Positions 1-64,000 of a DNA stretch of 64,000 nucleotides are shown here, piece by piece; positions within the stretch are counted from its first letter, which is position 1, and every line of letters begins with the position of its first letter. Under the pieces are notes generated by a model that was given only the letters and a program-made list of their open reading frames with translations, searched no databases and was not told the DNA's origin. Both the position numbers and the translations under genes were made by a program. Source of the stretch: an uncultured Bacteroidota bacterium (GTDB taxonomy: Bacteria > Bacteroidota > Bacteroidia > Flavobacteriales > Flavobacteriaceae); contig CACKQW010000006.1 in the NCBI GenBank assembly GCA_902602415.1, positions 1 through 64,000 on the forward strand. The letters run 5' to 3'.

Positions 1-2
1 TT

Positions 3-113
3 CCAACTCTCGAATATATGTCAATTAATCAGAGAAAGAAAAAACTAACACAATTGATTAAAACAGATCTTATAAAAAATGCAATACAAAATAATGAACT
101 TGAAATTTTTTGA
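3..113 (+). CDS. C-terminal fragment of an upstream gene (truncated by window edge), possibly a foldase/PPIase-type protein
   Basis: Open frame from position 3 (PTLEYMSINQRKKKLTQLIKTDLIKNAIQNNELEIF*) to TGA 111-113; overlaps the start of the next gene. Identity uncertain. Confidence 0.4.
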   Translation, partial: PTLEYMSINQRKKKLTQLIKTDLIKNAIQNNELEIF

Positions 114-1458
114 TTTAACCACTACTTTTTTGTTATTTCTTTTATTCCCTTTTGCTATTGAGGCCCAAGAAAGGGAGAAAATTGATGGAGTAGCGGCTGT
201 AGTTGGAGATTTTTTAATTTTATCATCTGATATCCAAAAACAATACACACAGTTACAAGTTTCTGGTATTTCAATGGATAATATTAATGAGTGTCAGGTT
301 TTTGGAAAACTCTTAGAAGATAAGTTATATCAACATCACGCTATTCAAGATAGTATTGAAGTTGATCAGCAGGAAATAAATTCATTTGTTGATCAACAAA
401 TTAATGCTATAGCAAATCAAATTGGTTCAATGGAAAAATTGTTAGATTACTATAAGAAAGATTCTGAACAAGATTTGAGATCGGAAATGATTGAATTAAA
501 TAGAAGTACTGAGCTTTCCAAGAGAATGCAACAATCAATAATTGATGATATAGAAATAACTCCAGAAGAAGTTAGGCAGTTTTTTAACTCCATCCCAAAA
601 AATGAGAGGCCTGTATTTGGGACTGAGCTCAGGGTATCCCAAATTGTTGTATATCCGAAAGTATCTCAGAATGAAAAAGATAAAGTAATACGTAGACTAG
701 AAGAGTTTAAAGCTGATGTGATTGATAACGGAGCAAGTTTTATTTCTAAAGCTGTTTTATACAGTCAAGATCCTGGTTCAAGAAGTAAGGGTGGTAAATA
801 TTCTATCAATAGAAAAACCTCACAAATGATGCGTGAATTCAATGAAGTTGCATTTTCTTTATCTGAAGGTGAAATTTCAGACCCTTTTGAAACAGAAGCA
901 GGCTACCATATCATTTTTTTGGAAAAAATAAGGGGTCAGGAATACGATGTCAGACATATCTTATTAAGACCTGAAATTAGTAAAAAAGAGATTGATTTGG
1001 CTAAAGAAAGAATTAGTTCAATAAGAGAAAAGATTATTTCTAATGAAATCACATTTTCTGATGCAGCAAGAGAAGCTAGTGATGAAGTTGAAACAAAAAA
1101 TGATGGTGGGTTACTGATTAATCCAGAGACCCAAGATTACAGTTTTGAATTAACTAAAATGGATCCTGAATTATACTCTCAAATTGCAAATTTAAAAGAA
1201 GGAGAGATTAGCCCTGTATTCCAAGACGAAGACAGAATAAATAGAATTAAATTCAAAATTTTAACCGTTTCCAATAGATATGATGAACATGTTGCCGATT
1301 TTTCTAAAGATTATATAAAGATCCAAAAATTAGCACTACAGAATAAACAGTTAAAAGAGATTGAAAATTGGCAAGAAGAAAAAATAAATGACACATATAT
1401 CAAAATAAGTAATGAATTTGAGGATTGTGAGTTTTTTAGTAATTGGTTAAAGAAATAG
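94..1458 (+). CDS. SurA-like periplasmic peptidylprolyl isomerase (PpiC/parvulin domains)
   Basis: Signal peptide followed by SurA N-domain-like region and parvulin motifs (SQDPGSRSKGGKY, GYHIIFLEKIRGQEYDVRHILL). ORF track start is 79; ATG at 94 (MNLKFF) gives a better signal peptide. Confidence 0.85.
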   Translation: MNLKFFDLTTTFLLFLLFPFAIEAQEREKIDGVAAVVGDFLILSSDIQKQYTQLQVSGISMDNINECQVFGKLLEDKLYQHHAIQDSIEVDQQEINSFVDQQINAIANQIGSMEKLLDYYKKDSEQDLRSEMIELNRSTELSKRMQQSIIDDIEITPEEVRQFFNSIPKNERPVFGTELRVSQIVVYPKVSQNEKDKVIRRLEEFKADVIDNGASFISKAVLYSQDPGSRSKGGKYSINRKTSQMMREFNEVAFSLSEGEISDPFETEAGYHIIFLEKIRGQEYDVRHILLRPEISKKEIDLAKERISSIREKIISNEITFSDAAREASDEVETKNDGGLLINPETQDYSFELTKMDPELYSQIANLKEGEISPVFQDEDRINRIKFKILTVSNRYDEHVADFSKDYIKIQKLALQNKQLKEIENWQEEKINDTYIKISNEFEDCEFFSNWLKK

Positions 1459-1530
1459 TACTTATATTTTCAATTTTACAAATCAAATTTTTTTAATTTT
1501 GCCTTGTAAAATAATACAAACTCATAATAG

Positions 1531-3789
1531 ATGGCTTTTGATTTTAATGTTATAAAAGAAGTTTATTCAAAAATTGTAAAAAGTGTTGATGAAGCTAAAA
1601 ACCTTATTAATAAGCCACTAACTCTTTCTGAAAAAATTTTATATTCTCACTTGTGGAGTAGCCAAATTACTGAATTCAAAAGATCAATTGATTATGTTGA
1701 TTTTAAACCTGACAGGATAGCTTGTCAAGATGCTACCGCTCAGATGGCTTTGCTTCAGTTTATGCAAGCTGGTAAACCGAAAGTAGCTGTACCCACTACT
1801 GTTCACTGTGATCACCTTATCCAAGCAAAAATCGGAGCAAAAAAAGATTTACAGCAAGCAAATAAAGTTAGTAGTGAAGTATTTGATTTTTTAAAAGATG
1901 TATCGAATAAATATGGCATTGGGTTTTGGAAACCTGGAGCTGGTATCATACATCAAGTAGTTTTAGAAAATTATGCTTTTCCAGGTGGAATGATGATTGG
2001 TACTGATTCACATACAGTAAATGCTGGTGGATTGGGTATGATAGCTATTGGAGTTGGAGGTGCTGATGCTGTTGATGTAATGGCAGGTATGCCTTGGGAA
2101 TTGAAATTTCCCAAGATAATAGGAGTTAAGTTAACAGGTAAATTAAATGGATGGACATCTGCTAAAGATGTTATATTAAAAGTTGCAGGTATTCTCACTG
2201 TTAAAGGTGGTACAGGTTGCATAATCGAATATTTTGGGCCTGGAGCAAAAGCACTTTCTTGCACAGGTAAGGGGACCATATGTAATATGGGAGCAGAGGT
2301 GGGTGCAACGACATCTACCTTTGGATATGACGAATCAATGGAAAGATACCTCAAAGCAACTGGTCGAGCTGATGTTGCTAATGAGGCAAATAAAATAAAA
2401 GAATATTTGACTGCTGATTCAGAAATTTATGATTCTCCTAATAAATATTTTGATCAGGTAATTGAAATTAATCTATCTGATCTAAAACCACATTTAAATG
2501 GTCCTTTTACACCTGATTTAGCTACGCCAGTTTCTGAAATTGGAGATAAAGCAAGAGAGAATGATTGGCCATTGAAAGTTGATTGGGGTCTAATAGGTTC
2601 TTGTACAAATTCTTCTTATGAGGATTTAACTAGAGCTGCATCAATTGCCAAACAGGCTATCGAAAAAAAATTAACCACAAAATCTGATTTTGGAATTAAT
2701 CCCGGTTCTGAACAGGTTAGATATACCGCTGAGAGGGATGGTATTCTTAAAATTTTTGAAGATCTTAATGCTACAATTTTTACTAATGCATGTGGTCCCT
2801 GCATAGGACAGTGGGATCGCAGCGATCTAAAGGGCCAAGAAAAAAATACTATTGTTCATTCATTTAACAGAAATTTTTCAAAAAGAGCTGATGGAAACCC
2901 AAATACCCATGCATTTGTTGGATCACCAGAAATTGTGGCAGCTATTGCCATAGCAGGTAAATTAGATTTTGACCCTACAAAAGATACACTAACAAATGAA
3001 AATGGTGATGAAGTAATGTTAGATCCACCAGTGGGAGTAGAGTTACCATCAAAAGGTTTTGATTGTGAAGATTCCGGATATGTTGAGCCGGAAGAGGATG
3101 GTACTGATGTGAATGTTTCAGTAAATCCAAAATCTGAAAGATTACAATTATTAGACCCCTTTATCCCAATTGGTAGAGAAATCCATGATGCTAGATTACT
3201 TATTAAAGCACATGGAAAATGTACAACAGATCACATATCAATGGCTGGTCCTTGGTTAAGGTATCGAGGCCATTTAGATAATATTTCTAATAATTGTCTA
3301 ATTGGAGCGGTTAATAGTTTTAACATGAAAACCAATTTTATTAAAAATCAACTTTCAGGTGAGTATGGTGGAGTTCCTGATACTCAAAGAGATTATAAAG
3401 CTAATAGCATAAAAACAATTGTTGTTGGAGATCATAATTATGGTGAAGGATCATCTAGAGAACATGCTGCTATGGAGCCAAGACATCTTGGAGTTTGTGC
3501 TGTCATTGTAAAATCTTTTGCTAGAATTCATGAGACGAATTTAAAAAAACAAGGAATGTTAGCGCTTACTTTTCAAAATGAATCTGATTATGACTTAGTT
3601 CAAGAAGACGATTTTATTAGTTTTTTAAACCTAGACAAATTTTCTCCAGGAAAACAAATAAATATTGAATTAAAGCACGCTGATGGAACTTCTAATATTG
3701 TTAAGTTAAATCATTCTTACAATGAATCACAAATTAAGTGGTATGATGAGGGTTCAGCGTTAAATCTTATCAAAAAAGAAAATTTATAG
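1531..3789 (+). CDS. acn: aconitate hydratase
   Basis: 752 aa; motifs [52 protein letters not shown]. Confidence 0.95.
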
Positions 3790-4944
3790 AGCTTTTTTAA
3801 AGAAGCTTTTGAAAAAAATTAAAATAAAGTGTACTGATCGCATAGAGAAGGTGATTTTTAAGATATCAAATATTGTACTCTCTTCATCTAAAAATCTTAA
3901 TATTTTCTTTGTAGAATTTCTTTTTATCATTCTGTAGAATATAGTTTCCCCTCTGTTATTATATTTAGAGAGTACACCTAAAAGAATTTTATCTAAAAAA
4001 TAGTACCTTTTTTTTCTAACTATTCGCAAATCTTTTTGCTTCTTTATATTGTCAACAATTTTTAAAGAATTTTTTTCGCAATTTTTAAAAGAATAACCTG
4101 TTGAAGCCTTTACCCAACCACCTGCCGTTCCGATTTTGGTAATATTTTTAGTCGAGTTTTTGTAAAAAGGATACGTAGTCATTGGGATCGTACCATATTC
4201 GGTTTTTTTAATAATATAGTTTGTGTCACCGTAATACTTTTTTAAATACTCTTTAATGTATTTCTCATACACTTTTTTATCGCATTCATTTTTAGAAAAA
4301 TAAGTATGCTCGATCAAAGCCTCATCTTTTTTGAAGGGCAAAACATATGTAAATGCTGTACTTTTTTCATCCCTAATCCTATAGTCCATGAATACAAATG
4401 AATTTTTGTCAAATTTTTTTTTATTTGTTTTAATCACCCATCCAACAAAATGTTGTTTTAGAAATGTGTGGTATCTAATTTCATTAAATAAGTTTTTAGT
4501 TAACCTGGAATCAAAAACATGTTTAGCAAAATAATTTTTTTTATTTCCTACTACAACAACTCTTTTCTTTTCATCTCTAATATTTAGAATTGTGTCCTTG
4601 ATAAATTTAATATTCCTATGCTTTTTAATACTTTTATGTACATGCTTTTTGAACTTGAGTGAGCTTAAGGTTTTATATTGGTAATTTGAAAAATCCATTT
4701 GAATTTTTCCAAGTTTAGAAAAAAATCTCCCTTTTTTCCATTTATTTTTTAGAATAGAATCCCAATTTCCATTTCCACATTCCCAGAAAGAGAAGTAATT
4801 ATCTTTTTTTTTGGATTCACCTTTATCTAAGATTAAAATAGAGTGATTATGAAAATATTCATCTTTTGAAAAAAAATAAGATAAATGAAGTCCGGAGAGA
4901 CCACCGCCAACAATGATAAAATCAAATAAATTATCGGTTTTTAT
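3784..4944 (-). CDS. crtY: lycopene beta-cyclase (CrtY family); true N-terminus upstream of the ORF-track start, apparent AUA start
   Basis: The track ORF begins at ATG 4698, but the same frame is open upstream to a stop at 4975-4977 and encodes [27 protein letters not shown] (FAD-binding GxGxxG). No ATG/GTG/TTG occurs in that extension. Genomic context is a crt cluster. Confidence 0.8.
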
Positions 4945-4954
4945 TTTTTTTAGA

Positions 4955-5410
4955 TTACTTATTTCTAAAATACTTTAATGGTGGAAATAACATCCCAAAG
5001 CTTTCACCACCATCTTTTTTTACATTTGCATGATGAATTTTGTGTGCTTTACGAACTCCTTTAGCATACCAATTATTTGCTTTTCGAAGGAATTTAAAAC
5101 GTTGATGAATAAAAATATCGTGAACTATAAAATATGTTAGTCCATAAGCCATAATTCCAAAACCAATTGCAAATCCAAACTTAAAACCAAGCTCAACTTG
5201 TGAATAAAAAAATCCCATACTGACCAAGGCATACATAACAAAGAATAAATCATTTCTTTCCCACCAGGAGGTTTTGAGGTTTTGGTTGTGATGATCTTTA
5301 TGCAAAGACCATAAAAAACCGTGCATAATGTACTTATGAGAAAACCAGGCCATAAATTCCATAAATAGAAAAGTTGATATAAATACAATTGCTATTTTGA
5401 CTGCTTCCAT
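4955..5410 (-). CDS. crtZ: beta-carotene hydroxylase
   Basis: Histidine motifs HKYIMH, HKDHH, HDIFIHQRF, HKIHHA typical of the CrtZ / fatty acid hydroxylase superfamily. Confidence 0.88.
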   Translation of the reverse strand: MEAVKIAIVFISTFLFMEFMAWFSHKYIMHGFLWSLHKDHHNQNLKTSWWERNDLFFVMYALVSMGFFYSQVELGFKFGFAIGFGIMAYGLTYFIVHDIFIHQRFKFLRKANNWYAKGVRKAHKIHHANVKKDGGESFGMLFPPLKYFRNK

Positions 5411-6250
5411 TTATAAAAGATTTAGTTGATATTTAACATAGCTTCTGGTTAAAAGTTCAAGTTTCTTCAAGTTGGGTACTCTTATCCTTTTATTAATAAT
5501 TTCAGTAGCTGGAGTTTTTTTTAGTTTTTTTAATAATTGGTTATAATATCTATAAGCAATAAATACACCAAACTTAGCTACAATAGGTAATTCTTTGATA
5601 CCTTGTAATCCAAGTTTAAAATCATCTTCAATTTCGTTAATAATAGTATTTTTTTCTAACTCACTTAAATTATTAAATTGGGTATTTGGAAAATATGATC
5701 TTTTTAGATTCTCTTGATCAGCTTTAATATCCCTTAAAAAATTTACTTTTTGAAAAGCTGAACCGAGTTTCATTGCATTTATTTTAAGTTTTTGAAATTG
5801 TTTTTCATTTCCTTGAACAAAAACCTTTAAACACATTAAACCAACAACATCTGCTGAGCCATAAATGTATTCTTTATATTCTTTTACAGTTGAATATTTT
5901 TTCTTTTTTAAATCCATTCTCATACTTTTCATAAAGGAATCAACTAATTCTCTATCAATAGAATATTTGTGATAGGTGTGTTGAAATGAATTGAGAATTG
6001 GATTAAGACTAATTTTATTTAACAAAGCCTTATCAAGATCTTCAGCAAAGGAATTAAATAACTCAGATTTGTTAAAATTATGAAAGGAATCAACAATTTC
6101 ATCAGCAAATCTGACAAAACCATATATATTGTAGATGTCCTTTCTTATAGATTTTGACAATAGTTTGGTAGCCATAGAAAAGGACGTGCTGTAGGTTTTC
6201 GTAACTCTTTCACTACACTCATATGAAATCTTATCAAATATTTCTTTCAT
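5411..6250 (-). CDS. crtB: phytoene synthase
   Basis: Squalene/phytoene synthase motifs (YGFVRFADEIVDSF, YIYGSADVVGLMCLKVF, FQKVNFLRDIKAD). Confidence 0.92.
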   Translation of the reverse strand: MKEIFDKISYECSERVTKTYSTSFSMATKLLSKSIRKDIYNIYGFVRFADEIVDSFHNFNKSELFNSFAEDLDKALLNKISLNPILNSFQHTYHKYSIDRELVDSFMKSMRMDLKKKKYSTVKEYKEYIYGSADVVGLMCLKVFVQGNEKQFQKLKINAMKLGSAFQKVNFLRDIKADQENLKRSYFPNTQFNNLSELEKNTIINEIEDDFKLGLQGIKELPIVAKFGVFIAYRYYNQLLKKLKKTPATEIINKRIRVPNLKKLELLTRSYVKYQLNLL

Positions 6251-6290
6251 TTGTATGAACTATATATCACAATTTACAAAAATAAAATAT

Positions 6291-7751
6291 CTATTTACTA
6301 TTAACTAAACCAGCCACAAGTTCCCCAGAAACAATTGCAGGAGGCACACCTGGACCAGGAACAGTCAATTGACCGCAAAAATACAAGTTTTGTACCAATT
6401 TACTCTTTATTTTAGGTCTTAAAAAGGCTGTTTGCATCAAAGTATTTGCAAGTCCATATGCATTTCCACCATAAGAATTATACTCTTTCTTGAAATCATT
6501 AACACAAAAACTTTTTTTATAAATTACTGAGTCCTTTAATTTTTGTCCAGTATACAATTCCATTTTTTTTATTATAAAATCAAAATATTTTTTTCTGATT
6601 TCATCAGTGTCAGTAAGGTTGATTGCAATTGGAATTAAGAAAAATCCATTTTCACAACCCTTAGGTGCTGTTTTAGGATTTGTTTTTGATGTGAAATTTG
6701 CGTAAAACAAAGGATCAGTAGGCCATACAGGTTTATCATAAATTTCTTTGGCATGTGCTTCAAAATCAGTATCAAAAATAAGGTTATGGTGTTTTACATT
6801 TTTCAATTTTTTGTTAAAACCGACATAAAAAAGTAAGGATGATGGTGCAAAGGTTCGTTTTTCCCAATATTTTGGTTTGTATTGACGATACTTTTTTTCA
6901 AGTAGGGATTCTGTATGGCTATAATCAGCTCCTGAAATAAGAACATCACAGATGAATTCTTTTTCATTGACTAAAAGTTTTTCTACTTTTTTATTTTTAA
7001 CAATAATCTTATTTACTGTTTGATTAGTTAAATATTTCACTCCCATGCTTCTACCAAGTTTAACCATTGCTTTCACTAAATCATGAAATCCATTTTTAGA
7101 TTGAAAGGTTCCTAAACCGAAATCGGCAAAGTTCATAAAGTTGTAGAAAGAGGGAGTGTTAGATGCTTTAGCACCTAAAAATAAAACTGGAAACTCTAAT
7201 ACTGATCTGAGCCTGGGATCTTTGAAATCTTTTCTGACATCTTTCTTAATATTTGATAAGAAAAACCGGATTTTTTTAATTGTTTTTAATGAAACTAATT
7301 CCAAAGGAGACTTTCCTGGCATCTTGTAAAGCATGTCCTCAACTCCTAGTTTATAATTTTCCTCAGCAATTTTTAAATATCGTTTTAATTTTTTTCCAGA
7401 GCCCTTTTCAATTTTTTCAAACTCTTCGCAAATTTTATTTGGATTATTTGCTATGTCTATAAAACTATTTTTTCCAAATATAACTCTGTATGCAGGATTT
7501 AATTTTTTTAGCTTGTAATAATCGGATACTTTCTTTCCAAAATCATTAAAAAATTTTTCAAATACCCCAGGCATCCAATACCAACTAGGGCCCATATCAA
7601 AGCTAAATCCATCTTCCTCAAATTGTCGAGCTCTGCCACCCAATGAGTTATTTTTTTCAAAAACTGTTACGTTATTTCCTTTGCTAGCTAAATAGCAAGC
7701 TGCTGACAGAGATGAAAATCCAGAACCAATAATAAAAATATTCTTTTTCAT
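6291..7751 (-). CDS. crtI: phytoene desaturase
   Basis: N-terminal FAD motif IIGSGFSSLSAACYLASKGNNVTVFEKNNSLGGRARQFEEDGFSFDMGPSWYWMP; C-terminal NLYFCGQLTVPGPGVPPAIVSGELVA. Confidence 0.95.
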   Translation of the reverse strand: MKKNIFIIGSGFSSLSAACYLASKGNNVTVFEKNNSLGGRARQFEEDGFSFDMGPSWYWMPGVFEKFFNDFGKKVSDYYKLKKLNPAYRVIFGKNSFIDIANNPNKICEEFEKIEKGSGKKLKRYLKIAEENYKLGVEDMLYKMPGKSPLELVSLKTIKKIRFFLSNIKKDVRKDFKDPRLRSVLEFPVLFLGAKASNTPSFYNFMNFADFGLGTFQSKNGFHDLVKAMVKLGRSMGVKYLTNQTVNKIIVKNKKVEKLLVNEKEFICDVLISGADYSHTESLLEKKYRQYKPKYWEKRTFAPSSLLFYVGFNKKLKNVKHHNLIFDTDFEAHAKEIYDKPVWPTDPLFYANFTSKTNPKTAPKGCENGFFLIPIAINLTDTDEIRKKYFDFIIKKMELYTGQKLKDSVIYKKSFCVNDFKKEYNSYGGNAYGLANTLMQTAFLRPKIKSKLVQNLYFCGQLTVPGPGVPPAIVSGELVAGLVNSK

Positions 7752-7765
7752 TTATTTCAATATTG

Positions 7766-7850
7766 TGCGCACGAGAAGACTCGAACTTCCACAACCAATT
7801 TGGTTATTAGGCCCTCAACCTAACGCGTCTACCAATTCCGCCACGTGCGC
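7766..7850 (-). tRNA. tRNA-Leu (GAG)
   Basis: Minus strand GCGCACGTGGCGGAATTGGTAGACGCGTTAGGTTGAGGGCCTAA...GGTTGTGGAAGTTCGAGTCTTCTCGTGCGCA; 7-bp acceptor stem, long variable arm, T-loop TTCGAGT; anticodon loop TTGAGGG. Confidence 0.95.
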
Positions 7851-8725
7851 TAATTAAGATTTTTACTGTATGTTTTAGGCGTTACACCATATTTATTTTT
7901 AAATGCCGCTATAAAGTGGCTAGCAGTACTATACCCAAGTTTAATACTTACTTCATTAACATTTTTTTTTCTTTCAGAAAGAAGTTTTTTGGCTAATTCC
8001 ATTTTATGATCTAGTAAAAATTGATATACAGTTTTACCATATATTTTTTTAAAGCCTTCCTTTAATTTTTTTAGGCTTAGGTTAATTTCTTTAGATAAAT
8101 TTAAGAGAGTAGGAGGGTTTAACAAATTTTTCAGAGCGATTTCTTTTGCCATTTTAATTTTATTGAAATTTTCTTCATTTGTCAAAAAGGGACATTTTTC
8201 AATATTGGTATCTCTACTACTGTCATAAATGTAACTAAATAGCTCATAGGTTTTCGCTTTTAGATACAAGTTGTTTTTTGCAATATTTTTACCAAAAGAC
8301 AGGAAAAGATCATTCAACGTGATAAAGACTGGGTTTGAAATCTTTTCTTGAGCATAATACTTTTTATTAATATTTTCATCTTTAAGAAATTGAATATCAT
8401 TTTCTTCAGAAAATAAATTATGAAATTTTTTTATTGAAATAATAATTGAAAGGATCTTTGTTTGTGGACTATTTTCGGCATTGATTGGAAGTTCTTTATC
8501 CGGATTATACAATACTATGTAATTTCCCTTTGTAACATTTAAACTATATGCTCCTTTGTTATAATGAAAATTTATTTCACCATTTAAAACAAAATGAAAC
8601 TGAATTTTTTCACAAGAAACACTTCTGTCAAAGAATATATTTTTTTTTAAATTATTTTCAGATTTTAATAAAGTAATGCCTCCACTTGTGGTGCATTCAA
8701 AGAAATTAGTATTATTAGAGGGCAT
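7850..8725 (-). CDS. AraC family transcriptional regulator
   Basis: C-terminal double HTH (NLLNPPTLLNLSKEINLSLKKLKEGFKKIYGKTVYQFLLDHKMELAKKLLSERKKNVNEVSIKLGYSTASHFIAAFKNKYGVTPKTYSK). Confidence 0.92.
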   Translation of the reverse strand: MPSNNTNFFECTTSGGITLLKSENNLKKNIFFDRSVSCEKIQFHFVLNGEINFHYNKGAYSLNVTKGNYIVLYNPDKELPINAENSPQTKILSIIISIKKFHNLFSEENDIQFLKDENINKKYYAQEKISNPVFITLNDLFLSFGKNIAKNNLYLKAKTYELFSYIYDSSRDTNIEKCPFLTNEENFNKIKMAKEIALKNLLNPPTLLNLSKEINLSLKKLKEGFKKIYGKTVYQFLLDHKMELAKKLLSERKKNVNEVSIKLGYSTASHFIAAFKNKYGVTPKTYSKNLN

Positions 8726-8728
8726 TTA

Positions 8729-9637
8729 TTATTTTGATAAAAACTGATCAATAATTAAACCAATTTCTTTTTCATCAGTCAGTTCATCATCAAACATATA
8801 GGAGAATAGTGGTTTATCATCAATAGTTTTTTTCAAGGATATTTTTTCATTTTTTTCATAAATATAATTCCATATACTTCTTACTTTCGACCACTTTTCA
8901 TAATTAGCATCCCACCATGCAATCGCAACTGCACATTTCGAGTCATCTACTCTTGTATATTTGTTAAACCCTTTTTCTTCTGCTAAAATTATCTCTTCAG
9001 ATGTTGTTTTTTTTATTACTTTCTTGTTGTCTTGGTCATGGATCCAACCATTTGAAACTATTTCATGTCTGTTCCCACGTATCATTATATCATAGTCGTC
9101 TCTTTTAGTATATTCTCTTCTTGGTAGGGGTGCGTGAGAAGTATTTTCCCAATAACTTTTTCCGTCAACATGCACCCATGATGATGATCCAAAATATCTG
9201 GGACTATCATCTACCTGAAAAACTTCCTGTGTCCATTGGCCATTTACATCTTTTTTGTCTTTGCTATAAGGTTTCCATGTATTTTTCCCATCATATGCAT
9301 AAAAATCTTGATTTTCATAAATCCAGTCTTGTCTCCAATGTTTAATTACATTGTCTTTCATTACGAGTAGATGTTGAATGGAGATATGATCTTTTTCATC
9401 TTTAATTAATTTTGCATATTCAAGAGCCTTGGATTTATAATTCTTAGATTTTTTATATAAAGAATCACCAGAGTGCGAGAATGTTTCCGCAAAATTGAAT
9501 TCTATTTCAAAACATCCACACATTTTTTTAATTGACTCAATATCTTTCTTTTTTTGTCCATGTACAGAAAATATTGAGAAAAATATTAAAAAAAATAATA
9601 TTTGTTTGACCGTTAATTTCAGGGCATTATTTTGCAT
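8729..9637 (-). CDS. secreted DUF6607-like protein
   Basis: Signal peptide plus KKMCGCFEIEFNFAETFS...HWRQDWIYENQDFYAYDGKNTWK pattern recognised as the DUF6607 family; next to an AraC regulator and iron genes. Confidence 0.7.
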   Translation of the reverse strand: MQNNALKLTVKQILFFLIFFSIFSVHGQKKKDIESIKKMCGCFEIEFNFAETFSHSGDSLYKKSKNYKSKALEYAKLIKDEKDHISIQHLLVMKDNVIKHWRQDWIYENQDFYAYDGKNTWKPYSKDKKDVNGQWTQEVFQVDDSPRYFGSSSWVHVDGKSYWENTSHAPLPRREYTKRDDYDIMIRGNRHEIVSNGWIHDQDNKKVIKKTTSEEIILAEEKGFNKYTRVDDSKCAVAIAWWDANYEKWSKVRSIWNYIYEKNEKISLKKTIDDKPLFSYMFDDELTDEKEIGLIIDQFLSK

Positions 9638-9666
9638 AATTATGATGGTTTAATTTAAACAAGTTT

Positions 9667-9674
9667 CAAATATA
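9667..9674 (-). promoter_or_regulatory. Bacteroidota -7 element (TATATTTG) for the DUF6607-like gene
   Basis: Minus-strand TATATTTG matches TAnnTTTG, 29 nt upstream of the ATG. Confidence 0.5.
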
Positions 9675-9710
9675 ATAATTATCTTGCAATTTAGAATAAC
9701 TCTAAATAAC

Positions 9711-10736
9711 ATGATTTATAAAAACTTCCTGAACTTTATTTTATGCACAGTTTTACTAAGTTGTAATGTTGAAAAGAATGATGAAATTAATATTTACAGC
9801 CAAAGACATTATCAAGTAGATAAAAAACAATATGAGAATTTTGAAAAAAAAACAGGCATTAAAATTAATGTTATCAAGGCAGGTGCAGATGAATTATTAG
9901 AAAGGCTTTACAATGAGGGGGAAAATAGTCCTGCTGACCTTTTTGTGACTGTAGATGCTGGAAAATTACAAAAGGGTGTTGAAAAGGGACTATTTCAAAA
10001 AATAAAAAATAAGATAATTGAATCTAATATAATTGCTGATTTAAAAGACGTAAATAGCTACTGGGTTCCTGTAACATATAGGGCTAGATTAATTGTTTAC
10101 AGTAATGAAAGAGTTTTATCTCATGAATTGAGTACATATGAAGATCTGGCTAACCCTAAATGGAAAGGTAAAATTTTAGTTAGATCCTCATCAAATGCAT
10201 ACAATCAAGCTTTGATGGCCTCAATGTATGCTAATATTGGTGAAGAGGCTACAAAAAAATGGTCTAAAGGAATAGTAAATAATTTGGCAAGAGATCCAAA
10301 AGGAAATGATAGGGATCAGGTTAAAGCAATTGCTTCAGGTCAAGGTGATTTGGCAATTGTAAACTCATACTATATTGGAATGTTACTTTCCTCTGAAAAA
10401 GAATCTGAAGTTTTAGCTGGTAAATCTATTTCTGTTTTTTTTCCAAATCAAGCGAAAGAGGATAGGGGAACTCATGTAAATATTTCTGGATTTGCACTTA
10501 CAAAAAATGCACCTAATCGAGAAAATGCTATTAAGTTATTAGAATATTTAACTGATGTGGAGGCTCAAAACACTTATGTGAATAATAGTTTTGAATACCC
10601 TGTTAATCCCAAGGTAAAGCCATCTAAAATCGTATCATCATGGGGTGAATTTAAATTTGATAAACTAGATTTAAACTTACTGGGTTCTTTACGAGCTGAT
10701 GCTATTAAAATATTTGATTACACAGGGTGGAAATAA
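9711..10736 (+). CDS. Fe(III) ABC transporter substrate-binding lipoprotein (FbpA/FutA-like)
   Basis: Lipobox FILCTVLLSC; INIYSQRHYQVDKKQYENFEKKTGIKINVI, SPADLFVTVDAGKL, QGDLAIVNSYY. ORF track start is 9684; the signal peptide favours ATG at 9711. Confidence 0.9.
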   Translation: MIYKNFLNFILCTVLLSCNVEKNDEINIYSQRHYQVDKKQYENFEKKTGIKINVIKAGADELLERLYNEGENSPADLFVTVDAGKLQKGVEKGLFQKIKNKIIESNIIADLKDVNSYWVPVTYRARLIVYSNERVLSHELSTYEDLANPKWKGKILVRSSSNAYNQALMASMYANIGEEATKKWSKGIVNNLARDPKGNDRDQVKAIASGQGDLAIVNSYYIGMLLSSEKESEVLAGKSISVFFPNQAKEDRGTHVNISGFALTKNAPNRENAIKLLEYLTDVEAQNTYVNNSFEYPVNPKVKPSKIVSSWGEFKFDKLDLNLLGSLRADAIKIFDYTGWK

Positions 10737-12312
10737 TTTTACTTTGAAAAAAGAATTTAGAAAAAAAGTTGTTGCGCTGGTTTTATTTGGGGGTTTTTTT
10801 CTTCCTATTGGTTTCCTAATTCTTAAATCTTTCTTTTATGGAACTGATTCTTTAAATTATATTTTAGAGAACCTTTTGTTTGAATATTCAATTAACACGC
10901 TAAAGTTAATTCTCATCACTTGTATTTTTTCCATAATATTTGGTGTTTTTCCTGCTTGGTATGTAAGTAATTATAAATTTTTTGGAAGGAGTATAATTGA
11001 TTTACTGCTTCTTTTACCTCTTGCAGTACCAACATATATCATGGCATTTTCATACAGTGAAATTTTAAGTTTTACTGGACCATTTAAAATTACTGTAGAT
11101 TTAATTCAGCCTGAGATACTGGGAATTTTATTATCCTTTTCGTTGTTCCCATACATTTATTCTGCCTCAAGAATTTCATTTTCACTATTGGGGGAAAGAT
11201 ATCAAGAAATCTCTAAAAATTTAGGAATTAACAAAACAAAATATTTTTTTACTGTTGTTATTCCCCTTTCTAAACCAGCTTTATTTTCCGGGCTATTTTT
11301 AGTGATTATGGAAGTTTTAAATGAGTATGGTGCCGTTAAATATTTTGGAGTAAATACTTATACCATTGGAATTTTTAGAGCGTGGAACTCAATGAACGAT
11401 ACTGGCGCAGCAATTCAATTATCATCTATACTTTTATTTATTGTTTCTTTTTTATTTTTTCTAGAAAAATCATTTAATAAAAACAAAAGGTTTTCATCTG
11501 CTAAAAATAGTTCAGTCAATAAGTTAATGAAGACAAAAATTTTAAAAAAAATATTAATTTATATTTTCTGTTTGACACCCATTATTTTTGCATTTATTAT
11601 TCCGGTTGTTTTCAACTTAGTTAATTTAATTGATGATTTTCAATCGATAGAATTTTTAAATCTTTTTCGTTTAACCATTAATTCAATTTCAGTTTCTTTG
11701 TTTACCTCAATTTTTGTTGTTTTGATTTCAATCTTATTTTTATATGGTGAAAGACAATCGAAGTCAAGGCTATATTATTATATAAATGAGTTTATTTCGC
11801 TTGGTTATTCAATTCCTGGTGCAGTTGTTGCATTATCAATAATAATTTTCTTTACATCTATTGATTCCAATCTTGCAAAAATTTCAATACTTGGTGGCTT
11901 TTTAGTTTACTTGTTTATGCTTATTTATGCTTACATCATTAGATTCATGGCTGTTGGAAAAACTACCCTAAAGGCTGGTTTTGATAAATTACCTAATTCC
12001 TATGATAATACAGCCAAAGTTTTAGGTCTTTCAGATTTCAATTTCTTTAAAAAGGTATTATTTCCACTGAATAAATTACCGTTACTATCTGCTTTAATAT
12101 TAGTATTTATTGATATCATGAAGGAATTACCAATCACCCTAATTTTAAGACCTTTTAATTTTGATACATTAGCTACACAAACTTTTGAATTTGCGGTTGA
12201 TGAAATGATTCCAAAGTCAGCAATATATTCATTATCAATAATACTTATTTGTAGTTTATTATTAGTTTTATTTAAGAAATTATTAGATCGTTTACATGTT
12301 TCTGGAGATTAA
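10699..12312 (+). CDS. iron ABC transporter permease (FbpB-like)
   Basis: Two-lobe BPD permease with EAA-like loops (EISKNLGINKTKYFFTVVIPLSKPALFSG; NTAKVLGLSDFNFFKKVLFPLNKLPLLSA). The true start may be a TTG near 10742. Confidence 0.9.
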   Translation: MLLKYLITQGGNNFTLKKEFRKKVVALVLFGGFFLPIGFLILKSFFYGTDSLNYILENLLFEYSINTLKLILITCIFSIIFGVFPAWYVSNYKFFGRSIIDLLLLLPLAVPTYIMAFSYSEILSFTGPFKITVDLIQPEILGILLSFSLFPYIYSASRISFSLLGERYQEISKNLGINKTKYFFTVVIPLSKPALFSGLFLVIMEVLNEYGAVKYFGVNTYTIGIFRAWNSMNDTGAAIQLSSILLFIVSFLFFLEKSFNKNKRFSSAKNSSVNKLMKTKILKKILIYIFCLTPIIFAFIIPVVFNLVNLIDDFQSIEFLNLFRLTINSISVSLFTSIFVVLISILFLYGERQSKSRLYYYINEFISLGYSIPGAVVALSIIIFFTSIDSNLAKISILGGFLVYLFMLIYAYIIRFMAVGKTTLKAGFDKLPNSYDNTAKVLGLSDFNFFKKVLFPLNKLPLLSALILVFIDIMKELPITLILRPFNFDTLATQTFEFAVDEMIPKSAIYSLSIILICSLLLVLFKKLLDRLHVSGD

Positions 12313-13237
12313 AAATTTAGTAAAGTCATACGAAAATGGATATAACATCCTCAATGGGCTAACCTTTTCTTTAAAAAAAGGGGAAGTTTTGTCTTTTATT
12401 GGTAATAGTGGATCTGGAAAATCAACTTTTCTTAAGTGTTTGGCAGGTCTTGAAGAAATCAATTCAGGAAAAATTAGTTTGAATGGTTTAACAATTGAGG
12501 ATGATAATTATTCATTACCAGTTAATAAGCGAAAGATTGGTTATGTTTTTCAGGATTACACTTTATTTCCACATCTAAATGTCAAACAGAATATTTGTTT
12601 TAATTTGGAGAAAAAATTTTCAAAAAATTTTGAGTCGATAGTTTCATTATGTAAATTGAAGCATCTGTTGAAAAGATATCCGCACGAAATTTCTGGTGGT
12701 GAGCAGCAAAGGGTTTGCATTGCAAGGTCATTGGTAAGGGAACCAGATTTAATATTACTTGATGAGCCTTTTAGCAATCTTGATACAAGCATTAAAGAAG
12801 TGATCAGTAACGAGCTTCAAAATATTATAAAAAAGTCAAAAATCACTACAATTCTTGTAACACACGATATTCATGATGCTCTTCATATTTCCGATAAGAT
12901 TATTGTTTTTAGTGATGGAATTATTCAACAATTTGCAAAACCTGAGATTTTGTATTCAAATCCGGTTAATGAATATTGCGCATCAGTTTTGGGTATCGTC
13001 AATAATCTACTTATTGATAGAAAGAAATATATACTGCGAGCAGAGCACATTAAAATTGTTGAGAAATCCAAAAATACTTTAGTTGTAGATAAATGTATTT
13101 TTTTGGGGAAAGAATATAAAATTTTAGGAGTTACTAATTTGAATAATCAAAAGATTTGTTTGTTTTCAAAACAAAAGATTAAAGCTGGAAGCGTAATTAA
13201 TTTTGAATTTTCCGCGGAGAATCTTATTTGTATATAA
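12296..13237 (+). CDS. ABC transporter ATP-binding protein (FbpC-like)
   Basis: Walker A GNSGSGKST, signature SGGEQQR, Walker B LILLDEPFSNLD; 17-bp overlap with the permease gene. Confidence 0.93.
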   Translation: MFLEIKNLVKSYENGYNILNGLTFSLKKGEVLSFIGNSGSGKSTFLKCLAGLEEINSGKISLNGLTIEDDNYSLPVNKRKIGYVFQDYTLFPHLNVKQNICFNLEKKFSKNFESIVSLCKLKHLLKRYPHEISGGEQQRVCIARSLVREPDLILLDEPFSNLDTSIKEVISNELQNIIKKSKITTILVTHDIHDALHISDKIIVFSDGIIQQFAKPEILYSNPVNEYCASVLGIVNNLLIDRKKYILRAEHIKIVEKSKNTLVVDKCIFLGKEYKILGVTNLNNQKICLFSKQKIKAGSVINFEFSAENLICI

Positions 13238-13272
13238 TAAAATAGCCAACAAAAGTTGGCTATTTTATTATA
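13233..13272. terminator. bidirectional intrinsic terminator, 18-bp perfect stem with AAAA loop
   Basis: TATAATAAAATAGCCAAC-AAAA-GTTGGCTATTTTATTATA between convergent ABC and HmuY genes. Confidence 0.9.
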
Positions 13273-13278
13273 GAAATT

Positions 13279-13908
13279 TTATTCAAAGTTGGTTACTCCA
13301 TCATTTGGTTGATACACATAATTAAATGTATAATATCTACTTTCATCTACACCGTATTGAGGTGTCTCAGGAGCGCCTTGATAATAACTAACTATTTCCA
13401 TCTTAGCATATTTACCATCTCTTGTTTTAAATACTAAGATTTTTCCTGGGGTTGGAGAGATTATATAAGTTGGAGGTCCTGAATATGTATACCATCCATT
13501 ACCACTTCCAGTCGGAATTGCTAGTCCTTCTGCTGAGTCCTGAACAAATAACGCAGTATCAACATCGATTACTTCTTGCATCAATCCATTAAAGATGTAT
13601 GCTCCACCTTCACCAGTTCTTTCCGGTTCTCCATCCATTCCCATCGATGCACCACCATTTACAATAATCGTTGTTCCTCGGAAACCTACATCCCAATCTG
13701 TTTCACTGTCTGTCTGTAATCCACTTTGGAAATCAAACTTTGCAAATTCACCTGAAATTGGGGCACCTTGACCACCTTCTTGAGGCGCATGTATATCTAA
13801 TACGGTTTCAGAAACTACACTTTGCATCACAGAGGAATTGTCATCATCATCGCAACTTAGTATCCCAACAGTCATTAATAATAGGGTTAAAAATTTAATT
13901 GTTTTCAT
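13279..13908 (-). CDS. HmuY-like heme-binding lipoprotein
   Basis: Lipoprotein signal (LLLMTVGILSC); FAKFDFQSGLQTDSETDWDVGFRGTTIIVNGG typical of the HmuY family; next to a TonB receptor. Confidence 0.82.
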   Translation of the reverse strand: MKTIKFLTLLLMTVGILSCDDDDNSSVMQSVVSETVLDIHAPQEGGQGAPISGEFAKFDFQSGLQTDSETDWDVGFRGTTIIVNGGASMGMDGEPERTGEGGAYIFNGLMQEVIDVDTALFVQDSAEGLAIPTGSGNGWYTYSGPPTYIISPTPGKILVFKTRDGKYAKMEIVSYYQGAPETPQYGVDESRYYTFNYVYQPNDGVTNFE

Positions 13909-13925
13909 ATTTAATTGTTTTTGGT

Positions 13926-16001
13926 TTATAATTGATTAAGGTTATATTTAAGTTTAAAATAGTAGATTCTACCACTTAGGCTAGAAATGTTTTGAACATC
14001 CTTATAGTTCAAAATATTTTCAATTCCTGCAGTTATATCAATTTTGTCAAATTTTTTTATTAAGGTTGTATTCGCTGTGAAGTATCCATCAACAAACTGG
14101 TCATATTTATCAAGATAATTATTTGAATTTGTATCAAATAAACCATATTTACTTCTATAAATAATTCTTAGACTAGAGCTTAAACGTTTTTTAGGATTTT
14201 TGTAGTTTATTTTAAAACTTCCCATGTGTCTTGATCTGTTGTAAAGGCCGAAATAATCAGATTTTTTTAGTCTGAATGCATCAGACTGAGGGGTTAATCT
14301 TGCAAAAACTTCACCATTTTCAAATGCTTTTTGAGCATCTAAATCATAAGCATATAAAAGTTGATAACCCAAAAGAATTGATAAATCTTTGTTTATTTCA
14401 TAATCAGAATTAAGTTCAAGGCCATAAGTGGAAACACGATTAATATTGTAGTAAGAAAAAATATTCTGACCATTAGTTTTATTAGCAATTACCTGAACAT
14501 CAATAAGATTCTGCGTTGAATTATTAAAAACATTTAAGTTGATATCAGTTTTTGAATTTAATTGATAATCAATGCCAAGATTTAAACTAAATGAGCTCTC
14601 AGCTTTTAATTTATCATTGAAATTGTCAAGAGAAACAATAATATTTGAAATTTGTCCCTCATTGATTAGTTGATTTATCACATCTTGCACTACATTAAAC
14701 CCAATTACGGAATACCCTTGCGTAGAATTAGTAAAATTAAAATACAGTTGTCTAAATTCTGGTGCTTTAAATCCATATCCGGAGGAAAATTTTAAGGATA
14801 AATCCTTGTTGAATTTGTAAATGCCAGAAAACTTTGGGCTTAGCTGTGAGTTATATTCTTCGGTGTTGTCAAATCTACTTCCAATTATCAGATTAATCTT
14901 TTCACTAGGATTAAAATCATATTGAAAATATGTAAAAATCGAATTTTGACTAGGTTTTATATCAAAATACGTCCTGTTTAAAGATTCTTTTTTGTTTCCT
15001 AGACCAACTACAATAGTATTATTTTTCTTGGTTCTAAATTCAGATTTTAGTTCAGGTTTGAATATGATTTGATCAAAAAAACTTTCGCTGTGTAAATTTC
15101 CGTTTTCATCATTTAGATATTCATCTGCAAAGTAATTTGAGAAGTAGATATCTAATCTTGTATTAATATTTTCTATTTGATGAACTAAACTTAAATTTAT
15201 ATTCTCTTCATCAATGTAGCTTTCCCCACTTAATGAACTAGAAGCGATATTTTCTATGGTCTGAGTAAAGTTTCTGAAATTAAACTTAATTTCAAATTTA
15301 TCATTGATAAGATAGCTCAATTTCAATTGAGTAGTTGAATTTTCAAATTTATTTACAGTTCTAAGAAAATCACTTGCATCAAGATCATAACCATCACTAG
15401 AAAAATGGTTGTAAAATAATGAACTCTTAAATTTATCATTACCAAAATTTAAATTAATATTATTATCAATGGTTTTGTGTGTTTTGATGGATGATGATAT
15501 AGAACCAGTAAAGCCATAACCAGGATCTTTGGTAATGATATTAATTACACCGGCTAACGCCTCATTTCCATAAAGGCTAGAGGATGCTCCTCTAACAATT
15601 TCTATTTGCTGTATATTTCCTACGGAAATTCTATCCAAGTCTAATGTTCCAGCAGATCTTCCTACGATGGGTTGGTTATCAATTAAAATTAATGTGTATT
15701 GAGAATCTAATCCTTGCATTTGAATTCCTTTAACACCACCAAAATCATCAACAGTAATTAATCCTAGCTCTTCATTAATTATTTCACTAAGTCTATTTGC
15801 ATTGGTATTTTGTATTTGATCACTTGTGATGATAGATGCATTTAAGGGAAGTGAAGACAGTACTCTTTTGGTTTTTGTAGCAGTAATCATTACTTCATCC
15901 AACTTATTTTCAATGGAGTCAAATGCAGTGTTATTTGGTGTAGTAACATTTGTAAACAGAAAAACAAAAATTATAAAAAAATGAAGGTTATATTTTTCCA
16001 A
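13926..16001 (-). CDS. TonB-dependent outer-membrane receptor (HmuR-like)
   Basis: Plug domain (LDEVMITATKTKRVLSSLPLNASIITSDQIQ, VRGASSSLYGNEALAGVINIITK) and a beta-barrel. Confidence 0.9.
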   Translation of the reverse strand: MEKYNLHFFIIFVFLFTNVTTPNNTAFDSIENKLDEVMITATKTKRVLSSLPLNASIITSDQIQNTNANRLSEIINEELGLITVDDFGGVKGIQMQGLDSQYTLILIDNQPIVGRSAGTLDLDRISVGNIQQIEIVRGASSSLYGNEALAGVINIITKDPGYGFTGSISSSIKTHKTIDNNINLNFGNDKFKSSLFYNHFSSDGYDLDASDFLRTVNKFENSTTQLKLSYLINDKFEIKFNFRNFTQTIENIASSSLSGESYIDEENINLSLVHQIENINTRLDIYFSNYFADEYLNDENGNLHSESFFDQIIFKPELKSEFRTKKNNTIVVGLGNKKESLNRTYFDIKPSQNSIFTYFQYDFNPSEKINLIIGSRFDNTEEYNSQLSPKFSGIYKFNKDLSLKFSSGYGFKAPEFRQLYFNFTNSTQGYSVIGFNVVQDVINQLINEGQISNIIVSLDNFNDKLKAESSFSLNLGIDYQLNSKTDINLNVFNNSTQNLIDVQVIANKTNGQNIFSYYNINRVSTYGLELNSDYEINKDLSILLGYQLLYAYDLDAQKAFENGEVFARLTPQSDAFRLKKSDYFGLYNRSRHMGSFKINYKNPKKRLSSSLRIIYRSKYGLFDTNSNNYLDKYDQFVDGYFTANTTLIKKFDKIDITAGIENILNYKDVQNISSLSGRIYYFKLKYNLNQL

Positions 16002-16016
16002 AAATTAAAATTTTTG

Positions 16017-16024
16017 CAAAGATA
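16017..16024 (-). promoter_or_regulatory. Bacteroidota -7 element (TATCTTTG) for the TonB receptor/HmuY unit
   Basis: Minus-strand TATCTTTG, 15 nt upstream of the ATG. Confidence 0.5.
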
Positions 16025-16183
16025 TATTGAGAATTCAATTAAATAATAACGATAAAAGTTTATTAATGAACATAGAAGTTCCTTCTTATAATAAAAAAAT
16101 TAAAAATTAAATAACGGTAAAAGTTTGACTTTGTATATTAATTTTGGGAACAGTATTTGATCTGTGTATAAAATATCGTTTCA

Positions 16184-16574
16184 GATGAAAAAAATTATTA
16201 TCGTTTTTGACGGGTATTGCATTTTGTGTAGTGATTGTGTTTTGTGGATTTATAAAAAAAATAAACTTAAAAATATTTTTTATACTCATTTTGAAAGTGA
16301 TTTTATAAAAAATAATTACCCAAATCTTAAACTTGAAAATACTGTTTATCTTGTTGATGAAAATGAGAATTTTTTGAAAATGTCAAAAGCAATCAAGTAT
16401 TGTACAAATTTTATTGAAATGAATTTCATTTTAAAATTCTTTATTAAAATTACTCCAGCCTTTATACTTGATATAATTTATCGCTTGATAGCGCGATGTA
16501 GATATGTTATGTTTGGAAAAAAAAGTATCTGCTCATTTCCTGATGGATTACATACTAAACAAATATTAAAATAG
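16184..16574 (+). CDS. DCC-family thiol-disulfide oxidoreductase (DUF393)
   Basis: MKKIIIVFDGYCILCSDCVLWIYKKN: DxxCxxC motif at the N-terminus. Confidence 0.82.
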
Positions 16575-16592
16575 TTATTTTTGATTAAGTCC

Positions 16593-17444
16593 TTACTCTT
16601 TAACAAGCAAAATATAATATCCATCATAAGGATCAGTAAGTCCAGTTAAAACTCCTGCTGAATTACCAAATACTTCCACTCGAGGTTGTGATTCATCTGA
16701 ATTTGCCCAAATAATTACTTGTTCCCCTATACCATAAAAATTCCCATTAGCACCCTCCCTGAAACCTGAAGCTTTTAATGACAAACCACTGCTATTTGTA
16801 GCTAACCCTTGTAGTGAAGAGCCAGCACTATCATTATACCACCCAGGCATCGTATGATCCCAAAAATCATACGGATCATATACATATTTTATTTTTCCAC
16901 CAGCAACCCCCTGTCCACCCAAACATTCAATGATATTATCCCAATCATTTACAGTTGCTATTCTCCATCCATCGGGTGCAATACCTCTGTCGTCCTCCAC
17001 AACAAACCAATTGTACATAAATCCAATATTATTATATGGGTTTCCAGTATTGGGGTAATAGGACATAGCAGCATTTGATAATGCCGACCACTCTCCAGCA
17101 TCTTGAACGATTGGAATTTCATCTCCGTTATTAAAATGAGTTGACCTCAAAAAGTCAATAGTCCATTGATTTCCATCACACATGACAATTGTTCTATATT
17201 TTTGTCCATCATAGTTATTGTGCATTACACCAGTTAATCCGATGTTTTTTGGATCAAGAGAATTAGAAATTTCATTTTGTAAAAATTCTAAATTTACAGC
17301 ATCTGTTGCATCAGTTGGCTCGGCAACATTTTTAATCTGATTATTTTCAGCGCTAACTGTTCCATTTAAAAGAATGTCAGCCGATTGTGAATAAGAATAG
17401 CTAATTGATAGAATTGTCAGTAGGTATAAAGTATATTTTTTCAC
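16593..17444 (-). CDS. secreted protein with Fibrobacter succinogenes major paralogous (FISUMP) domain
   Basis: FMYNWFVVEDDRGIAPDGWRIATVNDWDNIIECLGG; ...SGLSLKASGFREGANGNFYGIGEQVIIWANSDE. Confidence 0.8.
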   Translation of the reverse strand: MKKYTLYLLTILSISYSYSQSADILLNGTVSAENNQIKNVAEPTDATDAVNLEFLQNEISNSLDPKNIGLTGVMHNNYDGQKYRTIVMCDGNQWTIDFLRSTHFNNGDEIPIVQDAGEWSALSNAAMSYYPNTGNPYNNIGFMYNWFVVEDDRGIAPDGWRIATVNDWDNIIECLGGQGVAGGKIKYVYDPYDFWDHTMPGWYNDSAGSSLQGLATNSSGLSLKASGFREGANGNFYGIGEQVIIWANSDESQPRVEVFGNSAGVLTGLTDPYDGYYILLVKE

Positions 17445-17499
17445 TAGAATTTATTTTAAATAAATATATAAAAAAAAGGGGGAAGTCATAATTAAAAAG

Positions 17500-17572
17500 T
17501 GACCTGGCTGGGGCTCGAACCCAGGACCCTCTCCTTAAAAGGGAGATGCTCTACCAACTGAGCTACCAGGTC
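17500..17572 (-). tRNA. tRNA-Lys (TTT)
   Basis: Minus strand GACCTGGTAGCTCAGTTGGTAGAGCATCTCCCTTTTAAGGAGAGGGTCCTGGGTTCGAGCCCCAGCCAGGTCA; full cloverleaf. Confidence 0.96.
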
Positions 17573-17595
17573 AAATTTAATTACTTTAGAGGGTG

Positions 17596-17603
17596 CAAAT
17601 ATA
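17596..17603 (-). promoter_or_regulatory. Bacteroidota -7 element (TATATTTG) for tRNA-Lys
   Basis: TATATTTG 23 nt upstream of the tRNA 5' end. Confidence 0.55.
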
Positions 17604-17656
17604 AAATGTTTAATTTATATTACAATGCTTTTGATTAATAAACTGACAATAATATT

Positions 17657-18172
17657 ATGAATATTATTTTGACCGGATATATGGGTTGTGGTAAAACTGA
17701 AATAGGCTCTAGGCTTTCTCAAAAATTAGCCATGAAATTTATTGATCTTGATCTATATATTGAAAAAAAAGAAGATTCTTCTATTACTAAAATATTTGAT
17801 AAAAAGGGCGACATTTATTTCCGAAAAATAGAATCAAAATATTTACATGAAATTATAAAAAAAGATAATATCATTTTATCACTTGGAGGAGGTACACCTT
17901 GTTATCACGAAAATCATAAAATTTTTAATAATGACAATAATATTAGTTTTTACCTAAAATACTCTAGAAAAAATTTATCAAAAAGATTATTTGCAATAAA
18001 AAAAAATAGACCATTAATTTCACAATTTAAAACCGAAGAAAAGTTGCTTGAGTATATTTCAAAACATTTATTTGAAAGAGAATTGTATTATTCTATGGCA
18101 AAAAACACTTTAAGCTGTGATGATAAATCTATTGATCAGTTATGTGACCAGATTATAGAAACATTAGAATAA
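17657..18172 (+). CDS. aroK: shikimate kinase
   Basis: P-loop GYMGCGKTEIG, FRKIESKYLHEI, LSLGGGTPC. Confidence 0.92.
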   Translation: MNIILTGYMGCGKTEIGSRLSQKLAMKFIDLDLYIEKKEDSSITKIFDKKGDIYFRKIESKYLHEIIKKDNIILSLGGGTPCYHENHKIFNNDNNISFYLKYSRKNLSKRLFAIKKNRPLISQFKTEEKLLEYISKHLFERELYYSMAKNTLSCDDKSIDQLCDQIIETLE

Positions 18173-18661
18173 AAATGCTTCAATTTCATCTTTTGTAAAA
18201 ACTACATCTACACGATTTTGCAATGATGTGGAAAGATTTATTCCTTTAAAATCGGCACTAATTGGAAATTTTTTATGACTTCTATTAACCAAAACAGCAG
18301 TTTTAATACTCTCAACTTGAATATCTAAAAAATGTTTGAGAGCATAGGTTAAAGTTTTTCCTGAGCTAAGAACATCATCAACAATAACTACTGATTCATC
18401 CTCACATTCATTTATATCAATTGATAATTGGATGTTTTCAGATGGATTTGATTTATTCATTTTCATAGTACAAAAAATTATATTTTTTTTTGAAATGCGA
18501 TTTAATTCTTCACAAATTATTTTAGCAAGTAATGCACCATTTTTTTCAATTCCGCAAATTATTACCTTTCTGCGATCCAGATTAGATTCTATAATTTGCA
18601 ACGAAATTCTTTTAATTTTATTTAAGATTTGAGTATTCTCAAGTATTTTCTTCTTTAGCAT
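18164..18661 (-). CDS. phosphoribosyltransferase family protein (PyrR-like)
   Basis: PRPP motif SVVIVDDVLSSGKTL; C-terminal region PRTase-like. Confidence 0.82.
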   Translation of the reverse strand: MLKKKILENTQILNKIKRISLQIIESNLDRRKVIICGIEKNGALLAKIICEELNRISKKNIIFCTMKMNKSNPSENIQLSIDINECEDESVVIVDDVLSSGKTLTYALKHFLDIQVESIKTAVLVNRSHKKFPISADFKGINLSTSLQNRVDVVFTKDEIEAFLF

Positions 18662-18710
18662 TCTAGAAATAGTATATTAATTGTATTTTTGTCTAGCAAA
18701 ATTAATTATT

Positions 18711-19682
18711 GTGGGTATTAAAATACGTTTTTTTTTAATTTCAATTTTAATAATTAGTCTTTCGTGCAGAAAAGATGACGACAATCCAATAGCTATCGAA
18801 GAAGCTGATCGAACTGAACAGCAAGTTATTGATAATGATTCTTTGTTAGGATACTTTAGTACACATTACGTTAATAATGCAATTATAAATAACCAATTTA
18901 TTTCTTTAGATGAAATAATAATAACTCCCTTACCTGAGGATGGTGTGTTGCCAAATTCTGAGCAAAATTCTCTTTTAATTGATCTTATAGAGACATATTC
19001 AACTACATATTTAGAAACAGATTATGAATTTTATATCCTACGAATTAATCAAGGTGGGGGAGATACCTCTCCAAATTTTTGCGATAGTGTAAGAGTTTCA
19101 TATGAGGGGAATCTTATGGATGGCAATACATTTGATTCTTCTATTAATCCGACAGATTTTGATTTAATTGCTACTATTTCTGGTTGGGGAAAAGTAATTT
19201 CACAATTTAATAATGCAGAGAGTTTCAATATTAATGATGACGGAACGGTTTCTTATATTAACCCAGGTATAGGAGTAATGTTTTTACCATCTGGTTTAGC
19301 TTATTTTTCATCATCTGCAGGATCTGTGCCTGTATACTCAAATCTAATATTTAAGTTTAAATTGTTTCAATCAGAAGTTAATGATCATGATAATGATAAT
19401 GTTCCAACATTTCTTGAAGATCTAGATGGTGATTTAAATTTGACAAATGATAATTCTGACGATGATCCTATAAATAATTTTCTTGATTCAGATGATGATA
19501 ATGACGGAACTCTAACTATTGATGAAGATTTGGAGCCTGATTCTGATCTGACAGTTGATAGAGATGGTGATGGAGATCCTACCAATGATATTGGCGATGG
19601 AGATCCAACTAATGATGATACGGATGGCGATGGTGTTCCAAACTATCTTGATTCAGATGATACAGCATCCAGATTAGATTAG
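18711..19682 (+). CDS. FKBP-type peptidyl-prolyl isomerase lipoprotein with C-terminal thrombospondin type-3-like Asp-rich repeats
   Basis: Lipobox LIISLSC; FKBP core (CDSVRVSYEGNLMDGNTFDSS...GWGKVISQF...FLPSGLAYFSS); C-terminal DNDNVPTFLEDLDGD...DTDGDGVPNYLDSDD. Start codon (GTG 18711) uncertain. Confidence 0.82.
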   Translation: MGIKIRFFLISILIISLSCRKDDDNPIAIEEADRTEQQVIDNDSLLGYFSTHYVNNAIINNQFISLDEIIITPLPEDGVLPNSEQNSLLIDLIETYSTTYLETDYEFYILRINQGGGDTSPNFCDSVRVSYEGNLMDGNTFDSSINPTDFDLIATISGWGKVISQFNNAESFNINDDGTVSYINPGIGVMFLPSGLAYFSSSAGSVPVYSNLIFKFKLFQSEVNDHDNDNVPTFLEDLDGDLNLTNDNSDDDPINNFLDSDDDNDGTLTIDEDLEPDSDLTVDRDGDGDPTNDIGDGDPTNDDTDGDGVPNYLDSDDTASRLD

Positions 19683-19685
19683 ATA

Positions 19686-20639
19686 CTATTTTCTTCCGAT
19701 TACCAGCTTGCACTTTTCAACTATGGACTCAGAATCTAGTCCATACTTTTTCATTAGTTCAGCAGGTGTGCCTGATTCACCAAAAGTATCATTAGTAGCA
19801 ATGAATTCTTGAGGACTTGGTAGTTTTTTACATAGCACTCTTGAGATACTTTCTCCTAATCCACCAAGAAAATTGTGCTCTTCAGCTGAAACAATACACC
19901 CTGTTTTATTTACTGAATCAAGTAATGCTTTTTCATCCAGTGGTTTAATGGTGTGAAAATTTATAACTTCAGCGCTGATTCCTATTTTGTCAAGTGCTTT
20001 TAAAGCTTCTAAAGCTTCCCATACAAGATGGCCTGTTGCTGCAATTGTAACATCATTGCCTTCTCTTAAATTTATTGCTTTGCCAATTTCAAATTTTTGA
20101 TTTTCTGGCATAAATACAGGTATTTTTGGTCTTCCAAATCTCAAATAGACTGGTCCCTTATGATCCGCAATAGCCAAAGTTGCAGCTTTTGTTTGGTTGT
20201 AATCACAGGGATTAATAACAGTCATTCCTGGAAGCATTTTCATCATACCAATATCTTCTAAAATTTGATGGGTAGCACCATCTTCACCCAATGTAATCCC
20301 AGCATGAGAAGCACAAATTTTAACGTTTTTGTCAGAATATGCAATCGATTGTCTTATTTGATCATAAACTCTTCCAGTAGAAAAATTTGCAAATGTTCCA
20401 GTAAATGGGATTTTTCCTCCAATTGTCATTCCAGCAGCTATACCCATCATATTTGCTTCTGCTATTCCTACTTGGAAGAACCTGTTTGGGTGGTTTTTTT
20501 TAAATTCCCCCATTTTTAAAGATCCAGTGAGATCGGCACATAATGCGACTACATTTGGGTTCTTTTTACCTAACTCTGTTAATCCGTCCCCAAAACCACT
20601 TCTAGTATCTTTTTTTTCTGTATAAGTGTAGTATTTCAT
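19686..20639 (-). CDS. transketolase C-terminal subunit
   Basis: Pyr/C-terminal transketolase domains (VALCADLTGSLKM, FFQVGIAEANMMGIAAGMTIGG, EDGATHQ). Confidence 0.9.
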   Translation of the reverse strand: MKYYTYTEKKDTRSGFGDGLTELGKKNPNVVALCADLTGSLKMGEFKKNHPNRFFQVGIAEANMMGIAAGMTIGGKIPFTGTFANFSTGRVYDQIRQSIAYSDKNVKICASHAGITLGEDGATHQILEDIGMMKMLPGMTVINPCDYNQTKAATLAIADHKGPVYLRFGRPKIPVFMPENQKFEIGKAINLREGNDVTIAATGHLVWEALEALKALDKIGISAEVINFHTIKPLDEKALLDSVNKTGCIVSAEEHNFLGGLGESISRVLCKKLPSPQEFIATNDTFGESGTPAELMKKYGLDSESIVEKCKLVIGRK

Positions 20640-20640
20640 C

Positions 20641-21486
20641 TTAATAATCTCCTAATGTTTCAGTGTTTTGTTTTAATGCAAGTTTAAGTTGCTCATCATT
20701 TGGAGCTTTTCCATGCCATTCGTGGGTATGCATCATAAAATCTACACCATTGCCCATAATAGTTTTTAATAATACAATAACAGGTTTATTACTAAAAAGA
20801 TTATTTTTTGCTTGATCCATTCCTTCAATAATACTTTGAATATCATTTCCGTTATCTATTTCTATTACTTTCCATCCAAATGAGTTTAATTTAGAGTTTA
20901 AATTACCCATATTCAAAACATCCTCTGTGCTACCATCAATTTGTTGTCCATTTAAATCAATAACTGCAATTATGTTATCAACTTTTTTAGCGGATGCATA
21001 CATAATACCTTCCCAATTTTGACCTTCTTGAAGTTCACCATCACCCATAAGACAATAAACAATTGATGGATCATCATTGAGTTTTTTTGATAATGCTGCA
21101 CCAATAGCAACAGATAATCCTTGTCCAAGAGATCCTGATGATATCCTGACCCCTGGAAGTCCTTCATGTGTTGTTGGATGACCTTGAAGTCTGGAATCAA
21201 TTAGTCGAAAAGTATTTAATTCATCAATATTAAAATACCCACATCTTGCAAGAACACTGTAAAAAACTGGAGATATATGTCCATTACTAAGAAAAAATAA
21301 ATCTTCATCAATTCCATCCATTGAAAAATTATCTTTTCTTTTCATTATTTTGTTAAATAAAGTCACTAAAAATTCAGAACATCCTAATGATCCACCAGGA
21401 TGACCAGAGTTTACTTTGTGAACCATCCTCAAAATATCTCTCCTAGTCTGAATTGTAATTTTTTCTAGTTTATCTATTTCTGACAT
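20641..21486 (-). CDS. transketolase N-terminal subunit
   Basis: TPP domain (NSGHPGGSLGCSEFLV, SSGSLGQGLSVAIGAALSKK, MGDGELQEGQNWEGIMYA). Confidence 0.92.
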   Translation of the reverse strand: MSEIDKLEKITIQTRRDILRMVHKVNSGHPGGSLGCSEFLVTLFNKIMKRKDNFSMDGIDEDLFFLSNGHISPVFYSVLARCGYFNIDELNTFRLIDSRLQGHPTTHEGLPGVRISSGSLGQGLSVAIGAALSKKLNDDPSIVYCLMGDGELQEGQNWEGIMYASAKKVDNIIAVIDLNGQQIDGSTEDVLNMGNLNSKLNSFGWKVIEIDNGNDIQSIIEGMDQAKNNLFSNKPVIVLLKTIMGNGVDFMMHTHEWHGKAPNDEQLKLALKQNTETLGDY

Positions 21487-21590
21487 TTATAGTAATATAT
21501 ATTTAGATACAATTTATGCTATTTTAAAAACTTAAAAAAGAAATAATTTTTCATTTATTAACAAATATGGTCAATGATGTCTATCTTAAT

Positions 21591-21598
21591 TATATTTG
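21591..21598 (+). promoter_or_regulatory. Bacteroidota -7 element (TATATTTG) directly upstream of tgt
   Basis: TATATTTGCCTTTAATGG; only 6 nt between the motif and the ATG at 21605. Confidence 0.5.
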
Positions 21599-21604
21599 CC
21601 TTTA

Positions 21605-22738
21605 ATGGATCCTGTTTTTAAAATTATTTCATTTGATAAAAACTCTAGTGCCAGAGTAGGTGTGATTAAAACCTCACACGGGGAGATTAATACCCCAGTT
21701 TTCATGCCTGTTGGTACACAGGCAACAGTAAAGGGTGTTCATCAAAGGGAACTTGAAAATGATATTAAAGCAGAAATAATTTTAGGAAATACATACCATC
21801 TTTACTTAAGACCTGGAATAGAAGTACTTGAAAATGCTGGAGGTATTCACAAGTTTATGAATTGGAATAAAAACATATTAACTGATTCTGGTGGTTATCA
21901 AGTATATTCACTTTCATCCAATAGAAAAATTAATGAAAATGGAGTAGAATTTAAAAGTCATATTGATGGTAGTAAACATTTATTTACCCCTGAGTATGCA
22001 ATTGAAATTCAAAACTCAATTGGAGCAAATATCATTATGGCTTTTGATGAATGTCCGGCTTACCCATGTGATTATAGTTATGCAAAAAATTCTATGCATT
22101 TAACACATAGGTGGTTAGATAGATGTTTGTCGAAATTTAACTCAATAGATGGAAAGTATGGATTTAAACAAATCTTTTTTCCTATTGTTCAAGGCAGTAC
22201 ATATAAAGACCTCAGGCAAGAATCTGCAAAAGTAATATCTTCAAAAGATTGTTTTGGAAATGCAATTGGGGGTTTGTCTGTAGGGGAGCCATATAATGAA
22301 ATGTATGAAATGGTTGGAAATGTTTGTGAAATATTGCCAAAATCTAAGCCAAGATATTTGATGGGTGTTGGAACACCTGCTAATTTATTGGAAAACATTT
22401 CCTTGGGCGTTGATATGTTTGATTGTGTAATGCCAACAAGAAACGGAAGAAATGGAATGCTTTTTACATCCGAGGGTATCATCAATATTAAAAATAAAAA
22501 ATGGACAAATGACTTTAGTTCAATTGACCCTGAAAACATATCTTGGGTTGATAATTACTCAAAAGCTTATCTTAGACACTTATTTACTGTGAATGAAATG
22601 CTGGGCAAACAAATTGCATCTATTCATAATTTAGGATTTTATAGAAATCTAATGCAAAAAGCTAGAAATAAAATAATTGATGGAGATTTTTTAAATTGGA
22701 AAAATAAAATGGTAGTTAAACTTTCAAATAGACTCTAA
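21605..22738 (+). CDS. tgt: queuine tRNA-ribosyltransferase
   Basis: TPVFMPVGTQATVKG, LTDSGGYQVYSLS, AIGGLSVGEP, RYLMGVGTP, FDCVMPTRNGRNG. Confidence 0.95.
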   Translation: MDPVFKIISFDKNSSARVGVIKTSHGEINTPVFMPVGTQATVKGVHQRELENDIKAEIILGNTYHLYLRPGIEVLENAGGIHKFMNWNKNILTDSGGYQVYSLSSNRKINENGVEFKSHIDGSKHLFTPEYAIEIQNSIGANIIMAFDECPAYPCDYSYAKNSMHLTHRWLDRCLSKFNSIDGKYGFKQIFFPIVQGSTYKDLRQESAKVISSKDCFGNAIGGLSVGEPYNEMYEMVGNVCEILPKSKPRYLMGVGTPANLLENISLGVDMFDCVMPTRNGRNGMLFTSEGIINIKNKKWTNDFSSIDPENISWVDNYSKAYLRHLFTVNEMLGKQIASIHNLGFYRNLMQKARNKIIDGDFLNWKNKMVVKLSNRL

Positions 22739-23815
22739 TTGAATAAAATTGATAAATACATTCTTAAGAAATATATAAGTACATATCTGTTAATTCAACT
22801 TCTTTTTATCCCAATAGCAATTGTTGTAAATTTAGCAGAACATGTTGATAAGTTGATAGCTAAAGAAGTTCCAATCGTTGAGATATTAAATCATTACTAT
22901 AATTTTAGTATTTATTTTTCATCTAGTTTGTTGCCATTATTTTTATTTCTAGCAACTACATGGTTTACATCAAAACTTTCTAATGATTCTGAAATTGTTG
23001 CTTTGTATTCCTCTGGAATTTCATTAAAAAGGATTTTAAAGCCTTACATGATAGGTTCACTAATCATTGCTATTTTTTCTCTTTACTTTGGAATGTATGT
23101 TGTTCCTGAATCAACTAAAAATTATAACGATTTTTCATATAAATATTTAAGAGGAAATAAAAAAGCAATTGACAGTAAAAATATTTTTCGAAAAATTAAT
23201 GACAAAGAGTATATTTTTCTAACCCAGTTTAATCCAAAAAATAATGTTGGAACAAATTTTACTCTAGAAAATTTTGATGGTGAAAAAATGAATTTTAAAA
23301 TTAGTGCTTCAAGTATAAGATTTCTTGAAAAATCTAATAAATACCGATTGAATAATTTTTCAAAAAGAACAATTACAGATTCAGTCGATGTTATCGTTAA
23401 TAAAAGGTCGTTAGATACAATTTTTGATTTTAAAGTTGAAGATCTTACACCTGTAAACTACATCGCCGAGTCATTAACATATAATGAGTTAATTGAGTTT
23501 ATTGAAATTGAAAAATTAAAAGGTTCTGCTAATATCAACCGCTATTTGGTTGCTAAATACAAAAAATGGAGTATTCCTTTTTCAATTTTTATTTTGACTT
23601 TAATCGCTTTTGCCGTTTCATCAGAGAAAAGAAGAGGTGGTACAGGAGTAAATTTAGCTTTTGGGATAGTAATTGCTATGGTTTATGTTTTCTTTGACAA
23701 GATATTTGGAGTTTTAGCCCTTCAATCAGATTTATCTCCAATAGTTGCAGTATGGCTTCCAAATATTATTTTTGGTTTATTATCTATTTATCTTGTTTAT
23801 AATGCAAAAAGATAA
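22739..23815 (+). CDS. LptF/LptG-family LPS export permease (TTG start)
   Basis: DKYILKKYISTYLLIQLLFIPI..., C-terminal permease helices; immediately follows tgt. Confidence 0.88.
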   Translation: MNKIDKYILKKYISTYLLIQLLFIPIAIVVNLAEHVDKLIAKEVPIVEILNHYYNFSIYFSSSLLPLFLFLATTWFTSKLSNDSEIVALYSSGISLKRILKPYMIGSLIIAIFSLYFGMYVVPESTKNYNDFSYKYLRGNKKAIDSKNIFRKINDKEYIFLTQFNPKNNVGTNFTLENFDGEKMNFKISASSIRFLEKSNKYRLNNFSKRTITDSVDVIVNKRSLDTIFDFKVEDLTPVNYIAESLTYNELIEFIEIEKLKGSANINRYLVAKYKKWSIPFSIFILTLIAFAVSSEKRRGGTGVNLAFGIVIAMVYVFFDKIFGVLALQSDLSPIVAVWLPNIIFGLLSIYLVYNAKR

Positions 23816-24689
23816 TATCAGACACCACATTCATCTTCATTTTTTAGTTTTTATTGCTGGATTTACTGCAATTTTGGGTAAGCTAATTACAAATTCTCCT
23901 TTTTCAATTGTATGGCACAGAATGTTTATCGCATTAATTGTAATTTTTTTATTTGTGGCTATTACGAGAAAAAAACTAAAAACATCATATCAAAATATTT
24001 TTAAGTACGCTATTTTAGGTTTTGTTATATCTCTTCATTGGATAACATTTTTTATGTCAATTGATTATTCAAATGTTACAATAGCACTATCGATGATGTC
24101 AACAACTGCTTTTTTTACATCTTTCATTGAACCATTTTTTTTTAGTCGTAAAATTATAGCTCATGAATTATTATTATCCATTTTAGTTATTATAGCCATA
24201 TTTTTAATCTTAAATTCTGAGTTAAATTATTCAGCTGGGATAATCTTGGGTATATTTTCAGCTTTTTTTGCATCAATATTCTCTGTTTTAAATGGACTTT
24301 TAATCAAAAATGAAAAGGCATACAAAATATCATTTTATGAGTTTCTATTTGGAGTGGTATTTATTTCTATTTTCTTAATTATTACAGGAAGATTGGATGA
24401 TTTACTTATTGAAAGTTTTTTTTCTGTGAATTATCTATACATTTCTATTTTGGGTGTGGTTTGCACTGCTTATGCATTTATTGCTGCAGTATATTTACTC
24501 AACTATATTACTCCTTATTCTGCTGTACTAACTTATAACCTAGAACCTGTTTATGGAATTTTATTAGCTCTTATTATTTTTGGAGAATCCGAACAAATGA
24601 GTTCTAACTTTTATATTGGTCTACTATTAATTTTATTTTCAGTTTTTTTAAATTTTTATTTAAAAAAATATAATAAAAAGATAAATTAA
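23802..24689 (+). CDS. DMT/EamA-family transporter
   Basis: About 10 TM helices, two EamA-like halves ([40 protein letters not shown]). ORF track start is 23745; the N-terminus favours ATG at 23802. Confidence 0.8.
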
Positions 24690-24726
24690 TAGGATCTTTT
24701 TTATCTTTATCATCCAAATAATTTAT

Positions 24727-25680
24727 ATGAATTATTTAGACTTTGAAGAACCAATTAAAGATTTAGACAAGCAATTATCAGATTGTATTGATTTGGGAGA
24801 AAAATCTGATGTTGATGTTTCTGAAACTCGAGTCAAAATTCAAAGGAAACTAGATCAAACTATCAAAGAAATCTACTCAGATTTAACCCCCTGGCAGAGG
24901 GTTCAAATTTCAAGGCACCCAGATCGACCCTATACTTTAGATTACATCAATTCAATTTTTGGCAAAACTTTTCTTGAATTACATGGTGATAGAAATTTTA
25001 AGGATGATAAAGCGATGGTTGGTGGTTTAGGAAAAATTAAAGACCAAACATTTATGTTTATTGGTCAACAAAAAGGACACAATACAAAAGATCGTCAATA
25101 TCGAAATTTTGGAATGGCTAATCCTGAGGGTTACAGGAAGGCATTGAGACTAATGAAATTAGCTGAAAAGTTTAATATTCCTGTTGTTACATTAATTGAT
25201 ACTCCTGGTGCATATCCAGGTCTAGAAGCTGAGGAAAGGGGTCAGGGAGAAGCTATTGCCAGAAACATTTTTGAAATGACAAAATTATCTGTTCCAATAA
25301 TAACAGTAATAATTGGTGAAGGTGCTTCAGGAGGCGCTTTGGGAATAGGCGTTGGAGATGTAGTTTTAATGCTTGAAAACACTTGGTACTCTGTTATTTC
25401 GCCTGAATCTTGTTCATCTATATTATGGAGAAGTTGGGAGTTTAAAGAAAAAGCTGCTGAGGCATTAAAGCTTACTGCTAAGGATATGAAAAGAATGAAT
25501 TTAGTTGACAAAATTATTAAGGAGCCAATTGGTGGTGCTCATAGAGATAAGTCAAAAACTTTTGAAATAGTTCAAGCAAATATAATTAAGTCATATGCGG
25601 AGCTATCATTATTATCAAAAGAAAAATTAATCGCTCAGAGAATGCAAAAATATTCTCAAATGGGAATTTTTCATAATTAA
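24727..25680 (+). CDS. accA: acetyl-CoA carboxylase carboxyltransferase subunit alpha
   Basis: [74 protein letters not shown]. Confidence 0.97.
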
Positions 25681-25688
25681 TCTCAAGC

Positions 25689-25728
25689 TATTAACATTTT
25701 TGTGTTGTTATTAACATTTTTTGTGTTG
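25689..25728. repeat. two tandem ~19-20 bp direct repeats (TATTAACATTTTT[T]GTGTTG) upstream of dnaB
   Basis: Copies at 25689-25707 and 25709-25728, differing by one T; each contains AACA/TGTT half-sites. Confidence 0.7.
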
Positions 25729-25784
25729 ATATATTAGATTATTAATTGTAACAAAATTAAATCTTATTATCTACTTTAGATGAT

Positions 25785-27278
25785 ATGAAACAACCATCTT
25801 ATAAAAATCTCAAATTAGATTCTAGTACTATCATTAACCTTGAAAAAGGAAAATTACCTCCGCAGGCTATTGATCTTGAGGAGGTTGTTCTAGGTGCTAT
25901 GATGATTGATAAGAAAGGAGTTGATGAGGTGATTGATATTTTAACTCCAGAATCTTTTTATAAAGAAATTCATCAAAATATTTTTGATGCAATTTTTAAG
26001 CTTTTCCAAAAAAGTGAACCTATTGATTTATTAACTGTTTCAAATCAACTAAAGAAAGATGGTACACATGAGAAGATTGGAGGTGATTTTTATTTAATAT
26101 CCTTAACTCAAAAGGTTTCTTCTTCTGCACATATTGAGTTTCATGCTAGAATTATTCTACAAAAGTTTATTCAAAGGAGTTTGATAAAAATTTCTAATGA
26201 AATAATCTCTGATTCTTATGACGAATCAAAAGATGTATTCGATTTGTTGGATAATGCTGAATCTAAGCTTTATGATGTAACTCAAGGTAATATTAAAAAA
26301 TCATCAGAAACTGCACAAAGTTTAGTTATTCAGGCAAAAAATAAAATTGAATCTATTTCCAATAAAAAAGGGTTAAGTGGTATTCCCTCTGGGTTCAATA
26401 AAATCGATAAGCTTACGGCGGGGTGGCAACAGAGTGATTTGGTAATTATTGCTGCTAGGCCTGGGATGGGTAAAACAGCTTTGGCTTTATCGATGGCTTC
26501 AAATATTGCAATTGAAAATAAAATTCCTTTGGCGTTTTTTTCATTAGAGATGTCTTCAATTCAGCTTATTACAAGATTGATTTCCTCTGAAACAGGTCTT
26601 GATTCTAACAAATTAAGAACTGGTAAACTTGAAAAACACGAGTGGGAACAGCTTAATATTAGGGTTAAAAATTTAGAAAAAGCACCTCTGTTTATTGATG
26701 ATACACCTTCGCTATCGATTTTTGACCTTCGTGCGAAAGCTAGAAGACTGGTGTCGCAAAAAGATGTAAAGATTATAATTGTGGATTATTTACAGTTGAT
26801 GACTGCTGGTGGTAATATGAAAATAGGAAATCGAGAACAAGAGATTTCAACTATTTCAAGAAATCTAAAAGCCTTGGCAAAAGAACTTAATATTCCTGTT
26901 ATTGCTTTATCTCAATTGTCTCGTTTGGTTGAGGGAAGAACTTCTAAAAGACCATTACTTTCTGATTTAAGGGAATCTGGAGCAATTGAGCAAGATGCTG
27001 ATATAGTTTCATTTATTTATAGACCCGAGTACTATAAAATTGATACTTGGGATGATAATGAAAGATCCTCTACAGAAGGTGAAGCTGAATTTATAGTTTC
27101 AAAACATAGGAATGGAGGGCTCGAAAATATCAGAATAAGGTTTATTCCAAGTTTAGGAAAGTTTGAAGACTTGGATAATTTTGAGTCTCCCTATGAATTT
27201 CACTCAAAAATGAATGCTGCGGCTAACGACGATACTTTTAAAGAAAATGAACAAGGTGAGGAGGATTTACCTTTCTAA
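25785..27278 (+). CDS. dnaB: replicative DNA helicase
   Basis: PPQAIDLEEVVLGAMMID, AARPGMGKTALALSMASN, IIVDYLQLMT, LSQLSRLVEGR. Confidence 0.97.
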   Translation: MKQPSYKNLKLDSSTIINLEKGKLPPQAIDLEEVVLGAMMIDKKGVDEVIDILTPESFYKEIHQNIFDAIFKLFQKSEPIDLLTVSNQLKKDGTHEKIGGDFYLISLTQKVSSSAHIEFHARIILQKFIQRSLIKISNEIISDSYDESKDVFDLLDNAESKLYDVTQGNIKKSSETAQSLVIQAKNKIESISNKKGLSGIPSGFNKIDKLTAGWQQSDLVIIAARPGMGKTALALSMASNIAIENKIPLAFFSLEMSSIQLITRLISSETGLDSNKLRTGKLEKHEWEQLNIRVKNLEKAPLFIDDTPSLSIFDLRAKARRLVSQKDVKIIIVDYLQLMTAGGNMKIGNREQEISTISRNLKALAKELNIPVIALSQLSRLVEGRTSKRPLLSDLRESGAIEQDADIVSFIYRPEYYKIDTWDDNERSSTEGEAEFIVSKHRNGGLENIRIRFIPSLGKFEDLDNFESPYEFHSKMNAAANDDTFKENEQGEEDLPF

Positions 27279-27282
27279 ATAT

Positions 27283-27627
27283 TTACTTTATTTTTTCAAT
27301 TATTTTTTTAAATTCATCAGGATGATTAACCGCTAAATCTGCGAGTACCTTTCTATTTATGTTAATGTTGTTAGATTTTAGTTTATTGATAAACTCAGAG
27401 TAATTCATATCATGTATTCTACACGCAGCATTAATTCTGATTATCCAAAGTGATCTAAAGCTTCTTTTTTTAACTCTTCTATCTCTGTAAGCATATTGAA
27501 GTCCTTTTTCAACAGCATTTTTTGCAACAGTCCAAACATTTTTTCTACGACCGAAATATCCTTTTGCTTGTTTTAATATTTTTTTTCTCCTTGCTCTTTT
27601 TGCTACTGAATTTACTGATCTTGGCAT
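27283..27627 (-). CDS. rplT: 50S ribosomal protein L20
   Basis: [55 protein letters not shown]. Confidence 0.97.
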
Positions 27628-27691
27628 TTTTTATAATTTTAAATTAGGTGGTAATAAAACTCTTCTTACCTATATTTACGGTTTTTAACCT

Positions 27692-27889
27692 TTACTTTAA
27701 TCTTAATTGTTCTTTGACGCTATTCATATCACTATTATGTACTAATGTAGAGTGAGTCAAAGCTAATTTTCTTTTTTTTGATTTTTTTGTTAAAATATGA
27801 TTCTTGAAAGCATGCTTTCTCTTTATTTTTCCTGTTCCAGTTACCTTAAATCTTTTTTTAGCACTGGATTTTGTTTTCATTTTCGGCAT
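27692..27889 (-). CDS. rpmI: 50S ribosomal protein L35
   Basis: [42 protein letters not shown]. Confidence 0.96.
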
Positions 27890-27891
27890 AA

Positions 27892-28452
27892 TTATTTAAT
27901 TTTTTTTGGAGACATTATCATGATCATTTTCTTACTTTCTAATTTTGGAAGTTGTTCAACTTTTCCTAAACTTTCAAGATCCTGAGCTAATTTTAATAAA
28001 AGGATTTCTCCCTGATCTTTATATATTATTGATCTTCCTTTAAAAAATACAAAAGCTTTCAATTTTGCTCCATCTTTTAAAAACTTTTCTGCATGTTTCT
28101 TCTTAAATTCATAATCGTGTTCATCTGTTTGTGGACCAAACCTAATTTCTTTAACAATTACTTTTGTTGATTTAGATTTAAGTTGTTTTTCTCTTTTTTT
28201 CTGCTCGTATAAGAATTTCTTATAATCTAGTGCCTTACAAACAGGAGGAGATGCATTAGGAGAAATTTCAACAAGATCTAAATCTAGGTTATTTGCGATA
28301 TCTTGAGCTTTACTCAGCGGATAAACTCCAATATCTACGTTATCACCGACTAATCTAACTTCGTTAGATTCAATTTCAGAATTTATTTTATGAGGATTTT
28401 TCTTTATTATCCTCCAGGGTCTCCTTCCCCCTCGTCTTCTTATTGCTATGAT
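27892..28452 (-). CDS. infC: translation initiation factor IF-3 (not in the ORF track; non-AUG start AUC or AUA)
   Basis: Frame encodes [90 protein letters not shown]...[43 protein letters not shown]...[11 protein letters not shown]. Stop lies just upstream at 28465-28467 with no ATG/GTG/TTG start. Located between thrS and rpmI. Confidence 0.95.
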
Positions 28453-28464
28453 TAATAATTTAAG

Positions 28465-30396
28465 TTAAACTTCTATTTTAATTTTATCTTTAATGATCTT
28501 AACAAAATCTTTGACTTTCATCTTACCATAATCTTTTCCACCATGACTTCTTAAAGAAATTTCTTTTTTATCTGATTCTTGTTCCCCTACGATAATCATA
28601 AAGGGGATTTTTTCAAGTTCAGCATCTCTGATTTTCTTGCCAACAGTCTCGCTTCTGTAATCAATTAGGCCGCGAATTTCGTTATTTTCTAACAAATTTA
28701 AAACATTTTGACAGTATTTTTCATGTTTGTCACTGATTGGAAGAATTATAAACTGATTTGTTGTTAACCAAAGGGGTAAATTTCCAGCAGTGTTCTCCAA
28801 TAAAATTGCAATAAATCTCTCTAAACTTCCGAATGGAGCTCTGTGAATCATCACAGGTCTAACAGGTTTATTATTTTTGTCAATATATTTTAAGTCAAAT
28901 CTTTCGGGTAAATTATAGTCAACTTGAATTGTACCAAGTTGCCACTTCCTTCCTAATGCATCATTTACCATAAAATCGAGTTTAGGTCCATAAAATGCTG
29001 CTTCACCTTCAACAATACTATAATTTAGTTCTTTATCTTTTACAGCTTTGATTATTGCTTTTTCAGATTTTTCCCAAGCACTGACACTGCCTATATACTT
29101 GCTAAAATCTGCTGAATCCCTTACTGAAATTTGAACACTGTAATCATTTAACCCTAAAGATTTAAAAACGTATAGAGTCAGGTCAATAACATTTTTAAAC
29201 TCATCATCTAATTGATCTTCGGTGCAAAATATATGTGCGTCGTCCTGAGTAAAACCCCTAACTCTGGTTAATCCATGCAGTTCACCGCTTTGTTCATATC
29301 TGTATACGGTTCCAAACTCAGCATATCTTATAGGTAAATCTTTGTAGCTGAACTGTTCAGAATTATATATTTCACAATGGTGAGGACAATTCATTGGTTT
29401 CAAAAAGAATTCTTCATTCTCTTTAGGTGTTTTTATAGGTTGAAAGCTATCATCTCCATATTTTTCATAATGACCGGATGTAATATAAAGTTCTTTGTTT
29501 CCAATATGAGGAGTTATTACTGTTTGGTAACCTGCTTTTTTTTGAGCTTTTTTTAAGAAATTAACTAATCTTTCCCTCAAATCAACTCCTTTTGGATGCC
29601 ACAAAGGCAAGCCTAGACCTACCTTGTTAGAAAAAGAAAAAAGTTTGAGCTTTTTCCCAATCTTTCTGTGATCTCTTTGTTTAGCTAACTCAATATTTTC
29701 TAAATATTCATTCAATAATTTTTGTTTTGGGAAAGATATTCCATAAACTCTTGTTAATTGTTTATTATTTTGGTTTCCTCTCCAAAAAGCACCAGAAATA
29801 TTTAATATTTTAACAGCCTTGATTATTGATGTGTTTGGAATATGCCCACCTTTACATAAATCGGTAAAGTTAGAATGATCACAAAATGTAATCTCACCAT
29901 CTTTCAATTCGTGAATAAGTTCAACTTTATATTTATTATATTCATTCTGATAGAATTTTATAGCATCTTTTTTTGAAACAGATCTGATTTTAAAATCATG
30001 TTTTTCTCTACATATTTGTAACATTCTAGTTTCAATTTTTTCAAAATCAGATTCAGAAATTTTTTGGTTATTGGTATCTATATCGTAATAAAATCCGTTA
30101 CTAATCGCCGGACCAATTGTAAGTTTTGCATTCGGGAAAAACTCTTTTATGGCTTGAGCCATTACATGTGAGGTGGAATGCCAAAATGCCTTCTTTCCTA
30201 GATCATCTTCCCATGTGTAAAATTCTAATTTGCCGCTCCCATTTATTTTACTGGATATTTCTAAAGTTTCACTATTTAAGCTAGCTGAAATAACATTTCT
30301 GGCAAATCCCTCACTGATATCCTTCGCAATCTCTAACGCTGAGGTTCCTTTAGGGTATTCTTTTATCGATCCATCATTTAAGCTAATTTTAATCAC
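28465..30396 (-). CDS. thrS: threonine--tRNA ligase
   Basis: TGS domain; FWHSTSHVMAQAIKEFFP, MNCPHHCEIY, RYAEFGTVYRYEQSGELHGLTRVRGFTQDDAHIFC. Confidence 0.97.
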   Translation of the reverse strand: MIKISLNDGSIKEYPKGTSALEIAKDISEGFARNVISASLNSETLEISSKINGSGKLEFYTWEDDLGKKAFWHSTSHVMAQAIKEFFPNAKLTIGPAISNGFYYDIDTNNQKISESDFEKIETRMLQICREKHDFKIRSVSKKDAIKFYQNEYNKYKVELIHELKDGEITFCDHSNFTDLCKGGHIPNTSIIKAVKILNISGAFWRGNQNNKQLTRVYGISFPKQKLLNEYLENIELAKQRDHRKIGKKLKLFSFSNKVGLGLPLWHPKGVDLRERLVNFLKKAQKKAGYQTVITPHIGNKELYITSGHYEKYGDDSFQPIKTPKENEEFFLKPMNCPHHCEIYNSEQFSYKDLPIRYAEFGTVYRYEQSGELHGLTRVRGFTQDDAHIFCTEDQLDDEFKNVIDLTLYVFKSLGLNDYSVQISVRDSADFSKYIGSVSAWEKSEKAIIKAVKDKELNYSIVEGEAAFYGPKLDFMVNDALGRKWQLGTIQVDYNLPERFDLKYIDKNNKPVRPVMIHRAPFGSLERFIAILLENTAGNLPLWLTTNQFIILPISDKHEKYCQNVLNLLENNEIRGLIDYRSETVGKKIRDAELEKIPFMIIVGEQESDKKEISLRSHGGKDYGKMKVKDFVKIIKDKIKIEV

Positions 30397-30426
30397 TTAC
30401 TTTAAAATTTTGGTTAAAATTAGGAA

Positions 30427-30630
30427 TCATTTTTTAAATAGTTCAGATATTATCTTAAATAATGAAGTAAAAATCATTGATATTGCAATCACACAAAAAG
30501 AAATTCCACAAATAACAATAAAAATGGAATCATTAATTCCTCCCAAATGTATAAAAATGGGCCCAATAAATATTGGTATGAATGACAATAACAAGAGTTT
30601 AATATTTTTAGAGAAATTTTTACTTATCAT
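30427..30630 (-). CDS. small two-TM membrane protein (DUF6095-like)
   Basis: 67 aa, two hydrophobic segments (LLSFIPIFIGPIFIHLGG; FIVICGISFCVIAISMIF); overlaps the murQ end. Confidence 0.6.
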   Translation of the reverse strand: MISKNFSKNIKLLLLSFIPIFIGPIFIHLGGINDSIFIVICGISFCVIAISMIFTSLFKIISELFKK

Positions 30631-31429
30631 TTGATTTATAATTTTCTATTGCTAACCTGATATTTTTGTATTTATGAATTAAATCTTTAGCAACACTTTT
30701 ATCAATATTGAGTATTGATTCCACGATTCTTATTGCCCTTTCATAAAGTTTATTATTTGATAATTTCATATCAATCATTTTATTATCTAAAACTCTTCCT
30801 AGTTTGATCATAACTGCACTTGAAATCATATTAAGAATCATTTTTTGAGCCGTTCCAGCTTTCATCCTAGAACTTCCAGAAATATATTCTGCTCCTACTA
30901 TTACTTCTATTGGGAAATCAGAGTTTTGAGCAATTTTTGTATCTTGATTACACGTAATACATCCTGTAGTTATTCCATTTTTCTTACAACTAATTAGACC
31001 CCCTAGTACATAAGGAGTTGAGCCTGATGCTGAAATACCAATGACCATATCATTTTGATCTATATTATAAAATAGTAAATCTTTCCATGCGTTAGTAATC
31101 GAGTCTTCTGCATGTTCTTGGGACTTCCTAATAGCTGCATCCCCACCTGCAATCAAGCCAATAATTTTATTTTCAATACCAAAGGTGGGTAGACATTCTG
31201 ATGCATCTAGAATACCAAGCCTTCCACTTGTTCCGGAACCAATGTAAAATAATCTACCATCATTTTTTAGAATTTTAAATGCTTTTTCAATTAGTAGATT
31301 AACCATTGGTAAACATTTTTTAACAGAAGTTGCTACTGAATTATCTTCATTATTTATTTCGCTTGTAATAACCTCGATAGACTTTTTTTCTATATTAAAA
31401 TAATTCGATTCTTTTTCAGTTGTTTTAAT
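30620..31429 (-). CDS. murQ: N-acetylmuramic acid 6-phosphate etherase; apparent AUU start upstream of the track ORF
   Basis: Track ORF starts at ATG 31306 inside the protein. The frame upstream encodes IKTTEKESNYFNIEKKSIEVITSEINNEDNSVATSVKKCLPMVNLL and is bounded by TAA at 31433-31435, with no canonical start. Motifs YIGSGTSGRLGILDASECLPTFG, EDSITNAW. Confidence 0.9.
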   Translation of the reverse strand: MKTTEKESNYFNIEKKSIEVITSEINNEDNSVATSVKKCLPMVNLLIEKAFKILKNDGRLFYIGSGTSGRLGILDASECLPTFGIENKIIGLIAGGDAAIRKSQEHAEDSITNAWKDLLFYNIDQNDMVIGISASGSTPYVLGGLISCKKNGITTGCITCNQDTKIAQNSDFPIEVIVGAEYISGSSRMKAGTAQKMILNMISSAVMIKLGRVLDNKMIDMKLSNNKLYERAIRIVESILNIDKSVAKDLIHKYKNIRLAIENYKSNDK

Positions 31430-31442
31430 AGCTTAATATATT

Positions 31443-33656
31443 TTAAATGTTATCAATGATATTATTTAAAGTGATTGAAGGTCGCATTATTTTATTGATA
31501 ATAGAATTATCAGTTTTATAATAACCATTTAAGTCTATGCTTTTCCCTTGATTTGAATTAATTTCATTCATTATTTTATTTTCATTTTTTAATAGGTCTT
31601 GATAAACTTTAGAAAACTCATTTTTAATTTCTTTGTTTTCATCTTGACTGCTTAAAAATTTTGACCAATATAAAGCAAGATAGAAATGACTTCCTCTACT
31701 ATCAATTTCACCAACTTTTCTTGATGGAGATTTATTATTTTTCAAAAGTTTTTCTATCGCTTGATTTAAACAAACAGAAAGTATTTTAGAATTTGGATTT
31801 TTGAGAGACATGTCTTCTAATGCTACAGAAATAGCTAAAAATTCTCCGAGAGAGTCCCATCTGAGATGATTTTCTTTTAAAAGTTGCTGAACATGTTTCG
31901 GAGCAGAGCCACCTGCACCAGTTTCGAAAAGTTTACCTCCATTCATTAAGGGAACAATTGATAACATTTTTGCACTTGTACCTAACTCTAATATCGGAAA
32001 CAAATCTGTTAAATAGTCTCTTAATACATTGCCAGAAACAGAAATAACGCTTTTTCCTTCTTTTACTTTATTTAGTGTAAAAACCGTAGCTTCATAAGGG
32101 CTCAAAATTTGAATATCTATTTTTGAGGTATTGATTTTCTTTAATTCTTTTTTTACAACTTTAATTATTTCTAAATCATGTGGTCTTTTCTTATCTAACC
32201 AGAAGATAGTTGGAAAATTTGTTTGCTTTGCTCTGGAAATTGCAAGCTTGATCCAATCTTTGATAGCATCTTTTCTGACAAGGCACATTCGCCATATATC
32301 TCCTTTCTCAACAATATGTGATGCTATAGTTTTTCCATCTTTTGTTTGGACCTTGATTTGTCCAGCTTTTTTTATTTCAAATGTCTTGTCGTGAGAGCCA
32401 TATTCTTCAGCTTTTTTTGCCATTAGGCCAACATTTTGAACGGTGCCCATAGTCGATGGATCAAATGCTCCTTTTTCTTTACAAAAATCAATTGTTGCTT
32501 GGTAAATTGAAGCATATGTGCTATCAGGGATTATAGCTTTAGTGTCTTTAAGTTCTCCGTTCCTATTCCACATTTTTCCAGAACTTTTTATCATTGCAGG
32601 CATTGATGCATCAATAATCAAATCACTTGGGACATGAAAGTTTGAAATATTTTTTTCAGAATCAACCATTGCAATTTCAGCACTTGAAAGAAATATATTC
32701 TCCATTTCTTTTGTTATTCTATTTTTTTCATCTTTCTCAAGAGACTCTATTTTTTCATACAAAATAGATAAACCACTGTTAAAATTTACATTTAAATCTG
32801 AAAGAATTTTTTTATTATTTAAAATGAAATCTTTAAAATAAACCTTAAGCATATGTCCAAAAATGATAGGATCACTGACTTTCATCATCGATGCTTTTAA
32901 ATGAAGGGATAGGAGGATTTTTTTATCAACACAATTTTTTAATTGTTTTTCAAAAAACTTATATAATTCTCTAATGCTCAGAAAGCTTGTATCAATAATT
33001 GTCCCTTTGTGAACAGTAATATTTTCTTTGAGAATTGTTTTTTTATTATTTTCATCATAAAAATAAATATTCAATAATTCATGTTTTTTAGATGTATTAG
33101 ATTTTTCATTGTTTCTGAAATCTCCACTGCTCATTGTTGAAACATGGGTCTTTGATTTTTTTTCCCATTTACCCAATTTATGTGGGTTTGTTTTAATGTA
33201 ATTTTTTATAGCTAGGGGTACCCGTCTATCTGAATTTCCTTCTCTCAAAATCGGGTTTACTGCACTTCCTTTGATTTTATCATATATTGATTTTATAATT
33301 AGTTCATTATCATTATTTGGCTTTTCAGGGTAGTTTGGAAGTGGGTATCCTTTGGATTGTAATTCAATTATTGCTTTTTTTAATTGTGGAATTGATGCAC
33401 TAATGTTAGGTAATTTAATGATATTTGCATTTGGATCTTTTACTACTTTACTTAAAAATTCTAAATCATTTTCATATTTAACTTTACTTCCCAAAAAATC
33501 GTTGAATGTTGCCAAAATTCTTGCAGACAATGAAATATCTCTGGTTTCAAATTTAATTTTTGAAGATTTGGTAAATGCTTGTAAAATTGGAAGAAGGGAA
33601 GCGGTTGCTAGGGCAGGAGCTTCGTCGGTTTTGGTGTAAATAATCTTCAACATCAA
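31443..33656 (-). CDS. icd: NADP-dependent isocitrate dehydrogenase, monomeric type
   Basis: 737 aa; IYTKTDEAPALATASLLPI, PNISASIPQLKKAI, SNSRVPLAIKNY-like region (EGNSDRRVPLAIKNYIK), GAGGSAPKHVQQL. Confidence 0.95.
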   Translation of the reverse strand: MMLKIIYTKTDEAPALATASLLPILQAFTKSSKIKFETRDISLSARILATFNDFLGSKVKYENDLEFLSKVVKDPNANIIKLPNISASIPQLKKAIIELQSKGYPLPNYPEKPNNDNELIIKSIYDKIKGSAVNPILREGNSDRRVPLAIKNYIKTNPHKLGKWEKKSKTHVSTMSSGDFRNNEKSNTSKKHELLNIYFYDENNKKTILKENITVHKGTIIDTSFLSIRELYKFFEKQLKNCVDKKILLSLHLKASMMKVSDPIIFGHMLKVYFKDFILNNKKILSDLNVNFNSGLSILYEKIESLEKDEKNRITKEMENIFLSSAEIAMVDSEKNISNFHVPSDLIIDASMPAMIKSSGKMWNRNGELKDTKAIIPDSTYASIYQATIDFCKEKGAFDPSTMGTVQNVGLMAKKAEEYGSHDKTFEIKKAGQIKVQTKDGKTIASHIVEKGDIWRMCLVRKDAIKDWIKLAISRAKQTNFPTIFWLDKKRPHDLEIIKVVKKELKKINTSKIDIQILSPYEATVFTLNKVKEGKSVISVSGNVLRDYLTDLFPILELGTSAKMLSIVPLMNGGKLFETGAGGSAPKHVQQLLKENHLRWDSLGEFLAISVALEDMSLKNPNSKILSVCLNQAIEKLLKNNKSPSRKVGEIDSRGSHFYLALYWSKFLSSQDENKEIKNEFSKVYQDLLKNENKIMNEINSNQGKSIDLNGYYKTDNSIINKIMRPSITLNNIIDNI

Positions 33657-33675
33657 TCACTGTTATTATAAGTTT

Positions 33676-33683
33676 CAAATATA
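33676..33683 (-). promoter_or_regulatory. Bacteroidota -7 element (TATATTTG) for icd
   Basis: Minus-strand TATATTTG, 19 nt upstream of the ATG. Confidence 0.5.
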
Positions 33684-33726
33684 AAGAATGCTTATAAAAA
33701 AAATGTTAAAAATGATAATAGTTTCT

Positions 33727-33775
33727 AAAAAAAATGAAAGCCACATTTGAGTATTGCTACCCCAATATGGCTTTC
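33727..33775 (-). terminator. intrinsic terminator (12-bp stem followed by U8)
   Basis: Minus strand GAAAGCCATATT-ggggtagcaatactca-AATGTGGCTTTC-A-TTTTTTTT. Confidence 0.85.
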
Positions 33776-34150
33776 TGAATTTCGAAAACTGTTTCTGTTT
33801 TGAATTGCTTCTCTACCAGGCATATTTTCTCAATTGTTGAACTGTCTGGCTTACTCACTTCTCTAGGAAATTTTCTGCTCAGCAGTTCTTGATTACTTAT
33901 TCAAATATGGCCAAAGCTATATTTGATATAGGCTTATTACTTAATTTCATAATCCTCACTTCTCACCAAGTTTCCTTGATGGATGAAAAAACATTTAAAT
34001 TGTGCAGGCACACTTTCAATAGTTTTTTCGTAGTTAATTTAAGCTAGGCTTAAATTCTTAATAAGTAATCATGTCAAAGAACGTTCTAGAATTTGACTTG
34101 TTTAACAAGTTGTTTATCCTTTCGGAGTCCACTACAAATCCTTTAACAAT
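33727..34150 (-). ncRNA. candidate highly structured non-coding RNA of unknown family
   Basis: No ORF. By-eye helices: 12-bp long-range pair 33890-33901/34060-34071 enclosing hairpins 34036-34056 (9 bp), 33985-34029 (8-bp base), 33965-33980 (6 bp, GAAA loop), 33914-33935 (9 bp, one bulge). Flanking hairpins at 34096-34110 and 33781-33804. Ends in a perfect intrinsic terminator. 5' end approximate. Confidence 0.65.
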
Positions 34151-34215
34151 AATAATATAGAAATCTAATATTCAAAAAATAAAATTGATAAAGATATTAA
34201 CTACTTTTAAACCAT

Positions 34216-34240
34216 ACTTATTAACAATTGTTAAATAAGT
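34216..34240. repeat. near-perfect palindrome ACTTATTAACAATTGTTAAATAAGT at the rplS stop codon
   Basis: 25-bp inverted repeat with one asymmetric base; last base is the first base of the rplS stop triplet (plus-strand coordinates). Confidence 0.7.
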
Positions 34241-34590
34241 TAAGCTCTTTTTTCTTTAATTTTTGCTTTCTTCCCCGTTAGGTTTCTAAAATAAAATATT
34301 CGAGATCTTCTTACTTTCCCTTTTTTATTTAATTCAATCTTTTGAATAGACGGTGAATTAATAGGAAATATTCTTTCTACTCCAGTATTTCCAGACATTT
34401 TTCTAATCGTGAAGGTTTCAGTTGCATCTTCACCTCTTCTTTGTAATACAACACCTTTGAAAAATTGTGTTCTCGTTTTAGATCCTTCTTTTATTTCATA
34501 AAATACGGTAATTGTATCGCCTGAACAGAAAGATGGATAATCTTTAACTCCTTTTAAGTCGTTTTGAATATTTTTAATAATACTATTCAT
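34240..34590 (-). CDS. rplS: 50S ribosomal protein L19
   Basis: PSFCSGDTITVFYEIKEGSKTRTQFFKGVVLQRRGEDATETFTIRKMSGNTGVERIFPINSPSIQKIEL. Confidence 0.96.
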   Translation of the reverse strand: MNSIIKNIQNDLKGVKDYPSFCSGDTITVFYEIKEGSKTRTQFFKGVVLQRRGEDATETFTIRKMSGNTGVERIFPINSPSIQKIELNKKGKVRRSRIFYFRNLTGKKAKIKEKRA

Positions 34591-34618
34591 TATTATATGG
34601 TGTAATGTATAACGGGTG

Positions 34619-34626
34619 CAAATATA
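34619..34626 (-). promoter_or_regulatory. Bacteroidota -7 element (TATATTTG) for rplS
   Basis: Minus-strand TATATTTG, 28 nt upstream of the ATG. Confidence 0.5.
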
Positions 34627-34665
34627 ATTAAAAAAATAAATCGATAAATTATTTTAATGATTAAT

Positions 34666-35337
34666 TTAAAGAAGCTTAGGCCTTTTTTTATTTGTTAACT
34701 CAACTGCTTTTTTACTTCTCCAATCTTCTATATTTTTTTGATCTCCACTTAGTAAGATATCAGGAACCTCCCAGTCTTTATATTTTCTAGGTTTTGAATA
34801 AACTGGGGGTGCTATTAAGTTATCTTGAAATGAATCAGTAAGTGCCGACATTTCATTTCCTAAAACACCAGGTATTAGTCTAACAATGCTATCTGCAAGA
34901 ATAGCAGCAGGTAGCTCACCACCGGTTAATACAAAGTCACCAATTGAAATTTCTCTAGTTACCAAGTAATCTCTTATTCTTTGATCTATCCCTTTGTAAT
35001 GACCGCATAGAATTATTATGTTATTTAAGCAAGATAATTTATTACACAATTGCTGGCTTAATTTTTCACCATCAGGAGCCATGTATATAATTTCATCATA
35101 TTTTGTGTTTTTCTTTAGATCGTTTATACAATTATCAACAGGTTCAATTAAAAGAACCATTCCCGATCCACCTCCATATTGATAGTCATCAACAGATTTG
35201 TAATTATTTTTTGAATAGTTTCTAAGATTATGAATATTTATTTCAACTAGATTTTTTTCCAAACCTTTTTTGATAATTGATGTATCTAATGGACCTTTTA
35301 ATATTTCAGGAACAGCAGTTATAATATCAATTTTCAT
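34666..35337 (-). CDS. trmD: tRNA (guanine-N1)-methyltransferase
   Basis: YQYGGGSGMVLLIEPV, LCGHYKGIDQRIRDYLVTREISIGDFVLTGGELPA. Confidence 0.96.
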   Translation of the reverse strand: MKIDIITAVPEILKGPLDTSIIKKGLEKNLVEINIHNLRNYSKNNYKSVDDYQYGGGSGMVLLIEPVDNCINDLKKNTKYDEIIYMAPDGEKLSQQLCNKLSCLNNIIILCGHYKGIDQRIRDYLVTREISIGDFVLTGGELPAAILADSIVRLIPGVLGNEMSALTDSFQDNLIAPPVYSKPRKYKDWEVPDILLSGDQKNIEDWRSKKAVELTNKKRPKLL

Positions 35338-35342
35338 TTTTA

Positions 35343-36767
35343 TTATCTAAAATTAAATCTTTCGATTTTGTTATTACTTGTTAATATTTCAATTGAAATA
35401 GGATCATAATAATTTCTATTTTTTATTATATTTTCGACATCTGAAACTGATAAAATAATTTTTGAATTTATTTTTTTGATAATATCATTTTCTTTGATTC
35501 CATATTCTTCCCAATATGACTTATATTCTAGGTTAAACTCAGAAATTTTAACACCTTTTTCGATATTTCTTTCAGAAATTTCATTTTCACTCAAATTTTT
35601 TAAAATACCAATCAGATAAAAGTTTACTCTTTCATTCCTGTTAAGTTTTACTTTTACATAATTCATGGATCCATCACGCTTTAATTTAACTTCAACTATG
35701 TCATTTGGTCTTTTGGTGTTAAGATAACCCTTTAAATCAGCAAATTTTGAAATTTTTATTCCATCTATGCTTTTGATTACGTCGCCAACTTTTATACCAG
35801 CTGATTTTGCTCCTGAGTCACTATCTATCCCATTTATATAGAATCCCTCAGTATCACTTATATCTAGTTCTTTAGCTTGAGAACTATTAAGTGATGTTCC
35901 AGTTACACCAAGAAATCCATATTGAACAATTCCGTATTCCAAAATATCCTCAATTACCTTTTTAGCAATATTACTAGGAACTGCGAATGAGTATCCTACA
36001 TATGATCCAGTTTGGGTCTGAATTGCTGTGTTAATACCGATTAATTCTCCTTTATTATTGATTAATGCACCTCCAGAATTTCCTGGATTTACGGCAGCAT
36101 CAGTTTGTATGTAAGATTGTGTTGTTCTTCCAGTTGGATCCAAGTTCCTTGATTTTGCTGAAATTATACCAGCAGTAACAGTGGACGTAAGATTAAAAGG
36201 GTTGCCCACAGCCAAAACCCATTCACCGATTTCTGTTGAATCACTATCTCCAAAAACAGCATATTCGAAATCAGTATTAGAGTTAATTTTTAGCAGTGCA
36301 ATATCATTCTGTTCATCACTTCCTATAACTTCAGCAACATATGATTGATTGTCATTTGTCGTGATATCAATTTGGTCAGAATTTTTGATAACGTGATGAT
36401 TAGTAACAATATAACCATCAGAAGAAATTATTACACCAGAACCGCTTCCAATTTTAGGTCTAATTTGAGGTCTTCCAAATAAAAAATCTTCAATGCTAAA
36501 ATCTTCATTGGATGATGAGGAGCTTTTAACATGTACAACAGTATTTATAGCTTTTTTTGCTATTTCAACGAAGTTATTTTCTGTTTTCTCAAGAAAGGAA
36601 AAATTATTAATAACTGGTTTTTTTAAAGTACTTAAGAATTCTTGGTTATGAATATCTCTTTTATATTCATCAACAGATCTGATTATATTCTGGTCTATGT
36701 ATGAATGAGCAACAAAGAATAATCCGATTAAAAAAAATGAGAATATGGATATTTTAAAAAATTTCAT
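35343..36767 (-). CDS. degP: Do-family serine endopeptidase (HtrA/DegP)
   Basis: VIISSDGYIVTNHHVI, NDIALLKI, QTDAAVNPGNSGGALINNKGELIGIN, plus PDZ domains. Confidence 0.94.
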   Translation of the reverse strand: MKFFKISIFSFFLIGLFFVAHSYIDQNIIRSVDEYKRDIHNQEFLSTLKKPVINNFSFLEKTENNFVEIAKKAINTVVHVKSSSSSNEDFSIEDFLFGRPQIRPKIGSGSGVIISSDGYIVTNHHVIKNSDQIDITTNDNQSYVAEVIGSDEQNDIALLKINSNTDFEYAVFGDSDSTEIGEWVLAVGNPFNLTSTVTAGIISAKSRNLDPTGRTTQSYIQTDAAVNPGNSGGALINNKGELIGINTAIQTQTGSYVGYSFAVPSNIAKKVIEDILEYGIVQYGFLGVTGTSLNSSQAKELDISDTEGFYINGIDSDSGAKSAGIKVGDVIKSIDGIKISKFADLKGYLNTKRPNDIVEVKLKRDGSMNYVKVKLNRNERVNFYLIGILKNLSENEISERNIEKGVKISEFNLEYKSYWEEYGIKENDIIKKINSKIILSVSDVENIIKNRNYYDPISIEILTSNNKIERFNFR

Positions 36768-36854
36768 AATTATGTTATAAAAATAATAATTATCAATTTT
36801 CGTGCTATTTTTTTTAACTGATATTTAACAACATTTAACTGAGTTAAATATTTT

Positions 36855-36862
36855 TATCTTTG
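36855..36862 (+). promoter_or_regulatory. Bacteroidota -7 element (TATCTTTG) 7 nt before the dapF ATG
   Basis: TATCTTTGTTTAGAGATGAATC. Confidence 0.5.
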
Positions 36863-36869
36863 TTTAGAG

Positions 36870-37664
36870 ATGAATCAAAAATTCTATAAATATGAGGCTG
36901 CTGGAAATGACTTTGTTATCATTGATAATCGTAGAAATCTTTTTGACTCAAAAAACCCGAATTTAATTCGCAAAATTTGTGATAGATATTCTGGCGTGGG
37001 GTCTGATGGCTTGATATTACTAGAAAAGCATAAAAATTTGGATTTTGAAATGATATATTTTAACTCTGATGGTTCGCAGTCTGGATTTTGTGCAAATGGA
37101 TCAAGGTGTATAACTCATTTTGCAAATTATTTAAAAATTATCAAAAATAAAGCAAAATTTGAAGCTTCTGATGGTCCTCATGAGTCTGTTATTGATGATC
37201 TGCAAATAAAAGTTAAAATGAAAGACATAAAATTCAGTGATATTAAAAGCTATAATGATTCTAAAATGACAACTTTTATTGATTCTGGTTCTCCTCATAT
37301 AATTTTCAAAACCAATAACATTAATGACCTTGATATAATTTCAGAAACTTTTCAAAATAAAGAAAAATTCAAGTATTATTCTGAGGGTTTGAATTATAAT
37401 TATTGGGACACAGAAAAAAATAAAATAACTTTAAGAACATTTGAAAGAGGTGTAGATTGCGAGACTAAATCTTGTGGGTCAGGATCAGTCGCCTTGGCAG
37501 CTTTGTTGAGGTTTAATTCCATTACTGAAAATGAAAATATTTTAATTTCCATGCCAGGTGGTGAATTGCAAGTTAGTCTGAGGGAAAATAATCATTCTTT
37601 CTATGATATTTGGTTAAGTGGAACAGTAAATCAGGTTTTTTCTGGAAGTTTAAAATGTTTATAA
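36870..37664 (+). CDS. dapF: diaminopimelate epimerase
   Basis: YEAAGNDFVIIDNR, GVGSDGLILLE, NSDGSQSGFCANGSRC, FERGVDCETKSCGSGSVA. Confidence 0.95.
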   Translation: MNQKFYKYEAAGNDFVIIDNRRNLFDSKNPNLIRKICDRYSGVGSDGLILLEKHKNLDFEMIYFNSDGSQSGFCANGSRCITHFANYLKIIKNKAKFEASDGPHESVIDDLQIKVKMKDIKFSDIKSYNDSKMTTFIDSGSPHIIFKTNNINDLDIISETFQNKEKFKYYSEGLNYNYWDTEKNKITLRTFERGVDCETKSCGSGSVALAALLRFNSITENENILISMPGGELQVSLRENNHSFYDIWLSGTVNQVFSGSLKCL

Positions 37665-37665
37665 A

Positions 37666-38703
37666 GTGTATTTGAAGCGTATTTTTTTCTTATCAATTTT
37701 TGTCGGACTTATTTTAATGGGATCTTTTTCATTTTATGTTTATCAAGTAATGTTCTCATCTAACACTAATTTTTCAGAAAATTATAAATATATATACATT
37801 AAAACAGGGACTAATTATGCTGATTTAATTGAACAGATAAAACCTGAATTAATAAATATTGATCACTTTGATGTACTTGCGAAAAGAAAAATGTTTAAAC
37901 CGAAACCGGGAAAGTATATTATTAAAAAAGAGATGAGTAATAATGAAATCATTAATTCTCTGAGATCTAAAAATATAACAGTCAATGTTGTATTTAACAA
38001 TGTTAAAAATATGAACGAATTAGCAGGAATCATTGCAAAACAAATCGAGCTTGACAGTATTTCATTTCTTAGTTTTACAAAAGATACTTTTTTTGAAAAT
38101 AAAGGATTTGACGTGAAGAACATATTATCAATGTATATTCCAAATAGCTACAATTTTTATTGGAATACAGATATAAGGGAGTTTAATGATAGAATGTTTA
38201 AGGAGTATACTAAGTTTTGGGAATTAAACAATAGAGAAACAAAGGCAAAAAAAATGGGCATGACAAAGAAAGAAGTAATGATCTTAGCATCTATTGTTTT
38301 TGAAGAATCTAACGCCAATATAGATCTTCCAAAAATTGCTGGGGTATACATGAATAGATTAAAAAATAATTGGAAATTACAAGCTGATCCAACTGTAAAG
38401 TATGCTGCATATCAAACGGAAAAGTATAAGGCATCGATCATAAAAAGAGTTTTAAATAAGCATCTTAAAATTAATTCTCCCTACAATACTTATAAATTTT
38501 ATGGTCTTCCCCCTGGTTTAATTTCAATGCCTTCAATTCAAGCAATAGATGCTGTACTGAACTTTGAAAAACATAATTATTTTTTCTTTGCAGCTGACCC
38601 TGATAATCCAGGAAAACATACATTTGCAAAAACCTTGGCAGAACATAAAAAGAACGCCAGAAAGTTGCATCGATATTTAAATAAAAAAGGGATTAGAAAA
38701 TAG
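37666..38703 (+). CDS. mltG: endolytic transglycosylase MltG (GTG start)
   Basis: YIPNSYNFYWNT, MILASIVFEESN, VYMNRLKNNWKLQADPTVKYA, SPYNTYKFYGLPPGLISMPSIQAIDAVL. Confidence 0.93.
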   Translation: MYLKRIFFLSIFVGLILMGSFSFYVYQVMFSSNTNFSENYKYIYIKTGTNYADLIEQIKPELINIDHFDVLAKRKMFKPKPGKYIIKKEMSNNEIINSLRSKNITVNVVFNNVKNMNELAGIIAKQIELDSISFLSFTKDTFFENKGFDVKNILSMYIPNSYNFYWNTDIREFNDRMFKEYTKFWELNNRETKAKKMGMTKKEVMILASIVFEESNANIDLPKIAGVYMNRLKNNWKLQADPTVKYAAYQTEKYKASIIKRVLNKHLKINSPYNTYKFYGLPPGLISMPSIQAIDAVLNFEKHNYFFFAADPDNPGKHTFAKTLAEHKKNARKLHRYLNKKGIRK

Positions 38704-39400
38704 TAAAACCAGAGTGAAATATAAAAATAGATGGATCTTTACTTAATTTAATTTTGCTTGTCTTCCAATTTCCTGCCGACATTGTTTTGATTCTTTGATT
38801 TTTTGAGCCAACATTTATCGCAATACATAAAAATGTTTGATCATTTAGAACTTTGATTAAATCATTGTATAGCTTTTGGTTTCTGTAGGGGGTTTCAATA
38901 AAAATTTGTGTTTGATTATTTTTTTTAGAATTAATTTCAAATTCCTTTATTTTTTTAATTCTTTTTTTTTCCTCTATAGGAAGATAGCCATTAAAGGAAA
39001 AATTGTTTCCGTTTAAACCTGATGCCATCATTGCTAACAATATCGAAGATGGACCGACTAAAGGAATTACCTTAATTTGATTTTCATGTGCATGCATAAT
39101 TAACTTTGATCCTGGATCTGCAATATTAGGACACCCAGCATCTGTTAATAAACCAATATGCTTACCTTTTAAACAAGGATTTAATTGCATTGAGGTTTCA
39201 ATTACATCTTTTTCATTTAATAATTTAAAATTTTCATAATTGATTTTTTTTTTAGGACAAACCCTTTTTAAAAAACTCAATGAAACTTTAATATTTTCAA
39301 CAACGAAATTGTCAATGGAACTTATTATTTCTAAATTATTAATTGGTGTAAAAATTTCTTCAGAAATTGAACTAGGAATTATGTAAAGATTACCTTTTAT
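38693..39400 (-). CDS. RsmI-like SAM-dependent (tetrapyrrole methylase fold) methyltransferase; apparent AUA start
   Basis: Track ORF starts at TTG 39280 inside the domain. The frame upstream encodes IKGNLYIIPSSISEEIFTPINNLEIISSIDNFVVENIKVSLSFLKRV, the conserved family N-terminus. Core GLLTDAGCPNIADPGSKLIMHAH, VPLVGPSSILLAMMASGL (track reads VIPLVGPSS). Confidence 0.88.
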   Translation of the reverse strand: MKGNLYIIPSSISEEIFTPINNLEIISSIDNFVVENIKVSLSFLKRVCPKKKINYENFKLLNEKDVIETSMQLNPCLKGKHIGLLTDAGCPNIADPGSKLIMHAHENQIKVIPLVGPSSILLAMMASGLNGNNFSFNGYLPIEEKKRIKKIKEFEINSKKNNQTQIFIETPYRNQKLYNDLIKVLNDQTFLCIAINVGSKNQRIKTMSAGNWKTSKIKLSKDPSIFIFHSGFTIF

Positions 39401-39410
39401 AGCAATTAAA

Positions 39411-40838
39411 TTAAACAGATAGCTTTTTACCTAAATCTTCAACAAACTTTCTAAATTGTTTATCAGTAGAGGATAAATTGTCAACTGTTTTACATGCATG
39501 TAAAACAGTTGCGTGATCTCTTTTTCCAATTTGTGATCCGATACTTGCAAGAGATGCTTTTGTATATTTTTTAGCAAAAAACATCGCAAGTTGTCTGGCT
39601 TGTACAATGTGCCTTTTTCTAGTTTTTGATTGTAGGGTAGGTATATCCATTTGAAAATAATCAGAAACTATTTTTTGAATATAGTCAATTGAGATTTCTC
39701 TTTTTGAATTTTTAACAAACTTTTCAATGATTTCAGCCGCTAAAGAAAGGCTTATTTCTTTTCGGTTAAAAGAGGCCTGAGCAATAAGAGATATTATGGC
39801 ACCTTCTAACTCTCTAACATTCGTTTTAATATTTTTTGCTACATAATGGATTATCTCATTATCCATTTCGATACCATCTCGGTATAATTTGTTATTTAGT
39901 ATGGAAACTCTAGTTTCAAAATCAGGTCGTTGTAACTCAGCAGAAAGTCCCCATTTAAATCTTGATAGCAGTCTTAGCTCAATATCCTGCATATCCACAG
40001 GGGCTTTGTCGCTCGTGAGTACTACTTGTTTTCCGTTTTGATGTAGGTGATTGAATATGTGGAAAAATACGTCCTGAGTACCAGGTTTTCCAGAAAAAAA
40101 CTGAATGTCATCAATAATTAAAGTATCAATTACTTGATAAAAGTAAATGAAATCATTGCGATTATTCTTCTTGATAGCATCAATGTATTGCTGAGTAAAT
40201 TTTTCAGCAGTTGTATATAATACAGTTTTTTCAGGATATTTCTTTTTGATTTCTATACCAATTGCATTTGCTAGATGGGTTTTTCCTAAACCAACTCCAC
40301 CAAAAATTAAAAATGGATTGAAAGATGTTCCTCCAGGTTTGTTTGACACTGCTAATCCAGCATTTCTTGCAAGTCTGTTTGAATCACCCTCTAAAAAATT
40401 TTCAAATGTGTAGTTAGGGTTTAATTGAGATTCAACTTTTACATTTTTGATACCTGGAATAACAAAAGGATTTTTTAATTCAGGAATATTTCTATTAAGC
40501 GGAGCAGTAGTATTTTGAGCCGATATTGGACTTGTATTAGAGCTAGGAATTTTTTCAGTGAAGGGTTGAGAATTTCCAAAACTATTTTCCATTTTTATTA
40601 TGTATACTAGCTTTGCTTTTTCACCTATTGCCTTTTGTAAAGAAACCTTTAAAATTTTTACATAATGCTCTTCCAACCACTCATAAAAAAACTTACTAGG
40701 GACTTCAATACTTAAAACATTGTCTGCTAATTTAACGGCTTTTATTGGCTCAAACCAAGTCTTAAATGCTTGTGGTTGTATATTGTCTTTGATGAACTTC
40801 AAACAATTTGACCAAACAGAATCAGCAGTAACATTCAT
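39411..40838 (-). CDS. dnaA: chromosomal replication initiator protein DnaA
   Basis: NPFLIFGGVGLGKTHLANAIG, IDDIQFFSGK, KRDHATVLHACKTV. Confidence 0.97.
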   Translation of the reverse strand: MNVTADSVWSNCLKFIKDNIQPQAFKTWFEPIKAVKLADNVLSIEVPSKFFYEWLEEHYVKILKVSLQKAIGEKAKLVYIIKMENSFGNSQPFTEKIPSSNTSPISAQNTTAPLNRNIPELKNPFVIPGIKNVKVESQLNPNYTFENFLEGDSNRLARNAGLAVSNKPGGTSFNPFLIFGGVGLGKTHLANAIGIEIKKKYPEKTVLYTTAEKFTQQYIDAIKKNNRNDFIYFYQVIDTLIIDDIQFFSGKPGTQDVFFHIFNHLHQNGKQVVLTSDKAPVDMQDIELRLLSRFKWGLSAELQRPDFETRVSILNNKLYRDGIEMDNEIIHYVAKNIKTNVRELEGAIISLIAQASFNRKEISLSLAAEIIEKFVKNSKREISIDYIQKIVSDYFQMDIPTLQSKTRKRHIVQARQLAMFFAKKYTKASLASIGSQIGKRDHATVLHACKTVDNLSSTDKQFRKFVEDLGKKLSV

Positions 40839-41039
40839 TTATATACAATTATAAAATTTTGAAATTAGTCCAATTTAAGATTATTATAGAATAATAATAA
40901 TTCTTAAAAGTGAGTAACAAATATGTAAACAAATTTTTTAAAAAAAAAATTAAAAAGGGTTGTTTTTTAATTTTTTTTTTTGCCACTTTTAATTCGTCGT
41001 AAATTTGAATTAATCTTTATAATTTTTTGATCAAAAATT

Positions 41040-41444
41040 ATGAAAAAAACATCAACAAAAATAAAAGTTAGATATTGTGAGACTGACCAAATGGGAATAG
41101 TTCATCATAGTAGTTACGTAAATTACTTTGAGCATTCTAGAATTCAATGGATAAAAAAAAATGGATTTATATATAGAGAATTAGAAATGTCAGGAGTAAT
41201 CTTGCCAGTAAGCAAATTAAATGTAAGTTACTTAAGTCCAGCTTTTTTTGATGATGAGCTAACAATAGAAACCGAGCTTATGGAAATCCCTTCATCTAAA
41301 CTTATTTTTAATTATAAGGTATTAAGGGATAATATTGTAATTACAAAAGCACAAACAATTCTTGCTTTTGTAGACAAGGTTTCTAAAAAACCAATAAAAT
41401 GTCCTGCAGAAATTTATAATAAATTCTCATCACTATTTTTATAA
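41040..41444 (+). CDS. acyl-CoA thioesterase (YbgC/4-hydroxybenzoyl-CoA thioesterase family)
   Basis: VRYCETDQMGIVHHSSYVNYFEHSRIQWI hotdog active-site motif. Confidence 0.88.
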   Translation: MKKTSTKIKVRYCETDQMGIVHHSSYVNYFEHSRIQWIKKNGFIYRELEMSGVILPVSKLNVSYLSPAFFDDELTIETELMEIPSSKLIFNYKVLRDNIVITKAQTILAFVDKVSKKPIKCPAEIYNKFSSLFL

Positions 41445-42430
41445 ATTTCTAGTTTGTCATCATCAATTTGAATCTGAATTTTATGTCTCAAACTTACATT
41501 GGGTGCTTTGACACCCCTTGCTAATTTTTTATCAGATTTAAATATTCTAATTTCATCCCAAATTTTTGAATCTAAAAAATTGTTTATTGTTTTTGTACCT
41601 CCTTCAACAATTAAAGATTGAATTTTATTTTCAAATAATACTCTACAAATTTGTTTTGCTATGTTATTGTCAAAATTAATAGTGGTCTTATCTAGGATTT
41701 TAAATTTGCCATTAGTATTAAATTTTTTATTTTCTATTGTGCTCCAATTTTTGGATAATACATAAGCATTACAATTATTGCCATTCCAATTTCTTGTAGT
41801 TAATTTTGGATTATCATTACGAAGTGTTTGAGCTCCTATTAAAATCGCATTTTCACGTGCCCTCCATTTATGTGATAAAATCCTGGATTTTTTATTTGAA
41901 ATCCAAAAGGGTACCTTATTTATTTTTTCCTTTGGGCTTATAAAACCATCTGAGGTTTGTGCCCATTTTAGAATAATATAGGGTCTCTTTTTTAATTGGA
42001 AAGTTAGAAATCTCTTATGAAGATCAGTACATTCTTTTTTCAATATTCCCGTAATTACATCAATTCCAGCTTTTTGAAGTTTTTTAATTCCTTTGCCGTT
42101 AACTGATTCATTTGGATCTTTGATACCAATAACAACTTTTTTGAATTTGTATTTTATTATTGTATCTACACATGGAGGAGTTTTACCATAATGAGAACAC
42201 GGTTCAAGAGTAATATATATTGTGCATTTTGATAATACTGATTTTTCTTTTATGTTATTGATTGCATTTATTTCAGCGTGATTACATCCTGCCTTTGATG
42301 AAAATCCTTCAGCTAAAATTTTACCATTCATTACTATACAACATCCAACTGATGGATTTGGAAAAGTATTTCCTTGACCAAATTCAGCAATTTGGATACA
42401 TCTTTTCATGTATTTATCATGTATATTCAC
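41414..42430 (-). CDS. ribD: bifunctional deaminase/reductase RibD
   Basis: NPSVGCCIVMNGKILAEGFSSKAGCNHAEINAI, YITLEPCSHYGKTPPCVDTII; C-terminal reductase domain VEGGTKTINNFL. Confidence 0.93.
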   Translation of the reverse strand: MNIHDKYMKRCIQIAEFGQGNTFPNPSVGCCIVMNGKILAEGFSSKAGCNHAEINAINNIKEKSVLSKCTIYITLEPCSHYGKTPPCVDTIIKYKFKKVVIGIKDPNESVNGKGIKKLQKAGIDVITGILKKECTDLHKRFLTFQLKKRPYIILKWAQTSDGFISPKEKINKVPFWISNKKSRILSHKWRARENAILIGAQTLRNDNPKLTTRNWNGNNCNAYVLSKNWSTIENKKFNTNGKFKILDKTTINFDNNIAKQICRVLFENKIQSLIVEGGTKTINNFLDSKIWDEIRIFKSDKKLARGVKAPNVSLRHKIQIQIDDDKLEIYKNSDENLL

Positions 42431-42491
42431 AAAACAAAAATAGGATAATTAAAAAATATTATTAATAGATTTATTTTATAAAAAATTAAAA

Positions 42492-43331
42492 ATGTATTCT
42501 TCTTTTTTAAGAAAAAAATTTAACCAATCACTTTTTGAAATTTATAGTTCTGAAGAGTTAAATATAATCTATTACAATATAATGCAGCAACTAACTAATA
42601 AATCAAAAGTGGAGCTCATGACTAATAATTATGAACTTAGTCATGTTAAAGAAAAACTTTTTTTTGAATATATAAATAGATTATCTAATAATGAACCATT
42701 GCAATATGTTTTGGGAAATACTATTTTCAATAAACTTGAATTTGATTTGAACAGCTCTGTTCTTATTCCTAGACCTGAAACTGAAGAATTAGTTGATTTA
42801 ATAATTAAGTATGAATGTAAAAAAGAAAAAATTTTGGATATTGGCTCAGGTAGTGGTTGTATTGCTGTTACATTGGCTAAGTATATTGAAAAATCTAATG
42901 TAACAGCATTGGAAATATGTTCCAACGCAGTTAAAATTATACATAAAAATGCTAAAAAACACAATGTAAAAATGAATATTATTTGTGAAGATTTTTTGAC
43001 CTTTAATACAAATAGTACTTTTGATTTAATAGTTTCAAACCCCCCATATATTGCATATTCACAAAAGGATAAAATATCTAAAAACATATTAAATTATGAG
43101 CCACATAAAGCCTTATTCGTTGATGATAGTAATCCTTTGGTATTTTACAAATCAATCTTAGATTTTTCAAAAAGTAATTTAAATAAAGATGGAAATATTT
43201 TTTTTGAAATAAATCATATTTTTTGTGATGAAATGATTCAACTTGTTTCAAAATATCAAGTCTTTTCCTATAAATTGATAAAGGATTTTCACGAAAAAAA
43301 TAGATTTATGATTTTACAGAAAAATGTATAA
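42492..43331 (+). CDS. prmC: peptide chain release factor N5-glutamine methyltransferase
   Basis: LIPRPETEELVDLII, ILDIGSGSGCIAVTLAK, LIVSNPPYI. Confidence 0.94.
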   Translation: MYSSFLRKKFNQSLFEIYSSEELNIIYYNIMQQLTNKSKVELMTNNYELSHVKEKLFFEYINRLSNNEPLQYVLGNTIFNKLEFDLNSSVLIPRPETEELVDLIIKYECKKEKILDIGSGSGCIAVTLAKYIEKSNVTALEICSNAVKIIHKNAKKHNVKMNIICEDFLTFNTNSTFDLIVSNPPYIAYSQKDKISKNILNYEPHKALFVDDSNPLVFYKSILDFSKSNLNKDGNIFFEINHIFCDEMIQLVSKYQVFSYKLIKDFHEKNRFMILQKNV

Positions 43332-43397
43332 AATCAGATTAAAAATTATATTTTTTACCAATGCATTTTAGTATCTTAGATAGGAATATTTAGTTGA

Positions 43398-45404
43398 ATG
43401 TCTACAAAAAATAAAATTTACAAACTCAGGGAGAAACTACATGAACATAATTACAATTATTATGTTTTAGATAACCCAATTATTTCGGATTATGAGTTTG
43501 ATATGCTTTTAAATGAGCTTAAAAAGCTGGAAGAATTACATCCTGAATTTTTCGACCCAAATTCTCCAACACAAAGAATTGGTGGTGAAATAACCAAATC
43601 CTTTCAAAATTCAAAACATCTAGCTCCTATGTTTTCTTTGGATAACTCATATTCCCTTGAGGACCTTTATGAATGGGAAAAAAGAATAAAAAAAATTGTA
43701 AGTAAGCCAATTACATACACATGTGAATTAAAATTTGATGGTATTTCAATTAATTTATTATATGAAAATGGAAATCTGATTAAAGCTCTTACCAGAGGCG
43801 ATGGAATTTCCGGAGATGATGTAACAAGTAATGTTAAGACAATTCCAACTGTACCCTTAAAATTAAGAGGGTTAAATAACCTAAAGTTTGAAGCTAGAGG
43901 TGAAATAGTAATGCCAATAAAAGGGTTCAACGAGCTTAATGAAATTAGAAATAAAGAAGGAAAAGAATTATTTAAAAATACTCGCAATACAGCTTCCGGA
44001 AGTTTGAAGTTGCAAGATAGTAGTGAAGTTGCATCCAGACCACTGGAATGTTTAATATTTTCGATTGAGAATAAAGATTTGTTCAATAACCATGAAAATT
44101 TTCTCAATAACGCGAGCAAATTAGGATTTAATATTTTCAAAGAGTTTGTGATTAGTCAATCATTAGATGATGTTTTTAAATTTATTAAGTATTGGGAAAA
44201 TAAAAGATCAGAATTACCTTTTGAAATTGATGGAGCGGTGGTGAAAGTGAATGATTATAGTCAAAGAGATAAACTTGGATATACATCAAAATTTCCAAGA
44301 TGGGCAATGGCATATAAGTTCAAACCTAAGGAGATTGGAACCAGACTTAATAGTATTTCTTTCCAAGTTGGTCGAACCGGATCTATAACACCTGTTGCGA
44401 ATTTAGAGCCTGTTGAATTAGCTGGTACTATTGTAAAGAGGGCATCTTTACATAATTATGATTTCATAAAAAAATTAGATATAAGAGTTGGTGATTATGT
44501 TTTTATAGAAAAAGGTGGTGATATTATCCCAAAAATTACCAAAGTAAATCGATCACTGAGACCAAATAATTCTACAGCTCTAAAATTTATAACAAATTGT
44601 CCTGAATGTGGAAATAAACTTACTAGATTGGAAAATGAAGCTAACCACTATTGTTTTAATGAAGATAATTGTTTGCCCCAGGTTATTGGTAGGATTCAGC
44701 ATTTTATTTCACGAAAAGCAATGGACATTGATGGTTTGGGGCAGGAAACTGTGTCGCTTTTAGTCAGAAATGGACTCATAAGAAATTGTGCTGATTTATA
44801 TGATTTAAAATATGATCAAATCGTTGTTTTGGAAAGAATGGCAGAAAAAAGTGCAAACAATTTAATTGAAGGAATTTTAAATTCCAAAGAAATTCCATTT
44901 GAAAGGGTCTTGTATGCTATTGGGATAAGGCATGTTGGTGAAACTGTGGCAAAAAAACTTGCTACTCATTTTAAAAGCATTGAAAATTTAATTGACGCAA
45001 ATTTTGATGATTTAATTTTAGTTGATGAGATTGGAGATAAAATTGCTGATAGTTTAGTTGACTTTTTTAAAGATCCCTGTAATATGAAAATGATTGATAG
45101 GTTAAAAGAGATTGGATTAAATTTTAAATCTGAAGTTATCAATAAAAGAGTTTCGTCAGTATTGTCAAATAAATCTTTTGTCATTTCTGGTATTTTTAAA
45201 AATTACTCCAGAGATGCATTAAAAAGGTTTATTGAGACAAATGGAGGAAAAATTGTTTCTTCTGTATCTTCAAAAACAAACTTTTTAGTTGCTGGTGATA
45301 AGATGGGACCAAGCAAAAAAAATAAAGCTGCAGAACTTGGTGTAACAATTATTTCCGAGAATGAGTTGCAGGAAATGATATTTCCAAAACAGACATTATT
45401 TTAA
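43398..45404 (+). CDS. ligA: NAD-dependent DNA ligase
   Basis: CELKFDGISINLLYENG, FPRWAMAYKF, zinc finger CPECGNKL, C-terminal BRCT. Confidence 0.97.
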   Translation: MSTKNKIYKLREKLHEHNYNYYVLDNPIISDYEFDMLLNELKKLEELHPEFFDPNSPTQRIGGEITKSFQNSKHLAPMFSLDNSYSLEDLYEWEKRIKKIVSKPITYTCELKFDGISINLLYENGNLIKALTRGDGISGDDVTSNVKTIPTVPLKLRGLNNLKFEARGEIVMPIKGFNELNEIRNKEGKELFKNTRNTASGSLKLQDSSEVASRPLECLIFSIENKDLFNNHENFLNNASKLGFNIFKEFVISQSLDDVFKFIKYWENKRSELPFEIDGAVVKVNDYSQRDKLGYTSKFPRWAMAYKFKPKEIGTRLNSISFQVGRTGSITPVANLEPVELAGTIVKRASLHNYDFIKKLDIRVGDYVFIEKGGDIIPKITKVNRSLRPNNSTALKFITNCPECGNKLTRLENEANHYCFNEDNCLPQVIGRIQHFISRKAMDIDGLGQETVSLLVRNGLIRNCADLYDLKYDQIVVLERMAEKSANNLIEGILNSKEIPFERVLYAIGIRHVGETVAKKLATHFKSIENLIDANFDDLILVDEIGDKIADSLVDFFKDPCNMKMIDRLKEIGLNFKSEVINKRVSSVLSNKSFVISGIFKNYSRDALKRFIETNGGKIVSSVSSKTNFLVAGDKMGPSKKNKAAELGVTIISENELQEMIFPKQTLF

Positions 45405-45405
45405 G

Positions 45406-46317
45406 CTAGAAAATTGAAAGATTTGAAAAGAATTTACTTTTAAGTTTATTGTTGTAAAATTCAAAATCTACTTTGCCCAAATAAAGCCCAAAACAACCTA
45501 CTTGATTTATTAATACCTCTTTTCCAATTTTATTCATGACAACCTCAGGATTTTGCATAAAGGTATGTGTATGTCCACCAATTATTAGATCAATATCTTG
45601 TGTATTTTTTGCTATTGTATGGTCACAAATTTTATTTTCATCTTTGTATCTATGTCCCAAATGAGATAAACAAATAACCAAATCACATTTTTCATTTTGT
45701 TTAAGTTGATTTGTCATTTCTTGGGCTATTTCTATTGGATCTAAATATTTAGTCTCTTTGAAAAGATTTTTAGAAACTAAACCAGCTAGCTTAATTCCAA
45801 GACCAAAAACCCCGATTTTTACATTTGATTTTTTATATATTTTATATTTGAATGTTTTTCCCTCTAAAATTGTATTAGAAAAATCATAGTTTGAACAAAT
45901 AAAATCAAAATTAGCGTGATAGATTTGTTTTTTTAATCCTGAAATACCATTGTCAAAGTCATGATTTCCAATAGTCATCGCATCATACTTCAACATGCTC
46001 ATTAATTTAAACTCTAGCTCTCCTTCAAATAAGTTAAAATAAGGTGTGCCTTGAAATACGTCACCTGCGTCAAAGAGTAAAGTATTAGGATTATTTTTCC
46101 TGACCTTTTCTATCAATGCAGATCTTCTTGAAAATCCGCCTTGGTCTGGGTATTCTGAATGATTATTATCAAATGGTGTTATATGGCTATGGACATCATT
46201 CGTATGTAAAATTGTTATGGTTGTAGATTTTTCATAGTCACAACCAGTAATACATAGTGATGAAGCTATGCCCGCAGACGCGTATATTGAATTTTTTAAA
46301 AATTTTCTTCTATTCAT
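45406..46317 (-). CDS. 5'-nucleotidase family metallophosphatase (catalytic domain only)
   Basis: ITILHTNDVHSHI, LFDAGDVFQGTPYF, TIGNHDFDNG, LIIGGHTHTF. Confidence 0.9.
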   Translation of the reverse strand: MNRRKFLKNSIYASAGIASSLCITGCDYEKSTTITILHTNDVHSHITPFDNNHSEYPDQGGFSRRSALIEKVRKNNPNTLLFDAGDVFQGTPYFNLFEGELEFKLMSMLKYDAMTIGNHDFDNGISGLKKQIYHANFDFICSNYDFSNTILEGKTFKYKIYKKSNVKIGVFGLGIKLAGLVSKNLFKETKYLDPIEIAQEMTNQLKQNEKCDLVICLSHLGHRYKDENKICDHTIAKNTQDIDLIIGGHTHTFMQNPEVVMNKIGKEVLINQVGCFGLYLGKVDFEFYNNKLKSKFFSNLSIF

Positions 46318-47059
46318 TTTTAATAAATCTATTGTCGGTTTTTAATTTAAGTGTATCAATATTTTGAAAATAATTTATTAGAACATCCCTCATTTTTATT
46401 TTAAGATCAAAAGTTTTCAAATTCTTTGCAAAAAAATTCATGTTATCCCCACCCTTTAAAAGGTAGTCAGTGGTTACAACATTATAATATTTGTTTGGAT
46501 TTAATTTGTCCCCATTAACATTAAAATCTTTCAAATTGTATTTATTATCAAGATTTATTTGTAATCCATAAATTGGATGAGATTTTCTCTCAAGGATTAA
46601 ATATTCAACCATTTCTTGAATTACATCTCCCTTTAGCTTAAGCAGTAAAATTTGATTTTCAAATGGCATTAATTCAAATGCAGTTTTTTTTGAAATTTCC
46701 CCCTCTGAAATGATTGACCTAATTCCACCCATATTAAGTAGAACTATATCAATATTCTCATCAGAAATTTCATTGTAAATTGGATTGCAAACTTCAAAAG
46801 TTGCATCAGCGAATAAGTTGCTAAGAGTACTATTTAATTCCCCATCTTTTTTTGTGTATTTCATAGGGGAATATGCCAGACTGGTATTTAAATCAGATTG
46901 TAAAATCTGTTGTGTGTAGGGCTCAATAAAAATATTTATGATAGTATCATCTGGAATTTCATGATCAAGTAATTTGTTATCAAAACTTCTATTAGTTTGA
47001 TTGCACGCAATAAATAAGCTTGCACTAATTAAAAAAACTGAAAAAAAAGACTTTTTCAT
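46310..47059 (-). CDS. 5'-nucleotidase C-terminal domain lipoprotein
   Basis: Lipobox SASLFIAC; NLFADATFEVCNPIY, VLLNMGGIRSIISEGEISKKTAFELMPFENQI, VVTTDYLLKGGDNM. Confidence 0.88.
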   Translation of the reverse strand: MKKSFFSVFLISASLFIACNQTNRSFDNKLLDHEIPDDTIINIFIEPYTQQILQSDLNTSLAYSPMKYTKKDGELNSTLSNLFADATFEVCNPIYNEISDENIDIVLLNMGGIRSIISEGEISKKTAFELMPFENQILLLKLKGDVIQEMVEYLILERKSHPIYGLQINLDNKYNLKDFNVNGDKLNPNKYYNVVTTDYLLKGGDNMNFFAKNLKTFDLKIKMRDVLINYFQNIDTLKLKTDNRFIKNE

Positions 47060-47105
47060 ATATCAATAATAAATTTAATTATTTTTGTTTATAACACCTT
47101 AAGTC

Positions 47106-47627
47106 ATGATTATAAAGTTCCTTAAAAATAGATCCAATAAAATTTTTATGCAGAGGATTATAGAAAATAGGAAATTTAATTCATCTGCAATAAGAATTAA
47201 AACAGTTGGTATAATTTTTAATCTTGATGAATACAGGGATTATGATGAAATAAAAGAAATTTTTAAAGGATTAGGTGTTCATGAAAATAAAATTAAGTTT
47301 ATTGCTTATATGTCTGAAAATGGAACAAAATTAAATCGTTGGGATTCATATTTTGAAGCTAAAGATTTTGGTTGGAATGGTGTAGTAAACAACTTAGACT
47401 TTATTGAGTTTATTGATTCGGAATTTGATATACTAATAAGCTATTACAGAAAAAATAAATTAGAATTAAATTTTGCAACCGCCTGTTCAAAAGCCAAATT
47501 TAAAATTGGAATTTCTAAGAGTAATGAAAATTTAAATGATTTCACTATTGATATTAGTACTAATTTTACTGAAATATTTGCCAAAGAACTTAGAAAATAT
47601 TTAGAAGGACTTAATATGATTAAATAA
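47106..47627 (+). CDS. DUF6913-like conserved hypothetical protein
   Basis: 173 aa; resembles Flavobacteriia conserved proteins located next to bamD; family name from memory. Confidence 0.5.
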   Translation: MIIKFLKNRSNKIFMQRIIENRKFNSSAIRIKTVGIIFNLDEYRDYDEIKEIFKGLGVHENKIKFIAYMSENGTKLNRWDSYFEAKDFGWNGVVNNLDFIEFIDSEFDILISYYRKNKLELNFATACSKAKFKIGISKSNENLNDFTIDISTNFTEIFAKELRKYLEGLNMIK

Positions 47628-47678
47628 TGTTAATTTTAATATCCACAATTTAATTCATAATTTTGCCCACCAAAGTCT

Positions 47679-48461
47679 ATGAGAAACTGTTATTTTATTT
47701 TTGTTTTTACATTGATTTTTTCATGTGGAGAATTTCAAAAAGCGCTCAATTCAGACGAGGTATCTGTTAAGTTCAATCTTGGAAGTGAATTATTTGAGCA
47801 AAAGAAATATTCGAAAGCCTCTAGATTATTTTCTCAAATTCTTCCGCAGTATAGAGGAAAACCCCAAGCTCAGAAGTTAACATACATGCAAGCCATGTGT
47901 TTTTATAACACTAAAGATTATAATAGTGCTGCGTACCAAATGGAAAGATTTGTTAATTCTTATCCAGAAAGTGAAAAAGTTGAAGAAATGGCTTTTCTTA
48001 GTGCAAAAAGTTATTATATGCTAGCACCATCTTATTCAAAAGACCCTGCCGATACTCAAATTGCCATTTCAAAATTACAAGATTTTATTGATACATATCC
48101 TAATTCAGATTTCATCCTTGATGCAAATAACCTAGTATTTGAATTAGATTACAGATTAGAATTAAAAGAATTTAACATTGCATTACAGTTTCATAATTTA
48201 ACAGATTATGAAGCATCTATCAAATCTTTTGAAAACTTTATCTTGGATTTTCCAGGATCTGATTTAAGAGAAAAAGCAATGTATTACCGTTTTGATTCTG
48301 CATATCTTCTTGCCATTAATAGTATTTCTAGAAAACAACAGGAAAGAATTAAAAATGCATTGTCATATTACAGATCATTTAAAAATGATTATGGTCAATC
48401 AAAATACATGACAGAGATCGATTTAAAGATTTCTGAATTGAATAAAATTAACAACATATAA
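47679..48461 (+). CDS. bamD: outer membrane protein assembly factor BamD
   Basis: Lipoprotein (LIFSCGEFQKALNSDEV) with TPR repeats (YSKASRLFSQILPQYRGKPQAQ...). Confidence 0.88.
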   Translation: MRNCYFIFVFTLIFSCGEFQKALNSDEVSVKFNLGSELFEQKKYSKASRLFSQILPQYRGKPQAQKLTYMQAMCFYNTKDYNSAAYQMERFVNSYPESEKVEEMAFLSAKSYYMLAPSYSKDPADTQIAISKLQDFIDTYPNSDFILDANNLVFELDYRLELKEFNIALQFHNLTDYEASIKSFENFILDFPGSDLREKAMYYRFDSAYLLAINSISRKQQERIKNALSYYRSFKNDYGQSKYMTEIDLKISELNKINNI

Positions 48462-48469
48462 TTATTATC

Positions 48470-48799
48470 ATGGATATAAAAAAAACAAATGCTTCTCAGA
48501 CAACGAAAACCTATGACAGAGGTGAAATTGAAAATAAAACGCAAAATATATATGAAGCTATTTCAATAATTTCAAAAAGAGCAGAGCAAATTAATGGGGA
48601 TGTCAAGAAAGAATTAATTGATAAATTAGAAGAATTTGCTACCTATAATGATAGTCTAGAAGAAATATTTGAAAATAAAGAGCAAATTGAGGTATCCAAG
48701 TTTTATGAGAGATTACCAAAACCTCACGCTATTGCTGTTCAAGAATGGCTAGAAGATAAAGTTTACCACAGAGATAGCTCTGAAGAAACAGAAGAGTAA
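48470..48799 (+). CDS. DNA-directed RNA polymerase omega-type subunit
   Basis: Between bamD and coaBC as in Bacteroidota; NIYEAISIISKRAEQIN... Confidence 0.75.
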   Translation: MDIKKTNASQTTKTYDRGEIENKTQNIYEAISIISKRAEQINGDVKKELIDKLEEFATYNDSLEEIFENKEQIEVSKFYERLPKPHAIAVQEWLEDKVYHRDSSEETEE

Positions 48800-48800
48800 A

Positions 48801-50006
48801 ATGTCTATCCTTAGGGGTAAAAAAATCCTATTAGGGATTACTGGTGGTATTGCAGCATACAAAACTCCAATACTTGTTAGGTTACTAAAAAAAGCAGGTG
48901 CTGAAATTAAGGTTGTTTTGACAGAGAATGCCAAAGAATTTGTAACTCCACTGTCTTTGTCAACAGTTTCTGAAAATCCAGTGCTATCAAAGTTTAAAGA
49001 TGATGATGAAAATTGGAATAATCACGTCGAACTAGGTCTTTGGTGTGATCTAATGCTTATTTGCCCTGCTACAGCAAATAGTCTATACAAAATGGCAAAC
49101 GGAAACTGCGATAACTTGTTAATTGCAACATATTTGTCCTGTAAATCAAAAATATTTTTTGCTCCAGCCATGGATTTAGATATGTACAAACATGAATCCA
49201 CAAAGCAATCTATTGAAAAGTTAATTAGTTTTGGTAATATTTTAATACCCCCAGACTCTGGAGAACTTGCGAGCGGCTTGGTAGGTGAGGGTAGATTGCC
49301 TGAGCCAAAATCTATAGTTGATTTTCTAATTGCACATTATTCTAAAAACTTACCATTAAAAAATAAAAAAGTTTTAATTACCGCTGGACCAACGCTTGAA
49401 CCAATAGATCCGGTGAGATTTATTTCAAATCATTCATCAGGAAAAATGGGATATAGATTAGCTGAAGAGGCTAAACGTCTAGGTGCATCCGTATGTTTAA
49501 TTAGTGGTCCTAGTAATGAAACTTTAATCGAAACTGGTATCGATTTAGTTAGTGTCAGGACTTCTGATCAGATGGAAAAGGAAGTAATGAACAGATATCA
49601 AAATTCTGATATTGTAATTATGGCGGCTGCAATCAGTGATTATACTCCAAAATCATATTCAAATAAAAAAATTAAAAAAGAATCAGAGTCAAAGGTTTTT
49701 ACTATCGACTTTAAAAAAACAAATGATATTTTATTTAATCTGGGCAAACTAAAAAAGAAACAATTGTTAATAGGATTTGCACTTGAAAATAACAATGAAA
49801 TCAAAAATGCAAAAAAGAAATTAAAAGAAAAAAATCTAGATATAATTGTACTTAATTCTTTAAATGATGAAGGTGCTGCTTTTGGACACGATACAAACAA
49901 AGTCACAATCATTGATGATAATCTTAAAGTAAATCATTATGATTTAAAACCAAAAAGATTTGTTGCTAATGATATATTTGAATATATTTTGAGTAATAAA
50001 TTATGA
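48801..50006 (+). CDS. coaBC: bifunctional phosphopantothenoylcysteine decarboxylase/phosphopantothenate--cysteine ligase
   Basis: ILLGITGGIAAYKTPILVRLLKKAGAEI, CPATANSLYKMANGNCDNLL, ITAGPTLEPIDPVRFISNHSSGKMG. Confidence 0.96.
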   Translation: MSILRGKKILLGITGGIAAYKTPILVRLLKKAGAEIKVVLTENAKEFVTPLSLSTVSENPVLSKFKDDDENWNNHVELGLWCDLMLICPATANSLYKMANGNCDNLLIATYLSCKSKIFFAPAMDLDMYKHESTKQSIEKLISFGNILIPPDSGELASGLVGEGRLPEPKSIVDFLIAHYSKNLPLKNKKVLITAGPTLEPIDPVRFISNHSSGKMGYRLAEEAKRLGASVCLISGPSNETLIETGIDLVSVRTSDQMEKEVMNRYQNSDIVIMAAAISDYTPKSYSNKKIKKESESKVFTIDFKKTNDILFNLGKLKKKQLLIGFALENNNEIKNAKKKLKEKNLDIIVLNSLNDEGAAFGHDTNKVTIIDDNLKVNHYDLKPKRFVANDIFEYILSNKL

Positions 50007-50887
50007 GAAAAATATTTTTAATTTATTTACTTTTCAACTTGTCTTTTTTTTATGGACAGGATTTGAACTGTGAAATTACCATTGATGCTAGACAAACAGG
50101 GCAAGAGAATTTACAAGTTTTCAAATCTTTAGAAAATCAACTTAACGAGTTTATTAATAATAATTCTTGGACTGGAAGATCGGTAAGACCTAATGAGAAG
50201 ATAAATTGTGCCATGTTTTTAAATATATCTTCAATGGATAATGATTCTTTTAATGGAACTCTACAAATACAGGCATCTAGACCTGTCTATAATAGCTCGT
50301 ATTCTTCACCCGTGTATAATTTTAATGATAAAAATTTTAATTTTCGTTACCAAGAGTATCAAAATTTAAATTTTAATCCTAATCAGTTTGAAAATAATCT
50401 TATTTCAATCCTTGCTTTTCATATTTATATGATTTTGGGTATTGATGCTGATACATTTTCTCTTAATGGAGGTACTGGTTATTTTGAAATTGCAAGAGAG
50501 ATTTTAGATTATTCACAAAATCAAGGTTATAAGGGATGGGCATCAAGTGATGGCTTGCAGTCCCGGTATTTTTTGATTGACAATATTTTATCACCTACTT
50601 ACAAAGAGTACAGAGAGGTAATGTATAGTTATCATTTGAGGGGTTTAGACAAAATGGCTGATGAGCCAAAGATGTCAAAAACGATTTTGATCGAACAAAT
50701 GAATGCTTTAAATATAATGCATAGAAGACGTCCAAATTCCTTTTTGATGCGGGTTTTCTTTGATACAAAATCAGAGGAAATTTTTGAAATTTTTAAAGAT
50801 GGTCCCAAGGTTTCCACTTCAAATTTAATTTCAATTTTGAACAGAATATCTCCAAATAACTCAGAAAAATGGAGGAATATAAATTAA
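50003..50887 (+). CDS. DUF4835 family secreted protein
   Basis: LNCEITIDARQTGQENLQVFKSLENQLNEFINNNSWTG; conserved coaBC-DUF4835-recN order. Confidence 0.8.
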   Translation: MRKIFLIYLLFNLSFFYGQDLNCEITIDARQTGQENLQVFKSLENQLNEFINNNSWTGRSVRPNEKINCAMFLNISSMDNDSFNGTLQIQASRPVYNSSYSSPVYNFNDKNFNFRYQEYQNLNFNPNQFENNLISILAFHIYMILGIDADTFSLNGGTGYFEIAREILDYSQNQGYKGWASSDGLQSRYFLIDNILSPTYKEYREVMYSYHLRGLDKMADEPKMSKTILIEQMNALNIMHRRRPNSFLMRVFFDTKSEEIFEIFKDGPKVSTSNLISILNRISPNNSEKWRNIN

Positions 50888-50899
50888 ATAGTTTAAGAA

Positions 50900-52552
50900 T
50901 TGTTAAAGTCCATATCCATAAAAAATTATGTATTAATAGATGAGTTGAATATTTCATTTAGTTCTGGTTTTTCTGTAATTACCGGTGAAACTGGTGCAGG
51001 TAAGACGATTTTGGTAGATGGAATATCACTGTTGTTAGGTAAACGAGCAGATTTGTCAGTTAATAGAGATAAAACAAAAAAATGTGTCATAGAGGGAATC
51101 TTTGATATAGGTGCCTATAATTTAAAAACCATTTTTGATGTAAATGAACTCGATTATGATTCGGAAACAATTTTAAGAAGAGAAATAAGTCCTTCTGGTA
51201 AGTCAAGAGCTTTTATTAATGATAGCCCAGTAAATTTACATCAGCTATCAAAAATTGGTTCTAGAATTATTGATATCCACACTCAGCATGAAAATATAAA
51301 TATTTTAGATCAAGATTTTCAATTTGAAATGATTGATGCATTCTCAAACAATAATGAGATTGTTGATGAATTCCGGTTACTTTTTAATCAGTATCAAGAA
51401 CTGCAAAGAAAAATTGAAAAATTGAAGTTAGATAAAGATAACTTGAATCAATCCATAGATTATAATAAGTTTATTTTAAATGAGCTTGATAGTGCCAATC
51501 TTTTTGAGGAAAATTTGGAAGAATTGGAAAAAAATCAAGTATTTCTTTCAAATTTTGAAGTTATTTCTGAGGAACTTTCTTTTATTAATAACTTATTAAT
51601 TGATGAAAATATTGGTATTCAGACAAATATTCAGAAACTATTAAACTCTCTTTCTAAAATTTCAGGCAAAACTGAAAATTTAAATATCTTGTATGAAAGG
51701 GTTTTGAATTTATCTACAGAACTTGATGATATCAACCACGAATTAAATGAACAATTTGAATCCCTAGAAAATAATCCTGAGAAACTTAGCTTATTAATTC
51801 AAAAGATTGACACTGTTAACACTCTTTTGAGAAAGCATTCGGTGAACTCAATAAAAGATCTCAAGCTTGTGAGAGAAGAATTTGCTTCCAAAGTTGATTC
51901 GACGGAGTCCATTGATGAAAAAATTGAAGAATTTGAAATAAAGCTTAATGATTTAAAAGATAAATTATCGAAAATTTCTAAATCAATTACAAGAAAAAGA
52001 ATGGATGCTATCCCTAAATTTACTACTGATATTGAGCTCATATTAAAAGATTTGGGAATGGAAAATGCAAAATTTAAAATAGAATTAAATCCATCCAATA
52101 ATTTTAACTCCTTTGGTATGGATGATATAAATTTTATGTTTCGAGCGAATAAAGGATATGAATTCAAAGACTTAAAATCTAGCGCATCCGGTGGAGAAAT
52201 GTCAAGAATCATGTTGGCTGTTAAATCCATTATCGCAAAGTATAGAAAAATTCCGTCCATAATTTTTGATGAAATTGACACAGGTGTTTCTGGAGCTATT
52301 TCCCAAAAAATGGGACATATTATGAGATCTTTGTCAAAATATGTGCAAACTTTCTCCATCACTCATATTCCTCAAATCGCAGCCATGGGTTCTGCACATT
52401 ATAAGATTTATAAATATGATGAAGATAACATAACAAAAACTACAATCATTAAACTCGCAGAAGAGGAGAGAATTGTTGAAATTGCAAAAATGTTAGAGGG
52501 AAGTAGTATTTCTGAATCTGCCATTAATCATGCAAAGCGGTTAATGAATTAA
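50900..52552 (+). CDS. recN: DNA repair protein RecN (TTG start)
   Basis: NYVLIDELNISFSSGFSVITGETGAGKTILVDGISLLLGKRAD; SGGEMSRIMLAVK; IFDEIDTGVSG. Confidence 0.95.
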   Translation: MLKSISIKNYVLIDELNISFSSGFSVITGETGAGKTILVDGISLLLGKRADLSVNRDKTKKCVIEGIFDIGAYNLKTIFDVNELDYDSETILRREISPSGKSRAFINDSPVNLHQLSKIGSRIIDIHTQHENINILDQDFQFEMIDAFSNNNEIVDEFRLLFNQYQELQRKIEKLKLDKDNLNQSIDYNKFILNELDSANLFEENLEELEKNQVFLSNFEVISEELSFINNLLIDENIGIQTNIQKLLNSLSKISGKTENLNILYERVLNLSTELDDINHELNEQFESLENNPEKLSLLIQKIDTVNTLLRKHSVNSIKDLKLVREEFASKVDSTESIDEKIEEFEIKLNDLKDKLSKISKSITRKRMDAIPKFTTDIELILKDLGMENAKFKIELNPSNNFNSFGMDDINFMFRANKGYEFKDLKSSASGGEMSRIMLAVKSIIAKYRKIPSIIFDEIDTGVSGAISQKMGHIMRSLSKYVQTFSITHIPQIAAMGSAHYKIYKYDEDNITKTTIIKLAEEERIVEIAKMLEGSSISESAINHAKRLMN

Positions 52553-52582
52553 TATTATCTTTATAATTTAAAACATTGTATT

Positions 52583-53395
52583 ATGTCTCATAATTTACTT
52601 AAGGGAAAAAAAGGAATTATCTTCGGAGCTTTGGATCCGAATTCGATTGCTTGGGTTACAGCAGAGAGAGTTTTTGAAGAGGGTGGTGCTTTCGTTTTAA
52701 CAAATGCACCTGTAGCGCTGAGAATGGGGCAAATTAATGAATTAGCCAAGAAAACAAATTCTACTGTTATTTCAGCAGATGCTACTTCATTAGATGATCT
52801 TCAAAAGCTTGTACAAGAGTCTATGAAGATTTTAGGTGGTAAAATTGATTTTGTTTTACATTCTATTGGTATGTCAATAAATGTTAGAAAAGGGAAATCC
52901 TACACAGACCAAAATTATGATTGGACGCATAAAGGATTAGATGTTTCAGCAATGTCTTTTCATCGAGTTATGCAAACTCTGTATAAAAATGATGCTATGA
53001 ACGAGTGGGGGAGTATTGTAGCTCTTTCCTACATGGCGGCTCAAAGGGTATTTCCTGACTATAATGATATGGCGGATAACAAGGCATATTTGGAAAGTAT
53101 TGCACGAAGTTTCGGTTATTTCTTTGGAAAAGATAAAAAAGTAAGAGTTAATACCATATCGCAATCTCCAACACCAACTACTGCAGGTCAGGGTGTAAAG
53201 GGATTTGATGGATTCATTAAATATGCAGATAAAATGTCTCCACTTGGGAACGCTACAGCATTAGATTGTGCAAACTATACGGTATCACTTTTCAGTGATT
53301 TGACTAAAAGAGTTACTTTGCAAAACTTATATAATGATGGTGGTTTTAGTAATATGGGTGTGAGTGAAAGTATGATGGATCTTTTAGAAAAGTAG
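52583..53395 (+). CDS. fabI: enoyl-[acyl-carrier-protein] reductase
   Basis: SDR fold; GALDPNSIAWVTAERVFEEGG, SYMAAQRVFPDYNDMADNKAYLES. Confidence 0.9.
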   Translation: MSHNLLKGKKGIIFGALDPNSIAWVTAERVFEEGGAFVLTNAPVALRMGQINELAKKTNSTVISADATSLDDLQKLVQESMKILGGKIDFVLHSIGMSINVRKGKSYTDQNYDWTHKGLDVSAMSFHRVMQTLYKNDAMNEWGSIVALSYMAAQRVFPDYNDMADNKAYLESIARSFGYFFGKDKKVRVNTISQSPTPTTAGQGVKGFDGFIKYADKMSPLGNATALDCANYTVSLFSDLTKRVTLQNLYNDGGFSNMGVSESMMDLLEK

Positions 53396-53506
53396 TAGTA
53401 CTTACTATTATTTCGTAAATTTTTTCTACTTTTTATTAATTACGATTATTCAATTAAAATTATTTTTTAAATTGTATACGGATTAGTAATCAATAAAAAT
53501 TATACA

Positions 53507-56506
53507 ATGAAAAAAAGTACCCTTGCCCTTATGGCATTTTTATTTACCATTTTCTCATTTTCTCAAGTTTCTGTTGGAACTGAGATTTGGACAAATCAGA
53601 GCCAGCCTGTGGAGCCATATTATGAATACTCCTACAGTCAAACAATATATAATGCAAATTCAATTAATGCATCTGGTCAGATTACCGGACTTAAATATTT
53701 TGCAACTCCAACAACCGACTTGGAAAATACTGGAACATGGGATATTTACATGGCCCATACAGATTTAAATGAGCATCCACAAAATGAAGATGGAGAATAT
53801 TCCTTTATTAATGCATCCGAATTAACTCTTGTTTTTAGTGGTCCTGTTGAAGTCGTAGACCAGACAGTAACGATAACTTTGGATACACCATTTGATTACA
53901 ATGGAACTCAAAATCTTATTGTTGCAGGTCATGATACTATGGATACAGGTACATATGATGGATCTGGAGATGATTTTTATGCTTCTGTTTATGATGGTCT
54001 TTCCAGAATAGCACTAGTCTACTATAATGATGTAACCCCACCTGACCCGTTAGCACCCCCATCACCATCAGATGCCTTACTACGATATGCTAATATAGTT
54101 TTTGAGGGAATCACACAGCAATGTCCAAATCCAACTGACATAAGTGTTTCTAATATTTTAGGTACCTCTGCAGACTTTACATGGTCATTTGGTGAAAACG
54201 TAACTGGGTTTGAATATGCTGTTTTACCTGCGGGAGAAGAATTTGAATCTGGAACGTCTATCACTGAAAATTCAGTATCAATTTCAGGTCTTGATCCCCT
54301 GACAAATTATGTTTTTTATATCCGTTCCCTGTGTGATGGAGAGTATGGCGGAGTTGTAAGTTATGGATTTACAACAGGTTGTGCAGATTTATTTGAACTA
54401 CCTTTCTCTGAAAGTTTTGAACAAGATTCAGAAGGAGAAATTTGCTGGACGATCATTGATGTAAGCCCTGAAGCTGCACCTAACAATTCCTCTTGGAATA
54501 CTAATGTTAGCAATGCTTTTGAGGGAAGTCAAGCAGCCTGGTTGTATACATTTGGAAACCAAGGTAAAAATGACGATTATTTAATTTCTCCGAGGTTTAA
54601 TTTAACTGGAAATGATAGAATTAAATTTGCAGCAAAATCATACGGAAATGGTGAGGAAAATAATTCTATGGCAGTATTAATGTCTACAACAACATCAAAT
54701 CCAGAAGACTTCACCATAACTTTGAGCGAAACTACTGAGTACTCGGGTGATTGGACAGAAGTTAACTTAGATTTATCTGCTTATTCTGGACCAGCATTCA
54801 TTGCATTTTATGTTCCACCCACACCAACAGAAGGATATGCGATGTATGTCGATGCAATCGTTGTTGAGGAAAACCCTGAGTGTGATGCCCCTTTAAATGT
54901 TACCTTAGATAATATCACAAGTGAATCTGCAGAGATTTCCTGGAATCAAGGAGCTAGTCAAGAAACCCAATGGGAATATGTCTTACAAGAGGCAGGTGCT
55001 GATCAGCCAACGGAAAGTGGTACCTTAATTGATTCATCATCCATTCTATTGGAAGGTCTTGTTCAAGGAGCCGAGTATGATTTTTATGTTCGAGCAGTAT
55101 GTGATAACGGAAGCTTTAGTTCATATGTTCCTGAAAATGGTGTTTATTTTATGATTCCTCCTGTTGGTGGTGTCTGTGAGGATCCACTTGTAATTGAAAG
55201 TTTTCCATTTAGTGTAACCGATGATACAATCAACTATCAAGATGATTATAATGGTTCTCCTGGAGACGCAGAATCGTGTAGTTCTTCCTCAAGTTATTTG
55301 AGTGGAGATGATGTATTCTATTCATATACTGCACCCTATGACATGTCAGTTACCATAACATTTGACCCAGTTAACACATGGTCAGGTATTTTTGTCTATG
55401 ATTCTTGTGAAAGTGTAGGTGTGTCATGTATTACAGGAAGTGCTAGTTCATCTGCTGATGAGCGTATTTTTGAGTTAGATTTATTTGATAATCAAACATA
55501 CATAATTGCTATTTCGACTTTCCCATCTCCACAAAGTACACCTTACGAATTAACGATTACTGAAAATTCATGTACTCAACCTGTCATAACTGCGTCTGCA
55601 TTGGCATGTGTTGATGAAGAGTACTTTATAGAGGTTGATGTTTCTGATCTTGGAACTTCTTCGCAGTATGTTGTTTCTGATGATCTTGGAAATCAACAAT
55701 CGACAGATATTGCTGCTGTATTAACTTTTGGTCCATACTCGGGAATAAATCCTGTAACTATAAGTGCTGTTGGTGATGATGTAAATTGTGATCAAACGTT
55801 TACTGTTTTATCAGCGTGTCAATCATGTGTGCCTCTTGGTATTAACTGTTCGTTTGGTGATGGATTTGTAGGTTTGGTAATTGCAGATATTGACAATTCA
55901 GATTCTGGATGTTCACCAGATGGATATGGAATTTTCCCAGATTTAACCACTGATTTAGCACAAGGTGCTACTTATCCAGTTTCAGTTACAACAGGATATT
56001 CAAACCAGTACGTTAGAGCATGGGTTGATTTTAATGATGATTATGAATTTTCTTTAGATGAATTGATAATCGATAACGCTTTAATCGCAAGTGTTGGAAC
56101 AACGGAAATTGATGCTGTTATCCCGTCTGATGCAAATCTTGGCCCTCATACAATGAGATTTAAAGCCAATTGGAATAGCCCAGTTCCCGATGATGCTTGT
56201 GAGGTTACCAGCTATGGTGAGGTTGAAGATTACACAATTACAATCGTCGAATCTTTAAGTACCAATGATTATCAATTAGAAGGACTTAAAATTTATCCGA
56301 ACCCTGTTGATGGTGATTTTGTTACTATTAAATCCCCAATTGCAGGAGATAAATTCATCAATCTTTTTGATATTAATGGAAGAAAAGTATTATCAACAAC
56401 CTTGGTTGGGGATATGCTTAATATTTCATCATTTAGTCCTGGATTTTATATGATTGAAGTTTCGGTAGGAGATTCCAAAAAAGTTTCTAAGCTTGTCATT
56501 GAATAA
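53507..56506 (+). CDS. large secreted protein with fibronectin III / choice-of-anchor / GEVED-like domains and T9SS type A sorting domain
   Basis: Signal peptide; Fn3-like repeats (PTDISVSNILGTSADFTWSFGENVTGFEYAV...; CDAPLNVTLDNITSESAEISWNQG); YGEVEDYTITIVES; C-terminal LKIYPNPVDGDFVTIKSPIAGDKFINLFDINGRKVLSTTL...GFYMIEVSVGDSKKVSKLVIE. Confidence 0.88.
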   Translation: MKKSTLALMAFLFTIFSFSQVSVGTEIWTNQSQPVEPYYEYSYSQTIYNANSINASGQITGLKYFATPTTDLENTGTWDIYMAHTDLNEHPQNEDGEYSFINASELTLVFSGPVEVVDQTVTITLDTPFDYNGTQNLIVAGHDTMDTGTYDGSGDDFYASVYDGLSRIALVYYNDVTPPDPLAPPSPSDALLRYANIVFEGITQQCPNPTDISVSNILGTSADFTWSFGENVTGFEYAVLPAGEEFESGTSITENSVSISGLDPLTNYVFYIRSLCDGEYGGVVSYGFTTGCADLFELPFSESFEQDSEGEICWTIIDVSPEAAPNNSSWNTNVSNAFEGSQAAWLYTFGNQGKNDDYLISPRFNLTGNDRIKFAAKSYGNGEENNSMAVLMSTTTSNPEDFTITLSETTEYSGDWTEVNLDLSAYSGPAFIAFYVPPTPTEGYAMYVDAIVVEENPECDAPLNVTLDNITSESAEISWNQGASQETQWEYVLQEAGADQPTESGTLIDSSSILLEGLVQGAEYDFYVRAVCDNGSFSSYVPENGVYFMIPPVGGVCEDPLVIESFPFSVTDDTINYQDDYNGSPGDAESCSSSSSYLSGDDVFYSYTAPYDMSVTITFDPVNTWSGIFVYDSCESVGVSCITGSASSSADERIFELDLFDNQTYIIAISTFPSPQSTPYELTITENSCTQPVITASALACVDEEYFIEVDVSDLGTSSQYVVSDDLGNQQSTDIAAVLTFGPYSGINPVTISAVGDDVNCDQTFTVLSACQSCVPLGINCSFGDGFVGLVIADIDNSDSGCSPDGYGIFPDLTTDLAQGATYPVSVTTGYSNQYVRAWVDFNDDYEFSLDELIIDNALIASVGTTEIDAVIPSDANLGPHTMRFKANWNSPVPDDACEVTSYGEVEDYTITIVESLSTNDYQLEGLKIYPNPVDGDFVTIKSPIAGDKFINLFDINGRKVLSTTLVGDMLNISSFSPGFYMIEVSVGDSKKVSKLVIE

Positions 56507-56525
56507 CCTATCAAGACTAAAAAAG

Positions 56526-56557
56526 AAAAAGGGTTTAGATATCTAAACCCTTTTTTT
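56526..56557 (+). terminator. intrinsic terminator
   Basis: AAAAAGGGTTTAGATATCTAAACCCTTTTTTT: perfect inverted repeat plus T-run. Confidence 0.88.
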
Positions 56558-56635
56558 GTATAACTATTTTATTTGTAATGATTTAGTGGTTAGTTTTTTT
56601 ATTATATTAAATGTTAATTTTTTAAAAACGTCACC

Positions 56636-58621
56636 ATGAAAAAAATTCCTCTTCTTTTTATATCCTTTTTAATATTTTCTTATTCCTATTCACAAACCAC
56701 TTGCCCTGTAGGTGAAATTCCAGATTGCAATGGTAATTGCGCCCCCGCAATATGGGTAGGTGACACCTATTGTGATGATGGATCATGGTCGCATAACGGG
56801 GTTCCCATATATTTTAATTGTGAAGAATTTGAATGTGATGGTGGGGATTGTGTGTGCGAGGATGAACCAGAAATTCCTTCTTTTTGTGATAGTGGGGATT
56901 GTGATTTATTAACATTTGTTGTGAATACAGCAAATATTGAGGTTGGGCCAAATGGTATGTATGCCGGAGGTGGATTTTTTGAGAGTGCTACAGCAGTTCC
57001 ACTTTATGAAAATGATCCTGTTTCAAATGATGGTTTTTTTGTCGGATTTGTATATGTAAACACAGGTCAAAGCGGATATTTTTCTTATTTCAATAGCCCT
57101 GAAAGTTCAACTGATTATGGCGCCAGAGAAATTTTAACAGGCCTACCTTGTGCATATGGTCCAAATGATGAAAGGTATTTACCACCCGTTGAATCGGATA
57201 CTGAGTTGCTTCATTGTTTTGGAAGCTGTGAAGAAGATGCATCATGCCCAGGTTCGGGTGGAAATGGTGATGGTGATGGATCATCTTGTGAAAATGCTAT
57301 ACCAATAACTGCTGGAACATACCCTGTTGTTGGAATTGATGGAGAATCATATCCACTTCAGTGTCATATGGGTAATCAATCACCTCCAAATGGAAATATG
57401 GAATGGTATTCCTATACTCCAGATCAGGATTACATAGTTACTGTTGAATCTTACGATAGTATGGTCGATGATACCAGGTTTCAAGTTTATGGAGGCTCTT
57501 GTGGTAATTTGTATTGTGTTGGTGGAGATGATGATTCAGGAGTTTCTAATTATTCCTCTGATACATTTAATGTAGAAGCTGGTAATACCTACTATATTGC
57601 ATGGGATGATGGTCAAATTTCCTGGGAAGACTTTGAATTTACCCTTACTGAATTTCCAATTGCAGAAAATTGTACTTGGACAGTGAATATGTACGATTCT
57701 GCTGGGGATGGATGGGAAGATGGTTTTGGTAATACTTTAATGATGCAGATTCAGATAATTGATCCTATGGGAAGTTTTTATTCGATTGGAGTCCCATCTT
57801 TAAATGATGGATATTCAGGATCAGCAAATTTTGAAGTTCCTGTTGGTTCAACTGTTTCAACGCTATGGATTGGAGGCGCGGCTTTTGGATCGGAATCATC
57901 TTATGAAATTGTAGATTCTAATGGAACTGTTGTCGGAGCAGCTTCGGAAGCTGATGTAAGTGGTATATATGTAGATTCTGACTGTTCTGGTTTAACTGGT
58001 GGTGGAGGAGGAGACCCTGAATGTGGTGACTTTTACGTATATGATTATCCATCAGGTAATAGTGGTGGTGGAGGTTTTGACCAAAGTTTTAATAGTCCTA
58101 ACCCAAATGATCTTGTATTTTCAACCACCGCTGGAGATCAAGATAATGATGGAATTACCGATGAGATTACCGTAACATTAGGTGGAGCTACTGAGAATAA
58201 TTGGGATTGGGTATATATTACTGATGGAGCAGGAAATTTAATATACGGTCCCGCTTCAGGTGCACAGTCTGGCTCTTACACTTCAAGTGATGGAACCATT
58301 AATGTATATCTCGCTGCAGATGCTACTGTTCAACAAGGACCGGTGACATTTGCTATCACATGTGCTGGATTGTCAATTAATGAAAATGAAATTACTGATC
58401 TTGAGGTTTATCCAAACCCAGTAAGTGATAACTATGTTAATATAGTAACATCAATTTCCGGGGACAAGCTAGTAGAATTATTTGATCTTAACGGAAGGAA
58501 AGTTATGTCAGAAATAATATCTGGTAAAACATTAGATATTTCAAATTTAGAACCTGGATTTTACATGACACGAATTACAATTGACGCGAAGTCAAGTACA
58601 TTCAAATTAATCATTAATTAA
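56636..58621 (+). CDS. secreted protein with LNR/Notch-like Cys motif and T9SS type A sorting domain
   Basis: N-terminus CNGNCAPAIWVGDTYCDDGSWSHNGVPIYFNCEEFECDGGDC; C-terminus LEVYPNPVSDNYVNIVTSISGDKLVELFDLNGRKVMS...GFYMTRITIDAKSSTFKLIIN. Confidence 0.85.
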   Translation: MKKIPLLFISFLIFSYSYSQTTCPVGEIPDCNGNCAPAIWVGDTYCDDGSWSHNGVPIYFNCEEFECDGGDCVCEDEPEIPSFCDSGDCDLLTFVVNTANIEVGPNGMYAGGGFFESATAVPLYENDPVSNDGFFVGFVYVNTGQSGYFSYFNSPESSTDYGAREILTGLPCAYGPNDERYLPPVESDTELLHCFGSCEEDASCPGSGGNGDGDGSSCENAIPITAGTYPVVGIDGESYPLQCHMGNQSPPNGNMEWYSYTPDQDYIVTVESYDSMVDDTRFQVYGGSCGNLYCVGGDDDSGVSNYSSDTFNVEAGNTYYIAWDDGQISWEDFEFTLTEFPIAENCTWTVNMYDSAGDGWEDGFGNTLMMQIQIIDPMGSFYSIGVPSLNDGYSGSANFEVPVGSTVSTLWIGGAAFGSESSYEIVDSNGTVVGAASEADVSGIYVDSDCSGLTGGGGGDPECGDFYVYDYPSGNSGGGGFDQSFNSPNPNDLVFSTTAGDQDNDGITDEITVTLGGATENNWDWVYITDGAGNLIYGPASGAQSGSYTSSDGTINVYLAADATVQQGPVTFAITCAGLSINENEITDLEVYPNPVSDNYVNIVTSISGDKLVELFDLNGRKVMSEIISGKTLDISNLEPGFYMTRITIDAKSSTFKLIIN

Positions 58622-58645
58622 ATTAGAATGATAAGTTTTAAAAAA

Positions 58646-58673
58646 GGGGTTTAATATTTAAACCCCTTTTTTT
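58646..58673 (+). terminator. intrinsic terminator
   Basis: GGGGTTTAA-TAT-TTAAACCCC followed by TTTTTTT. Confidence 0.88.
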
Positions 58674-58694
58674 ATATATAATTGATTAATTTTG

Positions 58695-59702
58695 AATATG
58701 CATTCAAAAGATATTTCCTTCGTAATCCCGGTGTTTAATAGGCCTAACGAGATAGACGAGCTTTTAAGAAGTTTCGTAAACTTAAGTGGGGAAAAAGATT
58801 TTGAAATTGTAATTGTTGAAGATGGTTCAATAAATAAATGTGATCAGGTTATCAAAAACTATGAAGATTTAAAGATTAGTTATTATTTCAAAGAGAATTC
58901 TGGTCCTGGTGATTCAAGAAACTTTGGTATGAAAAGAGCCAAAGGTTCGTACTATATTATTTTAGATTCAGATTGTATTTTAAGAGATGATTTTTTCGAA
59001 AATGTTATGAAAAACCTAGATAACAATTACGCAGATTGTTTTGGCGGAGTAGATGATGCTCATGATTCATTTAGCAATTTTCAAAAGGCTGTTAGTTTTT
59101 CTATGACTTCATTTATCACTACAGGTCACCTCAGGGGAGGGAAGTGGTCAAAAGATTTTCAACCCAGAAGTTTTAATATGGGGATTTCTAAAAGTGCTTT
59201 TGTTGATTCTGGTGGATTTATTAATATTCACCCAGGGGAAGACCCAGATCTTTCATTAAGACTTTACAAGCAAGGATATATTATTAAAAATTATAAAGAT
59301 GTGGTTGTTTTTCATAAAAGAAGAATTTCGATAAAAAGTTTTTTTACACAAGTTTATAAATTTGGAGTTGCTAGATCTATTTTAAACTCAATGCACAAGG
59401 ATTCTAAGAGAATAATTTATTGGTTTCCGTTTTTGTTCTCCTCTTTATTTTTAATTTCAATCATCTCTATTTTTCTATATTCAAATATGTTAGCCTATCT
59501 ATATTCTATATACTTTGCTTTGATTTTGATCAGTTGTACCATTAAAAACAACCCGATTGCTGCAAGTTTAGCTATTATTACAACACTTACTCAGTTTTTT
59601 GCCTACTCCCTTGGATTTTTAAAAGGGAATACTAAGATCCTTCTAAGAAAAGGAGATGATTTAGAATCAGTGTTTCCAAAAATGTTTTTTAAAGTTAATT
59701 AG
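58695..59702 (+). CDS. family 2 glycosyltransferase
   Basis: SFVIPVFNRPNEIDELLRSF, ILDSDCILRDDFF, C-terminal TM helices. Start approximate (track 58692). Confidence 0.9.
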   Translation, partial: NMHSKDISFVIPVFNRPNEIDELLRSFVNLSGEKDFEIVIVEDGSINKCDQVIKNYEDLKISYYFKENSGPGDSRNFGMKRAKGSYYIILDSDCILRDDFFENVMKNLDNNYADCFGGVDDAHDSFSNFQKAVSFSMTSFITTGHLRGGKWSKDFQPRSFNMGISKSAFVDSGGFINIHPGEDPDLSLRLYKQGYIIKNYKDVVVFHKRRISIKSFFTQVYKFGVARSILNSMHKDSKRIIYWFPFLFSSLFLISIISIFLYSNMLAYLYSIYFALILISCTIKNNPIAASLAIITTLTQFFAYSLGFLKGNTKILLRKGDDLESVFPKMFFKVN

Positions 59703-60629
59703 ATGAAATTGGATTTTAGCAGTGGTAAAACAAATGTTTTTTTAGTCTTTCTTGGCTTGGCTATTATTACTTCATTTACAAGTAAGTTGGTATCTACCTA
59801 TGAAAAAAATATAGATTTTACTGTTTTACCCTCAGATTTTCCAAATGACAAAGTACTGACTGATCAGTCTAGTGAAAAAGTAAGCTTAAAATTAAAAGGA
59901 TATGGATTTAATTTCGCTAGATATTATTTTAAAAATCCAATATTGAAATTGCCTGTTAATGAAATGAAAACAAATAAATCTAGTTTTATATGGACAAAAG
60001 AAAAGAACTTATTTAGCTTGGAAAGATTAATAAGCCCCATGACTTTGATGAATATTTCTGAGGATTCTTTGGTATTCTATTTTGATAAGTACACTACTAA
60101 ATCAATTCCTGTCAAAGGTTTTACAGATATCAAATATGCTGCTGGTTATGGAAGTTTTGGTCCTTTAGTATTGACACCAGACTTCGTTAAAGTTATTGGA
60201 CCGAGCAATACAATTCAAACAATTAAATCTATTAAAACAGAACTAATTTCATTTGAAAATGTTAAGAATGATTTGAATGGTAAAATAAAACTTAAACTAG
60301 ATAGCTTGGAAAATACCATTATTGAAAATACTGAAGTTGAATATTTCTTGAATGTTGATCAATTTACAGAAGAAACTCTAGATGTAAATATTAATGTTGT
60401 ATCTAATTTTAATAAATCAAGTTTCAACTTCTTTCCAAAAACAGTTAAGGTTAAGTTTTTAGTTAGCGTAGATAACTATGTTAAAATAAACCCAATCGAC
60501 TTTAAAATTGAGTGTTATATTGATGATTTATTTAAAAATGATTATTCATTAGAGGTTGTTAAAAAACCAGATTTTATAAAAAATATTAGCTTAAGTACAG
60601 AGAAAATTCAATTAATAATGTTGGAATGA
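59703..60629 (+). CDS. YbbR-like domain protein
   Basis: N-terminal TM then YbbR-like beta domains; immediately upstream of coaE as in Bacteroidota. Confidence 0.72.
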   Translation: MKLDFSSGKTNVFLVFLGLAIITSFTSKLVSTYEKNIDFTVLPSDFPNDKVLTDQSSEKVSLKLKGYGFNFARYYFKNPILKLPVNEMKTNKSSFIWTKEKNLFSLERLISPMTLMNISEDSLVFYFDKYTTKSIPVKGFTDIKYAAGYGSFGPLVLTPDFVKVIGPSNTIQTIKSIKTELISFENVKNDLNGKIKLKLDSLENTIIENTEVEYFLNVDQFTEETLDVNINVVSNFNKSSFNFFPKTVKVKFLVSVDNYVKINPIDFKIECYIDDLFKNDYSLEVVKKPDFIKNISLSTEKIQLIMLE

Positions 60630-61201
60630 AGAAAGTTGCTATTACTGGAATAATTGGAAGTGGAAAAAGTACCGCTGCAAGTTTATTTAAAAAATTAGGC
60701 ATACCCGTTTTTATTGCTGATGAATCTGCCAAAGATCTAATGCAAAATGATAATAAGGTAATTAATAAACTGGTATATTATTTTGGAGATATTGTGTATG
60801 AAAATGGAAAATTGAATAAATCTTATATTTCAGAAAGAATTTTTAATAATTCTTCTGATTTAAAATTTGTTAATTCATTGGTTCATCCAATAGTGAATGA
60901 TCGGTTTCAAAGTTGGTGTAATGTTCAAGAATCAAGCTATATTATCTATGAGTCTGCTTTAGTTTTTGAAAATGAATCAGAAGATATCTTTGATGAAATC
61001 ATTTGTATAAAAACTCCAATAAATATTATACATCAAAGAATTAATGTACGTGAAGATTATAACTTTGAAAAAATTAATAAGATCATTGAAAATCAGATAT
61101 CTCAAGATGAAAAATGTAAAAAATCCTCATTTTGTATATTAAATGATAGTATTGAAAATTTGAATAGATATATTCATGAAATTCACAATAAACTAGCATA
61201 A
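60626..61201 (+). CDS. coaE: dephospho-CoA kinase
   Basis: VAITGIIGSGKSTAASLFKKLGIPVFIADESAKDLM. Confidence 0.93.
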   Translation: MKKVAITGIIGSGKSTAASLFKKLGIPVFIADESAKDLMQNDNKVINKLVYYFGDIVYENGKLNKSYISERIFNNSSDLKFVNSLVHPIVNDRFQSWCNVQESSYIIYESALVFENESEDIFDEIICIKTPINIIHQRINVREDYNFEKINKIIENQISQDEKCKKSSFCILNDSIENLNRYIHEIHNKLA

Positions 61202-61264
61202 ATCTTATTGTTAATCTTTTATTAAAATAAATTATTGCTCATTTATTTAATTATAAATTTGAGT

Positions 61265-62851
61265 ATGAGTAAAAAGATATTTGTTTTGCTTTTATCGTTA
61301 ATGAGTATTTCCTTGGCTGGAATTATATTTATTCAATCATATTTTATTGTTAAAAACTATGAAGAAAATGACAAACAATTTTCTTCCAATATTAAATATG
61401 CTTTGACTGAAACGGTTTCAGAAATTGAAAAAATAGAATTTAAAAGATATGTTTCAAAGTTTTCTGAACTTATTGCTAGTGGATCAAGTATTGATACCAC
61501 CAGTATCAATAATTTATATATAATCAATGAAATCCCAGAAAAAAGAGAAACTATAATTTATAAAAATGGAATTATAGAAGAAAATATTATTATTCCTAAC
61601 ATTTCTTCTAAAAGTGACTATTATAGTCTAATTACTGAATCAAAAAACATTGAAATTAAACGATTGTCAAATCAGCGAGACGAAAAGATTTTTAGTAATA
61701 ATGAAATTGAAAACAGCAATCTTAGTCCCCAGGATTTTTTGATGAGGCTTGGAAAAATTTCAAAAAGTAAAGAAATTCTTTTTGAGACTACTTACAATGA
61801 TTTAGCGAAAAGAAATCCAATTGAGGCACGAATTGGCAATATAAATGATTTTGAGAATATAATCTCTCAAAATCTTATGGATTTAGAAATAAAACTAGAT
61901 TTTGAATATGCGGTTTATAATGGGGATAAAGTAACAGGTATTTCATCTGTAAACTTTGAGAAAAATGATCAGACCTACAGCTCATTAATTTTTAAAGATG
62001 AAAATGATTCGAGTGATTATTCACTGAAAATAAATTTTCCTTCAAGAACACCATTTCTGATTTCAACCCTGCTTCCTGTTATTGCAACATCTATCGTGTT
62101 TACGCTAATTATTATTATTGCCTATATAACTACTATTCTACTTCTTTTAAGACAGCGTCAGATATCACAAATTAAATCTGATTTTATAAATAATATGACC
62201 CATGAATTCAAAACACCAATAGCAACAATAGATTTAGCTTTATCAGCAATAAAAAATCCAAAAACTATTGTCGATACAAAAAAGGTTAAGAAGTATCTTA
62301 AAATGATTGATGATGAAAACAATAGAATGCATGATCAAGTTGAAAATGTTTTAATGATGAGTCAGTTAGAAAGAAAAGAGATTTATTTAGATAAGAAAGA
62401 TCATGATATTAATGAATTGATAAACCTTGCTATATCACATGTTAATTTAATTATACAAAATAAAAAAGGAAAAATAAATTTTGAAAAAGACCTTAAGTTG
62501 CCATTAGTTAGGGTAAATGAAACGCATATGATAAATGTTTTTGTAAATATTTTAGATAATGCTATAAAATACAATGAAAATCAACCTGACATTACTATTA
62601 AAAGTAGAATTTTAGAAAACAAGTTAATCATTGATATTATAGATAATGGTATCGGAATGAGTAAATCTACAAGGTCTAAGATTTTTGATAAATTTTATAG
62701 ACCTCAAACGGGGGATCTTCACAATGTAAAAGGTCACGGTTTAGGTTTATCCTATGTAAAAAAAATAATAGATTTACATAATGGAAGTATTAATGTTACC
62801 AGTGTATTAGGAAAAGGTAGTACATTTACAATACAATTAAATTTACATTAG
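61265..62851 (+). CDS. two-component sensor histidine kinase
   Basis: Two TM helices, H-box FINNMTHEFKTPIATIDLALSA, N-box NILDNAIKYN, GHGLGLSYVKKII. ORF track start is 61235; ATG MSKKIF near 61265 favoured. Confidence 0.93.
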   Translation: MSKKIFVLLLSLMSISLAGIIFIQSYFIVKNYEENDKQFSSNIKYALTETVSEIEKIEFKRYVSKFSELIASGSSIDTTSINNLYIINEIPEKRETIIYKNGIIEENIIIPNISSKSDYYSLITESKNIEIKRLSNQRDEKIFSNNEIENSNLSPQDFLMRLGKISKSKEILFETTYNDLAKRNPIEARIGNINDFENIISQNLMDLEIKLDFEYAVYNGDKVTGISSVNFEKNDQTYSSLIFKDENDSSDYSLKINFPSRTPFLISTLLPVIATSIVFTLIIIIAYITTILLLLRQRQISQIKSDFINNMTHEFKTPIATIDLALSAIKNPKTIVDTKKVKKYLKMIDDENNRMHDQVENVLMMSQLERKEIYLDKKDHDINELINLAISHVNLIIQNKKGKINFEKDLKLPLVRVNETHMINVFVNILDNAIKYNENQPDITIKSRILENKLIIDIIDNGIGMSKSTRSKIFDKFYRPQTGDLHNVKGHGLGLSYVKKIIDLHNGSINVTSVLGKGSTFTIQLNLH

Positions 62852-62854
62852 TCA

Positions 62855-63553
62855 ATGAATACAAAAAAAAGAATCCTTTTAGTTGAAGATGATCCAAATT
62901 TTGGAATCATTTTAAGAGATTTTTTAAAAATGAATGAGTATGATGTCATTTTAGCAAAAAATGGAATGGAGGGTTTTGAAAAATTTAAAAAGTTCGAATT
63001 TAACTTATGTATTCTTGATGTAATGATGCCATATAAAGATGGTTTTACTTTGGCAACTGAAATTAAATCAGTTTCCCCTGATACACCTATAATTTTCTTA
63101 ACTGCAAAATCAATGAAAGAAGATGTCTTAAAGGGATATAAAGTAGGTGCAGATGATTATTTAAAAAAGCCTTTTGATAGTGATGTTTTATTATTCAAAA
63201 TAAAGGCAATTTTAAAAAGGAATAAGCTATCCACAATCATTGACAATACAGAAACTGAATTTTCATTTGGCTTTTTTCAATTTAATTCTAAATTAAGGCA
63301 TTTAGTTTTCAAGAATGATAAGCCTATTAAGCTTTCTCCCAAGGAAAATATGCTTTTAAAGTTACTCTTGCTACATAAAAATGATCTCATGCCAAGAGAA
63401 CTTGCTTTGACCAGAATATGGCACGATGATAACTATTTCACATCAAGAAGTATGGATGTTTACATTGCTAAGTTAAGAAAGCAACTTCAAAAAGATCCTA
63501 AGGTAAGTATTAGCAATATTCATGGAGAAGGGTTTAGGTTGATTGTTGATTAA
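62855..63553 (+). CDS. OmpR-family response regulator
   Basis: Receiver LLVEDDPNFG...CILDVMMPYKDGFTL...GADDYLKKPF; winged-helix C-terminus SRSMDVYIAKLRKQLQKDPKVSISNIHGEGFRL. Confidence 0.95.
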   Translation: MNTKKRILLVEDDPNFGIILRDFLKMNEYDVILAKNGMEGFEKFKKFEFNLCILDVMMPYKDGFTLATEIKSVSPDTPIIFLTAKSMKEDVLKGYKVGADDYLKKPFDSDVLLFKIKAILKRNKLSTIIDNTETEFSFGFFQFNSKLRHLVFKNDKPIKLSPKENMLLKLLLLHKNDLMPRELALTRIWHDDNYFTSRSMDVYIAKLRKQLQKDPKVSISNIHGEGFRLIVD

Positions 63554-64000
63554 TTTCTATATAATTAATTAATTCCTCAACATTAGGTTTATCAAACCAT
63601 TTTACATAGTTTTTTGAACGAAACCATGTAAGTTGTCTTTTTGCATATCTTCTTGAGTTAACTTTTATTTTTTCAACACAATTTTCAAGTGAATCTTTAC
63701 CATCTAGGTACTCAAATATTTCTTTATAACCAATAGTATTTAGTGCATTATTTTTCCTAAAGTTATACAAAGACCTAACCTCACTCACTAGTCCATTTGC
63801 CACCATGCTATCAACTCTTTTATCTATTACCTCATACAATTCTTTTCTATTACAATCTAGTCCGATGCAGAGGAAATCATATTTTGGAGTTTTTTGAGTT
63901 TTATCAATTATTTGAGAGTATTTTTTTTTACTTGTAAGGCATATTTCTAATGCTCTTATAACCCTTCTTGGGTTTTTCATATCAATTTTATCTGATATTT
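63534..64000 (-). CDS. miaA: tRNA dimethylallyltransferase (5' part beyond window)
   Basis: ISDKIDMKNPRRVIRALEICLTS, NTIGYKEIFEYLDG, NSRRYAKRQLTWFRS. Confidence 0.9.
   Translation of the reverse strand, partial: ISDKIDMKNPRRVIRALEICLTSKKKYSQIIDKTQKTPKYDFLCIGLDCNRKELYEVIDKRVDSMVANGLVSEVRSLYNFRKNNALNTIGYKEIFEYLDGKDSLENCVEKIKVNSRRYAKRQLTWFRSKNYVKWFDKPNVEELINYIEINQQST

Follow-up and report, generated by a model that had tools for sequence, protein, structure and literature searches.

A structured RNA of about 420 nt is encoded on the minus strand (approximately 34147–33727) of the gap between rplS and icd in the DNA analyzed here, a 64,000-nt stretch from an uncultured bacterium of the Flavobacteriaceae (henceforth termed the window). 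Its sequence, synteny, conserved structure, conserved boxA sequence, and terminator are shown below. The explanation we consider likely is that it represents a new family of stand-alone, structured non-coding RNAs of the Flavobacteriaceae, expressed from its own promoter with the aid of boxA and the Nus complex and acting in trans as an RNP scaffold or housekeeping RNA; transcription, Nus loading, the role in folding, and the function in trans are all inferred. The stand-alone reading rests on fold stability (z = -5.55), covariation in two alignments, a model built without the window's genus that recovers the window copy and 178/301 family genomes, synteny with rplS (27/28), and promoter-like boxes for both the RNA and icd. 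Involvement of boxA and Nus is proposed because an rRNA leader or spacer within the genus carries the same boxA and a long-range helix, P1, directly follows it in three groups of sequences with different P1 sequences. A new family is supported by the lack of Rfam matches, both for the window and for 20 family loci.

A first-pass annotation, made from the sequence alone, had described mutually compatible inverted repeats in a non-coding gap, and these structural claims held. All hairpins it had named lie on the minus strand where it had placed them, as do a 12-bp helix (34071–34060, TGATTACTTATT, pairing with 33901–33890, AATAAGTAATCA) and a terminator with U-tract (33775–33727). They coexist in the minimum free energy (MFE) structure of 33727–34160 (-114.8 kcal/mol), which holds P1, the nested hairpins, and the terminator together. 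Dinucleotide shuffles of this segment (n = 100) averaged -82.4 kcal/mol (sd 5.8), and 0/100 were as good as the native sequence. No ORF longer than 52 amino acids occurs across the gap on either strand. At gathering score, an Rfam 15 cmscan of the whole window returned nothing but two tRNAs and that of 33650–34250 nothing; at E ≤ 10, matches in the latter region were confined to chance ones with microRNAs, sRNAs, and snoRNAs, all far under the cut-offs.

The transcript is ordered as promoter-like box, 5' hairpin, boxA, P1, 3' helix domain, and intrinsic terminator (Table 1). Its 5' end is inferred from the -7-like box, which keeps its position, ca. 77–89 nt upstream of boxA, in most copies.

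Table 1. Features of the RNA locus in the window.
Feature	Position	Strand	Basis
Whole RNA gene, ~420 nt	33727..34147	-	Fold z -5.55; genus covariation; covariance model match to 3' domain
-7-like promoter box TATATTAT (relatives TAAATTAG / TATATTAG)	34152..34159	-	Consensus match, function unproven
5' hairpin domain, GGATTTG/CAAATTC stem with TCC-GAAA-GGA and CUUGU/ACAAG sub-hairpins	34089..34141	-	Helices 1–3, genus alignment
boxA ACGTTCTTTGACA	34072..34084	-	Shared with 16S-23S spacer of same genome; conserved in genus, groups A and B
P1 long-range helix, 5' strand	34060..34071	-	Helix 5, genus alignment
P1 long-range helix, 3' strand	33890..33901	-	MFE fold; genus alignment
P2 hairpin AATTTAAGCCTAGCTTAAATT	34036..34056	-	Helices 6 and 7: both-side changes in 5/7 pairs (genus alignment)
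P3 arm GAAAAAAC/GTTTTTTC with apical hairpin GTGTGCCTGCACAATT (34013–33998)	33985..34029	-	Helices 8–10
Hairpin ATCAAG-GAAA-CTTGGT, variable region	33965..33980	-	Sequence and MFE
Hairpin preceding P1 3' strand	33914..33935	-	Helix 15: both-side changes in 6/7 pairs (genus alignment)
3' domain, first stem-loop AGAACT/AGTTC, conserved GAGTAA	33839..33889	-	Helices 16 and 18 (genus alignment)
3' domain, long helix AATTGAGAAAAT/GTTTTCGAAATT	33778..33835	-	Helix 19; R1 match 33732–33892
Intrinsic terminator GAAAGCCATATTGGG-GTAGCAATAC-TCAAATGTGGCTTTC with U-tract	33727..33775	-	Helix 22: both-side changes in 6/17 pairs
Conserved DNA block, three GTTNATA-type units (TTTAACAATTGTTAATAAGTATGGTTTAAAAGTAGTTAATATCTTT)	34191..34235	-	Upstream of RNA promoter; pattern search
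icd separate -7-like box TATATTTG	33676..33683	-	Present in most genus and family gaps
rplS (ribosomal protein L19), fixed upstream neighbor	34240..34590	-	27/28 synteny
icd (monomeric isocitrate dehydrogenase), usual downstream neighbor	31443..33656	-	Not adjacent in several genera

Similarity searches detected this DNA in same-genus genomes. The genus, of MED-G13 type and seemingly known only from MAGs and single-cell genomes, comprises MED-G13, the single-cell or metagenome genomes AG-333, AG-390, and AH-321, and others. In all 16 recovered loci rplS is followed by the RNA, with icd next wherever the contig goes on; four genomes of the genus with no detected RNA (G001, G012, G018, G019) have incomplete assemblies from which rplS is also missing. 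The alignment of these 16 copies comprises 139 pairs, with 92.0% of cells standard. Both-side changes affect 48/139 pairs, compared with 25.3 ± 2.7 after shuffling, and the covariation score of 0.209 compares with 0.115 ± 0.005 for shuffled and 0.05–0.07 for slid controls. P1 is paired in 99.4% of cells with both-side changes in two pairs, helices 1–3 of the 5' domain are well paired with little covariation, the apical P3 motif is invariant in the 16 sequences, and the GCAA loop of the terminator is conserved in most of the genus, the same terminator type occurring family-wide. The window copy is shortened, with ca. 100 nt more in most members of the genus; an arm of about 65 columns and other stretches present in the remaining members are absent from it and from its sister G008. 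The ATCAAG-GAAA-CTTGGT hairpin is limited to this short form.

Most other Flavobacteriaceae examined have an rplS-icd gap of 560–890 nt with the layout of the window, i.e., rplS terminator, conserved DNA block, promoter-like box, hairpin, AACGTTCTTTA (ca. 220 nt past rplS), and terminator GAAAGCCATRTCA...TGATATGGCTTTT, and the homologous RNAs span about 420–550 nt. Nineteen sequences from 19 genera, termed group A, can be aligned over the whole RNA, yielding 142 pairs in 25 helices with 93.4% of cells standard; the long helix of the 3' domain has the group A counterpart AAATAGTGA/TCACG..CTATTTC. Both-side changes were counted in 84 pairs (46.1 ± 3.8 shuffled) and 308 cells (96.7 ± 9.4 shuffled), and the covariation score reached 0.392, compared with 0.208 ± 0.006 for shuffled and 0.062–0.085 for slid alignments. 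None of these group A values was attained by any shuffle. In both alignments covariation exceeds all 500 shuffles and all slid controls. Shuffles ignore relatedness, but the slid control keeps it, and the observed values lie several-fold above the slid ones. A structured non-coding RNA, which should display compensatory changes beyond both kinds of control, is thereby supported.

For an independent view of homology, a covariance model, R1, was built solely on 18 group A sequences, restricted to their 3' domain and leaving out the window's genus. R1 recovers group B copies at 41.6–65.3 bits and matches several loci of the window's genus on the coding strand, among them L004 (34.0 bits, E 1.2e-5), with every match running up to the terminator as expected. 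In the window it finds the 3' domain in place (33732–33892, 24.9 bits, E 0.0022); part of the score in this genus comes from the terminator stem. That the helices are chance foldings of AT-rich DNA is all but excluded by the fold z-score, by covariation above the controls in both alignments, and by this recovery; after the controls, no support for chance folding is left.

Matches to R1 occur in 178 of 301 Flavobacteriaceae genomes and 148 of 238 genera, showing that the RNA is kept in most genera of the family. The positions of rplS and the RNA were compared by hand: in 27 of the 28 genomes having both, the RNA follows rplS on its strand at a distance of 319–472 nt, whereas in the remaining one (G095) both sit at contig ends. 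About 40% of the family genomes lack a match, and four genomes of genus g149, which we take to be Flavobacterium solely because no other genus is as numerous in the sample, have a gap of only 220–300 nt in which boxA was not found; the RNA is therefore not indispensable for the family. Diverged, weakly scoring copies at the rplS locus in G175 (C1:32306–32465, 34.2 bits) and G098 (L154, 33.6 bits) suggest that the true reach within the family exceeds the count of the model. In a phylum sample of 299 genomes, eight of nine R1 matches fell into Flavobacteriaceae and the ninth was weak. Matches outside the family were weak (best 25.7 bits within the order and 31.2 bits within the class); their synteny was not examined, and we treated them as chance. 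Separately, G185 carries two strong matches on different contigs (C4:73435–73651 and C91:1944–2113), possibly a second copy or assembly contamination.

The RNA contains a motif of the type found in rRNA operons. The boxA of the window, GTTCTTTGACA, deviates by one change from the gammaproteobacterial consensus GYTCTTTAANA (PMC5725501) and is identical to the rRNA spacer boxA of its own genome; the 16S-23S spacer reads AAAATGTTCTTTGACATATTG, with GTTCTTTGACAT common to spacer and RNA. Other genus copies, GTTCTTTAACA and GTTCTTTAAAA, fit the consensus fully. Closeness to both the consensus and the organism's own rRNA boxA, as expected at the sequence level of boxA-directed (Nus antitermination) transcripts, is thus given. 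GTTCTTT precedes P1 in 16/16 genus copies, 18/19 group A copies (the exception, L057, has ATTCTTT), and 6/7 group B copies. Across the family, 16S leaders carry GTTC(T/A)TTAACATATTGAA at about -132 to -147, and within the genus the 16S leader of G016 has ATGTTCTTTAAAATATTG, compared with ATGTTCTTTAAAATAGATT in the RNA of four species. In the 16S leaders of L211, L212, L213, L223, and L130, we also observed GTTCATTAA instead of GTTCTTTAA.

The 5' strand of P1 begins within a few nucleotides of boxA in three groups with differing P1 sequences, i.e., ATTACTTA/TAAGTAAT in the genus, AATTGTTTTT/AAAAACAATT in group A, and a TATTGTTGTTT helix in group B. In pre-16S rRNA, tethering of boxA to NusB is thought to aid formation of the long-range leader-trailer helix, and altering the distance between boxA and helix lowers activity (PMC10250234). 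The adjacency of boxA and P1 is the appearance expected of boxA-assisted folding, an inference that neither binding nor expression data back. A small hairpin (AUAAAG/CUUUAU) into which boxA can fold in group A counts against this explanation, as it might mask the motif or signal that its role is structural.

We accordingly propose the following model as a hypothesis. A promoter downstream of rplS would drive an untranslated RNA of ca. 420 nt here and up to ca. 550 nt in relatives. Early in the transcript, the rRNA-type boxA would load NusB-S10 and the Nus complex onto RNA polymerase, allowing the enzyme to complete a long untranslated RNA without Rho termination. The complex may also hold the 5' end by the exit channel, as proposed for pre-rRNA, such that P1 closes when its distant partner emerges. 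The intrinsic terminator would stop the transcript ahead of icd, which would be served by its own promoter-like box, and the finished RNA, whose target is unknown, would most likely work in trans, either as a folded scaffold of an RNP or as a housekeeping RNA.

The same boxA admits another reading, namely that the RNA titrates Nus factors or S10 and thereby couples rRNA antitermination to another signal. The conserved rRNA-type boxA and the location beside a ribosomal protein gene speak for it. However, a boxA alone would suffice as a sink, leaving 25 conserved helices unneeded, and the motif occupies the 5' end, a placement shared with transcripts whose own transcription relies on boxA. We thus regard titration as unlikely and favor a boxA that serves the RNA itself.

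The location of the RNA likewise raises the possibility of a cis-regulatory leader or attenuator of icd that senses a signal and switches its terminator between termination and read-through. Consistent with this idea, the RNA precedes icd in the same orientation and has a terminator at its 3' end, with icd next in the window and in most relatives. Several observations make it improbable, however. A -7-like box, TATATT(T/C)G, follows the RNA terminator ahead of icd in 14/15 genus gaps and 30/33 family gaps, although the pattern is loose and the DNA AT-rich. The RNA remains with rplS even in several genera that have another ORF between the RNA and icd or showed no icd within the stretch retrieved. 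Size and complexity go beyond those of typical leaders, no alternative antiterminator pairing was seen, and the terminator stem is 94–100% paired in both alignments. A leader should always lie directly upstream of the regulated gene and lack a separate promoter, expectations at odds with the gene order in several genera and with the promoter-like box of icd. The intervening ORF in L050, L052, L056, and L057 encodes ca. 190–213 amino acids and is pentapeptide-repeat-like; the true start of icd in the window is likely a few codons inside the listed ORF.

The stand-alone reading agrees with the first-pass annotation, which had suggested a dedicated structured RNA rather than a UTR. This view is supported by strong covariation in the separate same-genus and group A alignments, by the RNA's own promoter-like box and terminator, by the separate box of icd, and by the ORF that parts the two in some genera. 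Its statement that the RNA is neither RNase P RNA nor tmRNA also held: RF00010 and RF00023 gave no hit at the locus, and both genes reside on other contigs of the same genome (190.6 and 133.1 bits, respectively). It had likewise seen no SRP domain IV motif, and no SRP Rfam match was found at the locus. The marine IMES-type RNA that it had named as a mere possibility is not supported by any Rfam match, and “lineage-specific” was right but too narrow for a family-wide RNA. The rRNA-type boxA, the family-wide homologs, and the shortened form of the window copy had been missed. A further candidate, 6S-Flavo (RF01685) or a replacement for 6S RNA, was rejected: there was no hit at the locus, and 6S-Flavo is located elsewhere in the same genome and in 16/16 genomes tested. 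Viral or mobile spread was rejected as well: the core motif had 27 matches in viral contigs, and the 12 of these loci scanned with R1 gave none at E ≤ 1; no similar DNA was found in a phage collection. In a genome-wide motif scan, no hit outside the genus lay beside rplS or icd, and an inspected Mesonia hit was within a coding gene.

Long, multi-helix, stand-alone RNAs with highly conserved structures are known, among them GOLLD, ROOL, OLE, HEARO, and IMES, and large structured bacterial RNAs of unknown function thus have precedents. None of these families, nor any other in Rfam 15, reached the gathering cut-off at the locus by cmscan, and the RNA described here differs in occupying a fixed single-copy core locus in one family. 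One could still envision a large ribozyme-like or self-assembling RNA akin to GOLLD, ROOL, or OLE that forms multimers via palindromic CCUAG loops. Many helices, GNRA-type loops, and paired GCCTAGC hairpins in 14/16 genus copies would fit, but group A has no such loops, the short form in the window has lost them, and no Rfam model matches, leaving this scenario doubtful. The hairpins themselves, two short elements with a palindromic CCTAG loop, occur in most genus copies (L005–L018, alignment A1 columns 221–260) and are missing from the window and G008; the window still carries GCCTAGC within P2. Such loops might kiss each other or another molecule.

The closest parallel to the proposed stand-alone RNA is the rRNA operon leader or spacer, where a boxA of the same sequence also stands early in an untranslated structured transcript, with the 5' strand of a long-range helix coming next. 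Here, however, no rRNA or tRNA lies inside, the transcript has its own intrinsic terminator, and P1 starts within a few nucleotides of boxA, compared with 18–19 nt between boxA and boxC in Enterobacteriaceae. Outside rRNA operons, boxA is found in the suhB mRNA leader (PMC5725501), and CRISPR array leaders carry it as well; these are an mRNA leader and array precursors rather than a folded stand-alone RNA. To our knowledge, the combination of such an RNA with an rRNA-type boxA is not known, and the published boxA survey states that non-coding RNAs were not considered (PMC5725501). Structured and conserved non-coding RNAs have been reported in the family among the independent transcripts Rfp1-89 of F. 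psychrophilum (PMC9723704); in contrast to our RNA, they stem from the presumed genus of the four genomes without such a gap and boxA. No description of an rplS-icd RNA was found in the open-access literature searched, and the family matches none described.

Few structured bacterial RNAs longer than 400 nt are known, and where their function has been established it is mostly a central one, as for rRNA, RNase P RNA, and tmRNA. The core-genome position of this RNA in at least 148 Flavobacteriaceae genera and its persistence in a small marine genome (1.27 Mb, 74% complete) suggest that it probably matters for fitness. We lean, with reservation, towards a bolder reading: a new housekeeping-type class of non-coding RNA that may use the rRNA transcription and folding machinery (boxA-Nus and a boxA-proximal closing helix) for a non-ribosomal RNA, is retained by most genera of a marine bacterial family that is a dominant one, and was overlooked because the best-studied genus seems to lack it. 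The Nus complex as a transcription and folding machine for RNAs beyond rRNA thereby becomes testable.

The DNA around the RNA has features of its own. A 29-nt flavobacterial element, the L19-Flavobacteria leader (RF03130), shares the rplS locus and differs in lying upstream of the gene; besides tRNA, it was the only match in an Rfam 15 cmscan of 20 family loci, present in 20/20, and in the window 34591–34665 (-) gave no gathering-score match to it. It is very unlikely that the gap is instead a DNA element such as a replication origin with an incidental RNA. In favor of an origin, the window has dnaA at a distance of ca. 5 kb, and GTTNATA units are repeated in the block preceding the RNA; however, two complete relatives show no cumulative GC-skew minimum here when ±200 kb are considered, one of the two does not have dnaA in the vicinity, and base-pair covariation demonstrates an RNA. 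The block's pattern was found in 39/75 gaps with the consensus ATTAACAATTGTTAATAAC...GTTTATAA...GTTGATATCTA. It is conserved family-wide more strictly than most of the RNA, its three units look like degenerate DnaA boxes or the site of a regulator, and it also occurs at some loci without a clear RNA model match (L060, L145).
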